A program made the position numbers and the translations under genes. DNA of 64,000 bases, taken from contig NZ_RDBE01000007.1 in the NCBI RefSeq assembly GCF_003674065.1, positions 564,085-628,084 on the forward strand. Direction: 5' to 3'. The notes under the pieces are model-generated. The model made no database searches and was not told the origin of the DNA. It was given only the letters and a program-made list of their open reading frames with translations. Within the stretch, counting starts at the first letter, position 1. Each line of letters starts with the position of its first letter. This DNA is from Nocardioides mangrovicus (GTDB taxonomy: Bacteria; Actinomycetota; Actinomycetes; Propionibacteriales; Nocardioidaceae). This document shows, one piece after another, positions 1 through 64,000 of this stretch.

Positions 1-1
1 C

Positions 2-409
2 CGGCACGTGCTCCCCAGGCTGCCCACGCGCAACGTGAGGCGGGGCCTGGGTGGCCACCGGCCGTTCGGGGGCTCGGTGTGGTGGGCGCTGCCGCACGGG
101 GTCGCGCAGGACGTGCTCCGGTTCGCCGCCCGGGAGCACCGGTTCGTGCGCTTCTTCCGCTGGGCGCCGTTCAGCGACGAGATGTTCTTCCAGACGGTGG
201 TGCAGGCGGTCGACGGGCCGCCGCTGCGCCCGGCGATCATGTTCACCGACTGGAGCCGGCCCGAGTTCGGCACCGCCTCGCCGGCGACGCTCTCGGCCGC
301 CGATGTCGAGCTACTGCGAGCGCAGTCGCAGTTCTTCGCCCGCAAGTTCGACCTCGACCGCGATCCGGAGCTGTTCGACGTCCTCGACCGCGAGCTCCTC
401 GGTCGCTGA
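2..409 (+). CDS. GT14-type (core-2/I-branching-like) glycosyltransferase, C-terminal fragment
   Basis: This is the last ~135 codons of a gene that begins left of the window. The residues GGSVWWALP, then FFRWAPFSDEMFFQT, then FFARKFDLDRD near the end follow the order seen in bacterial beta-1,6-N-acetylglucosaminyltransferase-like proteins of family GT14 (GS-W block, the S/PDE-FF block, the terminal ARKFD block). Such enzymes transfer a sugar from a nucleotide donor to a glycan. The acceptor cannot be read from the fragment. The frame is open to the left edge, so no start is assigned. The family call rests on a short region and is moderate. Confidence 0.7.
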   Translation, partial: RHVLPRLPTRNVRRGLGGHRPFGGSVWWALPHGVAQDVLRFAAREHRFVRFFRWAPFSDEMFFQTVVQAVDGPPLRPAIMFTDWSRPEFGTASPATLSAADVELLRAQSQFFARKFDLDRDPELFDVLDRELLGR

Positions 410-438
410 GGCTCGTCCGGACGGGGCCGCCGACGCCG

Positions 439-1053
439 TCAGGTCGCGGTGAGCGCCCGCATCGAGCCCACCGTCTCCCGGGGCTCGAAGCCGTCGGCGA
501 CGGCGCGCAGCCACACGCGGTAGGGCGCCTGGCCCCCGTCGGCCGGGTGCTCGAAGACGTCGTGGATCACCAGCAGCCCGCCCGGCTCGAGCCAGCGTGC
601 GAAGCCGTCGTAGTCCGCCCGGGCGTGCACCTCGGCGTGGCCGCCGTCGATGAACAGCAGCGAGAGCGGCGTGCGCCAGTGGCGGCTGACGGTCGTGGAG
701 CGGCCGAGCACCGCCACCACCTCGTCCTCGAGCCCGGCGCGCTCGATGGTGCGGCGGAAGGTGGGCAGGGTGTCCATCCGGCCCGACTCGGCGTCGACCA
801 GGGACGCGTCGTGGTGCTCCCAGCCGGCCTGGTTCTCCTCCGAGCCGCGGTGGTGGTCGACGGTGAAGACGGTGCCGCCCACCTCGCGGGCCGCCGCACC
901 GAGGTAGATCGCCGACTTGCCGCAGTAGCTGCCCACCTCGAGCGCGGGTCCGTGCGGCAGCCGCTCGCGGGCCAGCCGGTGCAGGAAGTCTCCCTCGTCC
1001 TCGGGCATGAAGCCCTTGGCCGCACGGGCGTGGGCCAGCAGGTCGTCGGGCAT
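439..1053 (-). CDS. class I SAM-dependent methyltransferase (Methyltransf_24-like)
   Basis: A 204-residue protein. The SAM-binding motif I lies at residues 38-47 (LEVGSYCGKS), an acidic strand follows at 62-67 (VFTVDH), and a LLFIDGGH motif at 132-139 with a HD pair near 164-165 is typical of the Methyltransf_24 / cephalosporin-hydroxylase-like group. The substrate is not identifiable. I start at the ATG whose first base is 1053, because it shares one base with the TGA of the upstream EI24 gene (TGATG), giving translational coupling; an upstream in-frame start at 1140 would lie inside that gene and adds an Arg-rich stretch with no family resemblance. Confidence 0.8.
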   Translation of the reverse strand: MPDDLLAHARAAKGFMPEDEGDFLHRLARERLPHGPALEVGSYCGKSAIYLGAAAREVGGTVFTVDHHRGSEENQAGWEHHDASLVDAESGRMDTLPTFRRTIERAGLEDEVVAVLGRSTTVSRHWRTPLSLLFIDGGHAEVHARADYDGFARWLEPGGLLVIHDVFEHPADGGQAPYRVWLRAVADGFEPRETVGSMRALTAT

Positions 1054-1781
1054 CACGGCCGGTCCTCCAGCAGCTCGCGAGCGAGGGCCGTCGCCCCGGC
1101 GACGGCGGCCGGCATCCCGGTCACCGCTCCGACCGGCCACAGGAACCAGGCCTGCGTGGTGGTGCCGAAGCCGAGCACGACCCAGCGGCGGCGGCGGATC
1201 AGCTCACGCGAGGCGACCCGGTCCAGGCCGCGCGCCTCCAGCGGCCGGGCCAGCAGCTCGGCGGCGAGCAGTCGACCCGACAGCACCACCCCGAGCACCA
1301 GGCCGACCACGGTCCCCACCACGGGCAGGAAGCCGAGGGCGAAGACCAGGGCGGAGGTGAGGACGCCCAGGCCCATCAGGCGTGCCGCGTCGCCGGCCGA
1401 ACGCCAGAACCCCAGGTCGTGGTCGGGCACCGGGCCGCCGAGCTCGGCCTCGACCGCGCGCCAGATGCGGTCGTAGAAGGGCTCGCCGACGATGAGGGTG
1501 AGGCCGGTGAAGGTGGTGACGGCCAGGAACACCGCGGCGGCCACCACGAGGATCCCGAGCAGGAACCGGACCGGCGTGCGCAGCGACCACTCGTCGGCGA
1601 AGGGCGTGACCCAGCCGGTGAGGTCGCCCACCACCAGCAGCAGGGCCACCAGCAGCGCGAGCACGAGCACCAGCACCACCACCGCCGGCAGCACGCCGAG
1701 CCGCAGCAGCCGCCGGTCGCGGCGGACCAGGTCGGCGCCGCGTCGGAGGAAGGACGCACCGTGCACGAGGTCGGGGAGCAC
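1053..1781 (-). CDS. EI24 domain-containing membrane protein (CysZ-like)
   Basis: A 242-residue polytopic membrane protein with a GTG start. Hydrophobic segments lie around residues 27-50, 72-92, 135-165 and 205-225. The N-terminal FLRRGADLVRRDRRLLRLGVLP and the GLTLIVGEPFYDRIWRAVE segment are typical of the EI24/CysZ family (PF07264). CysZ of Escherichia coli is a sulfate transporter, but actinobacterial members are mostly uncharacterised, so the substrate is unknown. The gene is coupled by one base to the methyltransferase downstream and diverges from the DUF1905 gene over a 35-bp gap. Confidence 0.85.
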   Translation of the reverse strand: MLPDLVHGASFLRRGADLVRRDRRLLRLGVLPAVVVLVLVLALLVALLLVVGDLTGWVTPFADEWSLRTPVRFLLGILVVAAAVFLAVTTFTGLTLIVGEPFYDRIWRAVEAELGGPVPDHDLGFWRSAGDAARLMGLGVLTSALVFALGFLPVVGTVVGLVLGVVLSGRLLAAELLARPLEARGLDRVASRELIRRRRWVVLGFGTTTQAWFLWPVGAVTGMPAAVAGATALARELLEDRP

Positions 1782-1802
1782 CGGGCCATCCTCGCCTGCG
1801 CC

Positions 1803-1808
1803 TATCCT
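1803..1808 (+). promoter_or_regulatory. -10 box TATCCT, leaderless-type promoter of the DUF1905 gene
   Basis: TATCCT ends 8 bases before the ATG at 1817, in the 35-bp gap between divergent genes. The spacing puts the predicted transcription start on or next to the A of the ATG. No ribosome-binding site is present. No clear -35 box is visible. Confidence 0.4.
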
Positions 1809-1816
1809 CGCCCGGT

Positions 1817-2104
1817 ATGGACCTCGCGTTCGTGGGCAAGCTGTGGCACTGGCGCGGGCCGGCGCCGTACCACTTCGTCAGCGTGCCCGAGGACGGCTGC
1901 GAGGAGATCGCGGTGGTCGCGCAGGCGGTGACCTACGGCTGGGGGATGATCCCGGTCGTCGTGACCGTGGGCGGCACCACGTGGAGCACGTCGCTCTGGC
2001 CCAAGGACGGCGGCTACGTCGTGCCGGTCAAAGCCTTCGTGCGCCGCGACGAGGGGCTCGAGCTGGGGATGCCGGTCGAGGTCACCGTGAGCATCGACCT
2101 CTGA
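1817..2104 (+). CDS. DUF1905 domain-containing protein
   Basis: A 95-residue protein. The pattern KLWHWRGPAPYHFVSVPED, then a GWGMIPVVVTVGGTTW segment and a C-terminal VPVKAFVRRDEGLELGMPVEVTV, is the standard DUF1905 (PF08922) layout, a small beta-barrel-like domain. The biochemical role is unknown; in some bacteria the domain is fused to or next to YdeI-like OmdA proteins, which are not present here. It stands alone on the plus strand between two minus-strand genes. Confidence 0.85.
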   Translation: MDLAFVGKLWHWRGPAPYHFVSVPEDGCEEIAVVAQAVTYGWGMIPVVVTVGGTTWSTSLWPKDGGYVVPVKAFVRRDEGLELGMPVEVTVSIDL

Positions 2105-2122
2105 GCGGGGCGCAGCCGGCGG

Positions 2123-2380
2123 CTATTGGCGGTAGTTCTCCACGGTGCCCTCCGGGCGGACCGCGGCCTGGTCGGCATCCTCGCCGAACTCGCGCAGCGC
2201 CTGGCGTTGGCGCAGCAGGTCCCAGTACTGGTCCAGCTCGGCCTCGGCCCGGCGCAGCTGCTCGTGCTCGTCGGTCGCGTCGATCTCCTGGGCGGCGAGC
2301 TTCTCGCGCAGCGCCTTCTCGGTGGCGATGAGCTCACTGATGTGGGCGCGGATGTCTGCGTCGGGGCTGCCGTCGGCCAT
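2123..2380 (-). CDS. DUF2630 family protein
   Basis: A small (85 residues), highly charged, mostly helical protein. The heptad-like central part (LIATEKALREKL...LRRAEAELDQYWDLLRQRQALREFGEDADQAAVRP) matches the DUF2630 pattern, an actinobacterial family of unknown function. I prefer the ATG at 2380 over a GTG nine bases upstream. The gene converges with DUF1905 (18-bp gap) and diverges from the next gene (34 bp between the two starts). Confidence 0.8.
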   Translation of the reverse strand: MADGSPDADIRAHISELIATEKALREKLAAQEIDATDEHEQLRRAEAELDQYWDLLRQRQALREFGEDADQAAVRPEGTVENYRQ

Positions 2381-2414
2381 GACGCACACTCTGCCCTATG
2401 CGGCGAGACCTCCG

Positions 2415-2786
2415 ATGATGCTGCGCGCCGACGACGGCCGCCGGGTCGTCGATCCCTCCGCCGAGGACGTCGTGGCCGCCATCGCCGCCCTCGACGGCCG
2501 GCAGCACACGCTGCTGGTGCTGGTCGGCGACCGGGCGACGTTGCGCATCACCGGCGGCGAGCCCTACCTGGTCGTGCAGTTCCTCGCCGGCGACGGCGAG
2601 TGGCTGCTGGTCGGCGACCCCGACGCCGAGGGGGAGGAGCAGGTGGTGCTGGCGGGGGAGCGACGCTCGACCCTGCGGCGGGTGCTGGTCGGGCGTCGCT
2701 ACGCCGGCGCGGTGGCCGAGCACTTCCGCCGCAAGCAGAAGCGGCGCTTCGGGGCGCGGTGGGAGCGCGTGGTCATCGACGCCTGA
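2415..2786 (+). CDS. hypothetical protein, faintly Imm1-like
   Basis: A 123-residue soluble protein beginning MMLRADDGRR. The segment DRATLRITGGEPYLVVQFLAGDGEW followed by a basic C-terminus (EHFRRKQKRRFGARWE) faintly recalls the Imm1 immunity-protein fold, but no toxin gene is beside it, so a toxin-immunity role is not supported. The first of two adjacent ATG codons was taken as the start. I do not recognise a function. Confidence 0.6.
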   Translation: MMLRADDGRRVVDPSAEDVVAAIAALDGRQHTLLVLVGDRATLRITGGEPYLVVQFLAGDGEWLLVGDPDAEGEEQVVLAGERRSTLRRVLVGRRYAGAVAEHFRRKQKRRFGARWERVVIDA

Positions 2787-2903
2787 GTCCACCTGGGGCC
2801 GTCCGGGTCCACGGACCGAGGACGAGGCTTGAGAAGCAGCCCCGGCAGGCGCAGGATCGAGGCGTCGGATGTGGCCTACTTCACAGGATCAGGGGCGAGA
2901 GCG

Positions 2904-4118
2904 ATGAGCCAGACCAACCGGGTGGTCGTCTACAAGGGCACGGGCGAGGTGGCGGTCGAGTCGATCGACTACCCGAAGCTGGAGGTGCCGGCCGAGGTGG
3001 CCGACCACTTCGGCATCGCGCGGAAGGCGCCGCACGCGGCCATCCTCAAGCTGGTGACCACGAACATCTGCGGATCCGACCAGCACATGGTCCGGGGCCG
3101 GACGACTGCACCGATCGGCCAGTCGCTGGGCCACGAGATCACCGGCGAGGTGGTCGAGGCCGGCGAGGACGTGCTGTTCGTCAAGGAGGGCGACATCTGC
3201 TCGGTGCCGTTCAACATCGCCTGCGGCCGGTGCCGCATGTGCAACGAGGGCAAGACCGGCATCTGCCTCAACGTGAACCCGGCCCGCGCGGGCGCGGCGT
3301 ACGGCTACGTCGACATGGGCGGCTGGATCGGCGGACAGGCCGAGTACGTGATGGTCCCGTACGCCGACTTCAACCTGCTGCCGTTCCCCGACCGCGACCA
3401 GGCCCTGGAGAAGATCCTCGACCTGACGATGCTCTCCGACATCTTCCCGACCGGCTACCACGGCGCCTACACCGCCGGCGTCACCACCGGCTCGACCGTC
3501 TACGTCGCCGGTGCGGGCCCCGTCGGGCTGGCGGCCGCGCTGGCCGCGCAGACCCTCGGCGCCGCGGCCGTCCTGGTCGGCGACATGAACCCCGACCGGC
3601 TCAAGCAGGCCGAGAGCTTCGGCTGCGTGGGCATCGACCTGACCACCGACGGCGAGCTGGCCGACAAGATCGCCGAGGTGCTGGGCGAGCCGGAGGTCGA
3701 CGCGGCCGTCGACGCGGTGGGCTTCGAGGCCCGCGGCCACGGCAAGGACGCCGACGAGGCGCCGGCGACCGTGCTCAACGACGCCATGAGCATCGCCCGC
3801 GCCGGGGCCGGCATCGGCATCCCCGGTCTCTACGTCACCGGCGACCCCGGGGCGGCTGATGAGTCGGCGCAGGAGGGCACGCTCGGCATGCGGCTCGGCC
3901 TCGGCTGGGCCAAGTCGCACTTCTTCATGACCGGCCAGTGCCCGGTGAAGAAGTACAACCGGCAGCTGATGAACCTGATCCTGGCCGACAAGGCGCCGAT
4001 CGCGAAGGCCGTCAACGCCACCACCATCAGCCTCGACGAGGCCCCGCAGGGCTACGCCGACTTCGACAAGGGGGCGGCGCAGAAGTTCGTCATCGACCCC
4101 CACGGGATGGTGGCATAA
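2904..4118 (+). CDS. fdhA: glutathione-independent formaldehyde dehydrogenase (zinc, NAD-dependent)
   Basis: A 404-residue zinc-dependent medium-chain dehydrogenase expected to oxidise formaldehyde to formate with tightly bound NAD, as in the Pseudomonas putida enzyme. Catalytic-zinc ligands are C56 (NICGSDQH) and H77 with E78 (GHEITGE). The structural-zinc cysteines C107, C110, C113 and C121 are all present. The nucleotide-binding GAGPVG is at 203-208, and the family-specific GWAKSH and KYNRQLM blocks are near the C-terminus. The ATG at 2904 has a purine-rich AGGGGCGAGAG just upstream. It is a single-gene unit; a role in one-carbon or demethylation detoxification is inference. Confidence 0.92.
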   Translation: MSQTNRVVVYKGTGEVAVESIDYPKLEVPAEVADHFGIARKAPHAAILKLVTTNICGSDQHMVRGRTTAPIGQSLGHEITGEVVEAGEDVLFVKEGDICSVPFNIACGRCRMCNEGKTGICLNVNPARAGAAYGYVDMGGWIGGQAEYVMVPYADFNLLPFPDRDQALEKILDLTMLSDIFPTGYHGAYTAGVTTGSTVYVAGAGPVGLAAALAAQTLGAAAVLVGDMNPDRLKQAESFGCVGIDLTTDGELADKIAEVLGEPEVDAAVDAVGFEARGHGKDADEAPATVLNDAMSIARAGAGIGIPGLYVTGDPGAADESAQEGTLGMRLGLGWAKSHFFMTGQCPVKKYNRQLMNLILADKAPIAKAVNATTISLDEAPQGYADFDKGAAQKFVIDPHGMVA

Positions 4119-4127
4119 AGGACCGCT

Positions 4128-4334
4128 GAGGCGTCGGGTTCCTGCTGGTCTCGGGCATCGAGGCGTCGCGTTCCCGCGAAGGTACGGGCTCCTGCCGCAG
4201 GTCTCAGACCGACCCGCCGTGCTCGCCGTGTGCGTGGACGTTGGCGGCAGGCTGTGGTCTCGCCGAGGCGTCGCATCCTGCCGGGGGAGGACGGCGCTTC
4301 GCGCGACGCTCTCCAGCAGGATCCGACGTCTCGA
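4128..4334. repeat. cluster of GAGGCGTCGC-type intergenic repeats with a terminal hairpin
   Basis: The 245 bp between convergent fdhA and ppk2 contain three direct variants of one motif at 4128-4140, 4159-4178 and 4262-4282 (GAGGCGTCG followed by GGTT, CGTT or CATCC). An inverted copy lies at 4309-4334. The third and the inverted copy can pair over about 24 bases into an imperfect hairpin that could end transcription in both directions. The same motif, in reverse complement, occurs at 48936-48986. Confidence 0.6.
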
Positions 4335-4363
4335 CCCCTGGCTCCTTCGCTCGCGGGGCCCGC

Positions 4364-5254
4364 TCAGTCGCCTACCGCGTGAATGCCGCGCCTGACCAGG
4401 GCCGGGTCCGGCGTGCCGACGACGTCGGCGTCCTTGCCGGGGTAGTCGAAGCGGGAGAGGAAGGCGCGCATCGCCTCGAGCCGGGCGCGCTTCTTGTCGT
4501 TGGACTTCACGGTGGTCCAGGGGGCCCAGTCGGTGTCGGTGCGGCGGAACATCTCCTCCTTGGCCGCCGTGTAGGCCTCCCACTTGCCCAGCGACTCCAG
4601 GTCCATGGGCGAGAGCTTCCACTGCCGCACGGGATCGACCTGCCGGATGATGAAGCGGGTGCGCTGCTCCGAGCGGGTCACCGAGAACCACAGCTTGGTC
4701 AGCGTGATGCCGCTGTCGACGAGCATGCGCTCGAAAAGCGGTGTCTGCTCCATGAAGCGCTCGTACTCCTCGTCGTCGGCAAAGCCCATCACGCGCTCGA
4801 CGCCGGCGCGGTTGTACCAGGACCGGTCGAAGAGCACGATCTCGCCGCCGGTCGGCAGGTGCTGCACGTAGCGCTGGTAGTACCACTGGTGCTGCTCGCG
4901 CTCGGTGGGCTTCACCAGCGCCACCGTGCGGGCGTAGCGGGGGTTGAGGTGCTCCATGAAGCGCTTGATGGTGCCGCCCTTGCCGGCCGCGTCGCGGCCC
5001 TCGAACAGCAGCACGTGCTTGCCGCCCACCTCCGAGGTCCAGTTCTGGAACTTGATCAGCTCCACCTGCAGCGCGTACTTCTCCTGGTCGTAGGCCGAGC
5101 GTTCCAGCCGCTCGTCGTAAGGGTAGTTCTCGCGCCAGGTGTCCACGGCCTGGCCGGTGGCGTCGATCAGCACCGGGTCGTCGTCATGGTCCTCACCGAC
5201 GCTGTAGCCGTCGGTCTGCAGCCGGTCGATGTACTCGCGGACGTCCTCGATCAC
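4364..5254 (-). CDS. ppk2: polyphosphate kinase 2 (PPK2 family)
   Basis: A 296-residue enzyme that transfers phosphate between polyphosphate and nucleotides, usually driving ADP or GDP phosphorylation from polyphosphate. The Walker A loop GRDAAGKGG is at 86-94, and Walker B with the following lid is at 138-158 (EIVLFDRSWYNRAGVERVMGF region). The QVELIKFQNW and RRTDTDWAPWTTVKSNDKKRAR blocks are family hallmarks. Length fits one-domain (class I) PPK2. The start is the GTG at 5254, where family similarity begins; an upstream frame extension is low-complexity and lies inside the divergent gene. The 54-bp gap to the flavin reductase holds a divergent promoter. Confidence 0.93.
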   Translation of the reverse strand: MIEDVREYIDRLQTDGYSVGEDHDDDPVLIDATGQAVDTWRENYPYDERLERSAYDQEKYALQVELIKFQNWTSEVGGKHVLLFEGRDAAGKGGTIKRFMEHLNPRYARTVALVKPTEREQHQWYYQRYVQHLPTGGEIVLFDRSWYNRAGVERVMGFADDEEYERFMEQTPLFERMLVDSGITLTKLWFSVTRSEQRTRFIIRQVDPVRQWKLSPMDLESLGKWEAYTAAKEEMFRRTDTDWAPWTTVKSNDKKRARLEAMRAFLSRFDYPGKDADVVGTPDPALVRRGIHAVGD

Positions 5255-5296
5255 ACCGGGCAGCCTGCCGCGTCCGGGTGAACACCAGGTGTCCGG

Positions 5297-5302
5297 GACA
5301 AT
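5297..5302 (+). promoter_or_regulatory. -10 box GACAAT of the flavin reductase gene
   Basis: GACAAT ends six bases before the GTG at 5309. With the usual 6-7 base spacing the transcript would begin at the start codon, so the mRNA is probably leaderless. No Shine-Dalgarno sequence is present. Confidence 0.4.
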
Positions 5303-5308
5303 GGCCCG

Positions 5309-5800
5309 GTGACGCCTCCACCTGGGCAGTTCCGCCACGTGCTCGGCCACTTCGCCTCCGGGGTCACCGTCGTCACGGGGCTCGACGAGGCGGGGGAGCC
5401 GCAGGGGCTGACCTGCCAGGCCTTCGCGAGCGTCTCCCTCGACCCGCCGCTGGTGCTGTTCTGCGCGGCCACGACGTCGCGCTCGTGGCCGCTGATCCGA
5501 GCCGGCGGCACGTTCTGCGTGAACCTGCTCGCCCACGACCAGGCCGAGGTGGCCGAGGTGATGGCCGTCCGGGGCGCGGACAAGTTCGCGGGACTCACCT
5601 GGCAGCCGGCACCGGCGACGGGCTCGCCGCTGCTGGCGGGCGTACTGGGGTACGTCGACTGCTCTCTGGAGGCCGTGCACGACGCCGGCGACCACGAGAT
5701 CGTGGTGGGCCGGGTGCAGGCGCTGGACGTGTCCGGGGAGCCGGCCGATCCGCTGGTGCGCTTCTCCGGACGCTACCTAGAAATTGTCCAGACACTGTGA
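5309..5800 (+). CDS. flavin reductase family protein (FMN-binding split-barrel)
   Basis: A 163-residue protein. The N-terminal FRHVLGHFASGVTVVTG, the QGLTCQAFASVSLDPPLVLFCAA stretch and the FCVNLLAHDQ block are the flavin-binding core of the flavin-reductase-like family that supplies FMNH2 or FADH2 to two-component monooxygenases. A cognate monooxygenase is not adjacent; the nearest luciferase-like protein is about 24 kb away, so the partner is unknown. The gene ends 13 bases before the tupA-like start, with no terminator, so the operon that follows may begin with this gene. Confidence 0.88.
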   Translation: MTPPPGQFRHVLGHFASGVTVVTGLDEAGEPQGLTCQAFASVSLDPPLVLFCAATTSRSWPLIRAGGTFCVNLLAHDQAEVAEVMAVRGADKFAGLTWQPAPATGSPLLAGVLGYVDCSLEAVHDAGDHEIVVGRVQALDVSGEPADPLVRFSGRYLEIVQTL

Positions 5801-5813
5801 TCGAATCCGGCGG

Positions 5814-7160
5814 GTGAACCTCCGCACCCGCCGCGCTGTCGCGGCCCTCTCCGCAAGCGCGGTGGCCCTGGGGACGGCCGCCGCCACCGTCCCGGCGGCC
5901 AACGCCGACTACAGCAAGTCGATCACCATCGTCGGCACCAGCGACGTCTACGACTCCGGCCTCATGCAGTACCTGCAGCCGATCTACGAGAAGGACACCG
6001 GCGCCACCTACAACTACGTCAGCAAGGGCACCGGCGACGCCATCGCCTACGCCGAGGCGGGCACCGCGAGCGTGCTGCTCGTGCACGCGGCGTCCCTGGA
6101 GAACCAGTTCGTGGCGCAGGGGTACTCCCTGGAGAAGTTCGGTCGCTCGGTGTTCTGGGGCGACTACGTGCTGGCCGGTCCCACCAGCGACCCGGCCGGC
6201 GTCGCGGCCGACTCCCACGACATCGTCGGCGCGCTGGAGAAGGTCGCCGCCGCCGGCAACGCGGGCACCGCGGACTTCGTCTCGCGCGGCAACACCGCCG
6301 GCACGCCGGTGCAGGAGCACCAGCTGTGGGCGCTGGCCAACGGCACCAAGTGCGACATCAGCGCCACCAACGGCGGCGGCCAGGTGCCCTCGACCGGCAG
6401 CGGCACGTGCAACGCCTCGGGCACCGGCGGCAGCCTGCCGGCCTGGTACCACAAGACCGGCCTGACGCAGGGTCCGAACATCACCAACGCCAGCGCGTGC
6501 AACTACGGCCGGGGCCAGGACTGCTACGTCTTCACCGACCGCGGCACCTTCCAGTACCTGCAGTCCACGGGGCAGGCGCAGAACATGAAGATCCTGGTGC
6601 GTGACAACGCCGCCGCCTCCCGCGGCAACCAGGCCGCCCTGGTCAACGCCTTCCACGCCTACGCCATCAACGGCAGCAAGGTGCCGGCCGGCAACGCGGT
6701 CAGCCGGGCCGGGGCCCTGAAGTTCCTCAACTGGCTGACCTCCTCGGCCGGCCAGAAGGCGGTCGAGGGCTACCTCTCGACCGACTCGCCGTTCATCCCG
6801 GCGGCCTCGCCCGAGGTCAGCGTCGGCCAGGTGCGCACCCAGGTGCACCGCGGCGCGAAGCTGCGGTTCGCCGGCCGGGTCACCAACGCGATCCCGGGCT
6901 ACCCGACGCTGGCCAAGGTCAACGTCAAGCTGATCCAGGTGACCGGGTACGGCAAGCACAAGAAGCAGAAGGTGGTGGCCAGGAAGCACACCACCCGCTA
7001 CGGCTTCTACGCCATCTCCTACAAGCCGAAGAAGACCGCGCGCTACTACGTCCGGGTCGGCCCGCACACGCGGGTGGAGAACCGTTCGCTGAGCCCGATC
7101 TTCGGCGACCTGCTGCAGGCCGGCACCAGCCAGGTGATGCCGGTCAAGGTGAAGCGCTGA
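5814..7160 (+). CDS. tupA: TupA-like tungstate/molybdate ABC substrate-binding protein with Ig-like C-terminus
   Basis: A 448-residue secreted protein starting at GTG. A cleavable-type signal peptide occupies about residues 1-31 (RTRR, a long Ala-rich core, then ANA before DYS). Residues 35-345 follow TupA: a substrate loop VGTSDVYDSG near 38-47 in place of the usual TTTS-x-x-DSG, then YVSKGTGDAI, ASVLLVHAAS, FVSRGN and a terminal YLSTDSPFIPAA. Tungstate binding is the family role, but the altered loop leaves molybdate or another oxyanion open. Residues ~346-448 form a beta-rich, Lys-rich Ig-like extension absent from standard TupA. It leads the seven-gene operon and probably supplies the TupB/TupC pair. 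Confidence 0.8.
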   Translation: MNLRTRRAVAALSASAVALGTAAATVPAANADYSKSITIVGTSDVYDSGLMQYLQPIYEKDTGATYNYVSKGTGDAIAYAEAGTASVLLVHAASLENQFVAQGYSLEKFGRSVFWGDYVLAGPTSDPAGVAADSHDIVGALEKVAAAGNAGTADFVSRGNTAGTPVQEHQLWALANGTKCDISATNGGGQVPSTGSGTCNASGTGGSLPAWYHKTGLTQGPNITNASACNYGRGQDCYVFTDRGTFQYLQSTGQAQNMKILVRDNAAASRGNQAALVNAFHAYAINGSKVPAGNAVSRAGALKFLNWLTSSAGQKAVEGYLSTDSPFIPAASPEVSVGQVRTQVHRGAKLRFAGRVTNAIPGYPTLAKVNVKLIQVTGYGKHKKQKVVARKHTTRYGFYAISYKPKKTARYYVRVGPHTRVENRSLSPIFGDLLQAGTSQVMPVKVKR

Positions 7161-8404
7161 GACGCAGGCGCATCCTCGCGGCCGCGGGAGCCATCCTCTG
7201 GGTGGCTCTCGCGGCCGTGGCCGGTCCGGCGCGTGCCGACGGCCCGTGCCCGGCCGCAGAGCCGTGCATCGTGGTCCGGGCGCACGGCATCACCGAGCAG
7301 ACCTTCGTGGTCGACCCCACGCTGCTCGGCCAGATCGGCGACGTGACCAACGCGCAGTACACGACGTACACCGGCCGGGGCGGGGTACGTGACGACCCGT
7401 ACGTGGCCAAGGGTGCCTCGGTGGAGGCGGTGCTGCGCCAGTTCCACCTCGACGCCTCGGCGACCCGCGTCACCGCCAGCGCGGGACCCTCGGCCCGGCA
7501 GACCCTGCTCGACCAGACCGAGCTCGGCGGCGGTGCCTACGCCGGCGGGCTGGCGCCGGTGTTCTTCAGCGACAGCCCGCAGTTCATCCGCTTCGCCCGG
7601 CCGATGCGCAACGGCACCGACGCCAACTACCGCGACGTGTGGTCCGGCGACAGCGACGCTCCGGTCTACCTCGACGTCTACACCTCCGGCCGCGTGCTGC
7701 ACCCCGTGGTGAAGGCGTCCGCCACCAGCACCGAGGCCGGCCGGCAGGTCGGGTTCTCGGTGGGCTTCGTCGGCTACCACCCGGCCGGGCTCAGCTACGC
7801 CTGGACCTTCGGCGACGGCACGTCCAGCGCGGCCGCCGCGCCCCGGCACGCGTGGAAGAGCGGCGGCTCCTCGTACTCGGTGAACCTCACCGTCCGCGGT
7901 GCCGACGACGCGGCCGGCAGCGCCGACCCGGTGGTGGTCCGCGTCGGCAAGGCGCCGAAGCCGAAGGCGACCCACCACCAGTCCGGCACGGGCTCCGGCG
8001 GTAGCCACCAGCCCGTGACCGGTCCGAGCTCGGGGGCGGGCACCGGCCCGGGCAGTGCCACAGGGTCGGGCACCGGGGCCACCGGCACGCCGACGCCCTC
8101 GGCCTCGCCAGTGCCCACACCGACACCCAGCCCGAGCCCGCGGCCGCACCGGCCGCGTGCGGTCGCGGGCGAGCGCGTCCAGGGGGTGCTGCTGGTGGCC
8201 GACGCCGCCCCGCAGTCCGCGGCCCAGGTCCCCCGTGCCGAGGTCTCGGCCCGTCGTGCCGCCGCGGCTCGGGCCGCCGGCGCCCAGGGCTGGGACCGGC
8301 GGCTGCTGTGGGTGCTGCTGGTGCCCGGGCTGCTGCTGGTCGGCGTGGTAGGACAGTCCCGCTGGATCGCCCGACGCCTGCCCGTTCCCGCCTGGAGGAA
8401 GTAA
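7157..8404 (+). CDS. secreted, membrane-anchored PKD-domain protein of the tup operon
   Basis: A 415-residue protein, function unknown. Order: signal peptide (RRRRILAAAGAILWVALAAVAGPARA), a ~150-residue N-terminal domain with faint likeness to the small domain of molybdopterin oxidoreductases (PYVAKGASVEAVLRQFHLDASATRVTAS), a PKD domain around 205-280 with the typical YAWTFGDGT, a Ser/Thr/Pro/Gly-rich linker, and a C-terminal membrane helix (LLWVLLVPGLLLVGVVG) with a short basic tail. It would sit on the outer face of the membrane. I chose CTG at 7157, overlapping the tupA TGA and preceded by AAGGTG, because the first GTG (7202) would cut the signal peptide in half. If CTG is not used, the start is 7202. 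Confidence 0.75.
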   Translation: MRRRRILAAAGAILWVALAAVAGPARADGPCPAAEPCIVVRAHGITEQTFVVDPTLLGQIGDVTNAQYTTYTGRGGVRDDPYVAKGASVEAVLRQFHLDASATRVTASAGPSARQTLLDQTELGGGAYAGGLAPVFFSDSPQFIRFARPMRNGTDANYRDVWSGDSDAPVYLDVYTSGRVLHPVVKASATSTEAGRQVGFSVGFVGYHPAGLSYAWTFGDGTSSAAAAPRHAWKSGGSSYSVNLTVRGADDAAGSADPVVVRVGKAPKPKATHHQSGTGSGGSHQPVTGPSSGAGTGPGSATGSGTGATGTPTPSASPVPTPTPSPSPRPHRPRAVAGERVQGVLLVADAAPQSAAQVPRAEVSARRAAAARAAGAQGWDRRLLWVLLVPGLLLVGVVGQSRWIARRLPVPAWRK

Positions 8405-8411
8405 TCCGCCC

Positions 8412-9038
8412 ATGAGCCACGAGTTCTACCGGGTGGTCTTCAAGATCGCGGCGGTGCTCGAGCTGCCGGTCGTCGTCCTCACGGTGCTGGGCCTGGCCGT
8501 CGTCCTGGTCGAGGCCGGCGCCTTCGGCCTCGAGCTGGCCCAGCACACGCGTCGGCGGTTCCCCGCCCTGGTGGCGGCGACCGCCGAGGCCCGGACGCTG
8601 CTGGACGAGGGTCGCCGCGAGGAGGCCGGACGCCGGCTGCAGCAGGTGGCGTGGGCGCCGCGGATGAGCCGGGTGCTGAGCCGGTTCGCCGAGGTGGCCG
8701 GCGAGCCCGCGTCCGAGCCGCTGGTGGCCAAGCAGCTCGCCGACTTCGACTTCGCCTGCCAGCGCCGGCTCGGCCGTACCCGGTTGCTGGTGCGCGCCGG
8801 GCCGGCCCTGGGGCTCATGGGCACCCTGATCCCGCTCTCCCCGGCGCTGGAGGGGCTGGCCCGGGGCAACGTGTCGTCGCTGACCGACAACCTCCAGCTC
8901 GCCTTCAGCGTCACCGTGCTCGGTCTGCTGGTCGGCGTGGTGGCGTTCGGGCTGAGCCTGTTCCGCGACCGGCTCTACGGCCAGGACTTCTCCGACCTGG
9001 AGTACGTCGCCGCGGTGCTCACCGGGGACCAGCGGTGA
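8412..9038 (+). CDS. MotA/TolQ/ExbB proton-channel family protein
   Basis: A 208-residue membrane protein with three expected helices: about 13-36, 125-150 (RAGPALGLMGTLIPLSPALEGLA) and 163-188 (LQLAFSVTVLGLLVGVVAFGLSLF). The GPALGLMGTLIPL block is the hallmark of ExbB/TolQ. These proteins form the stator channel that uses the proton-motive force together with an ExbD/TolR partner. The next gene, overlapping by 4 bp, supplies such a partner. A standalone ExbB system is unexpected in an organism without an outer membrane; see findings. A Shine-Dalgarno GGAGGAAG lies just upstream. Confidence 0.88.
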   Translation: MSHEFYRVVFKIAAVLELPVVVLTVLGLAVVLVEAGAFGLELAQHTRRRFPALVAATAEARTLLDEGRREEAGRRLQQVAWAPRMSRVLSRFAEVAGEPASEPLVAKQLADFDFACQRRLGRTRLLVRAGPALGLMGTLIPLSPALEGLARGNVSSLTDNLQLAFSVTVLGLLVGVVAFGLSLFRDRLYGQDFSDLEYVAAVLTGDQR

Positions 9039-9391
9039 TCCGGGTCAGCCCGCGGGCCCACCGCACCGAGGACCGCTCCGGCGACCCCCTCGACGGCCTG
9101 GTCAACATGTTCGACATCGGCATCGTGCTCTCGCTGGGCTTCCTGCTGGCGGCGCTCTCGGCACTGAAGCTGTCGGCGTCGGTGACCGATCACGGGCTGA
9201 GCCGCGACTCGATCCAGGTGCCGCAGGACGCCCAGGTCTCCCCGGTGCCCACCGACGGCACCAAGGTGATCGGCCGCGGCACCCGGGTCGGCGAGGTGTA
9301 CCGGCTGCGCGACGGCCGGCTGGTGTACGTCACCACGCCCAGCCCGTCATCCAGCCCGTCGTCCAGCCCGTCGGCCAGCCCGACCCCGTGA
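9035..9391 (+). CDS. DUF2149 protein, ExbD-like single-span partner
   Basis: A 118-residue protein with one membrane helix at about 28-49 and a Ser/Pro repeat tail (SPSSSPSSSPS). The motif DPLDGLVNMFDIGIVLSLGFLL is DUF2149 and lines up with the ExbD/TolR helix, in which a single Asp (here D27) at the start of the helix is the proton-carrying residue. It overlaps the ExbB-like gene by 4 bp (GTGA) and the permease gene by 4 bp, so all three are translationally coupled. The C-terminal periplasmic part is short, unlike full-length ExbD. ExbD-like function is inference. Confidence 0.8.
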   Translation: MIRVSPRAHRTEDRSGDPLDGLVNMFDIGIVLSLGFLLAALSALKLSASVTDHGLSRDSIQVPQDAQVSPVPTDGTKVIGRGTRVGEVYRLRDGRLVYVTTPSPSSSPSSSPSASPTP

Positions 9392-10104
9392 CCTTCTTCG
9401 GGCAGGGCCTGCAGCAGGCGTGGGACCTCCTGCTGCACAACAACGCGGCGCTGCTGCAGGTGCTCGTGGTCACGCTGAAGGTGGCCGGGCTGTCGACGGC
9501 GATCGCGGTGGTGGTCGGGGTGCCGGCCGGCGTGGTGCTGGGCCTGGGCCGGTTCCGCGGCGTCGGGGTGCTTCGCGTCCTGGCCAACGTCGGGCTCGGC
9601 CTGCCGCCCGTCGTGGTGGGCGTGACGCTCGCCCTGCTGATGTTCCCGGCCGCGCCGCTGGGACGCTTCCACCTGATCTTCACCCTCCGCGGCGTCTACG
9701 TCGCCCAGACGGTGCTGGCCGTGCCCATCATCATCGCGCTGACCAGCTCGGCGGTGCGCGACGTCCCGCGCTCGCTGCTCGACCAGGCGCGGGCCTACGG
9801 CGCCTCGCGACGGGCACTGGGCGCGCTGGCGACACGGGAGGCGCGCGTCGGCATCCTCGCCGCGGTGATCGCCGCGGTCGGTTCGGGGCTCTCCGAGGTC
9901 GGCGCGGTGGTGCTCGTCGGCGGCAACATCGAGGGGGTCGACCAGACGCTGGCCAGCGCAGCGCTCGAGCGCGTGAACGCCGGCGACTTCGCCGGCGGGC
10001 TGGCGATCGGGATCCTGCTGCTCGCGCTCATCCTCGTCATCACCGCGGCGCTGACCTGGCTGCAGTTCGGCAACCGGCAGGAGGCCCGGGTGAAGGCGTC
10101 GTGA
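9388..10104 (+). CDS. tupB: TupB-like ABC transporter permease
   Basis: A 238-residue permease with five to six hydrophobic segments. The cytoplasmic coupling loop (RSLLDQARAYGASRRALGALATREARVGILAAVIAAVGSG...EVGAVVLVGGNIEG) is the EAA-type loop of tungstate/molybdate permeases. It forms the membrane channel for the oxyanion delivered by the TupA-like protein. Both ends overlap neighbours by 4 bp (GTGA), which fits one translated unit with the ATPase that follows. Confidence 0.88.
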   Translation: MTFFGQGLQQAWDLLLHNNAALLQVLVVTLKVAGLSTAIAVVVGVPAGVVLGLGRFRGVGVLRVLANVGLGLPPVVVGVTLALLMFPAAPLGRFHLIFTLRGVYVAQTVLAVPIIIALTSSAVRDVPRSLLDQARAYGASRRALGALATREARVGILAAVIAAVGSGLSEVGAVVLVGGNIEGVDQTLASAALERVNAGDFAGGLAIGILLLALILVITAALTWLQFGNRQEARVKAS

Positions 10105-11024
10105 GCCTGGTCGAGGCCCGCGCCGTCGCGGTGCGCCGGGGCCGGCGCGAGGTGGTCTGCGACGTCGACCTGGCCGTCGAGCGGGGCGAGGTGGTGGCGC
10201 TGCTGGGCCCCAACGGCGCCGGCAAGTCGACGCTGCTGGAGGCGTTGGGCGGGATCGTGCCCGTCGCGCGTGGCGACGTCGAGCGCTCCGGGCGTACGGC
10301 CACGGTGCTGCAGACCCCCGGGCTGGCCCGCCGCTCGGTGCGCGCCAACGTCGAGCTGGCGCTGGCCTGGTGGGGCGTGCCCCGCGCGCAGCGACGGCGC
10401 CGGGCCATGCAGGCGCTGGAGCGGATGCGGGCCGAGCACCTGGCCCGGCGGCCCGCAGCCGCGCTCTCTGGCGGCGAGCGACGCCGGGTGCACGTGGCCC
10501 GCGGCATCGCGGTGGAGCCCGACGTGCTGCTCCTCGACGAGCCGTTCGCCGGGCTCGACGGCGAGACCCACCAGGCGCTGGTCGAGGACACCTCCTCGGC
10601 GCTGCGCGAGGCGGCCGGTGCGGTGGTCGTGGTCGTCCACGACCGGGCCGACGCCTGGGCGCTGGCCGACCGGGTGGTGGTGATGATGCGAGGCGTCGTC
10701 GCCGCGCAGGGCGCGCCGCGCGAGCTGCTGGCGGCGCCGCCGAGCGAGGAGGTGGCGCGGTTCCTCGGCTACGACGGCCGGCTCGAGCGCGACGGGGGAG
10801 TGCTGCTCACCCGGCCGGCGGGCGTCGTCGCCGACGGTCCCGAGCAGGGCACCGTCACCCGGGTGATCGGCCAGGAGGACGGCGTGCTGGCCGAGGTACG
10901 GCTGCCCGACGGCACCGTGCGGTGCCGGTTCCCGCGGCCGGTGGCGGTGGGCGACACCGTGGGCGTGGGTCTGGGCGAGGGCGTCATACGCTTCGGCCAT
11001 GGCGGAGTTCCTGAGGATCGGTGA
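10101..11024 (+). CDS. tupC: TupC-like ABC transporter ATPase with C-terminal TOBE-type domain
   Basis: A 307-residue ATPase. Walker A GPNGAGKST is at 36-44, the signature is LSGGERRR, Walker B is VLLLDEPFAG, and the switch histidine lies in VVVVHDRAD. The last ~55 residues (GTVTRVIGQEDGVLAEVRLPDGTV...VGDTVGVGLG) resemble a TOBE/Mop-like fold that binds the transported oxyanion and may feed back on transport. It starts at a GTG overlapping tupB by 4 bp, and its 3' end overlaps the HTH-TOBE gene by 26 bp. Confidence 0.9.
   Translation: MSLVEARAVAVRRGRREVVCDVDLAVERGEVVALLGPNGAGKSTLLEALGGIVPVARGDVERSGRTATVLQTPGLARRSVRANVELALAWWGVPRAQRRRRAMQALERMRAEHLARRPAAALSGGERRRVHVARGIAVEPDVLLLDEPFAGLDGETHQALVEDTSSALREAAGAVVVVVHDRADAWALADRVVVMMRGVVAAQGAPRELLAAPPSEEVARFLGYDGRLERDGGVLLTRPAGVVADGPEQGTVTRVIGQEDGVLAEVRLPDGTVRCRFPRPVAVGDTVGVGLGEGVIRFGHGGVPEDR
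10987..10992 (+). promoter_or_regulatory. possible internal -10 box TACGCT before the HTH-TOBE gene
   Basis: TACGCT lies inside the end of tupC and ends six bases before the ATG at 10999. This geometry repeats that of other leaderless-type promoters in the window. It could give the regulator its own transcript, independent of the long operon. Weak evidence because the region is coding. Confidence 0.25.
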
Positions 11025-11373
11025 GGTGGCGCAGGCCGTCGGGGTCAGCGTCGACACGCTGCGCCGGTGGGAGAGCCAGGGCCGCGTCACTTTCGAGCGC
11101 CAGGGCAACCAGCGGGTGCTGCCGGCCGCCGCGCTGCGTCCGCTGATGGCCTCGGTGGCTGCCACCCCGGGCACGTCCTCGGCCCGCAACCGCTTCCACG
11201 GCATCGTCACCGACATCGTCCGCGACACCGTGATGGCCAAGGTGGAGATGGCGTGCGGGGAGTTCCGCGTCGTGTCCTTGATGAGCCGTGAGGCCGCCGA
11301 CGACCTCGGCCTGGAGGTCGGCAGTGCCGCCACCGCCGTCGTCAAGGCCACCAACGTGATCGTCGAGAAGTAG
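10999..11373 (+). CDS. MerR-type HTH plus TOBE (Mop) molybdate/tungstate-binding regulator
   Basis: A 124-residue two-domain protein. Residues 4-47 are a MerR/excisionase-like winged HTH (LRIGEVAQAVGVSVDTLRRWESQGRV). Residues 62-124 are a TOBE domain (SARNRFHGIVTDIVRDTVMAKVEM...VGSAATAVVKATNVIV), which binds molybdate or tungstate. Such proteins are thought to sense the oxyanion and regulate its uptake genes. The overlap with tupC makes it the likely regulator of the tup operon and supports an oxyanion as substrate. A binding site was not identified. Confidence 0.88.
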   Translation: MAEFLRIGEVAQAVGVSVDTLRRWESQGRVTFERQGNQRVLPAAALRPLMASVAATPGTSSARNRFHGIVTDIVRDTVMAKVEMACGEFRVVSLMSREAADDLGLEVGSAATAVVKATNVIVEK

Positions 11374-11377
11374 CGCC

Positions 11378-11797
11378 GTGGCGACTCGCGTCTACACCGA
11401 CGGCGCCTGCCGCGGGAACCCCGGTCCGGGCGGCTGGGCCTGGGCCGTCGACGACGGTCCGCAGGCCGCCGGCGGCGACCCGGCCACCACCAACCAGCGC
11501 ATGGAGATCCGGGCCGCCTGGGAGGCCGTGCAGGCGCTTCCGGGCGACCTGGTGGTGGTCAGCGACTCCACCTACGTCGTCAACTGCTTCCGCAACAGGT
11601 GGTACGTCGGCTGGCACCGCCGCGGCTGGGTGAACTCGGCGAGGAAGCCCGTGGCCAACCGCGACCTGTGGGAGCCGTTCATCGAGCTCGTCCTCCAGCG
11701 CGGTGACGTCACCTTCGACTGGGTCAAGGGCCACTCGGGGGACAAGATGAACGACCTCGTCGACCGGTTGGCCGTCGCGGAGAGCCAGCGGTTCTGA
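11378..11797 (+). CDS. rnhA: ribonuclease H (RNase HI family)
   Basis: A 139-residue enzyme that cuts the RNA strand of RNA-DNA hybrids. The four acidic catalytic residues are present: D in YTDGACRGNPG (residue 8), E in NQRMEIRAA (~43), D in VVVSDSTYVV (~64), and the last D in DKMNDLVDRLA (~126). The basic-protrusion tryptophans (WYVGWHRRGW) are kept. The GTG start lies 4 bases after the HTH-TOBE stop, so it may be co-transcribed. It converges with the CoA lyase gene across 15 bp. Confidence 0.93.
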   Translation: MATRVYTDGACRGNPGPGGWAWAVDDGPQAAGGDPATTNQRMEIRAAWEAVQALPGDLVVVSDSTYVVNCFRNRWYVGWHRRGWVNSARKPVANRDLWEPFIELVLQRGDVTFDWVKGHSGDKMNDLVDRLAVAESQRF

Positions 11798-11812
11798 GGC
11801 GTCCCCGGTGAG

Positions 11813-12673
11813 TCAGCGGCCCCGTATTGCGGCCTGCATGTCGAGCACCCGCTGGGCGGTCTCGACGTGGAGGTTCTCGATCATGCGGCCGTTGTAGGTG
11901 ACGACTCCGGTGCCGGCGCCGTCCTCCCAGGCCTGCAGGATGCCCTCGGCCTCCTCGACCTCCGCGGCCGACGGCGCGAAGGCGGTGTTCGCGCCCTCGA
12001 CCTGGCCGGGGTGGATGAGGGTCTTGCCGTCGAAGCCCAGCTCGCGGCCCTGGCGGCACTCGGCGAGGAAGCCGTCGGTGTCGCGGACGTCGTTGTAGAC
12101 GCCGTCGAGGATCGCGATGCCGGCGGCGCGGGCGGCCAGCACCGACAGCTGCAGCGAGACGTGCACCGGGGCACGGCCCGGCACGTGCTGGGCGTAGAGC
12201 TCCTTGACCAGGTCGTTGGTGCCCATCACCAGGACGGCGAGCCGGGGCGAGGCCGCCGCGATCTCGCGGACGTCGAAGATCGCCCCGGGCGTCTCGATCA
12301 TCGCCCACAGCTGCGTGCGCTCGGGGGCGCCGGCCCACTCCAGTGCCGTGGCCAGGGCCCGCACCTGGTCGGCGGAGCCGACCTTGGGCACCAAGATCGC
12401 GTCGGGTCCGGCCTTAGCCGCCGCGACGAGGTCGGCCGCGTGCCACTCGGTGCCCACGCCGTTGACGCGGATGACCAGCTCGCGGCCGCCGTACTCGCCG
12501 CTGCCGACGGCGGCGGCCGCCGCCGCTCGGGCCTCGTCCTTCGCGCCCGGCGCGACGGCGTCCTCGAGGTCGAAGATGATCGCGTCGACGGGCAGCGTCT
12601 TCGCCTTCTCCAGCGCCTTGGGGTTGGAGCTGGGCATGTAGAGCACCGACCGGCGCGGTGAGTAGTCGCTCAT
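11813..12673 (-). CDS. CitE-like HpcH/HpaI aldolase / CoA-ester lyase
   Basis: A 286-residue TIM-barrel lyase of the citrate lyase beta / malyl-CoA lyase group. Key features are FDLEDAVAPGAKDEAR (metal and acid residues), VPKVGSADQV, WAMIETPGAI (metal-binding Glu), VMGTNDLVKE and GKTLIHPGQVEGAN. It probably cleaves a hydroxyacyl-CoA such as malyl-, methylmalyl- or citramalyl-CoA. It starts at ATG 12673, overlapping the stop of the paralogous lyase upstream by 4 bp (ATGA), so the two are made together. Exact substrate is not decided by sequence. Confidence 0.88.
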   Translation of the reverse strand: MSDYSPRRSVLYMPSSNPKALEKAKTLPVDAIIFDLEDAVAPGAKDEARAAAAAAVGSGEYGGRELVIRVNGVGTEWHAADLVAAAKAGPDAILVPKVGSADQVRALATALEWAGAPERTQLWAMIETPGAIFDVREIAAASPRLAVLVMGTNDLVKELYAQHVPGRAPVHVSLQLSVLAARAAGIAILDGVYNDVRDTDGFLAECRQGRELGFDGKTLIHPGQVEGANTAFAPSAAEVEEAEGILQAWEDGAGTGVVTYNGRMIENLHVETAQRVLDMQAAIRGR

Positions 12674-13743
12674 GACGCGTAGAGCTCCTTCAGGGTCGGG
12701 TCGACCTCGGCCAGCTGGTCGGCCAGCCGCACCATCACCAGGCACTGCTTGAGGGAGGCGTCGTCCTCCATCTTGCCGTCGAGCATGACGGCGCCGGTGC
12801 CGTCGCCGCCCATCTCCTCGAAGGCCGCCACGACGCGGCGGGCGTGCGCGACGTCGTCGGCGGTGGGGCTGAAGACCCGGCTGGCGATGGCGACCTGCTT
12901 GGGGTGCAGCGACCATGCGCCGACGCAGCCCAGCAGGAAGGCGTTGCGGAACTGGTCCTCGCAGGCCACGACGTCGGCGATGTCGCCGAAGGGGCCGTAG
13001 TAGGGGTAGATGCCGTTCATCACGCAGGCGTCGACCATGCGGGAGATCGTGTAGTGCCACAGGTCCTGCTGGTAGACCGCGCGGCTCGGCGACTCGATCG
13101 CCTCGGCCGAGCCGTCGGCGGGGTCCTGGCGCACGAGGTAGCCCGGGTGGCCGCCGCCGACGCGGGTGGTCTTCATCCGCCGGTCGGCGGCCAGGTCGGC
13201 GGGCCCCAGCGAGATGCCCTGCATGCGCGGCGAGGCGGCGCAGATCTCCTCGACGTTGGCCACCCCGCGCGCGGTCTCAAGGATCGCGTGCACCAGCACC
13301 GGGCGCGTGAGGCCGGCCTTGGCCTCCAGCTGGGCCAGCAGCCGGTCGACGTAGTGGATGTCCTCGGCACCCTCGACCTTGGGCACCATGACGACGTCGA
13401 GGACGTCGCCGATCTCGGTGACCAGCGTCGTCAGGTCGTCCAGCCCCCAGGGGGAGTCGAGGGAGTTGACGCGGGTCCACAGCTGCGTGGCGCCGAAGTC
13501 GGTCTCCTTCGCGATGCGGACCAGGCCCTCGCGCGCTGCCGCCTTGTTGTCGGCCTTCACCGCGTCCTCGAGGTTGCCCAGCAGCACGTCGACGGTGCCG
13601 ACCATGTCGGGCACCTTCGCGGCCATCTTGGGGTTGGAGGGGTCGAAGAAGTGGATCGCCCGCGAGGGGCGTGCCGGGATCTCGGTCAGCGGTGCCGGAG
13701 CACCCACCGCGAGCGGGCGGAAGAAGTCCTTGGCCGAACGCAT
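12670..13743 (-). CDS. malyl-CoA lyase-like HpcH/HpaI aldolase
   Basis: A 357-residue paralogue of the gene downstream, longer than CitE and nearer in layout to L-malyl-CoA/beta-methylmalyl-CoA lyases. Seen: AIHFFDPSNPKMAAKVPDM, LGNLEDAVKADNK (acid cluster), VVMVPKVEG, AILETARGVANVEEI (metal-ligand Glu), SLGPADLAADRRMKT and SLHPKQVAIA. Expected reaction is reversible cleavage to glyoxylate and an acyl-CoA. The ATG at 13743 begins where family similarity begins. It follows an ABC ATPase gene by 10 bases on the same strand; the functional link to that exporter is unclear. Confidence 0.87.
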   Translation of the reverse strand: MRSAKDFFRPLAVGAPAPLTEIPARPSRAIHFFDPSNPKMAAKVPDMVGTVDVLLGNLEDAVKADNKAAAREGLVRIAKETDFGATQLWTRVNSLDSPWGLDDLTTLVTEIGDVLDVVMVPKVEGAEDIHYVDRLLAQLEAKAGLTRPVLVHAILETARGVANVEEICAASPRMQGISLGPADLAADRRMKTTRVGGGHPGYLVRQDPADGSAEAIESPSRAVYQQDLWHYTISRMVDACVMNGIYPYYGPFGDIADVVACEDQFRNAFLLGCVGAWSLHPKQVAIASRVFSPTADDVAHARRVVAAFEEMGGDGTGAVMLDGKMEDDASLKQCLVMVRLADQLAEVDPTLKELYAS

Positions 13744-13753
13744 GCTGCGGAAC

Positions 13754-14449
13754 CTAGCAATGCGTCGGCCCCGCGCGGTGTGACCCATCTCGCTGTCGCT
13801 CTTTCGGTACCCACCTCGCCACACCCTGGTCCAGCGCGAGCTCGGCGTCGGCGCGCGCGGCCGCCTCGGGGTCGTGGGTGGACATGACGACGACGGCGCC
13901 GCGGTCGGCCTCGGCCCGCATGACCGCGATCATCCGCTCGCGGTTGGTCGCGTCGAGGTCGCTGGTCGGCTCGTCGGCCAGCAGTACGTGGGCGTGGGCC
14001 GCGAACGCCCGCGCCAGGGCCACCCGCTGCTGCTGACCGCCCGAGAGCTCCTCGACCAGGTGCCCGCCGGACTCCTCGAGCCCGACCACTGCGAGCGCGT
14101 CGTCGGCCCGCTTGCGCGCGGCGGCAGGGCGCACGCCGACGGCGAGCAGCGGCACCAGTGCGTTCTCGTACGCCGTCAGCGCGGTGGCCAGGCCGTTGCC
14201 CTGCGGCACCAGGACGACGCCGAGGGCGGCGGCCTGCTCACGGTCGCCGATCACGACGTCGTCGACGCGGACCTCGCCCTGCGTGGGCCGCAGGGCGCCG
14301 GCCAGGGCCCAGAGCAGCGAGGTCTTGCCGGCCCCGGAGGGACCGGTGACGGCCACGAAGCGGCCGGCGGGTACGTCGAGGTCCACGGGCTGCAGCGCGA
14401 CGAGGTCGCCGTAGCTCACCGACAGCGAGGTGGCACGCAGACCGGTCAT
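13754..14449 (-). CDS. ABC transporter ATPase, LolD/MacB-like
   Basis: A 231-residue ATPase. Walker A GPSGAGKTS is near 36-44, the intact signature LSGGQQQR is around 134-141, Walker B is VLLADEPTSDLD, and the switch His is in STHDPE. It starts with an ATG overlapping the preceding ATPase by 4 bp. The SDLD D-loop and small size fit the LolD/MacB group that drives FtsX-type permeases by mechanotransmission. With the neighbouring ATPase it can form the heterodimeric motor of the large permease upstream. Confidence 0.88.
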   Translation of the reverse strand: MTGLRATSLSVSYGDLVALQPVDLDVPAGRFVAVTGPSGAGKTSLLWALAGALRPTQGEVRVDDVVIGDREQAAALGVVLVPQGNGLATALTAYENALVPLLAVGVRPAAARKRADDALAVVGLEESGGHLVEELSGGQQQRVALARAFAAHAHVLLADEPTSDLDATNRERMIAVMRAEADRGAVVVMSTHDPEAAARADAELALDQGVARWVPKERQRDGSHRAGPTHC

Positions 14450-15318
14450 CGGCGGTCGTCCTCGGGGAGCAGGGTGTAGTGGTCGTCCTCGGGGTCGCGG
14501 TGGAACCGCACCAGCGTCCCCGGCGGCAGCTCGTCGCGCACCTGGCTGGGCAGCGGCAGGAACCCGTCGGCGGTGACCACCGAGTACTCCTCACCGCTGC
14601 GGCCCTCGCCGCCGACGCGGCCGTCGCGGATGGTGACCGTGCGCGGCAGCGCGGCCGCCACCTCGGGGTCGTGGGTGACCAGGATGACGGTGGTGCCGTA
14701 GGTGCGGTTGATCCAGCCGATCCGCTCCAGCACCTGGTCGCGCGCGTCGTGGTCGAGCTGGCTGGTCGGCTCGTCGGCCAGCAGCACGCCGGGCCGGGTC
14801 GCGACGGTGGCGGCGATCGCGGCCAGCTGCAGGTGGCCGGGCGTGAGGGTGCTCAGCGGCCGGTCGACCTCGGCGTCGGCCAGCCCGACCTGCTCGAGCA
14901 CCTCGGTCGGCGCGGGGAGGTCCTTGCCGCCGCGCCGGGCGACGGTCTGGGCGAAGGCGACGTTCTGGCGAGCCGAGTAGTAGGGGAGCAGGTTGCGGGT
15001 GGCGCCCTGCAGCATCAGCGCGACCTCGCGCGAGCGCAGGTCGTCGAGCTCCTTCGGCGAGATCGTCGACAGCTCGTGCGGACCAACCCGGATCTTGCCG
15101 GCGCTGGGGCGGAAGAGCCCGCCTAGCAGGCTGAGCAGCGTCGACTTGCCCGCGCCCGACGGCCCCAGCAGGCCGATGAACTCACCGGCCCGCACCTCCA
15201 GGTCGACGCCCGAGAGCGCGGCGACGTCGTGTCCCTCCGCGTGGTAGATGTGCACCAGCCCGTGGGTGCTGACCGGCAGCCCGGCCCGGGGCTGGCGATC
15301 GCTCACAGCGTCTGTCAC
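14446..15318 (-). CDS. ABC transporter ATPase with degenerate signature and C-terminal extension
   Basis: A 290-residue ATPase. Walker A GPSGAGKST and Walker B VLLADEPTSQLD are intact with H in VTHDPE, but the LSGGQ signature is replaced by LTPGH (LSTLTPGHLQLAA). The last ~50 residues form an extra segment (DGFLPLPSQVRDELPPGTLVRF) of unknown role. One degenerate partner beside one normal partner is the pattern of asymmetric heterodimeric ABC motors. It lies 10 bases after the permease and overlaps the second ATPase by 4 bp. Confidence 0.85.
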   Translation of the reverse strand: MTDAVSDRQPRAGLPVSTHGLVHIYHAEGHDVAALSGVDLEVRAGEFIGLLGPSGAGKSTLLSLLGGLFRPSAGKIRVGPHELSTISPKELDDLRSREVALMLQGATRNLLPYYSARQNVAFAQTVARRGGKDLPAPTEVLEQVGLADAEVDRPLSTLTPGHLQLAAIAATVATRPGVLLADEPTSQLDHDARDQVLERIGWINRTYGTTVILVTHDPEVAAALPRTVTIRDGRVGGEGRSGEEYSVVTADGFLPLPSQVRDELPPGTLVRFHRDPEDDHYTLLPEDDRR

Positions 15319-15328
15319 GGCGTCCCTC

Positions 15329-18300
15329 TCACAGGGTCTCCCTCACGCGTTGAAGATCGGCCCGGCGGGCGATCGCGGCACCGGCCGCCCAGCCGACGGC
15401 GATCAGCAGCACCAGTGCGGCGACGGCGACGGTCGCGATCGCCCACCAGGGCAGCCGCAGGTCGAGGGTCGAGACGTCGGGGGCGTGCGCGAACAGCGGC
15501 ACTGTCGGCAGCGTCAGCCGAGCTCCCTCCGCGCCGCACAGCGTCCCGGCGAGCACCGCCAGCACGAGCGCCGGCACCTGCGCACGCGTGGCGACCGAGC
15601 GCACGGTGCGACGACCCAGGCCGGCCAGTCGCAGCGCCGCGAGGTCGCGCGACCGGGTGCGCCAGGTGGTCACGGCCATCACCACGACCACGAGCAGTCC
15701 GAGGAGCAGGGCGGCCACGCCCACCACGACGCCCAGGGCGAGGCTCCACGCCGCGGTGGACTGGTCGTAGGTGCGGCGGACCTCGGCGAGGCTCGTGTGG
15801 CTCGAGAGCCGGATCTCGCGCTGGGCGAGCGCCCGGCTCAGCCGGGTCAGCAGCGCCGGGTCGTCGTGGGCGAACCACACCTGGATCTGGTCGGTCGGGT
15901 CCACCGTCGACCCGCGAGCGGCCAGGTCGAGGTCGACCAGCGCGGCGTACGGACCGGCCTGCGGGATCCGGGCGATGCGGCCGACCGCGTGGGCGGCCCG
16001 GTCCTGCCCGTCGAGGCCGGCCACCGTCGAGCCTCGGCCGCGGGTGACCAGCGCGGGAAGCGAGGTGGGCAGCCACTGCTGGGTCATCGTCGTGGTGTCG
16101 GAGCCCTTCGTCTCGGCCACGATCGACAGGCTGGTGGGGGTGGTCGAGACCGGGGTCATCGAGCCCTTGCTGCGCTCGTCCAACCGCCGCCACCGGCCGG
16201 CCGGTCCGACCGCGACGGTCGTCGGGTCACCGCCGCCTGTGGTGCTGGTCAGGCCCGAGAGCGACACGGTGCCCGAGACGGTGGCACCGGGGTTGGTGCC
16301 CAGGCTCACGCCCACCAGGTGGCAGGTCCGCGAGCACGGCACCAGGGCGGAGGCCGCGCGGCTGGAGGTGCCCAGGCCCAGTGCGCCGAGGTCGATGCTG
16401 ACCGGTTCGTTGTCGTCGGTGAGCAGGTCCAGTGCGAGCGAGACGGGGGCGGTGGCCGGGCGGCCGTCGGCCCGCTCCACCGCGGCCCGGCTGGCGAGGT
16501 CGTCGGTGGCCACGGTGACCGAGACCGCGTCGCCGGTCAGGGTGAGCGGGACGGCCGCCCGCGGCGTGAGCCCGGAGAGGTCCGGGGGAGAGGAGCGGCC
16601 CGCGAAGAGCCCGACTCGCTCGAACGCGGCGGGGTCGACGGCGATCGTCTGCTGGGCACCGGACGCGGCCGGGGTGACCGAGACGACCGTGGTGAGCCGG
16701 CGCTGCGTGGGGTCGACCTGCCGCACGGCGGCCTGCACGCCGCGCAGGTCGTCGCCGTAGACGTCGGCGGTCAGGCTCGCGCCGGCCTCCTGCTCCGCGG
16801 CCAGGCTGCGGTTGCGGCCGCCGACGAGCACGGCCGCCGAGGCGAACACCAGCAGCGAGGTGGCGACGGTGACGATGGCGATCGTGCGCCGGGTGGCTGG
16901 CGTGCGCGCGGCGTCGAGCACGCTCACGCTGGCCGCCACCCGACCGCGCCGCAACAGTCGCCGACCCAGGGCCGTGGCCACCGGGGTGGTGGCGTGGGCC
17001 AGCAGCATGCCGACGACCAGCGCGAGCAGTGCGGGCGCGGCCAGCGCGATCGGCCCGTCGAGGCCGCCGGTGACGAAAGCCACCACCGCGGTGCCGCCGG
17101 CAGCCAGGAGCAGCGCCTCGGTGACCCCGACCGACCAGCCCGAGCGGCGCGCGGGCACCCGGCGCAGCAGCTGCTCGACGCTGCGGCGGGTGGCGCCGAG
17201 CACCACCAGCACCACCACGACGCAGAGCACCACCACGGACGCCGCCACCGCCAGCACGACCGGCAGCCGGATCTCGAACGGCGCCGACCCGGGCAGCAGG
17301 CGGGTGCGGGCGAGCCAGGTGAGCACGAGGGCGGCGACGATCCCCAGCGGCACCCCGGCCAGGGCCACCGGCAGCAGCTCGCGCAGCAGCAGCGACCGGG
17401 CCCCTGAGCGTCCGCGGCCACGCAGCACGGCCACGGCCACCTCCGGTCGCCGCTGCTCGGTGGCGGCGCCGAGCACCAGCCAGAGCACGACGACGGCCAG
17501 CACGCCGAGCTGCACGGTCAGCAGCGGGATGGTCACCTGCGACTGCTCGCGCTGGTGGCGCATGTTGGCCGCGATGCCGGGCAGGCCGGAGTAGAGCCGG
17601 AACGCGGCGGCGGAGAACCCGGGGTCGGAGCGGTAGCGGCGCACGAGCCGACTGATCGCGGAGCCGCTGGCGAGCAGCTCGTCGACGCCCATGGTGTGGG
17701 GCTGCAGTCCCAGGTCGGCCCGGTTGACCGTGAGCGGCAGCACGGGCACGCGCGGGTCGGTGTAGGTGGCGGCGGCGGTGACCCAGTCGTCGTGCAGCAG
17801 GCCCGACGAGGAGTCACCGGTCTGCAGTCCCGACCGTCCCGTGAGCGACTGGCCGAACCAGTAGGCGCCCCGGACCTGGCGGTAGACGCCGACGACGTGC
17901 ATCGTGACGTGGTGGGCGACCCCGCCGCTCTCGGTGGCGCCGGAGACGACCACGGCCGTGCCGGGCACCAGTCCCAGCAGCTTGGCGTCGAAGGTGCTCA
18001 CGGCGATCTGCCGCGCCCCGGTCGGGCAGCTGCCCTGCACCATCCGCACGTGGCGGCACACGGCATCGCGGCTGAGCAGCTCGCCCACGAGCGGCGTCAT
18101 CCCCGTGGGCGCCGCGGTGGCGTCGGGCTGGGCGGTCTGCTGCCGGATCGGCGGTTCGAAGCGGGCGCGGAGCGCACGCGGCACGCTGGCCGCGACGTCG
18201 CCGGGGTCGGGAGGGGCTTCCTCGGCGTTCTCGGCACCGGCGCTCACCGAGAGCCCGCGGACGGCCACGGTGGCGTGCTCGAGCTCGATCCGGGTCAGCG

Positions 18301-18415
18301 CCTGCTGGGTGGCGCGGTCGTACAGCGGCGCGACCACCACGCAGGTCGTCACCAGGGCGGCCAGCACGGCGATCGTCAGCGCCTGCAGCCGCCGGTAGCG
18401 GATCGTGTCCCACAC
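15329..18415 (-). CDS. large FtsX-like ABC permease
   Basis: A 1028-residue membrane protein. One helix follows the start (LQALTIAVLAALVTTCVVVAPLYDRA), then a ~200-residue extracellular domain with four Cys, a central FtsX-type helix group (about residues 300-550), a second ~300-residue extracellular domain with another Cys pair, and a final FtsX group (LALGVVVGVAALLLGLLVVVVMAVTTWR... to the C-terminus). This duplicated layout belongs to the FtsX/MacB permease superfamily; actinobacterial members with two ATPases are mostly uncharacterised. The GTG at 18415 (VWDTIRYRR) was chosen because homologues start with this sequence; an upstream extension to 18598 is low complexity. Substrate unknown. 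Confidence 0.85.
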   Translation of the reverse strand: MWDTIRYRRLQALTIAVLAALVTTCVVVAPLYDRATQQALTRIELEHATVAVRGLSVSAGAENAEEAPPDPGDVAASVPRALRARFEPPIRQQTAQPDATAAPTGMTPLVGELLSRDAVCRHVRMVQGSCPTGARQIAVSTFDAKLLGLVPGTAVVVSGATESGGVAHHVTMHVVGVYRQVRGAYWFGQSLTGRSGLQTGDSSSGLLHDDWVTAAATYTDPRVPVLPLTVNRADLGLQPHTMGVDELLASGSAISRLVRRYRSDPGFSAAAFRLYSGLPGIAANMRHQREQSQVTIPLLTVQLGVLAVVVLWLVLGAATEQRRPEVAVAVLRGRGRSGARSLLLRELLPVALAGVPLGIVAALVLTWLARTRLLPGSAPFEIRLPVVLAVAASVVVLCVVVVLVVLGATRRSVEQLLRRVPARRSGWSVGVTEALLLAAGGTAVVAFVTGGLDGPIALAAPALLALVVGMLLAHATTPVATALGRRLLRRGRVAASVSVLDAARTPATRRTIAIVTVATSLLVFASAAVLVGGRNRSLAAEQEAGASLTADVYGDDLRGVQAAVRQVDPTQRRLTTVVSVTPAASGAQQTIAVDPAAFERVGLFAGRSSPPDLSGLTPRAAVPLTLTGDAVSVTVATDDLASRAAVERADGRPATAPVSLALDLLTDDNEPVSIDLGALGLGTSSRAASALVPCSRTCHLVGVSLGTNPGATVSGTVSLSGLTSTTGGGDPTTVAVGPAGRWRRLDERSKGSMTPVSTTPTSLSIVAETKGSDTTTMTQQWLPTSLPALVTRGRGSTVAGLDGQDRAAHAVGRIARIPQAGPYAALVDLDLAARGSTVDPTDQIQVWFAHDDPALLTRLSRALAQREIRLSSHTSLAEVRRTYDQSTAAWSLALGVVVGVAALLLGLLVVVVMAVTTWRTRSRDLAALRLAGLGRRTVRSVATRAQVPALVLAVLAGTLCGAEGARLTLPTVPLFAHAPDVSTLDLRLPWWAIATVAVAALVLLIAVGWAAGAAIARRADLQRVRETL

Positions 18416-18733
18416 CCCGAGAGCCCCTTCGTCTGGCCGGAGCGTGCGCCCTCCACCGGCTCGGGTACCAGCCCGGACGGCGACTCGATACCCACTCGTG
18501 ACCCCCGTCCCGGCTCCGGTCGATGAGCGCCGCCGGGCGGCCCACGTCGGCCCGCTCGGCCGTCCGGGAGGCCTCGAAGACGTATTGGAGCGATCCAAAC
18601 CAACGACACGTAACGAAACGGTGTCGGGTTATGGCGGTGGTCACAGGGATGTGTATATGTTCGCGCCCGCAACATAAGAACGACGGATGGCAGAGGGGCC
18701 GTTCGTCGAACCTCATCGAAAGGCGCGAGGCGC
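18416..18733. promoter_or_regulatory. 318-bp divergent intergenic region between the FtsX permease and xylF
   Basis: No gene was recognised here. It contains a LacI-type palindrome at 18585-18598, a less GC-rich stretch (18584-18680) that would fit promoters, a TATATG hexamer at 18654-18659 as a possible -10 for xylF, and an AAAGGCGCGAGG segment before the ATG at 18734 that could serve as ribosome-binding site. Confidence 0.4.
18585..18598. promoter_or_regulatory. LacI-family-type operator TTGGAGCGATCCAA
   Basis: Perfect 5-bp arms (TTGGA/TCCAA) around a 4-bp centre. It is close to the TGGGAGCGCTCCCA boxes bound by actinobacterial LacI-family sugar regulators such as CebR. It lies about 136 bp upstream of xylF, and no LacI gene is in the window. 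Confidence 0.45.
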
Positions 18734-19933
18734 ATGCGCAAGCCAACAGTCATCTTCGCGACGCTCGGGGTCGCGTCCGCGATGGCGCTCACCGGGTGCG
18801 GGTCCAGCAGCAGTGACGACGGGTCGAGCTCCGGCTCGTCCCAGAAGATCACCGCCGCCTGCAAGCTGGACAGCCCGCCGAAGAGCGGTGCCTCGCCGGC
18901 CCCCACGGCCGCGAGCACCGAGAAGGTCTCGGGCAAGGTGGGCGTGATCCTGCCCGACACCACCTCCTCGACCCGGTACACGACCTACGACCAGCCGCTG
19001 CTGCAGAAGGCGCTCTCGGCCGCAGGGATCACCCCCGACATCCAGAACGCGCAGGGCGACAAGAACAAGTTCGCCTCCATCGCCCAGAGCCAGATCGGCG
19101 GCGGTGCGAAGGTCCTCATCATCGACTCCATCGACGCGGCCTCGGGCGCCGGCGTGGAGAAGCAGGCGGACTCGGCGGGCGTAAAGGTCATCGACTACGA
19201 CCGCATCAACCTCGGCGGCACCGCCGGCTACTACGTCTCCTTCGACAACGAGGACGTCGGCAAGCTCCAGGCCCAGACCCTGGTGGACTGCCTGGACAAG
19301 CAGAACGTCAAGAAGCCGACCATCATCATGATGGACGGCGGCACCGACGTGGACAACAACGCCGTCCTGTTCAAGAAGGGCGCCCACGAGGTCCTCGACC
19401 CGCTGGTCAAGGCGGGCAAGCTCAAGATCGAGCAGGAGGCCGTCGTCAAGGGCTGGAAGGTCGAGAACGCGGCCCCGACGTTTACCCAGGCGCTCACCGC
19501 GTCCGGTGGCAAGGTCGACGGCGTGCTCGCAGCCAACGACGACATCGCCAACGCCGTCATCGGCGTCCTGAAGAACCAGGGCCTCGACGGCCACGTCGTC
19601 GTCACCGGTCAGGACTCCGGCGTCGAGGGCATCCAGAACATCATCACCGGCAAGCAGTCGATGACGATCTTCAAGAACGTCAAGGACGAGGCCAACGCGG
19701 CCGCGACCCTGGCGATCGCCCTCATCGGCGGCAAGGACCCGTCCAGCGCGGGCCTGACGCTGACCAAGTTCGACGACCCGCAGGACGCCAGCCACAACGT
19801 CCAGGCGCTGCTGCTTCCCTCGCAGGTCATCACCCAGGCCAACGTGCAGGACGTCATCGACTCCGGCGCGCTGACCAAGGACGAGGTCTGCAAGGGCATC
19901 ACCTCCGACTGCAGCAAGCTCGGCATCAAGTGA
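18734..19933 (+). CDS. xylF: XylF-like sugar ABC transporter substrate-binding lipoprotein
   Basis: A 399-residue lipoprotein: signal peptide with lipobox ALTGC (Cys about 23), then a Ser/Asp-rich linker and a periplasmic-binding-protein type 1 fold. GKVGVILPDTTSSTRY, VIDYDRINLGG, YYVSFDNEDVGKLQAQTLVD and VLAANDDIANAVI follow the XylF order, and the acidic and aromatic pocket residues typical of pentose binders are kept. Substrate is most likely D-xylose or a related sugar. It leads xylG and xylH, with a strong hairpin after its stop. Confidence 0.88.
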   Translation: MRKPTVIFATLGVASAMALTGCGSSSSDDGSSSGSSQKITAACKLDSPPKSGASPAPTAASTEKVSGKVGVILPDTTSSTRYTTYDQPLLQKALSAAGITPDIQNAQGDKNKFASIAQSQIGGGAKVLIIDSIDAASGAGVEKQADSAGVKVIDYDRINLGGTAGYYVSFDNEDVGKLQAQTLVDCLDKQNVKKPTIIMMDGGTDVDNNAVLFKKGAHEVLDPLVKAGKLKIEQEAVVKGWKVENAAPTFTQALTASGGKVDGVLAANDDIANAVIGVLKNQGLDGHVVVTGQDSGVEGIQNIITGKQSMTIFKNVKDEANAAATLAIALIGGKDPSSAGLTLTKFDDPQDASHNVQALLLPSQVITQANVQDVIDSGALTKDEVCKGITSDCSKLGIK

Positions 19934-19938
19934 TCCAC

Positions 19939-19983
19939 CGGTACGGCGGTCGGGCCTGCTCGCAGCGCCCGACCGCCGTACCG
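19939..19983 (+). terminator. 17-bp perfect stem-loop between xylF and xylG
   Basis: Arms 19939-19955 and 19967-19983 are exact reverse complements (17 bp, GC-rich), with an 11-base loop. There is no U-run. Placed between a binding-protein gene and its transporter genes, such a structure commonly attenuates or stabilises the upstream message, raising binding protein over permease. That role is inference here. Confidence 0.7.
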
Positions 19984-20026
19984 TCACGTCCCACCCGTGT
20001 GAATCCCGACCCCGGACGGTGAACCC

Positions 20027-20806
20027 GTGCCCGAACCCCTGCTCGAGATCTCGAAGCTGAACAAGAGCTTCGGACCGGTCCACGTGCTGCACGACGTCGA
20101 CCTCAACATCTACCCCGGTGAGGTGACCGCGCTGGTCGGCGACAACGGCGCCGGCAAGTCGACGCTGGTCAAGTGCATCGCCGGCATCAACGGCATCGAC
20201 TCCGGCACCGTGAAGTTCGAAGGTCGCGAGGTGACGCTGAACGACCCCCGCGACGCCACCGCGCTCGGCATCGAGTTCGTCTACCAGGACCTCGCGCTGG
20301 CCGACAACCTCGACATCACCCAGAACATGTTCCTGGGCCGCGAGATCAAGCGCGGCGGCACCTTCCTCGTCGACGGCGAGATGGAGCGACAGGCCCGCGA
20401 GACGCTCAAGTCGCTCTCCGTGCGCACCGTCTCCTCCGTGCGCCAGCTGGTGGCCAGCCTCTCCGGTGGTCAGCGGCAGACGGTGGCCATCGCCAAGGCC
20501 GTGCTGTGGAACTCCAAGATCGTGGTGCTCGACGAGCCCACCGCCGCGCTCGGCGTCGCCCAGACCCGCCAGGTGCTCGACCTGGTGCGGCGGCTGGCCG
20601 ACCAGGGCCGCGGCGTCGTGCTGATCTCCCACAACATGAACGACGTCATGGAGGTCGCCGACCGCGTCGCGGCCCTGTACCTGGGCCGCGTCGCCGCGGA
20701 GGTGCACACCAAGGACACCACCACCACCCAGATCGTCGAGCTGATCACGGCCGGTCGCAGCGGCGACCTCGGCCTGGCCCACGCGACGACCAACGAGATC
20801 CTCTAG
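20027..20806 (+). CDS. xylG: XylG-like sugar ABC transporter ATPase (single-domain)
   Basis: A 259-residue ATPase starting at GTG. Walker A GDNGAGKST is near 38-46, signature LSGGQRQT, Walker B IVVLDEPTAALG, and H in LISHNMNDV. It is about half the length of classical XylG/RbsA proteins, which carry two ATPase domains; the single-domain form must work as a homodimer. It belongs to the carbohydrate-uptake-transporter-2 branch (FVYQDLALADNLDITQNMFLGRE). It sits between the hairpin and xylH. Confidence 0.87.
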   Translation: MPEPLLEISKLNKSFGPVHVLHDVDLNIYPGEVTALVGDNGAGKSTLVKCIAGINGIDSGTVKFEGREVTLNDPRDATALGIEFVYQDLALADNLDITQNMFLGREIKRGGTFLVDGEMERQARETLKSLSVRTVSSVRQLVASLSGGQRQTVAIAKAVLWNSKIVVLDEPTAALGVAQTRQVLDLVRRLADQGRGVVLISHNMNDVMEVADRVAALYLGRVAAEVHTKDTTTTQIVELITAGRSGDLGLAHATTNEIL

Positions 20807-20815
20807 GGGTCGGAC

Positions 20816-22237
20816 ATGTCAAAGACCAACGTCGAGGCCGGCACCCTCCCGCAGGACGACCGGCCGAGCGAGTTCTCCCTCGACGTCGAGGAGCGCTCGA
20901 TCGCCGACGGCGTCCGCAGCTGGGTCATTAACCTGCGCAGCGGCAACCCCGGCGCCCTGCCCTCGGTGCTCGGACTGGTGGTCCTGGGCCTGATCTTCAT
21001 GCAGGTCTCCAGCCAGTTCCTGACCAAGTACAACCTGGGCAACATCCCCGGCCAGGGCGCCTACATCGCCGTCACCGCGCTGGGCCTGGTCTTCGTGCTG
21101 CTGCTCGGCGAGATCGACCTGTCGGCGGCCACCGCCGGCGGCACCTGCGCGGTGGTCGCCGCGGTGGCCGTCTCCGCCGGCAACCTGCACACCGGACTGC
21201 CCACGTTCATGTACTGGTGCCTCTTGGGCGGCATGCTGATCTGCATCGGGCTGGCGGCGTGGCTGCGGACCTACACCGCCGCCGTCGTCATCGCGGTCGG
21301 GCTGGTGCTGGTGGTCACCAACCTCACCCAGCACCTGATCCTGGCCCTGATCGCCGCGGTGTGCATCGGCACCGCGATCGGCGTCTTCAACGGCTACCTC
21401 GTGGCCAAGGTCGGCATCCCCAGCTTCGTGGTGACCCTGGCGCTGTTCCTGGCCTGGCAGGGCGTCGAGCAGTTCGGCCTCAAGGGCCAGCCGGTCAACA
21501 CCACGCGCTACGACCTGTGGCACAACCTGACCTACGGCAACCTCAGCGTGCTGTGGAGCTGGATCTTCATCGTGGTCGTCGTCGGCGGCTACGCCGCGTA
21601 CACGCTGTGGGCCTCGCTCTCGGCCAAGCGGGCCGGGCTGGCCCGCGACGGCGTCGACCTGGTGCTGGCCCGCGCCGGCATCATCGCGCTCGTGGCGGTG
21701 GTGGTCGGCCTGTTCGCCAGCGTCAACCGCAACACCAACATCTACCGGGTCATCGAAGGCGTCCCGGTGCCGGCGGTCATCGCCATCGTGCTGATGATCG
21801 GCTGCACCATCGCTCTGACCAAGACCACCTGGGGTCGTCACCTCTACGCCACCGGCGGCAACATCGAGGCGGCCCGGCGCGCGGGCATCGACGTGGTGCG
21901 GATGAAGGTCAACGCCTTCACGCTGTGCTCGGCCTTCGGCGCACTGGGCGGCATCATGCTGGCCTCCTCGCAGTCCTCGGCTTCGCTGGACCTCGGTGCC
22001 GGCAACGCGCTGCTGTTCTCGGTGGCCGCGGCGGTCATCGGCGGTACGTCGCTGTTCGGCGGCCGCGGCAAGCCGCGCGACGCCATCATCGGCGCCCTGG
22101 TGATCACCATCATCCCCAACGGACTGGGGCTGCGGGCCAGCATCGGGCCGCAGTGGCAGCAGGTCATCACCGGCATCGTGCTGCTGCTGGCGGCGGCGAT
22201 CGACGCCGTCTCGCGGAAGCGCGCCGCAAGGCGCTGA
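20816..22237 (+). CDS. xylH: XylH-like sugar ABC transporter permease
   Basis: A 473-residue permease with about ten to twelve hydrophobic segments. GEIDLSAATAGGTCAVVAA is the family hallmark, and GRHLYATGGNIEAARRAGIDVVRMK and AAAVIGGTSLFGGRGKPRDAIIGALVI near the end are CUT2 permease signatures. It starts 10 bases after xylG and ends 10 bases before the ROK gene, so the four genes form one unit. It is longer than typical RbsC-type permeases, as XylH usually is. Confidence 0.9.
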   Translation: MSKTNVEAGTLPQDDRPSEFSLDVEERSIADGVRSWVINLRSGNPGALPSVLGLVVLGLIFMQVSSQFLTKYNLGNIPGQGAYIAVTALGLVFVLLLGEIDLSAATAGGTCAVVAAVAVSAGNLHTGLPTFMYWCLLGGMLICIGLAAWLRTYTAAVVIAVGLVLVVTNLTQHLILALIAAVCIGTAIGVFNGYLVAKVGIPSFVVTLALFLAWQGVEQFGLKGQPVNTTRYDLWHNLTYGNLSVLWSWIFIVVVVGGYAAYTLWASLSAKRAGLARDGVDLVLARAGIIALVAVVVGLFASVNRNTNIYRVIEGVPVPAVIAIVLMIGCTIALTKTTWGRHLYATGGNIEAARRAGIDVVRMKVNAFTLCSAFGALGGIMLASSQSSASLDLGAGNALLFSVAAAVIGGTSLFGGRGKPRDAIIGALVITIIPNGLGLRASIGPQWQQVITGIVLLLAAAIDAVSRKRAARR

Positions 22238-22247
22238 GCCTGCTGCG

Positions 22248-23462
22248 ATGGTCGCGACGAGCTCCGGAGCGGCACGCCCGGACGAGATCCGGCGCCACAA
22301 CCTGGCCCTGATGCTCACCCACGTGCACCGCGACGGCGCCCTGTCGCGGGCCGAGCTGACCCAGCGGCTGGGGCTGAGCCGCTCCACGGTGAAGTCGCTG
22401 GTCGACGACCTGACTCAGCTCGGGCTGGTGGCCGACGTCGTGCCCAGCGCCGGTCAGGGCGGCAGCACCGGCGTGGGGCGGCCCTCGCATGTGGTGGCAC
22501 CGCACCGCGGCGGCCCCTTCGTGCTGGCCGTCGACATCGGGGTGGAGGAGACGACCTTCGCCGCCGTCGGGCTGGGCGGCGACGTGTACGCGCGCCAGAC
22601 CCGGGCCACGGCTCGGATCCAGGAGCCGGGCGCCGTGGTCGACGCCGTCGCCGACTGGGTCGTGCGCAGCGGCGGCGACGGCTGCGACTGGGGCGACGGC
22701 TGGCTGGCGGGGGTGGGCATCAGCGTGCCCGGCACCGTGGACGCCACCAGCGGACGGGTGGGCATCGCTCCGAACCTGGACTGGCACGACGTGCCGCTCG
22801 GCGCACTGCTGGCGGACCGGTTGCCGGCGGCCGTCCCGGCGGCCGTCGGCAACGACGCCGACCTCGCGGTACTGGCCGAGCACGCCCGCGGCAGCGCGCG
22901 AGGAAGCGCCGACGTGGTCTACCTGATGGTGCGGGTGGGGCTGGGCGCGGGCATCATCGCCGCGGGGCTGCCGCTGCGCGGCCACTCCGGCAGCAGCGGC
23001 GAGATCGGCCACAACCAGCTCGATCCCGCAGGCCCGCCCTGCCACTGCGGCAAGCGCGGTTGCGCCGAGACGTTCATCGGCGACGGCGCCCTGCTGGCGC
23101 TGGCCGGACATCCGGGCCCGGTCTCCGACGCGGCGGTGGCCTCGGTCTTCGACCAGGCGCGCGACGGCGACGAGCGGGCGCTGAGCGCCATCCGGACCGT
23201 GGCCGGGCACCTGGGCCACGTCATCGGCGACCTGGTCAACACCCTCGACCCCGAGCGCGTGGTGGTGGGCGGCAGTCTCACCGGGCTGCTCGACGTCGCG
23301 CGACCCGAGCTGGAGGCTGCGCTGGCGAATGCCACCTTCGCCGTGCTGGGCCGCCGGGCCGACCTGCGGGCGGGTGCCTTGGGCGACGACGCCGCCCTGC
23401 TCGGCGCGGCCGAGGCGGCCTTCGCCTCGCTGCTGGCCGACCCCGTCGGGGCCCGGGCGTGA
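22248..23462 (+). CDS. ROK family transcriptional regulator (XylR-like)
   Basis: A 404-residue protein: N-terminal winged HTH at ~18-65 (RRHNLALMLTHVHRDGALSRAELTQRLGLSRSTVKSLVDDL), then the ROK sugar-kinase-like fold with a zinc motif of the ROK pattern (CHCGKRGCAETF) around 263-274. A canonical DGxG-type nucleotide loop is weak, as in repressor-type ROK proteins. It probably represses xylFGH and is released by the sugar; its operator was not identified with confidence. Confidence 0.88.
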   Translation: MVATSSGAARPDEIRRHNLALMLTHVHRDGALSRAELTQRLGLSRSTVKSLVDDLTQLGLVADVVPSAGQGGSTGVGRPSHVVAPHRGGPFVLAVDIGVEETTFAAVGLGGDVYARQTRATARIQEPGAVVDAVADWVVRSGGDGCDWGDGWLAGVGISVPGTVDATSGRVGIAPNLDWHDVPLGALLADRLPAAVPAAVGNDADLAVLAEHARGSARGSADVVYLMVRVGLGAGIIAAGLPLRGHSGSSGEIGHNQLDPAGPPCHCGKRGCAETFIGDGALLALAGHPGPVSDAAVASVFDQARDGDERALSAIRTVAGHLGHVIGDLVNTLDPERVVVGGSLTGLLDVARPELEAALANATFAVLGRRADLRAGALGDDAALLGAAEAAFASLLADPVGARA

Positions 23463-24448
23463 ACCTGGTCGAGTTCGGTCCCGACGACGCCGGCTCGGTG
23501 GCGGCGTACACCGACGTCGCCAACGCCGCGCAGCGGGTCGACGCGCCCTTCCTGCCGGAGCAGTCGCCGCTGCGCACCGAGATGGAGATGCGGCACAGCT
23601 GGGACGGCGAGCTCGGTCGCTTCTTCCTCCTCCGCGAGGGCGACCGGGTGCTCGGCACGGCGCGGCTCGACACCAGCGAGTGGGACAACCTCGACCTGGC
23701 CTGGGTCGAGGTGGTGGTCGACCCGCAGCACCGGCGCCGCGGTGCCGGGACGGCTGCGCTGGCCGAGCTGGAGCGTCTCGCGCTCGCCGGCGACCGGCAC
23801 CTCGTGGGGGTCAGCGGCTGGGACTCCGCGGGGGTGCGCGCTTTCGCCGAGCGCACCGGCTACCTGCTCGGATCGCAGGAGATCGCCCGGCGCCTCGACC
23901 TGACGGGCGTCGACCTCGCGCGCATCCGGACGCTGCGCGACGAGGCCGCCGAACGGGCGTCGGCGTACGAGCTGGTGCGGGTGGTGGGGCGTACGCCCGA
24001 GGAGCTGCTCGACGACCTCGCCGCGATCACCGGAGCCATCAACGACGCTCCGATGGGCGACCTGGAGTACGAGGACGAGGTCTACCCGCCCCAGCGAGTC
24101 CGCGACTACGAGGAGCACAGCACCGCCGCCGGCTGGCGGCTCCACCGGCTGCTCGCGCGGCACCGGGGGACCGGCGAGCTGGGTGGGCACACCGTCGTCC
24201 TGGTCGACGTCCGTGGTGAGGAACCCGCCCGCCAGCACGACACCAGCGTGGTGGCCGCGCACCGCGGCCGTCGGCTCGGTCTGTTGCTGAAGGCCGAGAT
24301 GGTGCTGTGGTTGGCGAGCGAGGAGCCCGAGGTGGCGCAGGTGCTCACCTGGAACGCCGAGGCCAACGACCACATGATCGCGGTCAACGAGGCGCTCGGG
24401 TTCGAGGCGCTGGGCCGCGAGCTGGAGTTCCAGCGGCGGCTGTCCTAG
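23459..24448 (+). CDS. double GNAT-fold acetyltransferase
   Basis: A 329-residue protein with two GNAT modules. The first acetyl-CoA loop is VVVDPQHRRRGAGTAAL (~80-97). The second is [19 protein letters not shown] (~263-281) followed by TWNAEANDHMIAVNEALGF, the usual C-terminal GNAT ending. Such tandem proteins are common in actinobacteria (mycothiol-synthase-like architecture), but the residues do not identify it as MshD. The GTG start overlaps the ROK stop by 4 bp. Substrate unknown. Confidence 0.83.
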   Translation: MNLVEFGPDDAGSVAAYTDVANAAQRVDAPFLPEQSPLRTEMEMRHSWDGELGRFFLLREGDRVLGTARLDTSEWDNLDLAWVEVVVDPQHRRRGAGTAALAELERLALAGDRHLVGVSGWDSAGVRAFAERTGYLLGSQEIARRLDLTGVDLARIRTLRDEAAERASAYELVRVVGRTPEELLDDLAAITGAINDAPMGDLEYEDEVYPPQRVRDYEEHSTAAGWRLHRLLARHRGTGELGGHTVVLVDVRGEEPARQHDTSVVAAHRGRRLGLLLKAEMVLWLASEEPEVAQVLTWNAEANDHMIAVNEALGFEALGRELEFQRRLS

Positions 24449-24539
24449 GTCGATTTCGGTCGCACAGGTGACCTCTGTACGGTCGGGGGAGCCGTTCGAG
24501 ACGTTCGGCACCCCAACGTTGATGTGGAGTTGATCGACC

Positions 24540-25016
24540 GTGCGACCGTCCCCGCGGCTCCGGGCCGTCCGGACCCTGGCCACCGCTGCAGCCACCCTGA
24601 CGCTGCTCGCCACGGCCGCCTGCGGCAGCAGCAGCGACGACGACAAGTCCAGCTCGGCCAAGAGCTCGGCCTCCGCGTCCGCGTCCACCTCAGCGTCGAG
24701 CTCGCCGTCGGGGTCCGCCTCGGCCTCGAGCAGCCCGACCGTGCTGCCGACGTACTCGACCTCCACCGCCAAGTCCGACCGGCCCTCGGTGTCGAAGCTG
24801 TCGGCGTCGCTGGTGAAGGGCTCGAAGTCCAGCGGTTCGGGCTACACCGCCGCCCAGGCCACCTGCGTGGCCAAGGCGCTGGTGGCCTCGAAGGTCTCCA
24901 ACGTGGCGCTCAAGGCCATCGCCACGCTCGACCAGAACTTCACCGCCTCGGCCGCGGACAACACCGCCCTGCAGGCGGTGGCCACCCAGCTCTCGAGCTG
25001 CAGCAGCGCCGAGTAG
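24540..25016 (+). CDS. small Ser-rich lipoprotein, paralogue of the next gene
   Basis: A 158-residue predicted lipoprotein: Ala-rich signal peptide ending at a lipobox-like ATAAC, then a ~60-residue Ser/Ala/Asp linker and a C-terminal domain of ~70 residues with two Cys. That domain (AQATCVAKALVASKVSNVALKAIATLDQNF...LSSC) matches the following protein in pattern. It starts at GTG; a GGAG lies 14 bases upstream. No known function; the Cys pair could form a disulphide. Confidence 0.72.
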   Translation: MRPSPRLRAVRTLATAAATLTLLATAACGSSSDDDKSSSAKSSASASASTSASSSPSGSASASSSPTVLPTYSTSTAKSDRPSVSKLSASLVKGSKSSGSGYTAAQATCVAKALVASKVSNVALKAIATLDQNFTASAADNTALQAVATQLSSCSSAE

Positions 25017-25042
25017 CGGGTTTGGCGCCGCCCGCGCGGCGG

Positions 25043-25048
25043 TAGGTT
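25043..25048 (+). promoter_or_regulatory. -10 box TAGGTT of the second small lipoprotein gene
   Basis: TAGGTT ends seven bases before the GTG at 25056. The transcript is predicted to start at the start codon, and no Shine-Dalgarno sequence is seen. This suggests the second lipoprotein gene can be expressed apart from the first. Confidence 0.35.
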
Positions 25049-25055
25049 CCCGGGC

Positions 25056-25367
25056 GTGAAGAAGACGGGTGCGATCATCGGTGCTGTCCTGCTCCTGACC
25101 AGCGCGGGGTGCGGCAACAGCCGTCCCTCGACCTCGGATGTGTCCAAGGCGCTGCAGGACGGCGTGAAGAGCAGCAAGAGCTCGAAGTCGGAGCTGAAGC
25201 TGAAGAAGAAGCAGGCCGACTGCGTGGCGAAGGTCTTCGAGGCCAGCAAGCTCAGCGACGCGACGCTGACCTCGATGGTCGACGACCACACCTACAAGCA
25301 GAACACCACGAACGACAAGGTGCTGGCGGGCCTCTCGACCAAGCTCGCCAAGTGCAACGTCACCTGA
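25056..25367 (+). CDS. small lipoprotein, paralogue of the preceding gene
   Basis: A 103-residue predicted lipoprotein with a lipobox TSAGC near residue 19, then a Ser/Lys-rich helix and the domain QADCVAKVFEASKLSDATLTSMVDDHTY...TKLAKC. The CVAK...ASK-S-A-L pattern and the spacing to the last Cys are shared with the preceding protein, so the two are tandem paralogues. Function unknown. It converges with map across 19 bp. Confidence 0.72.
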   Translation: MKKTGAIIGAVLLLTSAGCGNSRPSTSDVSKALQDGVKSSKSSKSELKLKKKQADCVAKVFEASKLSDATLTSMVDDHTYKQNTTNDKVLAGLSTKLAKCNVT

Positions 25368-25386
25368 GGCCCGGCAGGCCGGCGGC

Positions 25387-26157
25387 CTAGGCGACCCGTT
25401 CGGTGAGCACGACGGCGTCGTCCATCGTGACGGCGATCGTGTGCTCCATGTGGGCGCCGCGCGAGCCGTCGGCCGAGCGGATCGTCCAGCCGTCGGGGTC
25501 GGTGTAGATCTCGTCGGTGGTGTGCAGGAACCACGGCTCGATGGCGATCACCAGTCCGGGCCGCAGCCGCAGCCCGCGGCCGACCCGGCCGTCGTTGGGC
25601 ACGTGCGGGTCGCCGTGCATCGTGCGCCCCACGCCGTGCCCGCCGAACTGGGTGTTGACGCTGAGCCCCTCGGCGTGGGCGATCTCGGCGATCGCCGCGG
25701 AGACGTCGCCGAGCCGGTTGCCCGCGCGCGCCTGCGCGATGCCCGCGGTCAGGGCGCGGGTGGTGGTGTCGATCAGGTCCAGGTCCTCCTGGCGAGGCGT
25801 GCCGACCACGACGCTCAGCGCCGAGTCGGCCACCCAGCCGTCGACGCTGCAGGCGAAGTCGACGCTGAGCAGGTCGCCGTCGGCCAGGGCGTAGTCGTGC
25901 GGCAGGCCGTGCAGCACGGCGTCGTTGACCGAGGTGCACAGCACCTTGCCGAACGGCATCGCCCCGAACGAGGGGTGGTAGTCGATGTAGCAGGACTCCG
26001 CGCCGCGCGCCCGGATCATCTCGTGGGCCAGCGCGTCCAGCTCGAGAAGGTTCACCCCGACGTCGGCCTTGTCGCGCAGCGCGGAGAGCACCTCGCCGAC
26101 GAAGCGGCCGGCGGGCCGCATCTGCTCGATCTCGGCGGCGGTGCGTAGCTCGATCAT
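25387..26157 (-). CDS. map: type I methionine aminopeptidase
   Basis: A 256-residue enzyme that removes the initiator methionine. The five metal ligands are present: D in [18 protein letters not shown] (first of the pair about 97, second about 108), H in [14 protein letters not shown] (~171-176), E in AIEPWFLH (~204) and E in HMEHTIAV (~236). The first Asp sits in VDFACS rather than the more usual VDVG. Another map gene is often found next to adk elsewhere in actinobacteria, so this may be a second copy. It diverges from clpP across 87 bp. Confidence 0.92.
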
Positions 26158-26169
26158 GCTCGCAGTTTA

Positions 26170-26217
26170 CGGATCCGCTGTGGGCGGATCCGCCTCGGGC
26201 GGAACCGCTGGAACCGC
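26170..26217. promoter_or_regulatory. four CGGAWCCGC repeats between map and clpP
   Basis: CGGATCCGC occurs at 26170-26178 and 26185-26193, CGGAACCGC at 26200-26208, and TGGAACCGC at 26209-26217. The first three start exactly 15 bp apart. They fill the divergent promoter region of map and the clpP operon and may be regulator half-sites. No match to the known ClgR box was seen. Confidence 0.35.
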
Positions 26218-26244
26218 GGCCGGCGTGCCGGTCAGTCTCGGGGC

Positions 26245-26850
26245 ATGACCACACCACCACGCACCAGCTCGCTGGACGACGAGCTCACCGCCCGGCTGAT
26301 GCACCAGCGCATCATCGTGCTCGGCGAGCCTGTCGACGACCCGATCGCCAACCGGCTCTGCGCCGAGCTGCTGCTGCTCTCGGCCGAGGACCCGCACCGC
26401 GATATCTCCCTCTACATCAACTCACCCGGCGGCTCGGTCTCGGCGGGCCTCGCCATCTTCGACACGATGCGGCTCATCCCCAACGACGTCAGCACCCTGG
26501 CGATGGGGCTGGCCGCCTCCATGGGCCAGTTCCTGCTCTCGGGCGGCACCCGGGGCAAGCGCTACGTACTGCCGCACGCGCGGGTGCTGATGCACCAGGG
26601 GTCGGCCGGCATCGGGGGAGTGGCCGCCGACATCGAGATCCAGGCCCAGAACCTCGAGCACACCCGCCGGGTGCTGATGGGCCTGATCGCCGAGCACACC
26701 GGGCAGCCGGTCGACAAGGTCACCGCCGATGCCGACCGCGACCGCTGGTTCACCGCCACCGAGGCGCTGGAGTACGGCTTCGTCGACCAGGTGCTCACCG
26801 ACGTCGCCGACATCACCCCGGTGCGGCTGCCGACGGGACTGTCGTCATGA
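26245..26850 (+). CDS. clpP: ATP-dependent Clp protease proteolytic subunit (first of pair)
   Basis: A 201-residue serine protease subunit. Nucleophile Ser is in LAASMGQF (~93), His in [10 protein letters not shown] (~118) and Asp in DRDRWFTA (~167). [11 protein letters not shown] and QAQNLEHTR support the handle region. It works as a heptameric ring with its neighbour and a Clp ATPase. The next clpP overlaps by 4 bp (ATGA), the usual actinobacterial two-subunit operon. The adjacent XRE gene makes this pair resemble Streptomyces clpP3P4. Confidence 0.95.
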
Positions 26851-27440
26851 GCTCCTACACGATCCCCAGCGTGGTCGAGAAGACCGTGCGCGGCGAGCGT
26901 GCCGTCGACATCTACAGCCGACTGCTGACCGACCGCATCGTCTACATCGGCACCGAGCTCGACGACGGCGTCGCGAACGTCGTCATCGCCCAGCTGCTGC
27001 ACCTGGAGTCCGAGAGCCCCAGCGCGCCCATCGACCTGTACCTGAACTCACCGGGCGGCTCGGCCACCGCGATGTTTGCCGTCTACGACGCGATGCAGTA
27101 CATCGCCTCCCCGGTGGCGACCACCTGCGTCGGCCAGGCGGCCTCGGCCGCGGCCGTGCTGCTGGCCGGCGGCGATCCCGGGCGCCGCTCGATCCTGCCC
27201 CACGCGCGGGTGGTGCTGCACCAGCCGGCCGGCGGCGGCCAGGGCGCCCTGCCCGACCTGGAGGTGCAGGCCAAGGAGATCGTCCGGCTGCGATCCTCGA
27301 TGGAGGACGTCCTGGCCCGCCACACCGGCCGCAGCCCCGAGCAGCTGCGCACCGACACCGCCCGCGACCTGGTCCTCACCGCCGAGGAGGCCGTGGCGTA
27401 CGGGGCCGTCGACGTGGTGCTCGCCAGCCGGAAGGGGTAG
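26847..27440 (+). CDS. clpP: ATP-dependent Clp protease proteolytic subunit (second of pair)
   Basis: A 197-residue partner of the preceding subunit. The N-terminal [10 protein letters not shown] and [19 protein letters not shown] are present. The nucleophile region is [12 protein letters not shown], in which Ser ~101 replaces the usual SM-x and lies beside Ala; His is in [11 protein letters not shown]; the Asp region is TARDLVLTA. The altered Ser neighbourhood suggests testing whether this subunit is catalytically weaker. It converges with the XRE gene across a palindromic repeat (27463-27543). Confidence 0.93.
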
Positions 27441-27462
27441 GTCCGGGACGCTCCGGGAGCCG

Positions 27463-27543
27463 CCACAACCCCACACTTGCGAAGGCTGAGACCGGGTCGG
27501 CCCGATATGTCCCCCGCAAAACCTCGCAAGTGCGGGGTTTTGG
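27463..27543. repeat. palindromic repeat element A (copy 1)
   Basis: Arms 27463-27484 and 27522-27543 pair over about 22 bases (core CCACACTTGCG / CGCAAGTGCGG, outer CCAAAACCCC-type end). The internal segment CCCGATATGTCCCC is nearly identical to that of copy 2 at 28033-28113. It lies between convergent clpP and the XRE gene and can act as a bidirectional terminator. Confidence 0.75.
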
Positions 27544-27558
27544 TGAGCGGGTCGGCGC

Positions 27559-27870
27559 TCAGCTAGCGAGGCAAACCGGCCCGGACATCGGCCCCAACCG
27601 CCGCGTGACCCGGCCGGTCAGGTCGAACAAGCGCAGCCCCAGCGCCCCGTGCACGGCACCGAGCACCTCCGAGCTGGGCTCCTTCAGGCCGCGCTCGACC
27701 TCGGAGAGGTACTGGGTCGACACCCCGGCCTGCTCGGCGACGTCGGCCAGCGTGCGCTCCTGGCGCAGCCGCTCGCCGCGCAGCTCGCGGCCGACCACCT
27801 CGCGCCACAGCGGCTCGGGCTTCGGCGCCGGCTCGGGAGTGCGGCTCGGGAACGGGAGAAGGTCGCCCAT
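27559..27870 (-). CDS. XRE-family regulator, ClgR/PopR-like
   Basis: A 103-residue protein with a HTH_3 domain at ~24-82 (LRGERLRQERTLADVAEQAGVSTQYLSEVERGLKEPSSEVLGAVHGALGL). The STQYLSEVERGLKEPSSE helix closely matches ClgR/PopR, which activate clp protease genes in actinobacteria and are themselves Clp substrates. The C-terminus ends VCLAS, with small hydrophobic final residues such as those that mark Clp substrates (observed ending; degradation is inference). It is convergent with the clpP pair and flanked by palindromic repeats. Confidence 0.82.
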   Translation of the reverse strand: MGDLLPFPSRTPEPAPKPEPLWREVVGRELRGERLRQERTLADVAEQAGVSTQYLSEVERGLKEPSSEVLGAVHGALGLRLFDLTGRVTRRLGPMSGPVCLAS

Positions 27871-27910
27871 GGCCCGAACCTACGACCGGTGCGTGGTCCG
27901 TGCGGCTGGT

Positions 27911-27928
27911 GTTCGCTGTCGGCAGAAC
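27911..27928. promoter_or_regulatory. imperfect palindrome GTTCGCTGTCGGCAGAAC upstream of the XRE gene
   Basis: The 18-bp site lies 41 bases upstream of the XRE start. Read on the minus strand, its first half is TTCTGCC, the half-site I recall for Streptomyces PopR targets; the other half (AGCGAA) is imperfect. It is a candidate autoregulatory operator. The recalled consensus should be checked. Confidence 0.35.
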
Positions 27929-28015
27929 GTGCGCCAACTGCGCACTTGCGCACTCGGCGCGGCGGATCCGCCCGCCTTGCCGTGCCCGCGTCGCAAGTGT
28001 GCAGTTGGCGCACGT
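27927..28015. repeat. palindromic repeat element B
   Basis: Arms 27927-27950 and 27992-28015 (24 bases) are reverse complements with a single mismatch, enclosing a 41-base loop. The inner core GCACTTGCG / CGCAAGTG is shared with elements A and C, but the outer part (CGTGCGCCAACTGC) is different. It overlaps the end of the putative operator at 27911. Confidence 0.75.
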
Positions 28016-28032
28016 CCGGGGCGCGGGCGCCA

Positions 28033-28113
28033 CCACATCCCCACACTTGCGCAGCGAATCTCGGGGGTTGCCCGATATGTCCCCACCACAAGCCCGCAAG
28101 TGCGGGGTTTTGG
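28033..28113. repeat. palindromic repeat element A (copy 2)
   Basis: Arms 28033-28052 and 28093-28113 repeat the core CCACACTTGCG / CGCAAGTGCGGGG of copy 1, and the internal CCCGATATGTCCCC is conserved. It lies just beyond the 3' end of the ferredoxin-reductase-like gene, where it may act as its terminator, and upstream of the XRE gene. Confidence 0.75.
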
Positions 28114-28129
28114 CACCCGCACCCATTCC

Positions 28130-29353
28130 TCACACCTCCCCGAGCGCGGTCCCCTCGTCAGCCAACCGCTCGGGGTCGACGTCGGTCCCGACCAGCCGCT
28201 TGACCTCGTCGATCGCGTCCCAGTCGTTGACGTGCATGCCGGCGACGATCCGGCGGCCCTGGAGCCACCAGGCCGTGAAGAGCAGATCGTCACCGGAGGT
28301 CTGGCCGCGCAGCACCACCCGGTCGTAGTCGTCGGGGCCGGCGTGGCCGACGTACTCCATGCCGAGGTCGTACTGGTCGGTGAAGAAGTACGGCAGCTCG
28401 CGGTGCTCGACGTTGCCGCCGACCAGGTTCGCCGCGGCCACCGCGCCGTGCTTGCCGGCGGTGTCCCAGTGGGCCACGCGCAGCGGCCGGCCGAGCACCG
28501 GGTGGTCGGCGTTGGCGACGTCGCCGGCGGCGTAGACGTACGGGTCGGAGGTGCGCAGGTGGGCGTCGGTGCGGATGCCGTCGTCGATGGTGAGGCCGGC
28601 GGCGCCGGCGGGCTCGACGACGGGCTCGACGCCGGTGCCGATCACCAGCAGGTCGCAGCGCACCGGGTCGCCGTCGGCCAGTGAGACGGTGACGCCGTCG
28701 CCGGAGCGGGCGACGTCGGTGATGCGGGCGCCGAGTCGCAGGTCGACGTCGTGGGCGCGGTGGACGTCGGCGAAGATCCGTCCGACGTCGGCGCCGAGCA
28801 CGTTGAGCAGGGGCTGGTCGAGGCTCTCGAAGACGGTGACCGAGGCGTCGGCGGCACGGGCGGCGGCCGCCACCTCGAGGCCGATCCAGCCGGCGCCGAC
28901 GATCCCGACGCGGGCGCCCGCCTCGAGGGCGTCCTTGATCCGGCGCGACTCCTCCAGCGTGCGCAGGTAGGCGACGGCGGGGCCGGCGTCGGCCGCGGGG
29001 GCGAAGGCGCGCGGCCACGAGCCGGTGGCCAGCAGCAGCCGGTCGTAGCGGACCTGTTCGTCGCCGGCTGTCACGACCCTCGCGGCCGTGTCGAGCGAGG
29101 TCACCTTGGTGCCCAGGCGCAGGTCGACGTCGTGGTCGGCGTACCACGACGCCGGGTGCATCAGCGCGTCGTCCTCGGTGCCGTCGCCGAGCAGGATGTC
29201 CTTCGACAGCGGGGGCCGCTCGTAGGGTGTCCACTGCTCGTCGGTGAACAGCGTGAGGTCGCCGTCGAAGCCGTTGCTGCGGAGCTCGGTGACGGCGGTG
29301 CCGGCGGCGAGCCCACCACCGACGACGACGATGTGATCGGGGTGATCGTTCAT
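28130..29353 (-). CDS. FAD-dependent oxidoreductase, ferredoxin/rubredoxin reductase-like
   Basis: A 407-residue flavoprotein. The FAD-binding GGGLAAG is at ~12-18, YERPPLSKD follows the first domain, the NAD-binding GIVGAGWIGLEVAA is at ~149-162, and the second FAD motif is YVYAAGDVAN at ~268-277. The C-terminal reductase domain (YFFTDQYDLGMEYVGHA) is typical of ferredoxin reductases feeding monooxygenases or dioxygenases. No ferredoxin gene is adjacent. It diverges from the F420 oxidoreductase gene across 38 bp. Confidence 0.9.
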   Translation of the reverse strand: MNDHPDHIVVVGGGLAAGTAVTELRSNGFDGDLTLFTDEQWTPYERPPLSKDILLGDGTEDDALMHPASWYADHDVDLRLGTKVTSLDTAARVVTAGDEQVRYDRLLLATGSWPRAFAPAADAGPAVAYLRTLEESRRIKDALEAGARVGIVGAGWIGLEVAAAARAADASVTVFESLDQPLLNVLGADVGRIFADVHRAHDVDLRLGARITDVARSGDGVTVSLADGDPVRCDLLVIGTGVEPVVEPAGAAGLTIDDGIRTDAHLRTSDPYVYAAGDVANADHPVLGRPLRVAHWDTAGKHGAVAAANLVGGNVEHRELPYFFTDQYDLGMEYVGHAGPDDYDRVVLRGQTSGDDLLFTAWWLQGRRIVAGMHVNDWDAIDEVKRLVGTDVDPERLADEGTALGEV

Positions 29354-29391
29354 GTTGCCGAGACTAGGTCCCCACCTGAGAAGGTGACCCG

Positions 29392-30426
29392 GTGAAGCTG
29401 GGACTGCAGCTGGGGTACTGGGGTGCGCAGCCGCCCTCCGGTGTGGCCGAGATGGTGGCCGCGGCCGAGGACAGCGGCTTCGACGCGCTCTTCACCGCGG
29501 AGGCCTGGGGCTCTGACGCCTTCACCCCGCTGGCCTGGTGGGGACGCGAGACCAGCCGGTTGCGGCTGGGCACCTCCATCGTGCAGCTCTCGGGCCGCAC
29601 CCCGGCCTCGATCGCGATGCACGCGCTCACCCTCGACCACCTCTCGGGCGGCCGCGTCGTGCTCGGCCTCGGCGTCTCGGGCCCGCAGGTCGTCGAGGGC
29701 TGGTACGGCCAGCCGTTCGCCAAGCCGCTGGCGCGCACCCGCGAGGTGGTCGACATCGTGCGCCAGGTGCTGGCCCGCGAGGCGCCCGTGGCCAGTGACG
29801 GTCCGCACTACCCGCTGCCCTACACCGGCCCCGGCTCGGTCGGGCTCGGCAAGCCGCTGCGCTCGATCGTCCACCCGCTCCGCGCCGACCTGCCGATCTG
29901 GCTGGGTGCCGAGGGTCCCAAGAACGTCGCCCAGACCGCCGAGATCGCCGACGGCTGGATCCCGCTGTTCTACTCGCCGGCGTCGGCGCCGATGTACGCC
30001 GAGTGGCTGGCCGAGGGGTTCGCCCGGCCCGGCGCCCGGCGGAGCCGCGACGACTTCGAGATCGCCACCAGCTGCACCGTGGCGGTCACCGACGACCCGG
30101 CGCCGGTGCTCGCGGCGTTGAAGCCCGACGTCGCGCTCTACATGGGCGGGATGGGGGCCAAGGAGGTCAACTTTCACAAGCGCGTCTTCGAGCGCATGGG
30201 GTACGCCGACCTCGCCGACCGCGTCCAGGAGCACTACCTGGCCGGGCGGCGCGACGAGGCGGTCGCGCTCGTGCCCGACGAGCTGGTCGACCAGCTCCAC
30301 ATCGTCGGCGACGCCGCGAAGGTGCGCGACCGGGTGGCGCAGTGGGAGGCCGCCGGCGTCACCACGCTGCTCCTGCGGCTGACGTCTGCCGACGAGGTGC
30401 GCCGCGTCGCCGAGGTCGTGCTCTAG
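29392..30426 (+). CDS. LLM-class F420-dependent oxidoreductase
   Basis: A 344-residue luciferase-like monooxygenase-fold protein. The start KLGLQLGYWGAQPP, then AEAWGSDAF, GTSIVQLSGRTPASIAMHALTLDHLSGGR (cofactor loop) and GVSGPQVVEGWYG are typical of the F420-binding branch in actinobacteria. F420H2 use is a family inference. It starts at GTG with GAGAAGG upstream. A strong palindromic terminator follows its stop. Confidence 0.88.
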   Translation: MKLGLQLGYWGAQPPSGVAEMVAAAEDSGFDALFTAEAWGSDAFTPLAWWGRETSRLRLGTSIVQLSGRTPASIAMHALTLDHLSGGRVVLGLGVSGPQVVEGWYGQPFAKPLARTREVVDIVRQVLAREAPVASDGPHYPLPYTGPGSVGLGKPLRSIVHPLRADLPIWLGAEGPKNVAQTAEIADGWIPLFYSPASAPMYAEWLAEGFARPGARRSRDDFEIATSCTVAVTDDPAPVLAALKPDVALYMGGMGAKEVNFHKRVFERMGYADLADRVQEHYLAGRRDEAVALVPDELVDQLHIVGDAAKVRDRVAQWEAAGVTTLLLRLTSADEVRRVAEVVL

Positions 30427-30468
30427 CGTCATCCGACGTGGTCGCTGCAGCGACCGGATCGTATGACG
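30427..30468. terminator. bidirectional terminator hairpin
   Basis: Nested inverted repeat between convergent genes. The centre is the perfect 16-bp palindrome GGTCGCTGCAGCGACC (30440-30455), and the outer CGTCAT (30427-30432) pairs with ATGACG (30463-30468). It serves both the F420 oxidoreductase and the carbonic anhydrase gene. Confidence 0.75.
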
Positions 30469-30984
30469 TCAGAGCTCCTGGATCCCGTCGCGGTGGCGCC
30501 GGGCCAGCTCCTGGTAGGCGGCCGGGTTGCCGCGCACCCAGGCCTCCACCGAGGAGCCGGTGACCGGGCCCTTCTCCCGCGCCGGGACGCCCATCACCAA
30601 GGTGTCGTCGGGCACCTGGCCGGTCAGCACCGACCCGGCCGCCACCATCGCCCCGTCGCCGACCACGGCGCCGTCGAGCACGATGGCCCCGTTGCCCACG
30701 AGCGCCTCCGCGCCGATGGTCGCGCCGTGCACGACGCAGGAATGGCCGATCGTGGCCCCGGGGCCGACGACGCACGGGAACGGACCCGCGTGCAGGACGG
30801 AGCCGTCCTGCACGTTCGCGCCCTCCTTGACGACGATGGGCCCGAAGTCGGCCCGCAGCACGGCGCCGTACCAGACCGAGGCGCCGGCCTCGATGGTCAC
30901 GTCGCCGACGATGCTGGCCGTCGGGGCGATGAAGGCGGTCTCGTGGACGCTCGGGCTGGTGCCCTCGAAGCTGAACAGCGGCAT
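30469..30984 (-). CDS. gamma carbonic anhydrase family protein (left-handed beta-helix)
   Basis: A 171-residue protein made of hexapeptide repeats ([24 protein letters not shown]...). Metal-ligand histidines are in the right places for the gamma class: SVLHAG, TIGHSC and VVHGA. It forms a trimer and may hydrate CO2, although many members (YrdA/CaiE-like) lack proven activity. It stands alone between a hairpin terminator and a zinc-ribbon gene. Confidence 0.9.
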
Positions 30985-31027
30985 GGCAGCACGCTAGCCG
31001 CCACCTCGATCAGCGCCGTCAGTGCCG

Positions 31028-31330
31028 TCAGCGCCGACGGAACCCGTCGACCACGCCCAGGACCAGCAGCGCGATCGCGGCCAGGATCAGCACGTAGCTG
31101 AAGTCCTCGGCCGCCCCCTGCTCGGCGGCGTAGTTGAGCAGTCCGCCGAACAGCGCGAGCACGACCGCCCCGACGATGAACGGCACGGTCCGGGGGGCGC
31201 GCACGGCCGGTTGGGCCGGCGCCAGCGACGGGTTGCGCCCGACCGCCCCACCCAGCTGCGCCCCGCACGCCGGGCAGGCCTTGAGGTACTCCTCGGCGAC
31301 GACGTGACCCCGGGGACAGGTGCGCTCCAC
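31028..31330 (-). CDS. zinc-ribbon membrane protein
   Basis: A 100-residue protein. The first ~27 residues hold a zinc-ribbon-like CPRGH...CPACG (C-x-x-G-H and C-x-x-C pairs). Two membrane helices follow (TVPFIVGAVVLALFGGLLNYAA and FSYVLILAAIALLVLGVVDGF). I chose the GTG at 31330 because it places the zinc ribbon at the N-terminus; the longer frame above it is low complexity and overlaps the MBL gene. Function unknown. Confidence 0.65.
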   Translation of the reverse strand: MERTCPRGHVVAEEYLKACPACGAQLGGAVGRNPSLAPAQPAVRAPRTVPFIVGAVVLALFGGLLNYAAEQGAAEDFSYVLILAAIALLVLGVVDGFRRR

Positions 31331-31355
31331 GTCGGGAAACGCTAGCCGAGCCCGC

Positions 31356-32027
31356 CTACCAGCCCCGCTCGCCCCACTCCACCAGGTGCGGACGCTGCTC
31401 GCCCAGGGTCGAGTCGTTGCCGTGGCCGGGGTAGAACCAGGTGTCGTCGGGGAGCCGGTCGAAGACCTTGGTCGTGACGTCGTGGAGCAGCGAGGCGAAG
31501 GCGTCGGCGTCGCCGCGGGTGTTGCCGACGCCGCCGGGGAAGAGGCTGTCGCCGGTCCAGAGGTGGGGGTGGCCACCGGGCTCGTCGTAGAGCAGCGCGA
31601 CCGACCCGGGGGTGTGGCCGACGAGGTGGATGACCTCCAGCGAGCACGTGCCGACCGCGACGGTGTCGCCGTCGGTCAGCCGGGTGCCGACCTCGACGCC
31701 GGTCTGCTCGGTGATGGCGTCGGCGTCCTCGGCACCGGCGACGGTGCCCGCGCCGGTGGCGGCGACGACCTCGGCCAGGGCGCGGTGGTGGTCCCAGTGC
31801 TGGTGGGTGGTGACCACGGTGGCCAGCCCCGCCTCACCGACCAGCGGCAGCAGCCGCGGAGCGTCGGCGGCCGCGTCGATCAGCAGCTGGTCGCCGGTCT
31901 CGGTGCAGCGCAGTAGGTAGCAGTTGTTGGACATCTTCGCGTCGACGGCGACCTTGGTGATCTGCAGGTGGTCGAGCTCGCGGACGTCGGGCTCGCCGCC
32001 GGGCGACACCTCGCCGGTGTAGGTCAT
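31356..32027 (-). CDS. MBL-fold metallohydrolase, glyoxalase II-like
   Basis: A 223-residue hydrolase. The metal site TTHQHWDHHRAL (HxHxDH, residues ~79-84), then GHTPGS (~140-145), GDSLFPGGVGNTRGD (~163-177) and PGHG (~207-210) give the full MBL ligand set. KMSNNCYLLR and the layout are near the glyoxalase II / mycothiol-thioester hydrolase type. It starts at ATG 32027, overlapping the TetR stop by 4 bp, so it is co-expressed with the regulator. Confidence 0.9.
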   Translation of the reverse strand: MTYTGEVSPGGEPDVRELDHLQITKVAVDAKMSNNCYLLRCTETGDQLLIDAAADAPRLLPLVGEAGLATVVTTHQHWDHHRALAEVVAATGAGTVAGAEDADAITEQTGVEVGTRLTDGDTVAVGTCSLEVIHLVGHTPGSVALLYDEPGGHPHLWTGDSLFPGGVGNTRGDADAFASLLHDVTTKVFDRLPDDTWFYPGHGNDSTLGEQRPHLVEWGERGW

Positions 32028-32575
32028 GGCAAGGAATCTACGGCGAGCAGCCGTACCGCGCGGGCCAGGTCCTCGACGACGTGGCCGGGCTGCTCCAGGG
32101 GCAGGTCCAGGCTGAGCCCCATGAACGTCTCGTCGACGAGCCATGCGAGCCGCGCGGCCCACCGCGTCGGCACCCCGGACGCGGCCAGGTGGCCGGCCAT
32201 GGCCGAGATCCAGACCTCGTTCGACTCCCGCACCAGGGCGTCGTAGGGGCCCGCACCGAGGACGCCGAGCGCGCTCGCCTCGGAGTACAGCCGGGCGCAC
32301 CGGGTGATGGCGGGGGAGGAGACGACGGCCCAGAGGTCCAGCACCGCCCGCTCCGGGTCGGCGGAGGGTGGGAGCCCGCGCAGCGCCTCGGACGACCGGT
32401 GGGTGGACGTGCGGACGATCGTCGTGACGAGGTCGTCCTTGTCGGCGAAGTGGTAGAGCAGCATCCGGTCGCTGGTGCCCAGGTCGGCGGCCAGCGGGCG
32501 CAGGCTGAGCCCGATCAGGCCGTGCTCGAGGGCGTAGTCCGTGGCGGCCTCGGCCAGCTCGGATCGACGACTCAC
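32024..32575 (-). CDS. TetR family transcriptional regulator
   Basis: A 183-residue regulator: N-terminal HTH (SRRSELAEAATDYALEHGLIGLSLRPLAADLGTSDRMLLYHFADKDDLV), where GTSDRMLLYHF is the recognition helix and following YHF turn. The C-terminal ligand domain is Trp-containing and hydrophobic. It diverges from the SMR efflux gene, with a perfect palindrome between them, so it most likely represses the pump and itself together with the MBL gene. Confidence 0.9.
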   Translation of the reverse strand: MSRRSELAEAATDYALEHGLIGLSLRPLAADLGTSDRMLLYHFADKDDLVTTIVRTSTHRSSEALRGLPPSADPERAVLDLWAVVSSPAITRCARLYSEASALGVLGAGPYDALVRESNEVWISAMAGHLAASGVPTRWAARLAWLVDETFMGLSLDLPLEQPGHVVEDLARAVRLLAVDSLP

Positions 32576-32583
32576 GCGATGAG

Positions 32584-32599
32584 TGTAGCGAGTGCTACA
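32584..32599. promoter_or_regulatory. TetR-type operator TGTAGCGAGTGCTACA
   Basis: Perfect 6-bp arms TGTAGC / GCTACA around GAGT, in the 32-bp gap between the divergent tetR and SMR genes. The right arm overlaps the -10 box of the SMR gene, so binding would block it. Confidence 0.75.
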
Positions 32600-32601
32600 T
32601 T
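32596..32601 (+). promoter_or_regulatory. -10 box TACATT of the SMR efflux gene
   Basis: TACATT ends six bases before the GTG at 32608, so the mRNA is predicted to be leaderless. It overlaps the operator at 32584-32599, consistent with direct repression. Confidence 0.5.
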
Positions 32602-32607
32602 CGTGGT

Positions 32608-32991
32608 GTGTGGACCGCCGGACCGTTGCTCGTCGTCGCGATCGCCATCGAGGTGGGCGCGACGGCGGTGCTGCCGCGCGCGAAGGGCTTCACCGACCCG
32701 TTCTGGGCCGCCGTCGTGCTGGGCGGCTACGCGGTGTCGATCTGGCTGCTGGCCGTGATCGTGCGCTACATGGACGTCTCGGTGGTCTACGCGATCTGGT
32801 CCGGCGCAGGCACCGCGGCCATCGCCGTGGTCGGGGTGCTGGTGCTGGGGGAGCGCCTCGACCTGGTCAAGGTGGTCGCGCTGACGCTGATCATCGTGGG
32901 CGTGGTGGTGCTCAACCTGCACGGCGCGCACCACCGTCCGAGCGGCCGGACGGCCGGCGTCGCAGAGGTCCAGGACCTCTCGGTCGAGTGA
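32608..32991 (+). CDS. small multidrug resistance (SMR/EmrE-like) efflux protein
   Basis: A 127-residue four-helix membrane protein. The membrane-embedded glutamate in helix 1 (AIAIEVGATAVL, ~E14) is the proton/drug site of EmrE. MDVSVVYAIWSGAGTAAI and GERLDLVKVVALTLIIVGVVVLNL are SMR family blocks. An extra ~20-residue polar tail follows. Only one SMR gene is present, so it is expected to act as a homodimer. The drug range is not predictable. Confidence 0.92.
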   Translation: MWTAGPLLVVAIAIEVGATAVLPRAKGFTDPFWAAVVLGGYAVSIWLLAVIVRYMDVSVVYAIWSGAGTAAIAVVGVLVLGERLDLVKVVALTLIIVGVVVLNLHGAHHRPSGRTAGVAEVQDLSVE

Positions 32992-33021
32992 GACCCGCCG
33001 CGCTAGGAGAGGTGGCGCTGA

Positions 33022-33063
33022 GCTGATCCCTGGGTGCTGATCCCTGGGTGCTGATCCCTGGGT
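33022..33063. repeat. three tandem copies of a 14-bp repeat
   Basis: GCTGATCCCTGGGT occurs three times head to tail without mismatch (33022-33035, 33036-33049, 33050-33063) upstream of the sulfotransferase-like gene. The copy number may vary between strains. Function unknown. Confidence 0.8.
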
Positions 33064-33114
33064 GCCAGGTGGTCCATACCGTCCGCACAGGCCCGCCGGG
33101 CACCGTCGTGGACC

Positions 33115-33876
33115 ATGGGCGACGCGGGGGGCACGCTGTACTTCTGGCACATCCCGAAGACGGCCGGCACCACGCTGACGCAGTGGCTGGAGGCGCAGTA
33201 CCGACCCGAGGAGGTGTACCGGCCGCATCTGCTGCCCGACCTGCGCGGCACCGCCGCCCAGGACCTGCTCGCCAAGCGGCTGTTCCGCGGGCACTTCGGC
33301 AGCGAGCTGCCCCGCCGGCTGCCCGTGTCGCCGACCACGGTGACGGTGCTCCGCGAGCCCCGCGCCCGCACCGTGTCCCACCTCGGCCACATCTGGCGCA
33401 CGCCCGATCACTACCTCCACCGTCGGCTGCACGCGGCGGGGGAGCGGCTGCCCGACGTGCTCGCCGACCCGGTGCTGCGCCGAGCGGTGAGCGACGTCCA
33501 GGCGCGCTACCTCGGCCGGACGCCACCGCGGCGCGGTCCCCGGCGCCCGTTGGTGACGGTGTCGGGGCAGCTGCTCGCGCAGGCCGAGTACGAGCTCGCA
33601 CCGGTGCCCGGTCGGGCCAGGCTGCGCCGGCGTGCCGCGCGCCGGCTCGGGGGGATGGGCGTCGTCGGGGTGACCGATCGGATCGACGACCTCGCGTACC
33701 GGCTCGCCACCCGGCTCGGCTGGTCGGAGCCGGACGACCTGTCGCGGGCCAACGCGGCCCCGTCGGGGGCCTCGCCCTGGTCGGGGCGACGGCTCCAGCC
33801 CGCCGAGCGGTCGCTGCTCGACGACGTCAACCGGGTCGACGCCGACCTGTACCGGTTGGCGCAGCGGCTCACCTGA
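33115..33876 (+). CDS. sulfotransferase family 2-like protein
   Basis: A 253-residue protein whose N-terminus YFWHIPKTAGTTLTQWL is the PAPS-binding 5'-phosphosulfate loop of the carbohydrate sulfotransferase family (Sulfotransfer_2). VTVLREPRARTVSHLGHIW gives the 3'-phosphate-binding Arg/Ser block. The target is unknown; a surface or polysaccharide target would suit the family. It follows the tandem 14-bp repeats and does not overlap neighbours. Confidence 0.82.
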   Translation: MGDAGGTLYFWHIPKTAGTTLTQWLEAQYRPEEVYRPHLLPDLRGTAAQDLLAKRLFRGHFGSELPRRLPVSPTTVTVLREPRARTVSHLGHIWRTPDHYLHRRLHAAGERLPDVLADPVLRRAVSDVQARYLGRTPPRRGPRRPLVTVSGQLLAQAEYELAPVPGRARLRRRAARRLGGMGVVGVTDRIDDLAYRLATRLGWSEPDDLSRANAAPSGASPWSGRRLQPAERSLLDDVNRVDADLYRLAQRLT

Positions 33877-33982
33877 TCCTGTCGGTGGTCCCTGGGGGCG
33901 TGCCGGCTGTCGGTGGCGCGGCATAGGGTCGTGATCCGAGGCGTTGCACGGCGTGGTGCGCTTGCGCCCGCCGCCCCGACGG

Positions 33983-33996
33983 CGAACACTTGTTCG
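33983..33996. promoter_or_regulatory. LexA (SOS) box upstream of uvrA
   Basis: CGAACACTTGTTCG has perfect CGAAC / GTTCG arms around a 4-bp centre and fits the actinobacterial LexA consensus. It lies 28 bp upstream of the uvrA ATG, so uvrA is expected to be induced by DNA damage. Confidence 0.8.
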
Positions 33997-34024
33997 ACAG
34001 GCTCCGACTCCCGCGAAGGACCAC

Positions 34025-37045
<3,021 letters not shown>

Positions 37046-37111
37046 CCTGAGGTTCCTACGGTTGATGGTTCAAGCAGTTTGACGCGATCACACCGAGAGA
37101 CCGAGGCGAAC

Positions 37112-37624
37112 ATGACCCAGACCCACGAGCCAGACCACCTCGCCGGCCCGAGCGGCGACCACCAGGTCGACCGTCGGCCCACCCGCCGCATCGTCTTCAG
37201 CGGGCTGGCCTCGTTGGGCGTCGCGGTGGCGCTCGCCGGCTGCGGCAGCTCCGGCGACGACAGCGCGAGCGGCTCCAGCGGTTCCAGCAGCAGCTCGGGC
37301 AGCAGCTCCGACTCGAGCTCGTCGGGGTCCTCGAGCGGCACGGAGCTGACCAAGACCGCCGACGTGCCCGTCGGCGGCGGCGTCATCCTCACCGACCAGA
37401 AGATCGTGGTGACCCAGCCCAAGGCCGGCACCTACGAGGCGTTCAGCGCCACCTGCACCCACCAGGGCTTCCTGGTCGGCCAGGTCAAGGACGACGTCAT
37501 CTTGTGCGAGCACCACGGCAGCGAGTTCTCCGCCGAGACCGGCAAGGTCACGCGCGGGCCGGCCCAGACGGCGCTGTCCAAGGTCGCTATCACCGTCTCC
37601 GGCGACTCGATCCTGGCGGCCTGA
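37112..37624 (+). CDS. Rieske 2Fe-2S domain lipoprotein
   Basis: A 170-residue protein. A twin-Arg start (RRIVFSGLASLGVAVALAGCG) ends in a lipobox, suggesting a Tat-exported lipoprotein. A Ser/Gly-rich linker follows, and then a Rieske domain with the cluster ligands C-T-H (CTHQG) and C-E-H-H (ILCEHHGS). The partner and redox role are unknown; it resembles the electron-transfer subunits of small actinobacterial Rieske lipoproteins. GAGG precedes the ATG. Confidence 0.88.
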   Translation: MTQTHEPDHLAGPSGDHQVDRRPTRRIVFSGLASLGVAVALAGCGSSGDDSASGSSGSSSSSGSSSDSSSSGSSSGTELTKTADVPVGGGVILTDQKIVVTQPKAGTYEAFSATCTHQGFLVGQVKDDVILCEHHGSEFSAETGKVTRGPAQTALSKVAITVSGDSILAA

Positions 37625-37635
37625 CCGGTCTGGTC

Positions 37636-38451
37636 TCAGGCCAGGGCGGTGACGTACTCGGGGTAGCGCGGACGGAGTCCGTCGCCCGAGGACCGTCCGG
37701 TCAGCCCGCGTCGCAGCCACGGCACGGCGTGCGTCCGCGTCCAGGCCAGGGTCTCGGCGCGTCGCTCGCGCGGCGTCGGCTGCGACGCCGCGGCCAGCGA
37801 CGGTGCCGGCAGCCGGTGTGCCACTCCGAGAGCGTCGAGGAACGCGGCGGCCATGCGTTGGTGGCCCGCCGGTGACATGTGGATCCGGTCCTCGCTCCAC
37901 AGCCGTAGGTCGCGGTACTCGTGGAGCCGCCAGAAGTCCACGACGGTGGCATCGAGGTCGTCGGCGACCTCGCGCAGCAGCTCGTTGTAGAGGGCGAAGC
38001 GCGAGCGCAGCGCACCGAAGCCGGCGACGCGGCCGCGGTCGTGGGCGGTGAAGACGACCAGCCTCGCGCCCGTGGCCGCGAGCCGCTGCAGGCCCTCGGC
38101 GTAGCGGGCCACCAGGGTGTCGACGTCGACGCGGGGCCGCAGGATGTCGTTGCCGCCGGCGTAGATGCTCACCAGGTCCGGACGCAGGGCGAGCGCCGGG
38201 TCCAGCTGCTCGGCCAGCACGGCGTCGAGCTTGCGGCCGCGGATGGCCAGGTTGGCGTAGCCGACCTGGCCTGTGCCGCCTGTGCCGCCTGTGCCGCCTG
38301 TGCCGCCTGTGTCGCCGCTGTCGCCTGTGTCCAGCAGGACGGTGGCGGCGCGGTCGGCCCAGCCGCGGACCCCGTTGGGCAGCGCGGGATCGGGGTCGCC
38401 GACCCCCTCGGTGAAAGAGTCGCCCAGGGCGACGTAGCGGCGGAACGGCAC
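37636..38451 (-). CDS. SGNH/GDSL-type hydrolase
   Basis: A 271-residue esterase/lipase-like protein. Block I is YVALGDSFTEGVGDP (catalytic Ser near 11), block III is IYAGGNDIL, and block V is SEDRIHMSPAGHQRMA (D-x-x-H, ~190-193). No signal peptide is visible, so it is likely cytoplasmic. Residues ~42-62 are a low-complexity run of Gly-Thr-Gly units encoded by 9-bp DNA repeats. It starts at GTG and is convergent with the Rieske gene. Confidence 0.88.
   Translation of the reverse strand: MPFRRYVALGDSFTEGVGDPDPALPNGVRGWADRAATVLLDTGDSGDTGGTGGTGGTGGTGQVGYANLAIRGRKLDAVLAEQLDPALALRPDLVSIYAGGNDILRPRVDVDTLVARYAEGLQRLAATGARLVVFTAHDRGRVAGFGALRSRFALYNELLREVADDLDATVVDFWRLHEYRDLRLWSEDRIHMSPAGHQRMAAAFLDALGVAHRLPAPSLAAASQPTPRERRAETLAWTRTHAVPWLRRGLTGRSSGDGLRPRYPEYVTALA
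38269..38331. repeat. 9-bp tandem repeat inside the SGNH hydrolase gene
   Basis: Seven 9-bp units, the first four identical (GCCTGTGCC) and the last three degenerate, run in frame through the hydrolase gene. They encode a stretch of Gly-Thr-Gly and Asp-Ser-Gly triplets. In-frame copy changes would alter protein length by three residues. Confidence 0.8.
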
Positions 38452-38470
38452 CCCCGCAGCGTAGAGACCG

Positions 38471-39763
38471 CTAGGCCCGGCGCGGGCGCACCGGGTCGGC
38501 TGCGCGGCGCAGCCACTCGTCGCGGCGGCAGTGACGCCGGTCCATCCGGCGGTCGACGAGGGAGACGGCCTCGGCGTAGCGACCGGCCCGCACCAGGGCG
38601 CAGATGCGGGTCTCCTCGACCACCTCGCGCTGGGCGTCGCTGCCGCCCAGCCGCCACAGCTGGGGCGTCAGGCGGCCGAGGTCGTCGGCCGCCGCGGAGG
38701 CCTCGCCGCGGACCAGCCGTCGCATCGCCCGGGCGACCGGGGCCGCCACCTCGGACTGGTCGGGGTCGGGGCTCAGCGCACAGGAGCGTTCCAGCACCGC
38801 GAGCCCGGTGCAGTCCTCGGCCGCTGCGAGCGCGACGGCGGCGTGCAGCGCCATGAACGGCGTGGGCGGGCAGCGCAGCAGCTCGGCGTCCACCGCGGCC
38901 AGGACCTCGCAGACGCCCGGCACGGCGCTGGCTCCCGGCGTGAGGGCCCAGCGCCACAGCAGCGACCCGGAGTCGACGAGCGCGCGACAGCCGGTGTCGG
39001 GGCCGGGGCGCAGCTGGGTCTCGTAGCGACGTCGAACGGCGTCGAGGTCGCCGACCGACAGCTCGTGGAGGGCGGCGTGCCAGGAGAAGTGGAGCAGGCT
39101 GTCGGCGCCGGAGCCGGCCCCGTCGATCCAGTCGTCGATCCAGGCCAGGCCGGCGCCGTGGTCGGCGGTCTCGTAGTGCGCGTGAGCCCGGGCGTGGGCG
39201 GAGTGGCCGGCGTCGGGCTGCAGCGCGAGCGAGCGGACCGACAGGCTCATCGCCTCGTCGAACCGCCCCTGCTCCTGCCGCATGAACGCCAGCAGACCGG
39301 TGAACCACCAGTCGTCGCCGTAGGACGGACGACATCGCTCGACCAGGTCCCAGGCCTGCTGCGGCACGCGTGTGACGCCCGAGAACGCGATGGTGGGCAC
39401 CGCCACGGAGAGCAGCAGCGCGTCGCGGGGGTAGGTCTCGAGGTGGCGGAGCAGTGGCGCGGGGTCGCCCGCCAGGTGGCTCACGACCGCGTGCACGTGG
39501 CTGCGCTCGCGCTCGGTGCTGCGCCGGGCGTGGAGCGCGGCGTCGCGCAGCCGGGCCGCGATGTCGACCGGTGCGCAGAACTCATGGCCCAGCAGCGCCA
39601 GGGCAGCGTGGCCGAGGGCGAAGGTCGGGTCGAGCGCGATCGCGCGGGCGAACGCGGGCACGGCGCCGTCGGCCAGCCGGAGCAGCCGGTCCAGGCCGTC
39701 GTCGAAGGCGAGCCCGGCCTCGTGCGAGGCGGTGAGCTCGAGCCCGTAGCGGTCGGCGACCAT
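38471..39763 (-). CDS. TTC38-like TPR protein
   Basis: A 430-residue all-helical protein. The N-terminus ([53 protein letters not shown]), [18 protein letters not shown] and [18 protein letters not shown] follow the tetratricopeptide-repeat protein 38 family seen in actinobacteria. No enzyme motif. A -10-like TAGTGT (39770-39775, minus strand) ends six bases before its ATG, so it may be leaderless. It diverges from uvrC. Confidence 0.8.
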
Positions 39764-39769
39764 GTAAGT

Positions 39770-39775
39770 ACACTA
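39770..39775 (-). promoter_or_regulatory. -10 box TAGTGT of the TTC38-like gene
   Basis: On the minus strand TAGTGT is followed after six bases by the ATG at 39763. The spacing predicts a leaderless transcript. Confidence 0.35.
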
Positions 39776-39779
39776 TGTC

Positions 39780-39840
39780 ACTCGACAATCCGAGTCGAGT
39801 CCGACACGGGGTCGGTACTGGCGTCGACGCCGGTGTCGGA
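39780..39840. promoter_or_regulatory. nested inverted repeats upstream of uvrC
   Basis: ACTCGAC (39780-39786) pairs with GTCGAGT (39794-39800). TCCGACAC (39800-39807) pairs with GTGTCGGA (39833-39840), enclosing the perfect palindrome GGCGTCGACGCC (39820-39831). They lie in the divergent promoter region and could be operators or a structured uvrC leader. No CGAAC/GTTCG LexA box was found here. Confidence 0.45.
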
Positions 39841-39862
39841 GCGGCTCCGTAGGGTGGAGGGC

Positions 39863-41856
<1,994 letters not shown>

Positions 41857-41860
<4 letters not shown>

Positions 41861-42720
41861 GCGAGCAGGGGGAGCTCGTCGTCATCACCGGGATGACGGG
41901 CGCGGGTCGCAGCACGGCGGCCAAGGAGCTGGAGGACCTCGGCTGGTTCGTGGTCGACAACCTGCCTCCGGAGCTGGTCGGCGACGTCGTGCGGCTGGTC
42001 GACGAGCGGCGAGGGCAGCGGCAGCCGATCGCCGTGGTCGTCGACGTCCGGGCGGGGGAGTTCTTCGGTGCGCTGCAGGAGCGGCTGGCCAACGGGCTGG
42101 GGTCGCGGCGTACGTCGGTGCTCTTCCTCGAGGCCTCCGTCGACGCGCTCGTGCGGCGGCAGGAGGCGGCCCGGCGGCCGCACCCGCTGCAGGGCGGCGG
42201 CCGGCTGATCGACGGCATCGACCGGGAGCGGGAGGTCATGGCGCCGCTGCGTGGTGACGCCGACCTGGTCATCGACACCACCGAGCTCAACGTCCACCAG
42301 CTCAAGGAGCGGGTCGCGCGCGCCTTCGGGCACCCCGACGCGCTGCGACTGCTGGTGACGGTGGTCAGCTTCGGGTTCAAGTACGGCATCCCGGTCGACT
42401 CCGACCTATTGGCCGACATGCGGTTCCTACCGAACCCGTACTGGGTGCCCGAGCTGCGCGACCAGACCGGCCAGGACCCCGAGGTGGCGGCGTACGTCAA
42501 GGAGCGCGACGACGCGCAGGCGTTCCTCGACCGCTTCGTGCCGGTCGTCCAGACCGTCACCGCCGGTTACCTGCGCGAGGGCAAGCGCTTCATGACCGTG
42601 GCCATCGGCTGCACCGGCGGCAAGCACCGCAGCGTGGCGATGACCGAGGAGATCGCGGCTCGGCTGCGGGCGCTGGGGTACCAGGCCCGGGCCACCCACC
42701 GCGACCTGGGACGCGAATGA
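41857..42720 (+). CDS. rapZ: RapZ-family nucleotide-binding protein
   Basis: A 287-residue protein: Walker A-like GMTGAGRST near 13-21, DNLPPELV at ~36-43, RRPHPL, and the C-terminal [30 protein letters not shown] and [17 protein letters not shown] blocks. In E. coli RapZ controls GlcN-6-P synthase RNA; in actinobacteria it is linked to cell-envelope control with YvcK. It overlaps uvrC (ATGA) and is followed by yvcK after 10 bases. Confidence 0.96.
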
Positions 42721-42730
42721 CCACCGCCGC

Positions 42731-43684
42731 ATGAAGGTCGTCGCGCTCGGCGGCGGCCACGGCCTGGCCGCCTCGCTCAGCGCGCTGCGCCACGTCGCCG
42801 ATGACCTCACCGCCGTGGTCACCGTGGCCGACAACGGCGGCTCCTCGGGCCGGATCCGGCGCGAGTTCGGCACGCTGCCGCCGGGCGACCTGCGCATGGC
42901 GCTCGCCGCGCTGTGCGGCGACGACGACTGGGGCCGCACCTGGGCGCGGGTGCTGCAGCACCGCTTCGACTCCGAGGGCGAGATGCACGGCCACGCGGTG
43001 GGCAACCTGCTCATCGTGGCGCTGTGGGAGCTGCTGCGCGAGGACGGCGGCGGCGAGCAGGTTGCCGGGCTGGCGTGGGTCGGCCGGCTGCTGGGGGCGC
43101 AGGGCCGGGTGCTGCCGATGGCGCTGAGCCCGCTCGACATCACCGCGCGCGTCGTCGGGGCCGACCCCGACCACCCCGAGGCCGAGGTGTCCGTGCGCGG
43201 CCAGGTCGAGGTGGCCACGACCCCCGGCCGGGTCGTCGACGTCGCGCTCGAGCCGCCCGACGCGGTCGCCTGCCCCGAGGCCGTGACCGCGATCCGCGAG
43301 GCCGACTGGGTCGTGATTGGGCCGGGGTCATGGTACTCCAGCGTGATCCCGCACCTGCTGGTCCCCGATCTCTGCCGCGCGCTGCACGAGTCCTCGGCTC
43401 GTCGTCTGGTGAACCTGAACCTGGTGCCGCAACCCGGGGAGACCGACGGGCTGAGCCCGGTCGACCACCTCGACGCCCTCGTCGCCCATGCACCCGGCCT
43501 GCGGCTCGACGTCGTGCTGGGCGACAGCGGCACGGTCGCGCCCGGATGGGCCGTGGACCGGTTGCGGGTGGCCGCCGCGCGCTACGGCGGCCGGCTCGAG
43601 CTGACCGACCTGGCGCTGGCCTCGGCGCCTGACCAGCACGATCCCGAGCGGTTGCGCGCGGCGTACGAGCGCATCCTGGGCTGA
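42731..43684 (+). CDS. yvcK: YvcK/CofD-like gluconeogenesis/morphogenesis factor
   Basis: A 317-residue protein. The N-terminal VVALGGGHGLAASLSALRHV, VTVADNGGSSGRIRREFG and PGDLRMALAAL blocks give the UDP-sugar-binding Rossmann core of YvcK. GPGSWYSSVIPHLL is further downstream. YvcK/CuvA proteins are needed for growth on gluconeogenic substrates and for envelope shape. The rapZ-yvcK-whiA order is the standard one. Confidence 0.96.
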   Translation: MKVVALGGGHGLAASLSALRHVADDLTAVVTVADNGGSSGRIRREFGTLPPGDLRMALAALCGDDDWGRTWARVLQHRFDSEGEMHGHAVGNLLIVALWELLREDGGGEQVAGLAWVGRLLGAQGRVLPMALSPLDITARVVGADPDHPEAEVSVRGQVEVATTPGRVVDVALEPPDAVACPEAVTAIREADWVVIGPGSWYSSVIPHLLVPDLCRALHESSARRLVNLNLVPQPGETDGLSPVDHLDALVAHAPGLRLDVVLGDSGTVAPGWAVDRLRVAAARYGGRLELTDLALASAPDQHDPERLRAAYERILG

Positions 43685-43742
43685 CCGCGCGAAGGCGCCG
43701 AAATGACCCGTCCAGGAGGCCACGTGAGCGTGGGCGATGGAC

Positions 43743-43748
43743 TAGGGT
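43743..43748 (+). promoter_or_regulatory. possible -10 box TAGGGT upstream of whiA
   Basis: TAGGGT lies 64 bases before the whiA ATG, in the 127-bp gap after yvcK. A weak candidate for a separate whiA promoter; no clear -35 box. Confidence 0.25.
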
Positions 43749-43811
43749 TAAGCGTTGTCGCACCGCTCCGGGACGCGACGAATCGGCTACGTGGGTTGGG
43801 TGTTCTGACGT

Positions 43812-44798
43812 ATGGCAATGACGGCGCAGGTCAAGGCGGAGCTCGCCAGCACGAGGGTGACGAAGACCTGCTGCCGCAAGGCCGAGGTGTCCTCGATGCT
43901 GCGGTTCGCCGGTGGGCTGCACATCGCCGGCGGCCGGATCGTCGTGGAGGCCGAGCTCGACACCGGGGCCGCGGCCCGTCGGCTGCGGCGCGACATCGCC
44001 GAGGTCTTCGGCCACACCTCCGACGTGGTCATGGTCCAGGGCAACGGGCTGCGCAAGGGCAGCCAGTACGTCGTCCGGGTGGTGCGCGACGGTGAGTCGC
44101 TGGCCCGCCAGACCGGCCTGATCGACCAGCGCGGCCGTCCCGTGCGCGGCCTGCCGCCGCAAGTGGTGTCCGGCTCGGGCTGCGACGCCGTCGCCGCCTG
44201 GCGGGGCGCCTTCCTCGCCCACGGCTCGCTCACCGAGCCCGGCCGCTCGTCGTCGCTGGAGGTCACCTGCCCCGGTCCGGAGGCGGCGCTGGCCCTGGTC
44301 GGGTCGGCTCGTCGGCTCGCGATCTCCAGCAAGGCCCGCGAGGTGCGCGGCATCGACCGCGTCGTCATCCGCGACGGCGACGCCATCGGCGAGCTGCTCA
44401 CCCGGCTCGGCGCCCACGAGTCGCTGCTGGCCTGGGAGGAGCGGCGGATGCGCCGCGAGGTGCGTGCCACCGCCAACCGGCTGGCCAACTTCGACGACGC
44501 CAACCTGCGCCGTTCGGCCCGCGCCGCCGTCGCCGCCGGCGCCCGCGTGGACCGTGCCCTGGAGGTCCTCGGCGAGGAGATCCCCGACCACCTCCGCCAG
44601 GCCGGCCAGCTGCGCCTGGAGCACAAGCAGGCCTCGCTGGAGGAGCTCGGTCAGCTGCACGACCCGGTGCTCACCAAGGACGCCATCGCCGGCCGCATCC
44701 GCCGGCTGCTGGCCATGGCCGACAAGCGCGCCCACGAGCTCGGCGTCCCCGACACCGAGGCCTCGCTCACCCCGGAGATGCTGGCTGAGGAAGCCTGA
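43812..44798 (+). CDS. whiA: DNA-binding protein WhiA
   Basis: A 328-residue regulator with an N-terminal LAGLIDADG-like fold ([19 protein letters not shown]... and the [20 protein letters not shown] segment) and a C-terminal sporulation-type HTH ([41 protein letters not shown]). In Streptomyces WhiA works with WhiB in development; in other actinobacteria it supports cell division. A short direct repeat spans its stop codon, and a terminator hairpin follows at once. Confidence 0.97.
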
Positions 44799-44826
44799 GG
44801 AAGCCTGAGCTTGCGAAGGCTTCCTC
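44797..44826 (+). terminator. whiA terminator hairpin
   Basis: GAGGAAGCCT (44797-44806) and AGGCTTCCTC (44817-44826) form a 10-bp perfect stem with a 10-base loop. The left arm is also the second unit of a tandem TGAGGAAGCC repeat whose first unit spans 44786-44795 at the very end of whiA. Confidence 0.7.
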
Positions 44827-45002
44827 GATGGTGGTTGAGCAGCCAGTGTCGCTGAGGAACGAGGCGACAACCGAGCGTGCCAAAACCCGGTGAGACGGGC
44901 GCCCACGCCGGGCACGCCGCGTCGAGGTGGCCGAGCGTGCCGCAACCCGGCGATCGGCTTGCCGTCATTCGCCGGTGCACCCGCGATTTGCGGCACGCGC
45001 GA

Positions 45003-45020
45003 CGTTACTCATCCGTAACG
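45003..45020. promoter_or_regulatory. palindrome CGTTACTCATCCGTAACG upstream of gap
   Basis: Perfect CGTTAC / GTAACG arms around a 6-bp centre, about 82 bp before the gap start. It is a candidate operator for a glycolytic regulator. The regulator is unknown. Confidence 0.4.
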
Positions 45021-45055
45021 CGGACACGGCCCTGATTGGATCGTTCAACCCGCGA

Positions 45056-45061
45056 TAGGGT
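45056..45061 (+). promoter_or_regulatory. possible -10 box TAGGGT of gap
   Basis: TAGGGT lies 40 bases before the GTG; CTGATT at 45032-45037 would be the -35 region with an 18-bp spacer. A clear AGGAG ribosome-binding site (around 45090) precedes the start. Confidence 0.35.
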
Positions 45062-45074
45062 CGAGACGACGTAG

Positions 45075-46100
<1,026 letters not shown>

Positions 46101-46101
46101 C

Positions 46102-47310
46102 GTGTCGGGCATCGAGGATCTCGGCGACCTCGCCGGTCGCCGGGTGCTGGTCCGTTCCGACCTGAACGTCCCGCTGGACGGGGACAGGATCACCGACGAC
46201 GGCCGGATCCGGGCCAGCGTCCCGACGATCGAGCAGCTGGCCGGCGCCGGCGCGCGGGTCGTCGTGACCGCGCACCTGGGCCGGCCGAAGGGCGAGCCGG
46301 AGGCGAAGTACTCGCTGCGGCCCGTCGCCACACGCCTCGGGGAGCTGCTGGGCACCGACGTCGCGTTCGCGACCGACACGGTGGGCGAGAGCGCGCACGC
46401 GGTCGTCGGCGCCCTGCACGACGGGCAGGTCGCGCTGCTGGAGAACGTCCGCTTCAACCCGGGCGAGACCAGCAAGGACGACGCCGAGCGCGGAGCCTTC
46501 GCCGACCAGCTCGTGGAGCTCGTCGGTCCCGATGCGGCGTTCGTCAGCGACGGCTTCGGGGTCGTGCACCGCAAGCAGGCCAGCGTCTACGACGTCGCCC
46601 AGCGGCTGCCCCACGCGATGGGTGGTCTGGTGGCCCGCGAGATCGACGTGCTGCGCCAGCTCACCGACGACCCGCAGCGGCCGTTCGCGGTCGTGCTCGG
46701 CGGCTCCAAGGTCTCCGACAAGCTGGCGGTGATCGACAACCTGCTCGGCAAGGCCGACCGGCTGCTGGTCGGCGGCGGCATGATGTTCACCTTCCTCGCA
46801 GCCCAAGGCCACGCCGTGGGCACCAGCCTGCTCGAGGAGGACCAGGTCGAGACCTGCCGCGGCTACCTCGAGCGTGCCGCTGCCGAGGGTGTCGAGCTGC
46901 TGCTGCCCACCGACACGGTGGTCGCGCCGGAGTTCAAGGCCGACGCCCCGGCGACGGTGGTGTCGGTCGAGGCCATTCCCGACGACCAGATGGGCCTCGA
47001 CATCGGCCCGCAGACCGCGACGGCCTTCGCGTCCGCGCTCACCGGCGCCAGGACCGTGTTCTGGAACGGTCCGATGGGCGTCTTCGAGTTCGACGCGTTC
47101 AGCGCCGGCACTCGAGCGGTGGCCGAAGCGCTGACGAAGGTCACCGCGGCAGGGGGCCTGTCGGTCGTGGGTGGCGGCGACTCCGCGGCGGCGGTCCGCT
47201 CGCTGGGCTTCGACGAGGCGGCCTTCGGGCACATCTCCACCGGCGGAGGCGCCAGCCTGGAGTTCTTGGAGGGCAAGGACCTCCCCGGCATCGACGTACT
47301 GGAGTCCTGA
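46102..47310 (+). CDS. pgk: phosphoglycerate kinase
   Basis: A 402-residue enzyme with [11 protein letters not shown], the substrate site [25 protein letters not shown], the nucleotide-binding [11 protein letters not shown] and GGGDSAAAV, and [17 protein letters not shown] at the end. It starts with a GTG one base after the gap stop, so translation is coupled. Confidence 0.98.
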
Positions 47311-47312
47311 GC

Positions 47313-48119
47313 ATGGCCGCGGTGAAGAAGCCCGGACGAACGCCGCTGATGGCGGGCAACTGGAAGATGAACCTGAACCACCAGGAGGCTGTGGTCCTGG
47401 TGCAGAAGCTGGCCTGGACGCTGGACGACAAGCGCCACGACTTCGCCAAGGCCGAGGTGGTCGTGGTGCCGCCGTTCACCGACCTGCGCAGCGTGCAGAC
47501 GCTGGTCGACGGCGACCGGCTGCGGATCCGCTACGGCGCCCAGGACGTCTCGGTGCACGACTCCGGCGCCCACACCGGCGAGATCTCGGCTGCGATGCTG
47601 GCCAAGCTCGGCTGCTCCTACGTGGTCGTCGGGCACTCCGAGCGGCGGGCTGACCACGGTGAGGACGACGCGGTCGTCAACGCCAAGGCCCGTGTGAGCG
47701 TCGCGGCCGACATGACGCCGATCGTGTGCGTCGGCGAAGGACTCGAGGTGCGCCGCGAGGGCCGTCAGGTCGAGTACACGCTGGCCCAGGTGGCGGGCTC
47801 GCTGGCCGGGTTCACCCCCGAGCAGGTCGGCGCGCTGGTGATCGCCTACGAGCCGGTCTGGGCGATCGGCACCGGTGAGGTGGCGACGCCCGAGGACGCG
47901 CAGGAGGTGTGCGGAGCGATCCGCTCCTGGGTGGCCGAGACCCACGGCGAGGAGGCCTCGCAGGCAGTCCGGGTGCTCTACGGCGGGTCGGTGAAGGCGG
48001 CCAACGTGGCCGGCATCATGGCCCAGTCCGACGTCGACGGCGCACTGGTGGGCGGAGCGAGCCTGGAGGCCGACGAGTTCGGCGGGATCTGCCGCTTCTA
48101 CGAGATGCCGATGATCTGA
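47313..48119 (+). CDS. tpiA: triosephosphate isomerase
   Basis: A 268-residue TIM barrel. Lys in AGNWKMNLN (~16), His in [10 protein letters not shown] (~106), Glu in [11 protein letters not shown] (~180) and the phosphate loop [11 protein letters not shown] complete the catalytic set. It starts two bases after pgk. About 130 bp without a gene separate it from secG. Confidence 0.98.
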
Positions 48120-48236
48120 TCCGGACTGGTCGTTCCTGGTCGCGGCGCTGCCCACCCCCAGGGCTGGCCCGAGGTAGATCCTGGGAAGTCCAGACCTTTG
48201 TCCAGCCCAGTCCAGCCCACCCCTCCGGGTGTGGGT

Positions 48237-48242
48237 TAGGCT
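48237..48242 (+). promoter_or_regulatory. -10 box TAGGCT of secG
   Basis: TAGGCT ends seven bases before the GTG at 48250. No Shine-Dalgarno sequence is visible, so secG is probably transcribed as a leaderless mRNA from its own promoter after tpiA. Confidence 0.45.
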
Positions 48243-48249
48243 CCTCGGC

Positions 48250-48486
48250 GTGGTGCTGGTTTTCGAGATCGTCCTCTGCGTCGCGAGCGCGCTCCTGGTG
48301 CTGCTCGTCCTCCTCCACAAGGGGCGCGGCGGAGGGCTGTCCGACATGTTCGGCGGTGGCATGTCGTCCGGCCTCGGCGGGTCCTCGGTCGCCGAGCGCA
48401 ACCTCGACCGGATCACGATCGGCATCGGCCTGGTCTGGTTCGCCTCGGTCGTCGGTCTCGGCCTGCTGCTGAAGTCGGGCAGCTGA
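48250..48486 (+). CDS. secG: preprotein translocase subunit SecG
   Basis: A 78-residue membrane protein. Helix 1 is VFEIVLCVASALLVLLVLLH, the glycine-rich loop GRGGGLSDMFGGGMSSGLGGSSVAERNLDRIT is the SecG hallmark, and helix 2 is GIGLVWFASVVGLGLLL. It joins SecYE in the Sec channel. GTG 48250 was chosen because a -10 box lies just upstream and SecG begins near its first helix; an in-frame GTG at 48229 adds seven residues. Confidence 0.93.
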   Translation: MVLVFEIVLCVASALLVLLVLLHKGRGGGLSDMFGGGMSSGLGGSSVAERNLDRITIGIGLVWFASVVGLGLLLKSGS

Positions 48487-48529
48487 CCAGCAACCTCCCT
48501 CTGTTCCAGTACGAGAAGGAGTCACCGTC

Positions 48530-48892
48530 GTGGCAGTAGGTGGCGGCAACGCCATTCGCGGAAGCAGGGTCGGTGCCGGCCCGATGGGGGAGGCCGAGCG
48601 AGGCGAGGCCGCTCCCCGGCAGAACGTCAGCTACTTCTGCTCCCAAGAGCACCGGACGCTGATCACGTTCGCCGTGGAGGCCGACCCGCCGGCGGAGTGG
48701 GACTGCCCACGCTGCGGACTCCCGGCGTCGCTGGACTCCGACAACCCACCGCCGCCGCCGAAGATCGAGCCGTACAAGACCCACTTGGCCTACGTGAAGG
48801 AGCGTCGCTCCGACGCCGAGGCCGAGTCGATCCTCGACGAGGCGATCAAGACGCTGCGCGAGAAGCGGAAGTCTGGCGAGATCATCTTCTGA
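48530..48892 (+). CDS. rbpA: RNA polymerase-binding protein RbpA
   Basis: A 120-residue actinobacterial transcription factor that binds RNA polymerase and group I sigma factors. The order is AIRGSRVGAGPMGEAERGE, the zinc-binding core (YFCSQEHRT ... WDCPRCG), then a basic linker and the sigma-interacting helix (THLAYVKERRSDAEAESILDEAIKTLREKR). A strong GAAGGAG at 48515-48521 precedes the GTG. Confidence 0.97.
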   Translation: MAVGGGNAIRGSRVGAGPMGEAERGEAAPRQNVSYFCSQEHRTLITFAVEADPPAEWDCPRCGLPASLDSDNPPPPPKIEPYKTHLAYVKERRSDAEAESILDEAIKTLREKRKSGEIIF

Positions 48893-48935
48893 AACGCCGC
48901 CTCCGGCGAGCTCACCGCAGAGGATGAGGCGGGAA

Positions 48936-48986
48936 GACGCGCGGGGATGCGACGTCTGACCACCCAGGACGCGCGGGGATGCGACG
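48936..48986. repeat. 19-bp direct repeat, same family as 4128-4334
   Basis: GACGCGCGGGGATGCGACG occurs at 48936-48954 and again at 48968-48986 without mismatch, in the 100-bp gap between convergent rbpA and pgl. Reverse-complemented, its core is GCGTCGCATCC as in the intergenic repeats after fdhA. Confidence 0.75.
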
Positions 48987-48992
48987 CCTCGG

Positions 48993-49709
48993 CTACAGCT
49001 GGCTGGCGGCGGCCTCGTCGAGGAACCAGATGGTCTCCTGCGTCCCGTGGGGGCGGGCGGCCGGGACGTCGCCGCCGGACAGTGCCGTGGCGACCGCCTC
49101 GGCCTTGCCCTCACCGGAGACCACGAACCAGGTGGCGCGGGTGTGGTTGAGGGCGGGCAGCGTGAGGCTGACCCGCTCGGGCGGGGGCTTGGGGGAGTCG
49201 GTCACCGGGACGGCGATGGCGTCCTCGACGTCGATCTCGGGGCGGCCGGGGAACAGTGAGGCGACGTGCCCGTCGGGGCCGACGCCGAGCATCACCACCT
49301 CGAACTCGCCCGCGCCGGAGGCACGTAGGAGGTCGCCGTAGATCGTGGCGGCCTCCGCGACGGACCCGGCGTCCTCGGTGCTCGGCACCGGGTGGACCAG
49401 CGCTGGGTCGACGTCGAGCCGGTCGAGCATGCCGATGCGGGCTGCGCGGTCGTTGCGGTCGTCACTGTCGGGGGCCACGAACCGCTCGTCGCCCCACCAG
49501 AACGCCACCTTGCGCCAGTCCACCTGGGAGGAGCCCGCGAGCCGGGCGACCGTCTCGTGGATGGTCTCGGCGATGGTGCCGCCGGTCAGGGCGACGTGCG
49601 GCAGCCGGCGGGCGGCCTGGGCGTCGGCCAGCGCGACCAGCAGGTGCTCGGCGACGTCGGTGGCCAGCGCCTCGGGGGAGTCGCTGATCCGGATCTCGGG
49701 CTCGTTCAC
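48993..49709 (-). CDS. pgl: 6-phosphogluconolactonase
   Basis: A 238-residue enzyme. VALTGGTIAETIHETVAR, the FWWGDERFVAPDSDDRN block and GVGPDGHVASLFPG are the family signatures. It hydrolyses 6-phosphogluconolactone made by Zwf. The GTG start overlaps the opcA stop by 4 bp. The last gene of the pentose-phosphate operon. Confidence 0.95.
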   Translation of the reverse strand: MNEPEIRISDSPEALATDVAEHLLVALADAQAARRLPHVALTGGTIAETIHETVARLAGSSQVDWRKVAFWWGDERFVAPDSDDRNDRAARIGMLDRLDVDPALVHPVPSTEDAGSVAEAATIYGDLLRASGAGEFEVVMLGVGPDGHVASLFPGRPEIDVEDAIAVPVTDSPKPPPERVSLTLPALNHTRATWFVVSGEGKAEAVATALSGGDVPAARPHGTQETIWFLDEAAASQL

Positions 49710-50656
49710 GACGCGGTGGCCTTCCTCGAGGGGGTACGTCGCTGCTGGGTGCGTCCGTACTGGGCGACCAGCTTCTTGGCGGTGGCGGCGTAGACGTCGT
49801 CCTCGTCGAGCCGGCGCAGCTCCTCGGCCAGCAGGTCGGGCACGTCGCGCCGTTTGAGGGCGACCGGCCGGTCGGGGTTGTCGGGGGAGCGGAAGGTGGC
49901 CAGCCGGCCGTCGAGGCGCTCGATCTCCACCGGGCCCTCCTTGCTCTGCAGCACCACGGAGGTGATGCCGGGCCCGGGCGAGGTCTCCCGGGTGACCTTC
50001 ACCTTGAGCCGGTCGGCCAGCCACGCCGCCAGCAGGTCGGCACTGGGGCTGACCTTCTCGGCGGTCACCACCGCGCCGCGGACCTTCAGCGGCTGCTGGT
50101 CCAGGGCTGCGGCCAGCAGCGCGCGCCACGGCGTGAGCCGGGTCCAGGCCAGGTCCGTGGTGCCGGGCGCGTACGCCGCGCAGAGCCGCCGCAGCGCGTT
50201 GGCCTTGCCGGTGCGCACCGAGGCGGCGTCGGTGATCCGCCGCTGCGCGAGGAGTCCGACGGGGTCGGAGGCCGGGTCGACCGGATGGTCGTTGGGCCAC
50301 CACACGACGACGGGGGAGTCGGGCAGCAGCAGCGGCATCACGACCGAGTCGGCGTGCTTGGTGACCTCGCCGCTGAGCCGGATCAGCGCGACCTCGCCTC
50401 CCCAGGCGTCGCCGATGCCGATCTGGGCGTCGACGCGCCCCTTGCCCCGACCGTCGCCGATGATGACGCCGAGCACCCGGGCCGGGTGCTCGTGCGAGGC
50501 GCGGCGGGCGTCGTCGAGCGCTTGGTGGGCGGAGTCCTCGTCGACCAGGATGACCATCGTCATCACCATGCCCATGGCCGGGCTGCCGTGCCGGGCGCGC
50601 TCGGCCACGAACTCCGCCGCGATGGCGCTGCTGGTGGTCTCGCTGAGCTCGATCAT
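49706..50656 (-). CDS. opcA: glucose-6-phosphate dehydrogenase assembly protein OpcA
   Basis: A 316-residue protein found next to zwf in actinobacteria and cyanobacteria. AHQALDDARRASHEHPARVLGVIIGD and the PLLLPDSPVVVWWPNDHP segment are OpcA signatures. It activates or assembles Zwf. The start ATG lies two bases after the zwf stop, and the 3' end overlaps pgl. Confidence 0.95.
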   Translation of the reverse strand: MIELSETTSSAIAAEFVAERARHGSPAMGMVMTMVILVDEDSAHQALDDARRASHEHPARVLGVIIGDGRGKGRVDAQIGIGDAWGGEVALIRLSGEVTKHADSVVMPLLLPDSPVVVWWPNDHPVDPASDPVGLLAQRRITDAASVRTGKANALRRLCAAYAPGTTDLAWTRLTPWRALLAAALDQQPLKVRGAVVTAEKVSPSADLLAAWLADRLKVKVTRETSPGPGITSVVLQSKEGPVEIERLDGRLATFRSPDNPDRPVALKRRDVPDLLAEELRRLDEDDVYAATAKKLVAQYGRTQQRRTPSRKATAS

Positions 50657-50658
50657 CG

Positions 50659-52199
50659 TTACGGACGCCTCCAGACCCGGCCGTCGCGGGCCATCATGTC
50701 GTGGGCCGACTGCGGGCCCCAGCTCCCGGACTCGTACGGGTCGGGCTTGCCGTGCCCGGCCCAGTAGTCGAGCACCGGGTCGAGCAGCTTCCAGGACAGC
50801 TCGACCTCCTCGTGCTGCGGGAAGAGCGGCGGGTCGCCGAGCAGCACGTCGAGGATGAGCTTCTCGTACGCCTCCGGGCTGGCCTCGGTGAACGTGCCGC
50901 CGTAGGCGAAGTCCATGTTGACGTCGCGGATCTCCATGCCGGTGCCCGGCACCTTCGAGCCGAACCGGATGGTGACGCCCTCGTCGGGCTGCACCCGGAT
51001 CACCAGGGCGTTGTTGGTCAGGTCCTCGGTCTGCACGGCGTCGAAGGGCTGGTGCGGCGGCTTCTTGAACACCACGGCCACCTCGGTGACGCGACGGCCC
51101 AACCGCTTGCCGGCCCGCAGGTAGAACGGGGCGCCGGCCCAGCGCCGGTTCTCGACCTCGAGCTTGATGGCGCCGAAGGTGTCGGTGGCCGAGGTGCGGG
51201 GGATGTCGGCCTCGTCGAGGTAGCCGACGACCTTCTCCCCGCCCGCCCAGCCGGGCGCGTACTGGCCGCGGCTGGTGTGCAGGTCGAGCCGGGTGGGCAG
51301 CTTGAGCGAGGAGAGCACCTTCTGCTTCTCCACCCGCAGCGACGCGGCGTCGAAGGCGACCGGCTCCTCCATCGCGGTGAGCGCGAGCAGCTGCATCAGG
51401 TGGTTCTGGATGACGTCGCGCGTGGCGCCGATGCCGTCGTAGTAGCCGGCGCGGCTGCCGATGCCGATGTCCTCGGCCATCGTGATCTGCACGTGGTCGA
51501 CGTAGTGGGCGTTCCAGATGGGCTCGAACAGGTTGTTGGCGAACCGCATCGCCAAGATGTTCTGCACCGTCTCCTTGCCCAGGTAGTGGTCGATGCGGAA
51601 GACCGACTCGGGGTCGAAGACGCCGTCGAGCACCGCGTTGAGCTCGCGAGCGGAGGCCAGGTCGTGCCCGAACGGCTTCTCGACCACCACCCGACGCCAG
51701 GCGGGCAGGCCCGAGGCCTGCTTCTCCGGCGCGGTCAGCCCCACCTGCTGCAGCGACTCCACGACGCTGCCGAAGAACTTCGGCGGGATGGAGAGGTAGA
51801 AGGCGTGGTTGCCGCCGGTGCCGCGGGCCTCGTCGAGCTCGTCCAGGGTGCGGCGCAGGGTCTTGAACGCCTGCTCGTCGCCGAACTCGCCCGGCACGAA
51901 CCGGAAGCCCTCGGCCAGCTGCTTCCACACCTCCTCGCGGAACTCCGTGCGCGAGTGCTCGCGGACCGCGTCGTGGACGATCTGGGCGAAGTCCTGGTCG
52001 GCCCAGTCGCGGCGGGCGAACCCGACGAGCGAGAACCCCGGCGGCAGGAAGCCGCGGTTGGCCAGGTCGTAGATCGCCGGCATCACCTTCTTGCGCGACA
52101 GGTCGCCGGTGACGCCGAACAGCACCATCGAGCAGGGGCCGGCGATGCGGGGGAGCCGGCGGTCCTGCTCCTGACGCAGCGGGTTGGTCCAGGGGGCGC

Positions 52200-52203
<4 letters not shown>
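50659..52203 (-). CDS. zwf: glucose-6-phosphate 1-dehydrogenase
   Basis: A 514-residue enzyme of the oxidative pentose-phosphate path. The NADP-binding [19 protein letters not shown] (~30-48), [17 protein letters not shown], the catalytic RIDHYLGKE (His/Lys) and the C-terminal SYESGSWGP-like PYESGSWGP block are complete. The ATG overlaps the pgi stop by 4 bp. Confidence 0.98.
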
Positions 52204-53854
<1,651 letters not shown>

Positions 53855-53858
<4 letters not shown>

Positions 53859-54952
53859 TTCTCGGAGGCCTGGTCGAGCTGGCCCTGCACGGTGTCGAGC
53901 AGCTCGTGCCAGGACTTCTCGAACTTCTCCACGCCCTCACGCTCGAGCACGGCGATGACGTCGTCGTAGTCGATGCCGGCCGCCTTCAGGTCGGCCATGA
54001 CCTGGTCGGCGTCGGCGTAGTGGTTGGTCACCTGGTCGCCCTCGATGTCGGAGTGGTCGCGCACGGCGTCCAGCGTCTTCTCCGGCATGGTGTTGACAGT
54101 GTTGGTCACGACCAGGTCGTCGACGTACATCGTGTCGCGGTAGTCGGGGTTCTTGACCCCGGTGGAGGCCCACAGCGGTCGCTGCTTGTTCGCGCCGGCG
54201 GCCGCGAGGGCCTCCCAGCGCTCGCCGGAGAAGAACCGCTCGTACTCGCGGTAGGCCAGCCGGGCGTTGGCCACGCCGGCCTTGCCGGCCAGGTCCGAAC
54301 CGTCACCGAGACGCTGGTCGATCTCGGTGTCGACGCGGGAGACGAAGAACGAGGCCACCGAGTGGATCTTCGACAGGTCGTGGCCGGCCTCCTGGGCCTT
54401 CTCCAGCCCGGCGACGTAGGCGTCCATGACGCCCTGGTAGCGCTCGAGACCGAAGATCAAGGTGACGTTGACGCTGATGCCCTCGCCGATGACGGTGGTG
54501 ATCGCCGGGGCGCCCTCCGTCGTGGCCGGGATCTTGATCAGCAGGTTCTCCCGGTCCACGGTCGACCAGAGCGTGCGGGCCGACTCGGTGGTGGCCTTCT
54601 CGTCGTGGGCCAGCAGCGGGGAGACCTCGATCGAGACTCGGCCGTCGACGCCGTCGGTGTCGTCCCAGACCGGCTTGAGCACGTCGCAGGCGGTGCGCAC
54701 GTCGGTGGTGGTGAGCTCGAAGACGGTGCGGTCGACGTCGGCGCCGTCGGCGGCCAGCTCGCGGACCTGGTCGTCGTAGCGCTCGCCCTCGGCCAGCGCC
54801 GCGGCGAAGATCGAGGGGTTGGTCGTGACGCCGACGACGTGGCTGTCCTTGACCAGGTCGGCCAGGTTGCCGGTCTCGAGCCGCTCGCGCGACAGGTCGT
54901 CGAGCCAGATGGAGACTCCGGACTCGGAGAGCTCCTGCAGGTGGTCACTCAT
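53855..54952 (-). CDS. tal: transaldolase
   Basis: A 365-residue enzyme of the actinobacterial long type. [18 protein letters not shown] and [15 protein letters not shown] open it; the Schiff-base lysine lies in [27 protein letters not shown] and [12 protein letters not shown] complete the family pattern. It follows tkt after 27 bases and overlaps pgi by 4 bp. Confidence 0.96.
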
Positions 54953-54979
54953 GGTGCACTCCTTGGTGGGTTGAGGGCC

Positions 54980-57091
<2,112 letters not shown>

Positions 57092-57291
57092 CGTTGCGTC
57101 CTTCCCGTCGTCTTGATCGTTCAAACCGTGGTCTCGTCAGGCACAACGACAGATCGTCCCGCGCATTCCCGACGTCTGATCGACAGGCTACTCACGCCCG
57201 CCGGCGCCCCGGAACCGCCCGGAACGACAGCACCGCCGACATCGGCTCGCCGGGACCCGGCGCCCGCGGATCGGGAGCCGTCGGGCGGCGA

Positions 57292-57297
57292 TACAGT
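57292..57297 (+). promoter_or_regulatory. -10 box TACAGT of ctaB
   Basis: TACAGT ends six bases before the GTG at 57304. This predicts a leaderless ctaB transcript. The divergent tkt promoter must lie in the remaining ~200 bp. Confidence 0.45.
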
Positions 57298-57303
57298 GAG
57301 TCG

Positions 57304-58251
57304 GTGACCCTGGTGGACTCTGAGGCAGCACGGCTGGGCGAGACCTCGGGGCGGGCCTCTCTCAAGGACGTGCTGGGTGCGTACGTCGGGCTGACCAAGC
57401 CGCGGGTCATCGAGCTGCTGCTGCTCACCACGGTGCCGGTGATGTTCGCCGCGCAGCGGGGCGTGCCGCCGCTGGGCCTGGTCGTGGCCACCGTCGTCGG
57501 CGGCACGCTGTCGGCCGGCAGCGCCAACGCGCTCAACTGCGTCTACGACCGCGACATCGACGAGCACATGCGACGCACCCGGCGTCGGGCCCTGCCGCGT
57601 CACGTCGTCTCCCCCCGCGCCGCCCTGGTCTTCGGGCTGGCGCTGGTGGTCGTCTCCACCGTCGTGCTCGGCACGCTGGTCAACTGGCTCTCGGCCTGGC
57701 TGGCCCTGGCGGCCAGCGCCTTCTACCTCTTCGGCTACACGATGCTGCTCAAGCGGCGCACCGCCCAGAACGTCGTGTGGGGCGGCCTGGCGGGCTGCTT
57801 CCCGGCACTGATCGGGTGGACGGCAGTCACCGACCGGCTGGCCTGGGCGCCGGTGGTGCTCTTCGCCGTGGTGTTCCTCTGGACGCCGCCGCACACCTGG
57901 GCGCTGGCGATGCGCTACCGCGAGGACTACGCCCGCGTCGACGTGCCGATGCTCCCGGTGATCCGCTCCGCGCGCGACGTGGCCCGCCAGATCGTGGCCT
58001 ACGCGTGGGTGATGGTGGCGGTCTCGCTGCTCTACTGGCCGGTGGCGCACACCGGCCCCGTCTACCCCGTGGTGGCCGGTGTGCTGGGTGCGGCCTTCCT
58101 GGTCGAGGCGCACCTGATGCTGGCCCGGGCCGGCGCCAGCGACGACCTGACGGTGGTGCGGCCGATGCGGCTGTTCCACTGGTCCAACATGTATCTCTCG
58201 CTGCTCTTCGTGGCCGTCGCGCTGGAGCCGCTGGTCCCGCTCGCCCGGTAG
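57304..58251 (+). CDS. ctaB: protoheme IX farnesyltransferase (heme O synthase)
   Basis: A 315-residue membrane prenyltransferase that adds a farnesyl group to heme B for cytochrome oxidase. The prenyl-diphosphate-binding [22 protein letters not shown] (N-x-x-x-D-x-x-x-D) and a second [11 protein letters not shown]-type motif are present, with about nine membrane helices. It lies 6 kb from ctaA, its pathway partner. Start chosen at the GTG after the -10 box. Confidence 0.96.
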
Positions 58252-58458
58252 AGCTCGGGAGGAGACGGACCCGGCGAGCGGCGCGCGCCGCCGAAGAACT
58301 TTTCGGACAGATTCGGATACTTGCCGCTAATCGAATCGTACGTTCGGTCAGGTTTGGTGCCGTGGTCTTCCGAGTGTCGGAGGCCCTGGCCAGACTGGTG
58401 GGCGTACGAGGGACCGCGGGGGGACGCGGACCCGCGACCCGGGGGGAACGGGCCACAC

Positions 58459-59472
58459 ATGGACTCAGTCATCGGCACCAGCGGCGAGACCGGCAGCCAC
58501 AGCGAGATCGGCACCGGCACGACCAGGACGGTCGCGCAGGAGCTGCGGGCCGAGCTGGGCGCGGAGCTCTCCAGCGACGAGCTGCACGCCGAGCTGGAGC
58601 AGAGCGCCCCGAGCGCGCCGATGAGCCTGCCGGTCCAGTCCGACCGGCACCACGCGCGGTCGGCGCCGGTGCCGGCGTACCCGCAGGCGCGTGAGCGACG
58701 GCGCCCGGTGGCGCTGCCGGTCACGGTCGTCATCCCGACCTGGAACGAGGGCAAGAACATCGGGCACGTCCTCGAGCAGCTGCCGCCCGTGGAGCAGCTG
58801 ATCATCGTCGACGCCAACTCCGACGACGGCACCCTCGACGTGGTCCGTCGCTACCGTCCCGACGCGACCGTGCTGCTGCAGGCGCCGTCGGGCAAGGGCA
58901 ACGCGACCCGCGCCGGCCTCGAGGTGGCCACCGCCGAGAACATCATCTGCATGGACGCCGACGGCAGCATGGACCCCCGCGAGATCCCGGCGTTCCTGGC
59001 GCTGCTGAGCAACGGCTACGACATGGTCAAGGGCTCGCGCGGCGCGGTCGGCGGTGGCTCGACGGACTTCACGCCGCTGCGGCGGGCGGGCAACCGCGGC
59101 CTGGTCGGGATCTACAACCTGATGTTCGGCACCAACCTGTCCGACATCACCTTCGGCTACATCGGCTTCCGGCGCGAGGTGCTGCCGCGGCTGGGCCTGT
59201 ATGCCGAAGGCTTCGAGATCGAGGTGCAGATGGTCGCCCACGCGCAGCTGGCGGGCCTGCGGTTCGCCGAGCTGCCCAGCCGCGAGACCGACCGGCTGAC
59301 CGGCGACTCGCACCTGCGCACCTTCAAGGACGGCCACCGGGTGCTGCGCACCATCGTCCGCTCGCGGGTGGCCCCCGGGCGGGAGTGGTGGCGCCACGTC
59401 GGTTCCGAGCCGCTGCGCTACGACGTCGCCCCGAAGGGCAGCGGGAACACGCTGTCGGAGAAGGCCCGATGA
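58459..59472 (+). CDS. family 2 glycosyltransferase, dolichyl-phosphate mannose synthase-like
   Basis: A 337-residue enzyme. About 85 residues of polar, disordered N-terminus precede the GT-A domain: VVIPTWNEGKNIGHVLEQLP, the first acidic VDANSDDGT, and MDADGSMDPREIPAF (DxD-like), ending with TDRLTGDSHLRTFKDGHRVLRTI. No membrane helix is evident. It starts a four-gene block with 4-bp overlaps and likely builds a surface polysaccharide or glycolipid. Its promoter region (58252-58458) is less GC-rich and has the inverted repeat GATTCG (58310-58315) / CGAATC (58332-58337). Confidence 0.87.
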   Translation: MDSVIGTSGETGSHSEIGTGTTRTVAQELRAELGAELSSDELHAELEQSAPSAPMSLPVQSDRHHARSAPVPAYPQARERRRPVALPVTVVIPTWNEGKNIGHVLEQLPPVEQLIIVDANSDDGTLDVVRRYRPDATVLLQAPSGKGNATRAGLEVATAENIICMDADGSMDPREIPAFLALLSNGYDMVKGSRGAVGGGSTDFTPLRRAGNRGLVGIYNLMFGTNLSDITFGYIGFRREVLPRLGLYAEGFEIEVQMVAHAQLAGLRFAELPSRETDRLTGDSHLRTFKDGHRVLRTIVRSRVAPGREWWRHVGSEPLRYDVAPKGSGNTLSEKAR

Positions 59473-60521
59473 GCGGGGCCGAGGCGGGCCTCGACGTCAC
59501 CGACGCGAGGGTCCTGCGCATCCCGGCGCAGCGGCTGGGTGGTGCCCGCACGCCGTCGGCCACCGAGGCCACGGCGACCCTGACCGCGAGCGTGGTCATC
59601 TGCTGCTACACCTTCGCCCGGTGGGCCGACGTGCGGCTGGCGATCGCCTCGGCGGTCTCCCAGGAGCCGGCACCCGAGCGGGTGGTGGTCGTCGTCGACC
59701 ACAACCCCGACCTCCTCGAGCGGATGCTCGACGAGCTGCTGCCGGCCTACGCCGAGCTCGGCGACCAGGTCGTCGTCGTCGCCAACCGGCATGCCCAGGG
59801 CCTCTCGGGCGCACGCAACACCGGCCTGGAGCTGGTGAGCTCCGACGTCGTGGCGTTCCTCGACGACGACGCCCGGGCCACCACCGGCTGGCTGGCCGCG
59901 CACCTGGCCGCCTACGAGGACCACGAGGTGGTCGGGGTGGGCGGTCGCCTCGAGCCGGCCTGGGACGTCGAGCGGCCGGGCTGGTTCCCCGCCGACTTCG
60001 ACTGGGTGATCGGCTGCACCCACAGCGGCGTGCCCGACGCGGGTGAGATCCGCAACCCGATCGGTGCGAACATGTCCTTCCGCACCGCCGAGCTCCGGGC
60101 CGCCGGTGGGTTCAGCGAGGAGCTGGGCCGCGTCGGCGGTGCCGGCGCCGGGTGCGAGGAGACCGAGGCCAGCCTGCGGGTCACCGCCGACGGCGGCCGG
60201 GTCTGGTACGTGCCCGAGGCGCTGGTCGAGCACCGCGTCACCCGCGACCGCGGCACCTGGGCCTACTTCCGTCGTCGCTGCGTCGCCGAGGGCCGCTCGA
60301 AGGCCACGGTGCGCGAGCTCTCGCGGCGACCGCTGGGCACCGAGCGTGCCTACGCCACTCGCGTGCTGCCGCGCTCGTTCGCGCGCGCCGTGGGCGAGGG
60401 CCTGCGCGGACGTCCCGACGGGCTGCAGCGGGCGGCGGCGATCGCCGCGGGCCTGGGGCTGACGTCGTACGGCTATCTCACCGCCGGGGTGGCTGCACGC
60501 CGTCGACGCCGGAAGGGCTGA
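59469..60521 (+). CDS. family 2 glycosyltransferase
   Basis: A 350-residue GT-A enzyme. SVVICCYTFARWADVRLAIASAVSQ, VVVVDHNPDLLERML, RNTGLELVSSDVVAFLDDDARATTGWL (DDD metal motif) and the GANMSFRTAELRAAGGF acceptor block are typical of family GT2. The C-terminal ~90 residues are Arg-rich and helical. It overlaps the previous GT2 gene by 4 bp. Sugar donor unknown. Confidence 0.88.
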   Translation: MSGAEAGLDVTDARVLRIPAQRLGGARTPSATEATATLTASVVICCYTFARWADVRLAIASAVSQEPAPERVVVVVDHNPDLLERMLDELLPAYAELGDQVVVVANRHAQGLSGARNTGLELVSSDVVAFLDDDARATTGWLAAHLAAYEDHEVVGVGGRLEPAWDVERPGWFPADFDWVIGCTHSGVPDAGEIRNPIGANMSFRTAELRAAGGFSEELGRVGGAGAGCEETEASLRVTADGGRVWYVPEALVEHRVTRDRGTWAYFRRRCVAEGRSKATVRELSRRPLGTERAYATRVLPRSFARAVGEGLRGRPDGLQRAAAIAAGLGLTSYGYLTAGVAARRRRRKG

Positions 60522-60525
60522 GCCA

Positions 60526-62523
60526 GTGCCTCGGGGGACGGTGCTGGACGAGGAGACGTCCGGACAGCCGGGCTACGGCCTGCGCGAGATGTTCGGAGCG
60601 GGGGGAGCGGAGGACCGGAGGCGGTCGGCCACGGCGTGGTCGACGCCCCGGCCCTCCGTCGTGGCTGCGGGCCCGACCCGCCAGCGCATCTCGCGGGGCA
60701 ACCGCTGGGCGCTGGGCCTCTCACTGCTGGGGACGCTGAGCTGGGTCCTCGCGTGCCTGCGCATGGACCCGACCTCCTACACCGACCTCGGCCTGGTCAG
60801 CGCCACCGACGGCTTCTTCTGGGTCGCACTCACCTGCGCGGTGGCCGCCTTCACGTGCGCGCTGCGCGCGACCCGCTTCCGCTGGCCGGTGGCGCTGGTC
60901 TCGCTCCTGGTGATCGTCGCCGTGCTCTACGCGACGCCGTCGTGGATCGAGGGCACGCCGCGGGTCGAGGCCGTCTACCGCCACATCGGCATCGCCGATT
61001 CCTTCGCCCTCAACGGCACGCTACAGCGCCACCTGGACGCCTACTTCAACTGGCCCGGCCTCTTCGCCGCCCTCGGGATGCTGCAGAAGTCGGCGGGGCT
61101 GCCGGACCTGATCGCGATCGCTCGCTGGGCGCCGCCGGTGGCGATCCTCGGCTACGTCGCGCCGGCGCTGCTCATCGCGCGCTCGCTCACCGCCAAGTCG
61201 CGGGTGCAGTGGCTGGCGGTAGGCGTGTTCGTGGTGGTCGACTGGACCGGCCAGGACTACATGTCGCCGCAGACCTTCGCGTTCTGGCTGCTGATGTGCA
61301 TCGCCGGCATCGTCATGACCGTCATCCGCCGCTGGGACGACCCCGACCACGAGGGCCCCTCGGCGAGGCTGCGCCCGATCGAGCGGTTGCGGGCACGGCT
61401 GCGTCCCCAGCAGGCCGCGGCCCGCGTCGACGGCGCCCACCGGCTGTGGGTGGGCGAGGCCGGTCGCCGCGTCCGGCTCTCCCGGGCGCAGTGGCGTGCG
61501 GTGCACCTGGTGGTGGCGCTGGGTGGCAGCGCCCTGATCGCCAGTCACCAGCTGACGCCGTTCATGCTCGTCCTGGTGCTCTTCGCGCTGTGGCTGGTGG
61601 GGCGCACGCCGCACTGGCAGCTGTGGTTCGGGGCCGGCGTCCTGGTGCTGGCCTGGCTGCTGGTGCCCGCGTGGCCGTTCGTCTCCGGGCACATCGGGGA
61701 GATCACCGGCGGGCTGACCAACACCAGCTCCGGTGCCTCGCAGAACCTGGGCGGTCGCACGGCGAGCGGCAGCGCGCAGCACCACCTGGTGGTGAACGCG
61801 ATCATGGTCGAGACCCTGGCGGTCTGGCTGCTGGCGGGGCTCGGCACGCTGCTACTGGTCTCCGAGCGACGCCGTGTGCGGGCGGTGCTGCTGCTGGCGG
61901 GCATGCCGTTCCTGCTGGTGCCGCTGCAGACCTACGGCGGCGAGATGCTCATCCGCGCCTACCTGTTCAGCCTGCCGCTGGTCGGCTTCCTGGTCGCGGT
62001 GTTCCTGCACGCGGCGACGCGACGGCGTCCGACCGACCGGCGCCCCTGGCGCGGGGTGGCCCTCGCGGTGGTGCTGCTCGTGCTGGCCTCGACGACCGTG
62101 CTGACCCGCTACGGCAACGAGCGCGGCGACAGCTTCCGGCCCGCGGAGGTGAACCTGTACTCCTGGTTCTTCGAGCACACGCCGAAGGAGTCGACCGTCG
62201 AGCTGATCGACGCCAACTCCCCGCGCAACTGGCACCGCTACGCCTACGACGTGTGGATGTACTACGAGGAGGCGGCGCCGGGCCCGCGCTGGGAGAAGGA
62301 CCCCACCGCCGACCGGCTGCTGGCCGACATCGCCAAGCGCGGGCACAACCGCAAGCACGCCTACGTCATCTACACGCCCTCGATGGCGCGGATGGCGCAG
62401 CTCTCGGGCAACGCACCGGCCTCGACCTTCACCAAGGTCATCGACGAGCTGGACCACGACCCGCGGTTCAAGCTCATCCACCGCACGTCCGGCGGGTCGG
62501 TCTGGGAGGTGGTGGGCTCATGA
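60526..62523 (+). CDS. polytopic membrane protein, GT-C-like
   Basis: A 665-residue protein with ten to twelve membrane helices between residues ~65 and 530, and a soluble C-terminal ~130 residues (FFEHTPKESTVELIDANSPRNWHRYAYDVWMYYEE...). Its long extracytoplasmic loops, with an acidic DWTGQDYMSPQ segment, recall GT-C polyprenyl-phosphate-dependent glycosyltransferases, but a definite catalytic motif is not clear. It starts at GTG and lies between the GT2 genes and a small membrane protein, so it may transfer the assembled sugar. Confidence 0.72.
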   Translation: MPRGTVLDEETSGQPGYGLREMFGAGGAEDRRRSATAWSTPRPSVVAAGPTRQRISRGNRWALGLSLLGTLSWVLACLRMDPTSYTDLGLVSATDGFFWVALTCAVAAFTCALRATRFRWPVALVSLLVIVAVLYATPSWIEGTPRVEAVYRHIGIADSFALNGTLQRHLDAYFNWPGLFAALGMLQKSAGLPDLIAIARWAPPVAILGYVAPALLIARSLTAKSRVQWLAVGVFVVVDWTGQDYMSPQTFAFWLLMCIAGIVMTVIRRWDDPDHEGPSARLRPIERLRARLRPQQAAARVDGAHRLWVGEAGRRVRLSRAQWRAVHLVVALGGSALIASHQLTPFMLVLVLFALWLVGRTPHWQLWFGAGVLVLAWLLVPAWPFVSGHIGEITGGLTNTSSGASQNLGGRTASGSAQHHLVVNAIMVETLAVWLLAGLGTLLLVSERRRVRAVLLLAGMPFLLVPLQTYGGEMLIRAYLFSLPLVGFLVAVFLHAATRRRPTDRRPWRGVALAVVLLVLASTTVLTRYGNERGDSFRPAEVNLYSWFFEHTPKESTVELIDANSPRNWHRYAYDVWMYYEEAAPGPRWEKDPTADRLLADIAKRGHNRKHAYVIYTPSMARMAQLSGNAPASTFTKVIDELDHDPRFKLIHRTSGGSVWEVVGS

Positions 62524-62966
62524 GGAACCCGGTCTCGGTGCTGCGGCTGCTCGGTGTCCTGCTGCTGTGCGCCCTCGCGTGCGTGGCCGTGGTCGGCGGC
62601 GGGTCGGCGGCGTTCCGTGCCCTGTCGATCGGCCTCTTCATGGTCGCCGCCCCCGGCCTGCTCGTGGTGACCGTGCTGCGGCTCGGCGACGCGCTGCTCT
62701 CGCTGGTCGTGGGCATGGTCGTCGGCCCGGCCGGCTGGGTCATGCTGGCCACGGTGGCCACCTTCCTGGGGCTGTGGTGGCCCGGGCCGACGGTCGTGGT
62801 GGTGGCCGTGCTGCTGGGGGTGCTGGCCCTGGTGCTGCTGGTGCTGGAGCTGCGCGCGCCGGCCAACCCGCTCGACGACGCCCAGCACCGGTTCGTCTCG
62901 CACCGCCACGACGAGGAGGTCCCGGTGGCGGTGGGTCGGCACCGGGGCGCGTTCCCCTTCGGCTGA
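62520..62966 (+). CDS. small polytopic membrane protein
   Basis: A 148-residue protein with four hydrophobic segments (about 6-28, 32-54, 55-85 and 90-112) and a polar histidine-containing C-terminus (HRFVSHRHDEEVPVAVG). It overlaps the preceding gene by 4 bp, so it belongs to the same unit. No family recognised. Confidence 0.65.
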   Translation: MRNPVSVLRLLGVLLLCALACVAVVGGGSAAFRALSIGLFMVAAPGLLVVTVLRLGDALLSLVVGMVVGPAGWVMLATVATFLGLWWPGPTVVVVAVLLGVLALVLLVLELRAPANPLDDAQHRFVSHRHDEEVPVAVGRHRGAFPFG

Positions 62967-62973
62967 GACCCGC

Positions 62974-63888
62974 TCAGCCGGTCGGGGTCGGATCGGTCGC
63001 GGCCCGCCGGGCGGCCAGCAGCGTCCAGGTGACGACGCTGGAGGTGACCGCCGCGCCGAGCATGTGCACCAGCACCAGCGGCACCGGCAGGTCGGTCGCG
63101 TACTGCACGTAGCCGACCACGCCCTGGGCCAGCTCGACGCACAGCAGCGTCGTCACCGCCCGGCGGGCGACGGTGCCGCGCAGCAGCACCAGCAGCGCCA
63201 CGGTGAGCGCCACCAGCAGCCAGACCAGGCCGGAGTGAACGCGGGAGATCTCCATCGCGCTCAGCCCGTTGCGCGGCGCGTGCAGGTCGCCGGCGTGCGG
63301 GCCGGCGCCGGTGACGACCGTGCCGACGTACAGCACCGCCCAGGCCACGACGAAGCCGGCCGCGGCCAGCGTCGCGACCCGGCCGGTGGGATGGGAGGGA
63401 GCCGGGACGGCCTCGCGCCACAGCAGCAGCGTGGCCACGCCCACCAGCGCCATCGAGAGCAGCAGGTGCAGCGAGACCACCCACGGGTTGAGGTCGGTGT
63501 GCACGCTGATGCCGCCGATGACCGCCTGCAGCGGGATGCCGAGCACCAGCACGACGCTCAGCCCGCGCAGGTCGCGCCGCGAGGAGCGGAACACGCCCAC
63601 CAGGGTGGCCAGCGCCACCGCGGTGAGCACGAAGGTCAGCGTGCGGTTGCCGAACTCGATGGCCTGGTGCACCGAGTACGCGCCGTGCGGCACCAGGCTG
63701 GAATCGGTGCAACGGGGCCAGGTGGGGCAGCCCAGGCCGGAGTCGGTGAGGCGGACGGCGCCGCCGGTGACGACGATGACGACGTTGGCGACGAGCGAGG
63801 CCCAGCCCAGCGGCCGGACCCAGCGGTCGCGGAGGTCGGCGCCGGGGCGCTCCAGGACGGTCTGCATGGCCCGACCATCATCGGTCAT
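62974..63888 (-). CDS. ctaA: heme A synthase
   Basis: A 304-residue membrane protein with eight helices. The first extracytoplasmic loop has GGAVRLTDSGLGCPTWPRC (disulphide-forming Cys pair). Heme-ligand His residues lie in HQAIEFGNR, SLHLLLSM, RVHSGLVWLL and VHMLGAAV. It converts heme O from CtaB to heme A. Its ATG overlaps the TGA of a gene entering from the right by 4 bp. It converges with the polysaccharide cluster across 7 bp. Confidence 0.95.
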   Translation of the reverse strand: MTDDGRAMQTVLERPGADLRDRWVRPLGWASLVANVVIVVTGGAVRLTDSGLGCPTWPRCTDSSLVPHGAYSVHQAIEFGNRTLTFVLTAVALATLVGVFRSSRRDLRGLSVVLVLGIPLQAVIGGISVHTDLNPWVVSLHLLLSMALVGVATLLLWREAVPAPSHPTGRVATLAAAGFVVAWAVLYVGTVVTGAGPHAGDLHAPRNGLSAMEISRVHSGLVWLLVALTVALLVLLRGTVARRAVTTLLCVELAQGVVGYVQYATDLPVPLVLVHMLGAAVTSSVVTWTLLAARRAATDPTPTG

Positions 63889-64000
63889 CGGCGGTCGGAC
63901 TCCGCCAGCCGGGCCAGGTTGAGGAGCTGCCGACGTGCCATCACCAGGTCGCCGAGGCAGACCGCCGGCGCGACCACGCGGGCCAGCGGGGAGCGCGGCA
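63885..64000 (-). CDS. C-terminal fragment of a protein coupled to ctaA
   Basis: The last ~37 codons of a minus-strand gene that continues beyond the right edge (…RSPLARVVAPAVCLGD, then LVMARRQLLNLARLAESDRR). The TGA at 63887-63885 overlaps the ctaA ATG by 4 bp, which strongly suggests a real coupled gene. The fragment is Arg- and Ala-rich with no clear hydrophobic helix, so no family is assigned. Confidence 0.6.
   Translation of the reverse strand, partial: PRSPLARVVAPAVCLGDLVMARRQLLNLARLAESDRR

Follow-up and report, generated by a model that had tools for sequence, protein, structure and literature searches.

In a 64,000-nucleotide stretch of Nocardioides mangrovicus DNA, here called the window, we identified a seven-gene operon that combines a TupABC-type ABC importer with an ExbB-like channel subunit, a DUF2149 single-span protein and a membrane-anchored PKD ectodomain protein (Table 1). 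We give an even chance to the reading that the operon specifies a molybdate/tungstate importer operated jointly with a proton-driven motor that acts on the PKD protein. ORF, Pfam, NCBIfam and sequence reading of the window place all seven genes on the + strand, bearing out the make-up and single direction described in the initial annotation, and the GTGA overlaps it had read between genes are present at the exbB/DUF2149, DUF2149/tupB and tupB/tupC junctions. The tupC and merR-TOBE genes overlap by 26 nt, and 7 nt separate the PKD and exbB genes. Because the GTG start called for the PKD gene at 7202 truncates the signal peptide and an in-frame CTG at 7157, which forms a CTGA overlap with the tupA stop, restores an RRRR-hydrophobic-PARA sequence, the gene likely begins at this rare start codon. 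The NCBIfam Mop score of the regulator (51.9) is under the cut-off of 55. Upstream of tupA, ACCTAG occurs at 25–55 nt in four of six loci and was not found within 100 nt in L027 and L062; a palindrome search upstream of tupA gave nothing common to the loci.

Table 1. Features of the operon, in positions of the window
Feature	Position	Strand	Details
Candidate operator ACCTAG (weak lead)	5775..5780	.	39 nt before tupA
TupA-like oxyanion-binding protein	5814..7160	+	448 aa, GTG start; PF12849, 62.8 bits (Pfam); Cys-bearing insertion, C-terminal extension
PKD ectodomain protein	7157..8404	+	probable CTG start; PKD_4, 43.3 bits (Pfam, frame from 7202)
Juxtamembrane box VQGVLL in PKD protein, candidate motor docking motif	8177..8194	+	conservation
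ExbB/TolQ-like channel subunit	8412..9038	+	MotA_ExbB PF01618, 29.8 bits
DUF2149 single-span protein, probable MotB/ExbD-like stator subunit, Asp27	9035..9391	+	PF09919, 43.7 bits
TupB-like ABC permease	9388..10104	+	BPD_transp_1 PF00528, 49.3 bits
TupC-like ABC ATPase	10101..11024	+	ABC_tran PF00005, 92 bits
MerR-type HTH + TOBE regulator	10999..11373	+	PF03459 TOBE, 51.1 bits; PF00376 MerR, 37.6 bits

Five other loci (L025, L027, L034, L061 and L062) share the order tupA-PKD-exbB-DUF2149-tupB-tupC, which is therefore not a product of chance; with the window, the six loci span at least two families and uphold the proposed linkage of the motor genes to a Tup-like importer. A merR-TOBE gene follows the six-gene array in four of the five other loci, L027 being the one where no match appeared. 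Each of the six close TupA homologues found is accompanied by PKD-exbB-DUF2149. Among 393 genomes sampled from the class, a close TupA homologue (over 300 bits) is present in three, including the window's genome, and DUF2149 in four, with all three among the four. The specificity of the module for tup genes that the initial annotation implied does not hold: none of the 9 Aeromicrobium-like genomes with the module has TupA, nor has either of 2 further genomes with it, PKD-ExbB-DUF2149 forms three-gene units free of tup genes at loci of Aeromicrobium and of two distant genomes, and among the ten genomes of a phylum-wide sample with an over-cut-off DUF2149 gene, tup genes adjoin it in one, the window's own. 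The outcome that the initial annotation had named as refuting, occurrence of these genes without tup in most genomes, is largely what is seen. This distribution counts against the importer–motor reading, and since the module occurs without TupA, its basic job is not oxyanion uptake. The PKD, ExbB and DUF2149 proteins could instead form an independent proton-driven wall or adhesion/sensing machine that resides in a tup operon only for co-regulation by molybdenum or tungsten, an account that fits the tup-free units and the common architecture and box of PKD proteins from tup and non-tup loci. We consider it unlikely, however, as the module lies within the tup genes, tupA on one side and tupB on the other, with junctions in the window that overlap by 4 nt, is kept there in at least two families, accompanies every close TupA homologue found, and has a parallel in a FecCD-type ABC importer that carries ExbB-DUF2149 too. 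Elsewhere, ExbB-DUF2149 genes adjoin CobN/HmuS-type, FmdE-type or, once, FecCD-type ABC importer genes. The sub-cut-off DUF2149 matches in G315, G391 and G179 were treated as chance, their short and extended loci having no match to the window ExbB and neighbors that look housekeeping-like by eye; the loci of G266 and G303 end at contig ends. The simple gene caller gave some false ORFs in GC-rich loci, and key genes were confirmed by phmmer or Pfam; the L045 DUF2149 gene and the L062 tupC and merR-TOBE genes, which it missed, were shown by further search.

The ExbB protein scores over the curated PF01618 cut-off of 22.9, placing it in the MotA/TolQ/ExbB channel family, and its TM2/TM3 elements Gly-Leu-Met.Thr and Ala-Phe..Thr-Val.Gly are invariant in 14 of 14 aligned proteins, as are Thr138, Thr168, Gly134 and Gly171; the conserved threonines we take to be equivalent to E. 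coli Thr148/Thr181. The DUF2149 protein, also over its curated cut-off (27.1), has one predicted membrane helix, and the Asp singled out in this helix by the initial annotation is residue 27, in MFDIGIV; all 15 DUF2149 proteins aligned have it, including those of CobN-type and FmdE-type loci. The same Asp is also present in three Bacteroidota/Thermodesulfobacteriota homologues. ExbD (PF02472) was found in none of eight genomes tested, the window's included, in agreement with the proposal of a system without it. We regard ExbB-DUF2149 as a probable proton-driven membrane motor. Comparison of DUF2149 with one ExbD gave no detectable homology by hhalign (probability 1.2%, with 13 aligned columns that put Asp on Asp), the outer part of DUF2149 is poorly modelled (pLDDT about 44–62, the helix being the only usable part), and both points weigh against the importer–motor reading; ExbB and DUF2149 profiles gave no usable match in the PDB. 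In Trichlorobacter lovleyi, DUF2162-ExbB-DUF2149-CobN adjoins the organism's own exbB-exbD-tonB, an arrangement suggesting that TonB is not what the DUF2149 motor serves, and Pfam gave no TonB or TonB-dependent receptor match among the operon proteins. That the pair is a vestigial Ton remnant is very improbable. A 2025 survey, in its passages on monoderms including Actinobacteria, calls incomplete Ton systems likely non-functional (PMC12204202), and the missing ExbD would agree with this; yet the channel residues and Asp27 are invariant across deep divergence, gene order is kept in six loci, units without tup are conserved too, and those survey passages are silent on DUF2149, so that other genes may be meant.

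The PKD protein is composed of a signal peptide, an N-terminal beta-rich domain, a PKD domain that is its sole Pfam domain, a low-complexity linker, a VxGxLL-type box and a C-terminal membrane helix. An AF2 model places the N-terminal and PKD domains mostly at pLDDT 80–95, and Foldseek of this model gives PKD matches. A VxGxLL-like box lies 37–43 residues before the C-terminal membrane helix in 16 of 16 PKD proteins examined and arises by chance in 0.7–12.8% of shuffled linkers. The box resembles the D-box of TonB, which lies beside the membrane anchor and is bound by ExbD through recruitment as a strand (PMC10907165). With its ectodomain, disordered linker, C-terminal membrane helix and conserved juxtamembrane box, the PKD protein is a plausible force-receiving partner, as had been proposed from the initial reading. 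As a lead only, similar-looking boxes occur in CobN/FmdE ectodomains (VEGFEM in Trichlorobacter and IEGRAYEV in L036 are examples), with spacing that differs from that of the PKD box; they are absent from two Bacteroidota CobN C-termini examined. The sequence pattern of the PKD N-terminal domain had suggested a sulfite-oxidase-like (Moco) fold. This candidate was rejected: the domain had no Pfam match at E up to 10, a PDB profile search gave nothing meaningful, the best 50 of 1987 Foldseek matches to the whole PKD model were for the most part of PKD, Ig and fibronectin type, and a similar-looking domain of L043 aligned with it by hhalign at a probability of 21% over 59 columns.

Comparison with PDB 3lr1 relates the TupA-like protein to TupA (E 4.5e-24). 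It scores 91.5 bits against NF041772 TupA, under the cut-off of 400, as does the ordinary actinobacterial TupA of L065 (210.5 bits), and the permease is under the NF041773 TupB cut-off (121.7 against 320 bits) and over that of NF038017. Equivalents of the TupA ligand residues Arg118, His59, Thr124 and Asp170, named in PMC5517513, are conserved in the aligned TupA-like rows. The TTTS ligand motif, which all 4 ordinary TupA proteins compared from actinobacteria retain, is replaced by GTSD in the window and by GT[ST]D across all six loci, and the ligand may therefore differ; an extra Cys-bearing insertion is likewise present in six of six. The substrate could thus be a complexed or protonated species, such as a metal–ligand complex, and not free molybdate/tungstate, with the motor arm stripping or handing over the metal, as extracytoplasmic CobN/HmuS de-chelatases beside the same motor pair might. 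The altered motif and the insertion fit this alternative, as do the CobN/HmuS or FmdE ectodomains found with ExbB-DUF2149 elsewhere and the removal of iron from heme by HmuS (PMC12583661), but the four retained ligand residues argue against it, the TOBE regulator and the lack of ModA/ModB point to a plain oxyanion, and we hold it to be quite unlikely.

ModA is under cut-off or absent in three of four operon genomes (G000, G553 and G586, the window's included), and the same three are the exceptions to ModB, which is over cut-off in five of eight genomes tested; the 12 tested genomes of the same genus that have no DUF2149 all carry ModA over cut-off. MoeA is present in 10 of 10 genomes, the window's among them. 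Since the window's genome has no ModA or ModB above cut-off and has MoeA and four molybdenum-hydroxylase matches, the operon is probably its molybdate/tungstate importer. Three further points stand against the importer–motor reading: the fourth operon genome, G422, has ModA alongside the operon, MoCoBD_1 gave no match in G553, and TTTS is replaced throughout. The tungsten aldehyde oxidoreductase (AOR) was not found in any of the four operon genomes, and all 4 genomes tested that have an ordinary TupA carry it. With TTTS replaced and AOR absent from the operon genomes tested, the original label 'tungstate-type' is doubtful. Molybdate is the more likely substrate.

The operon, its conservation, domain architecture and distribution, and the lack of ModA/ModB above cut-off in three of the four operon genomes are observed directly; the substrate, the motor function, the docking, the role of the arm and the coupling of motor to importer we infer. 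In the importer–motor reading, the TupABC-type system would be the cell's molybdate/tungstate importer, and ExbB and DUF2149 would form a MotAB/ExbBD-type stator with Asp27 of DUF2149 as the conducting residue. The motor would act on the PKD protein as an inverted TonB with its membrane anchor at the C-terminus, the DUF2149 outer domain being predicted to capture the juxtamembrane box and the disordered linker to reach out into the wall with the PKD and N-terminal domains. By cycling, the arm might assist in delivering the oxyanion, or a complex of it, to the TupA-like protein or in releasing it there, and MerR-TOBE would sense molybdenum or tungsten and regulate the operon.

A tentative, broader reading is that ExbB-DUF2149 pairs are envelope motors of a class of their own, driven by protons and working on ectodomains anchored in the membrane (CobN/HmuS, FmdE-type and PKD-type inverted TonBs), not on outer-membrane receptors, here directly energizing substrate capture or release for a monoderm ABC importer that would use both proton-motive force and ATP. 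The CobN/HmuS and FmdE ectodomains beside ExbB-DUF2149 have a hydrophobic N-terminus, an ectodomain and a C-terminal helix. If true, this reading would supply an energy source for extracytoplasmic CobN/HmuS proteins, which apparently lack the AAA+ partners that other CobN chelatases have. The extracytoplasmic CobN of T. lovleyi is apparently without such partners (PMC3403914). The distribution observed here suggests a motor for inner-membrane-anchored ectodomain machines, in contrast to the survey view (PMC12204202) and to the assumption that the hmu ExbB/DUF2149 pair energizes the outer-membrane receptor HmuR (PMC12583661). The combination could reveal the role of Ton-like motors in bacteria without an outer membrane, and the operon offers a simple testable case in a genome where neither ModA nor ModB exceeds its cut-off, with a single candidate importer, a single candidate motor and a molybdenum enzyme as readout.

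Like ModABC and its TOBE regulator, the operon probably handles the same class of substrate and has a regulator with a TOBE domain; it differs in that ModA/ModB do not reach cut-off in three of the four operon genomes and in that a MerR-type HTH replaces ModE, the regulator of ModABC systems. With TupABC it has in common the binding protein, permease, ATPase and most TupA ligand-site residues; unlike TupABC, its TupA and TupB are under NCBIfam cut-offs, TTTS is replaced, the genome is without AOR, and motor and PKD genes lie between tupA and tupB. The Ton motor (ExbB-ExbD-TonB) likewise has an ExbB-family channel, a single-span partner with a membrane Asp and a partner protein bearing a linker and a juxtamembrane box, whereas the window system is without ExbD, its PKD protein is reversed in topology (C-terminal anchor) and its host, judging by named relatives, is presumably a monoderm. 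In the actinobacterial genome G364, the genes of locus L044 all run the same way and specify, in order, a FecCD permease, an ATPase, a Peripla_BP_2 protein, a protein of 336 aa, ExbB and DUF2149; that a second, different ABC importer has the pair favors the importer–motor reading. In both systems ABC importer genes are followed by ExbB and DUF2149 in a single direction, and L044 has FecCD/Peripla_BP_2 in place of the Tup-like proteins and the 336-aa protein, which has no Pfam match, in place of PKD; we know of no published name for such an importer. Literature searches found no experiment on an operon like that of the window, and the initial claim that no system of this composition had been described is too strong for the motor pair, as ExbB and DUF2149 correspond to HmuU and HmuV in the hmu operon of Bacteroidota (HmuS CobN-like, HmuT, HmuU ExbB, HmuV DUF2149). 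The window operon is without CobN (no CobN/HmuS-type PF02514 match among nine operon-region proteins scanned with Pfam), a DUF2162/HmuT-like gene or a receptor, its ectodomain is PKD-type and its transporter is an ABC system; both operons carry a tandem ExbB-DUF2149 pair, combine this motor with a large extracytoplasmic protein that has a C-terminal membrane helix, and stand in a context of metal acquisition.

All seven genes that the initial annotation had listed were found, co-directional at 5814-11373, and encode a TupA-like binding protein, a PKD-domain protein, an ExbB/TolQ-type channel, a DUF2149 protein, a TupB-like permease, a TupC-like ATPase and a MerR-TOBE regulator. Gene junctions include three GTGA overlaps, one 26-nt overlap and one 7-nt gap, and for the PKD gene the probable start is CTG 7157 (CTGA overlap), from which a proper signal peptide results. 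None of the five further tup loci has a match to the flavin reductase gene that precedes the operon. Downstream of the operon lies an RNase H gene, at 11378. The hexamer ACCTAG occurs 25-55 nt before tupA in four of six tup loci and is scarce in these GC-rich loci, at 0.06-0.27 per kb in the four having it near tupA. By eye, the C-terminal part of TupC (window 10780-11020) resembles a degenerate TOBE-type domain, with no Pfam match at E 0.1.

Features of the operon region and of compared loci
Locus	Feature	Coordinates	Remarks
Window	Flavin reductase gene (HsaB-like, below equivalog cut-off)	5309-5800	Same direction as tupA; ends 13 nt upstream of tupA
Window	ACCTAG, candidate MerR-TOBE operator	5775-5780	Upstream of tupA
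L044 (G364)	FecCD permease, ATPase, Peripla_BP_2, 336-aa protein, ExbB, DUF2149	7159-12430	One direction
L043 (G364)	Protein with Big_2 domain (PASTA match below cut-off)	4351-6411	Just upstream of ExbB-family gene
L036	ExbB-DUF2149, then 1062-aa protein	7921-11109	
L073 (Trichlorobacter plasmid)	DUF2149-type and ExbD/TonB-type ExbB motors side by side around CobN	8285-15561	

We examined what the operon imports through the Mo/W genes of the genomes that carry it. The tungsten enzyme AOR is present in all four genomes with ordinary actinobacterial TupA and in none of the four operon genomes tested. ModA was tested in 27 genomes and exceeded the cut-off in 24, and the exceptions are all operon genomes, namely the window's own (G000) with no match and G553 and G586 with sub-cut-off matches; the fourth operon genome, G422, has ModA. 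The same three were the exceptions for ModB, found above cut-off in 5/8 genomes. Same-genus genomes without DUF2149 have ModA in 12/12 cases, and TupA was not found in G399, the one checked among them. MoeA is present in 10/10 genomes tested, and MoCoBD_1 matches number four in the window's genome, five in G586, six in G422 and none in G553. This pattern makes it most likely that, among the importer types searched, the window's genome relies chiefly on the operon for Mo/W uptake. Comparison with D. alaskensis TupA reveals that four of five named ligand-site elements are kept in the operon's TupA-like protein and that TTTS is replaced by GT[ST]D in the operon's TupA-like proteins, a replacement that may give them a selectivity different from that of TupA. 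In three of four genomes, ordinary actinobacterial TupA (L064, L065) and tungsten AOR are a few kb apart at most; G760 is the exception, with AOR on a different contig.

The ExbB-DUF2149 pair occurs both with and without tup genes. Scanning named genomes with the window ExbB yielded 11 loci, of which three are flanked by tup genes (Marmoricola endophyticus L025, Frondihabitans L027 and Nocardioides L034), and a class sample added two tup loci (L061, L062). Eight of the 11 are from Aeromicrobium; each has a PKD homologue, and the window's Tup proteins have no match in their locus DNA. Genome-wide, no TupA was matched at E 0.001 in 9/9 Aeromicrobium-like genomes with DUF2149, a genus call inferred from the named loci, with which these genomes may overlap in strain, and in 2/2 genomes of another family. 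In the Aeromicrobium-like short loci, ExbB adjoins DUF2149 in 9/9 and a PKD match is present in 7/9. Across a phylum sample, DUF2149 exceeded the cut-off in 10 of 396 genomes, with tup context in one (the window's own), PKD without tup in two, CobN and DUF2162 in three (Pfam-confirmed in 3/3), an FmdE-type protein in one, two loci in one (the actinobacterial genome G364) and contig ends in two. By predicted gene content, L044 of G364 joins the pair to an ABC importer of a second kind, and at L043 an anchored surface protein precedes ExbB. The 1062-aa protein of L036, with a hydrophobic N-terminus, a C-terminal helix and two FmdE stretches (PF02663), is a putative further ectodomain type with the pair.

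Within the motor, Asp27 of DUF2149 is invariant in 15/15 aligned proteins (an alignment that left out L031, L033, the duplicate L049, L037, L040, L041, L043 and L044), and 14/14 ExbB proteins have the same TM2/TM3 signature. Homology between DUF2149 and ExbD is not detectable, and the outer part of DUF2149 is poorly modelled in the predicted structure. In a tree of 23 ExbB proteins, all 15 PKD-type ones form one clade (100/99); deeper joins are unsure owing to long branches, and tup-linked ExbB is not resolved as one group.

The same pair appears in heme operons, where the Bacteroidota hmu order is HmuY-receptor-CobN/HmuS-HmuT-ExbB-DUF2149, with the receptor first in a variant (L074). HmuS is described as a heme de-chelatase with membrane helices predicted at its N- and C-terminal ends, and the receptor HmuR is assumed to draw its energy from HmuU/HmuV (PMC12583661; PMC13227078). 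In Trichlorobacter lovleyi, a DUF2162-ExbB-DUF2149-CobN set adjoins a complete separate exbB-exbD-tonB, and the available sections of the 2012 genome paper note no CobS/CobT partners (PMC3403914). The twin motors of L073 bear on the role of HmuU/HmuV. An Actinomycetota CobN-type protein (L039), hydrophobic at its N-terminus and with a single C-terminal helix, resembles the window's PKD protein in layout. We infer that the ExbB-DUF2149 pair drives an anchored ectodomain.

An AlphaFold2 model of the PKD protein contains two mostly confident beta domains, an N-terminal domain without a Pfam match at E up to 10 and a PKD domain recognised by Foldseek. Residues 261-365 form a long stretch of low confidence, after which come C-terminal helices. 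One domain of the L043 Big_2 protein weakly resembles the N-terminal domain (hhalign probability 21%). Each of the PKD proteins examined (16/16) has a VxGxLL-type box, placed 37-43 residues ahead of the membrane helix. Eight of these proteins are from Aeromicrobium, and we estimate that the 16 represent ~7 independent lineages; shuffled linkers matched the box in 0.7-12.8% of trials with position left free. The box Val and Gly are invariant or nearly so, and the remaining linker positions that are conserved hold Gly or Pro from a low-complexity stretch.

We consider the chances even that the operon is an importer plus a coupled motor. Titles and abstract openings yielded no published description of a tungstate/TupA system combined with ExbB, the available text of a 2026 Ton/Tol review does not mention DUF2149 (PMC12905483), and a 2025 study, in its accessible part, terms the incomplete Ton systems of monoderms, Actinobacteria included, likely non-functional (PMC12204202). 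In TonB, the D-box is described as a short strand next to the membrane anchor that is captured by ExbD (PMC10907165). The PKD-protein box is placed correspondingly, in a protein whose topology is reversed.
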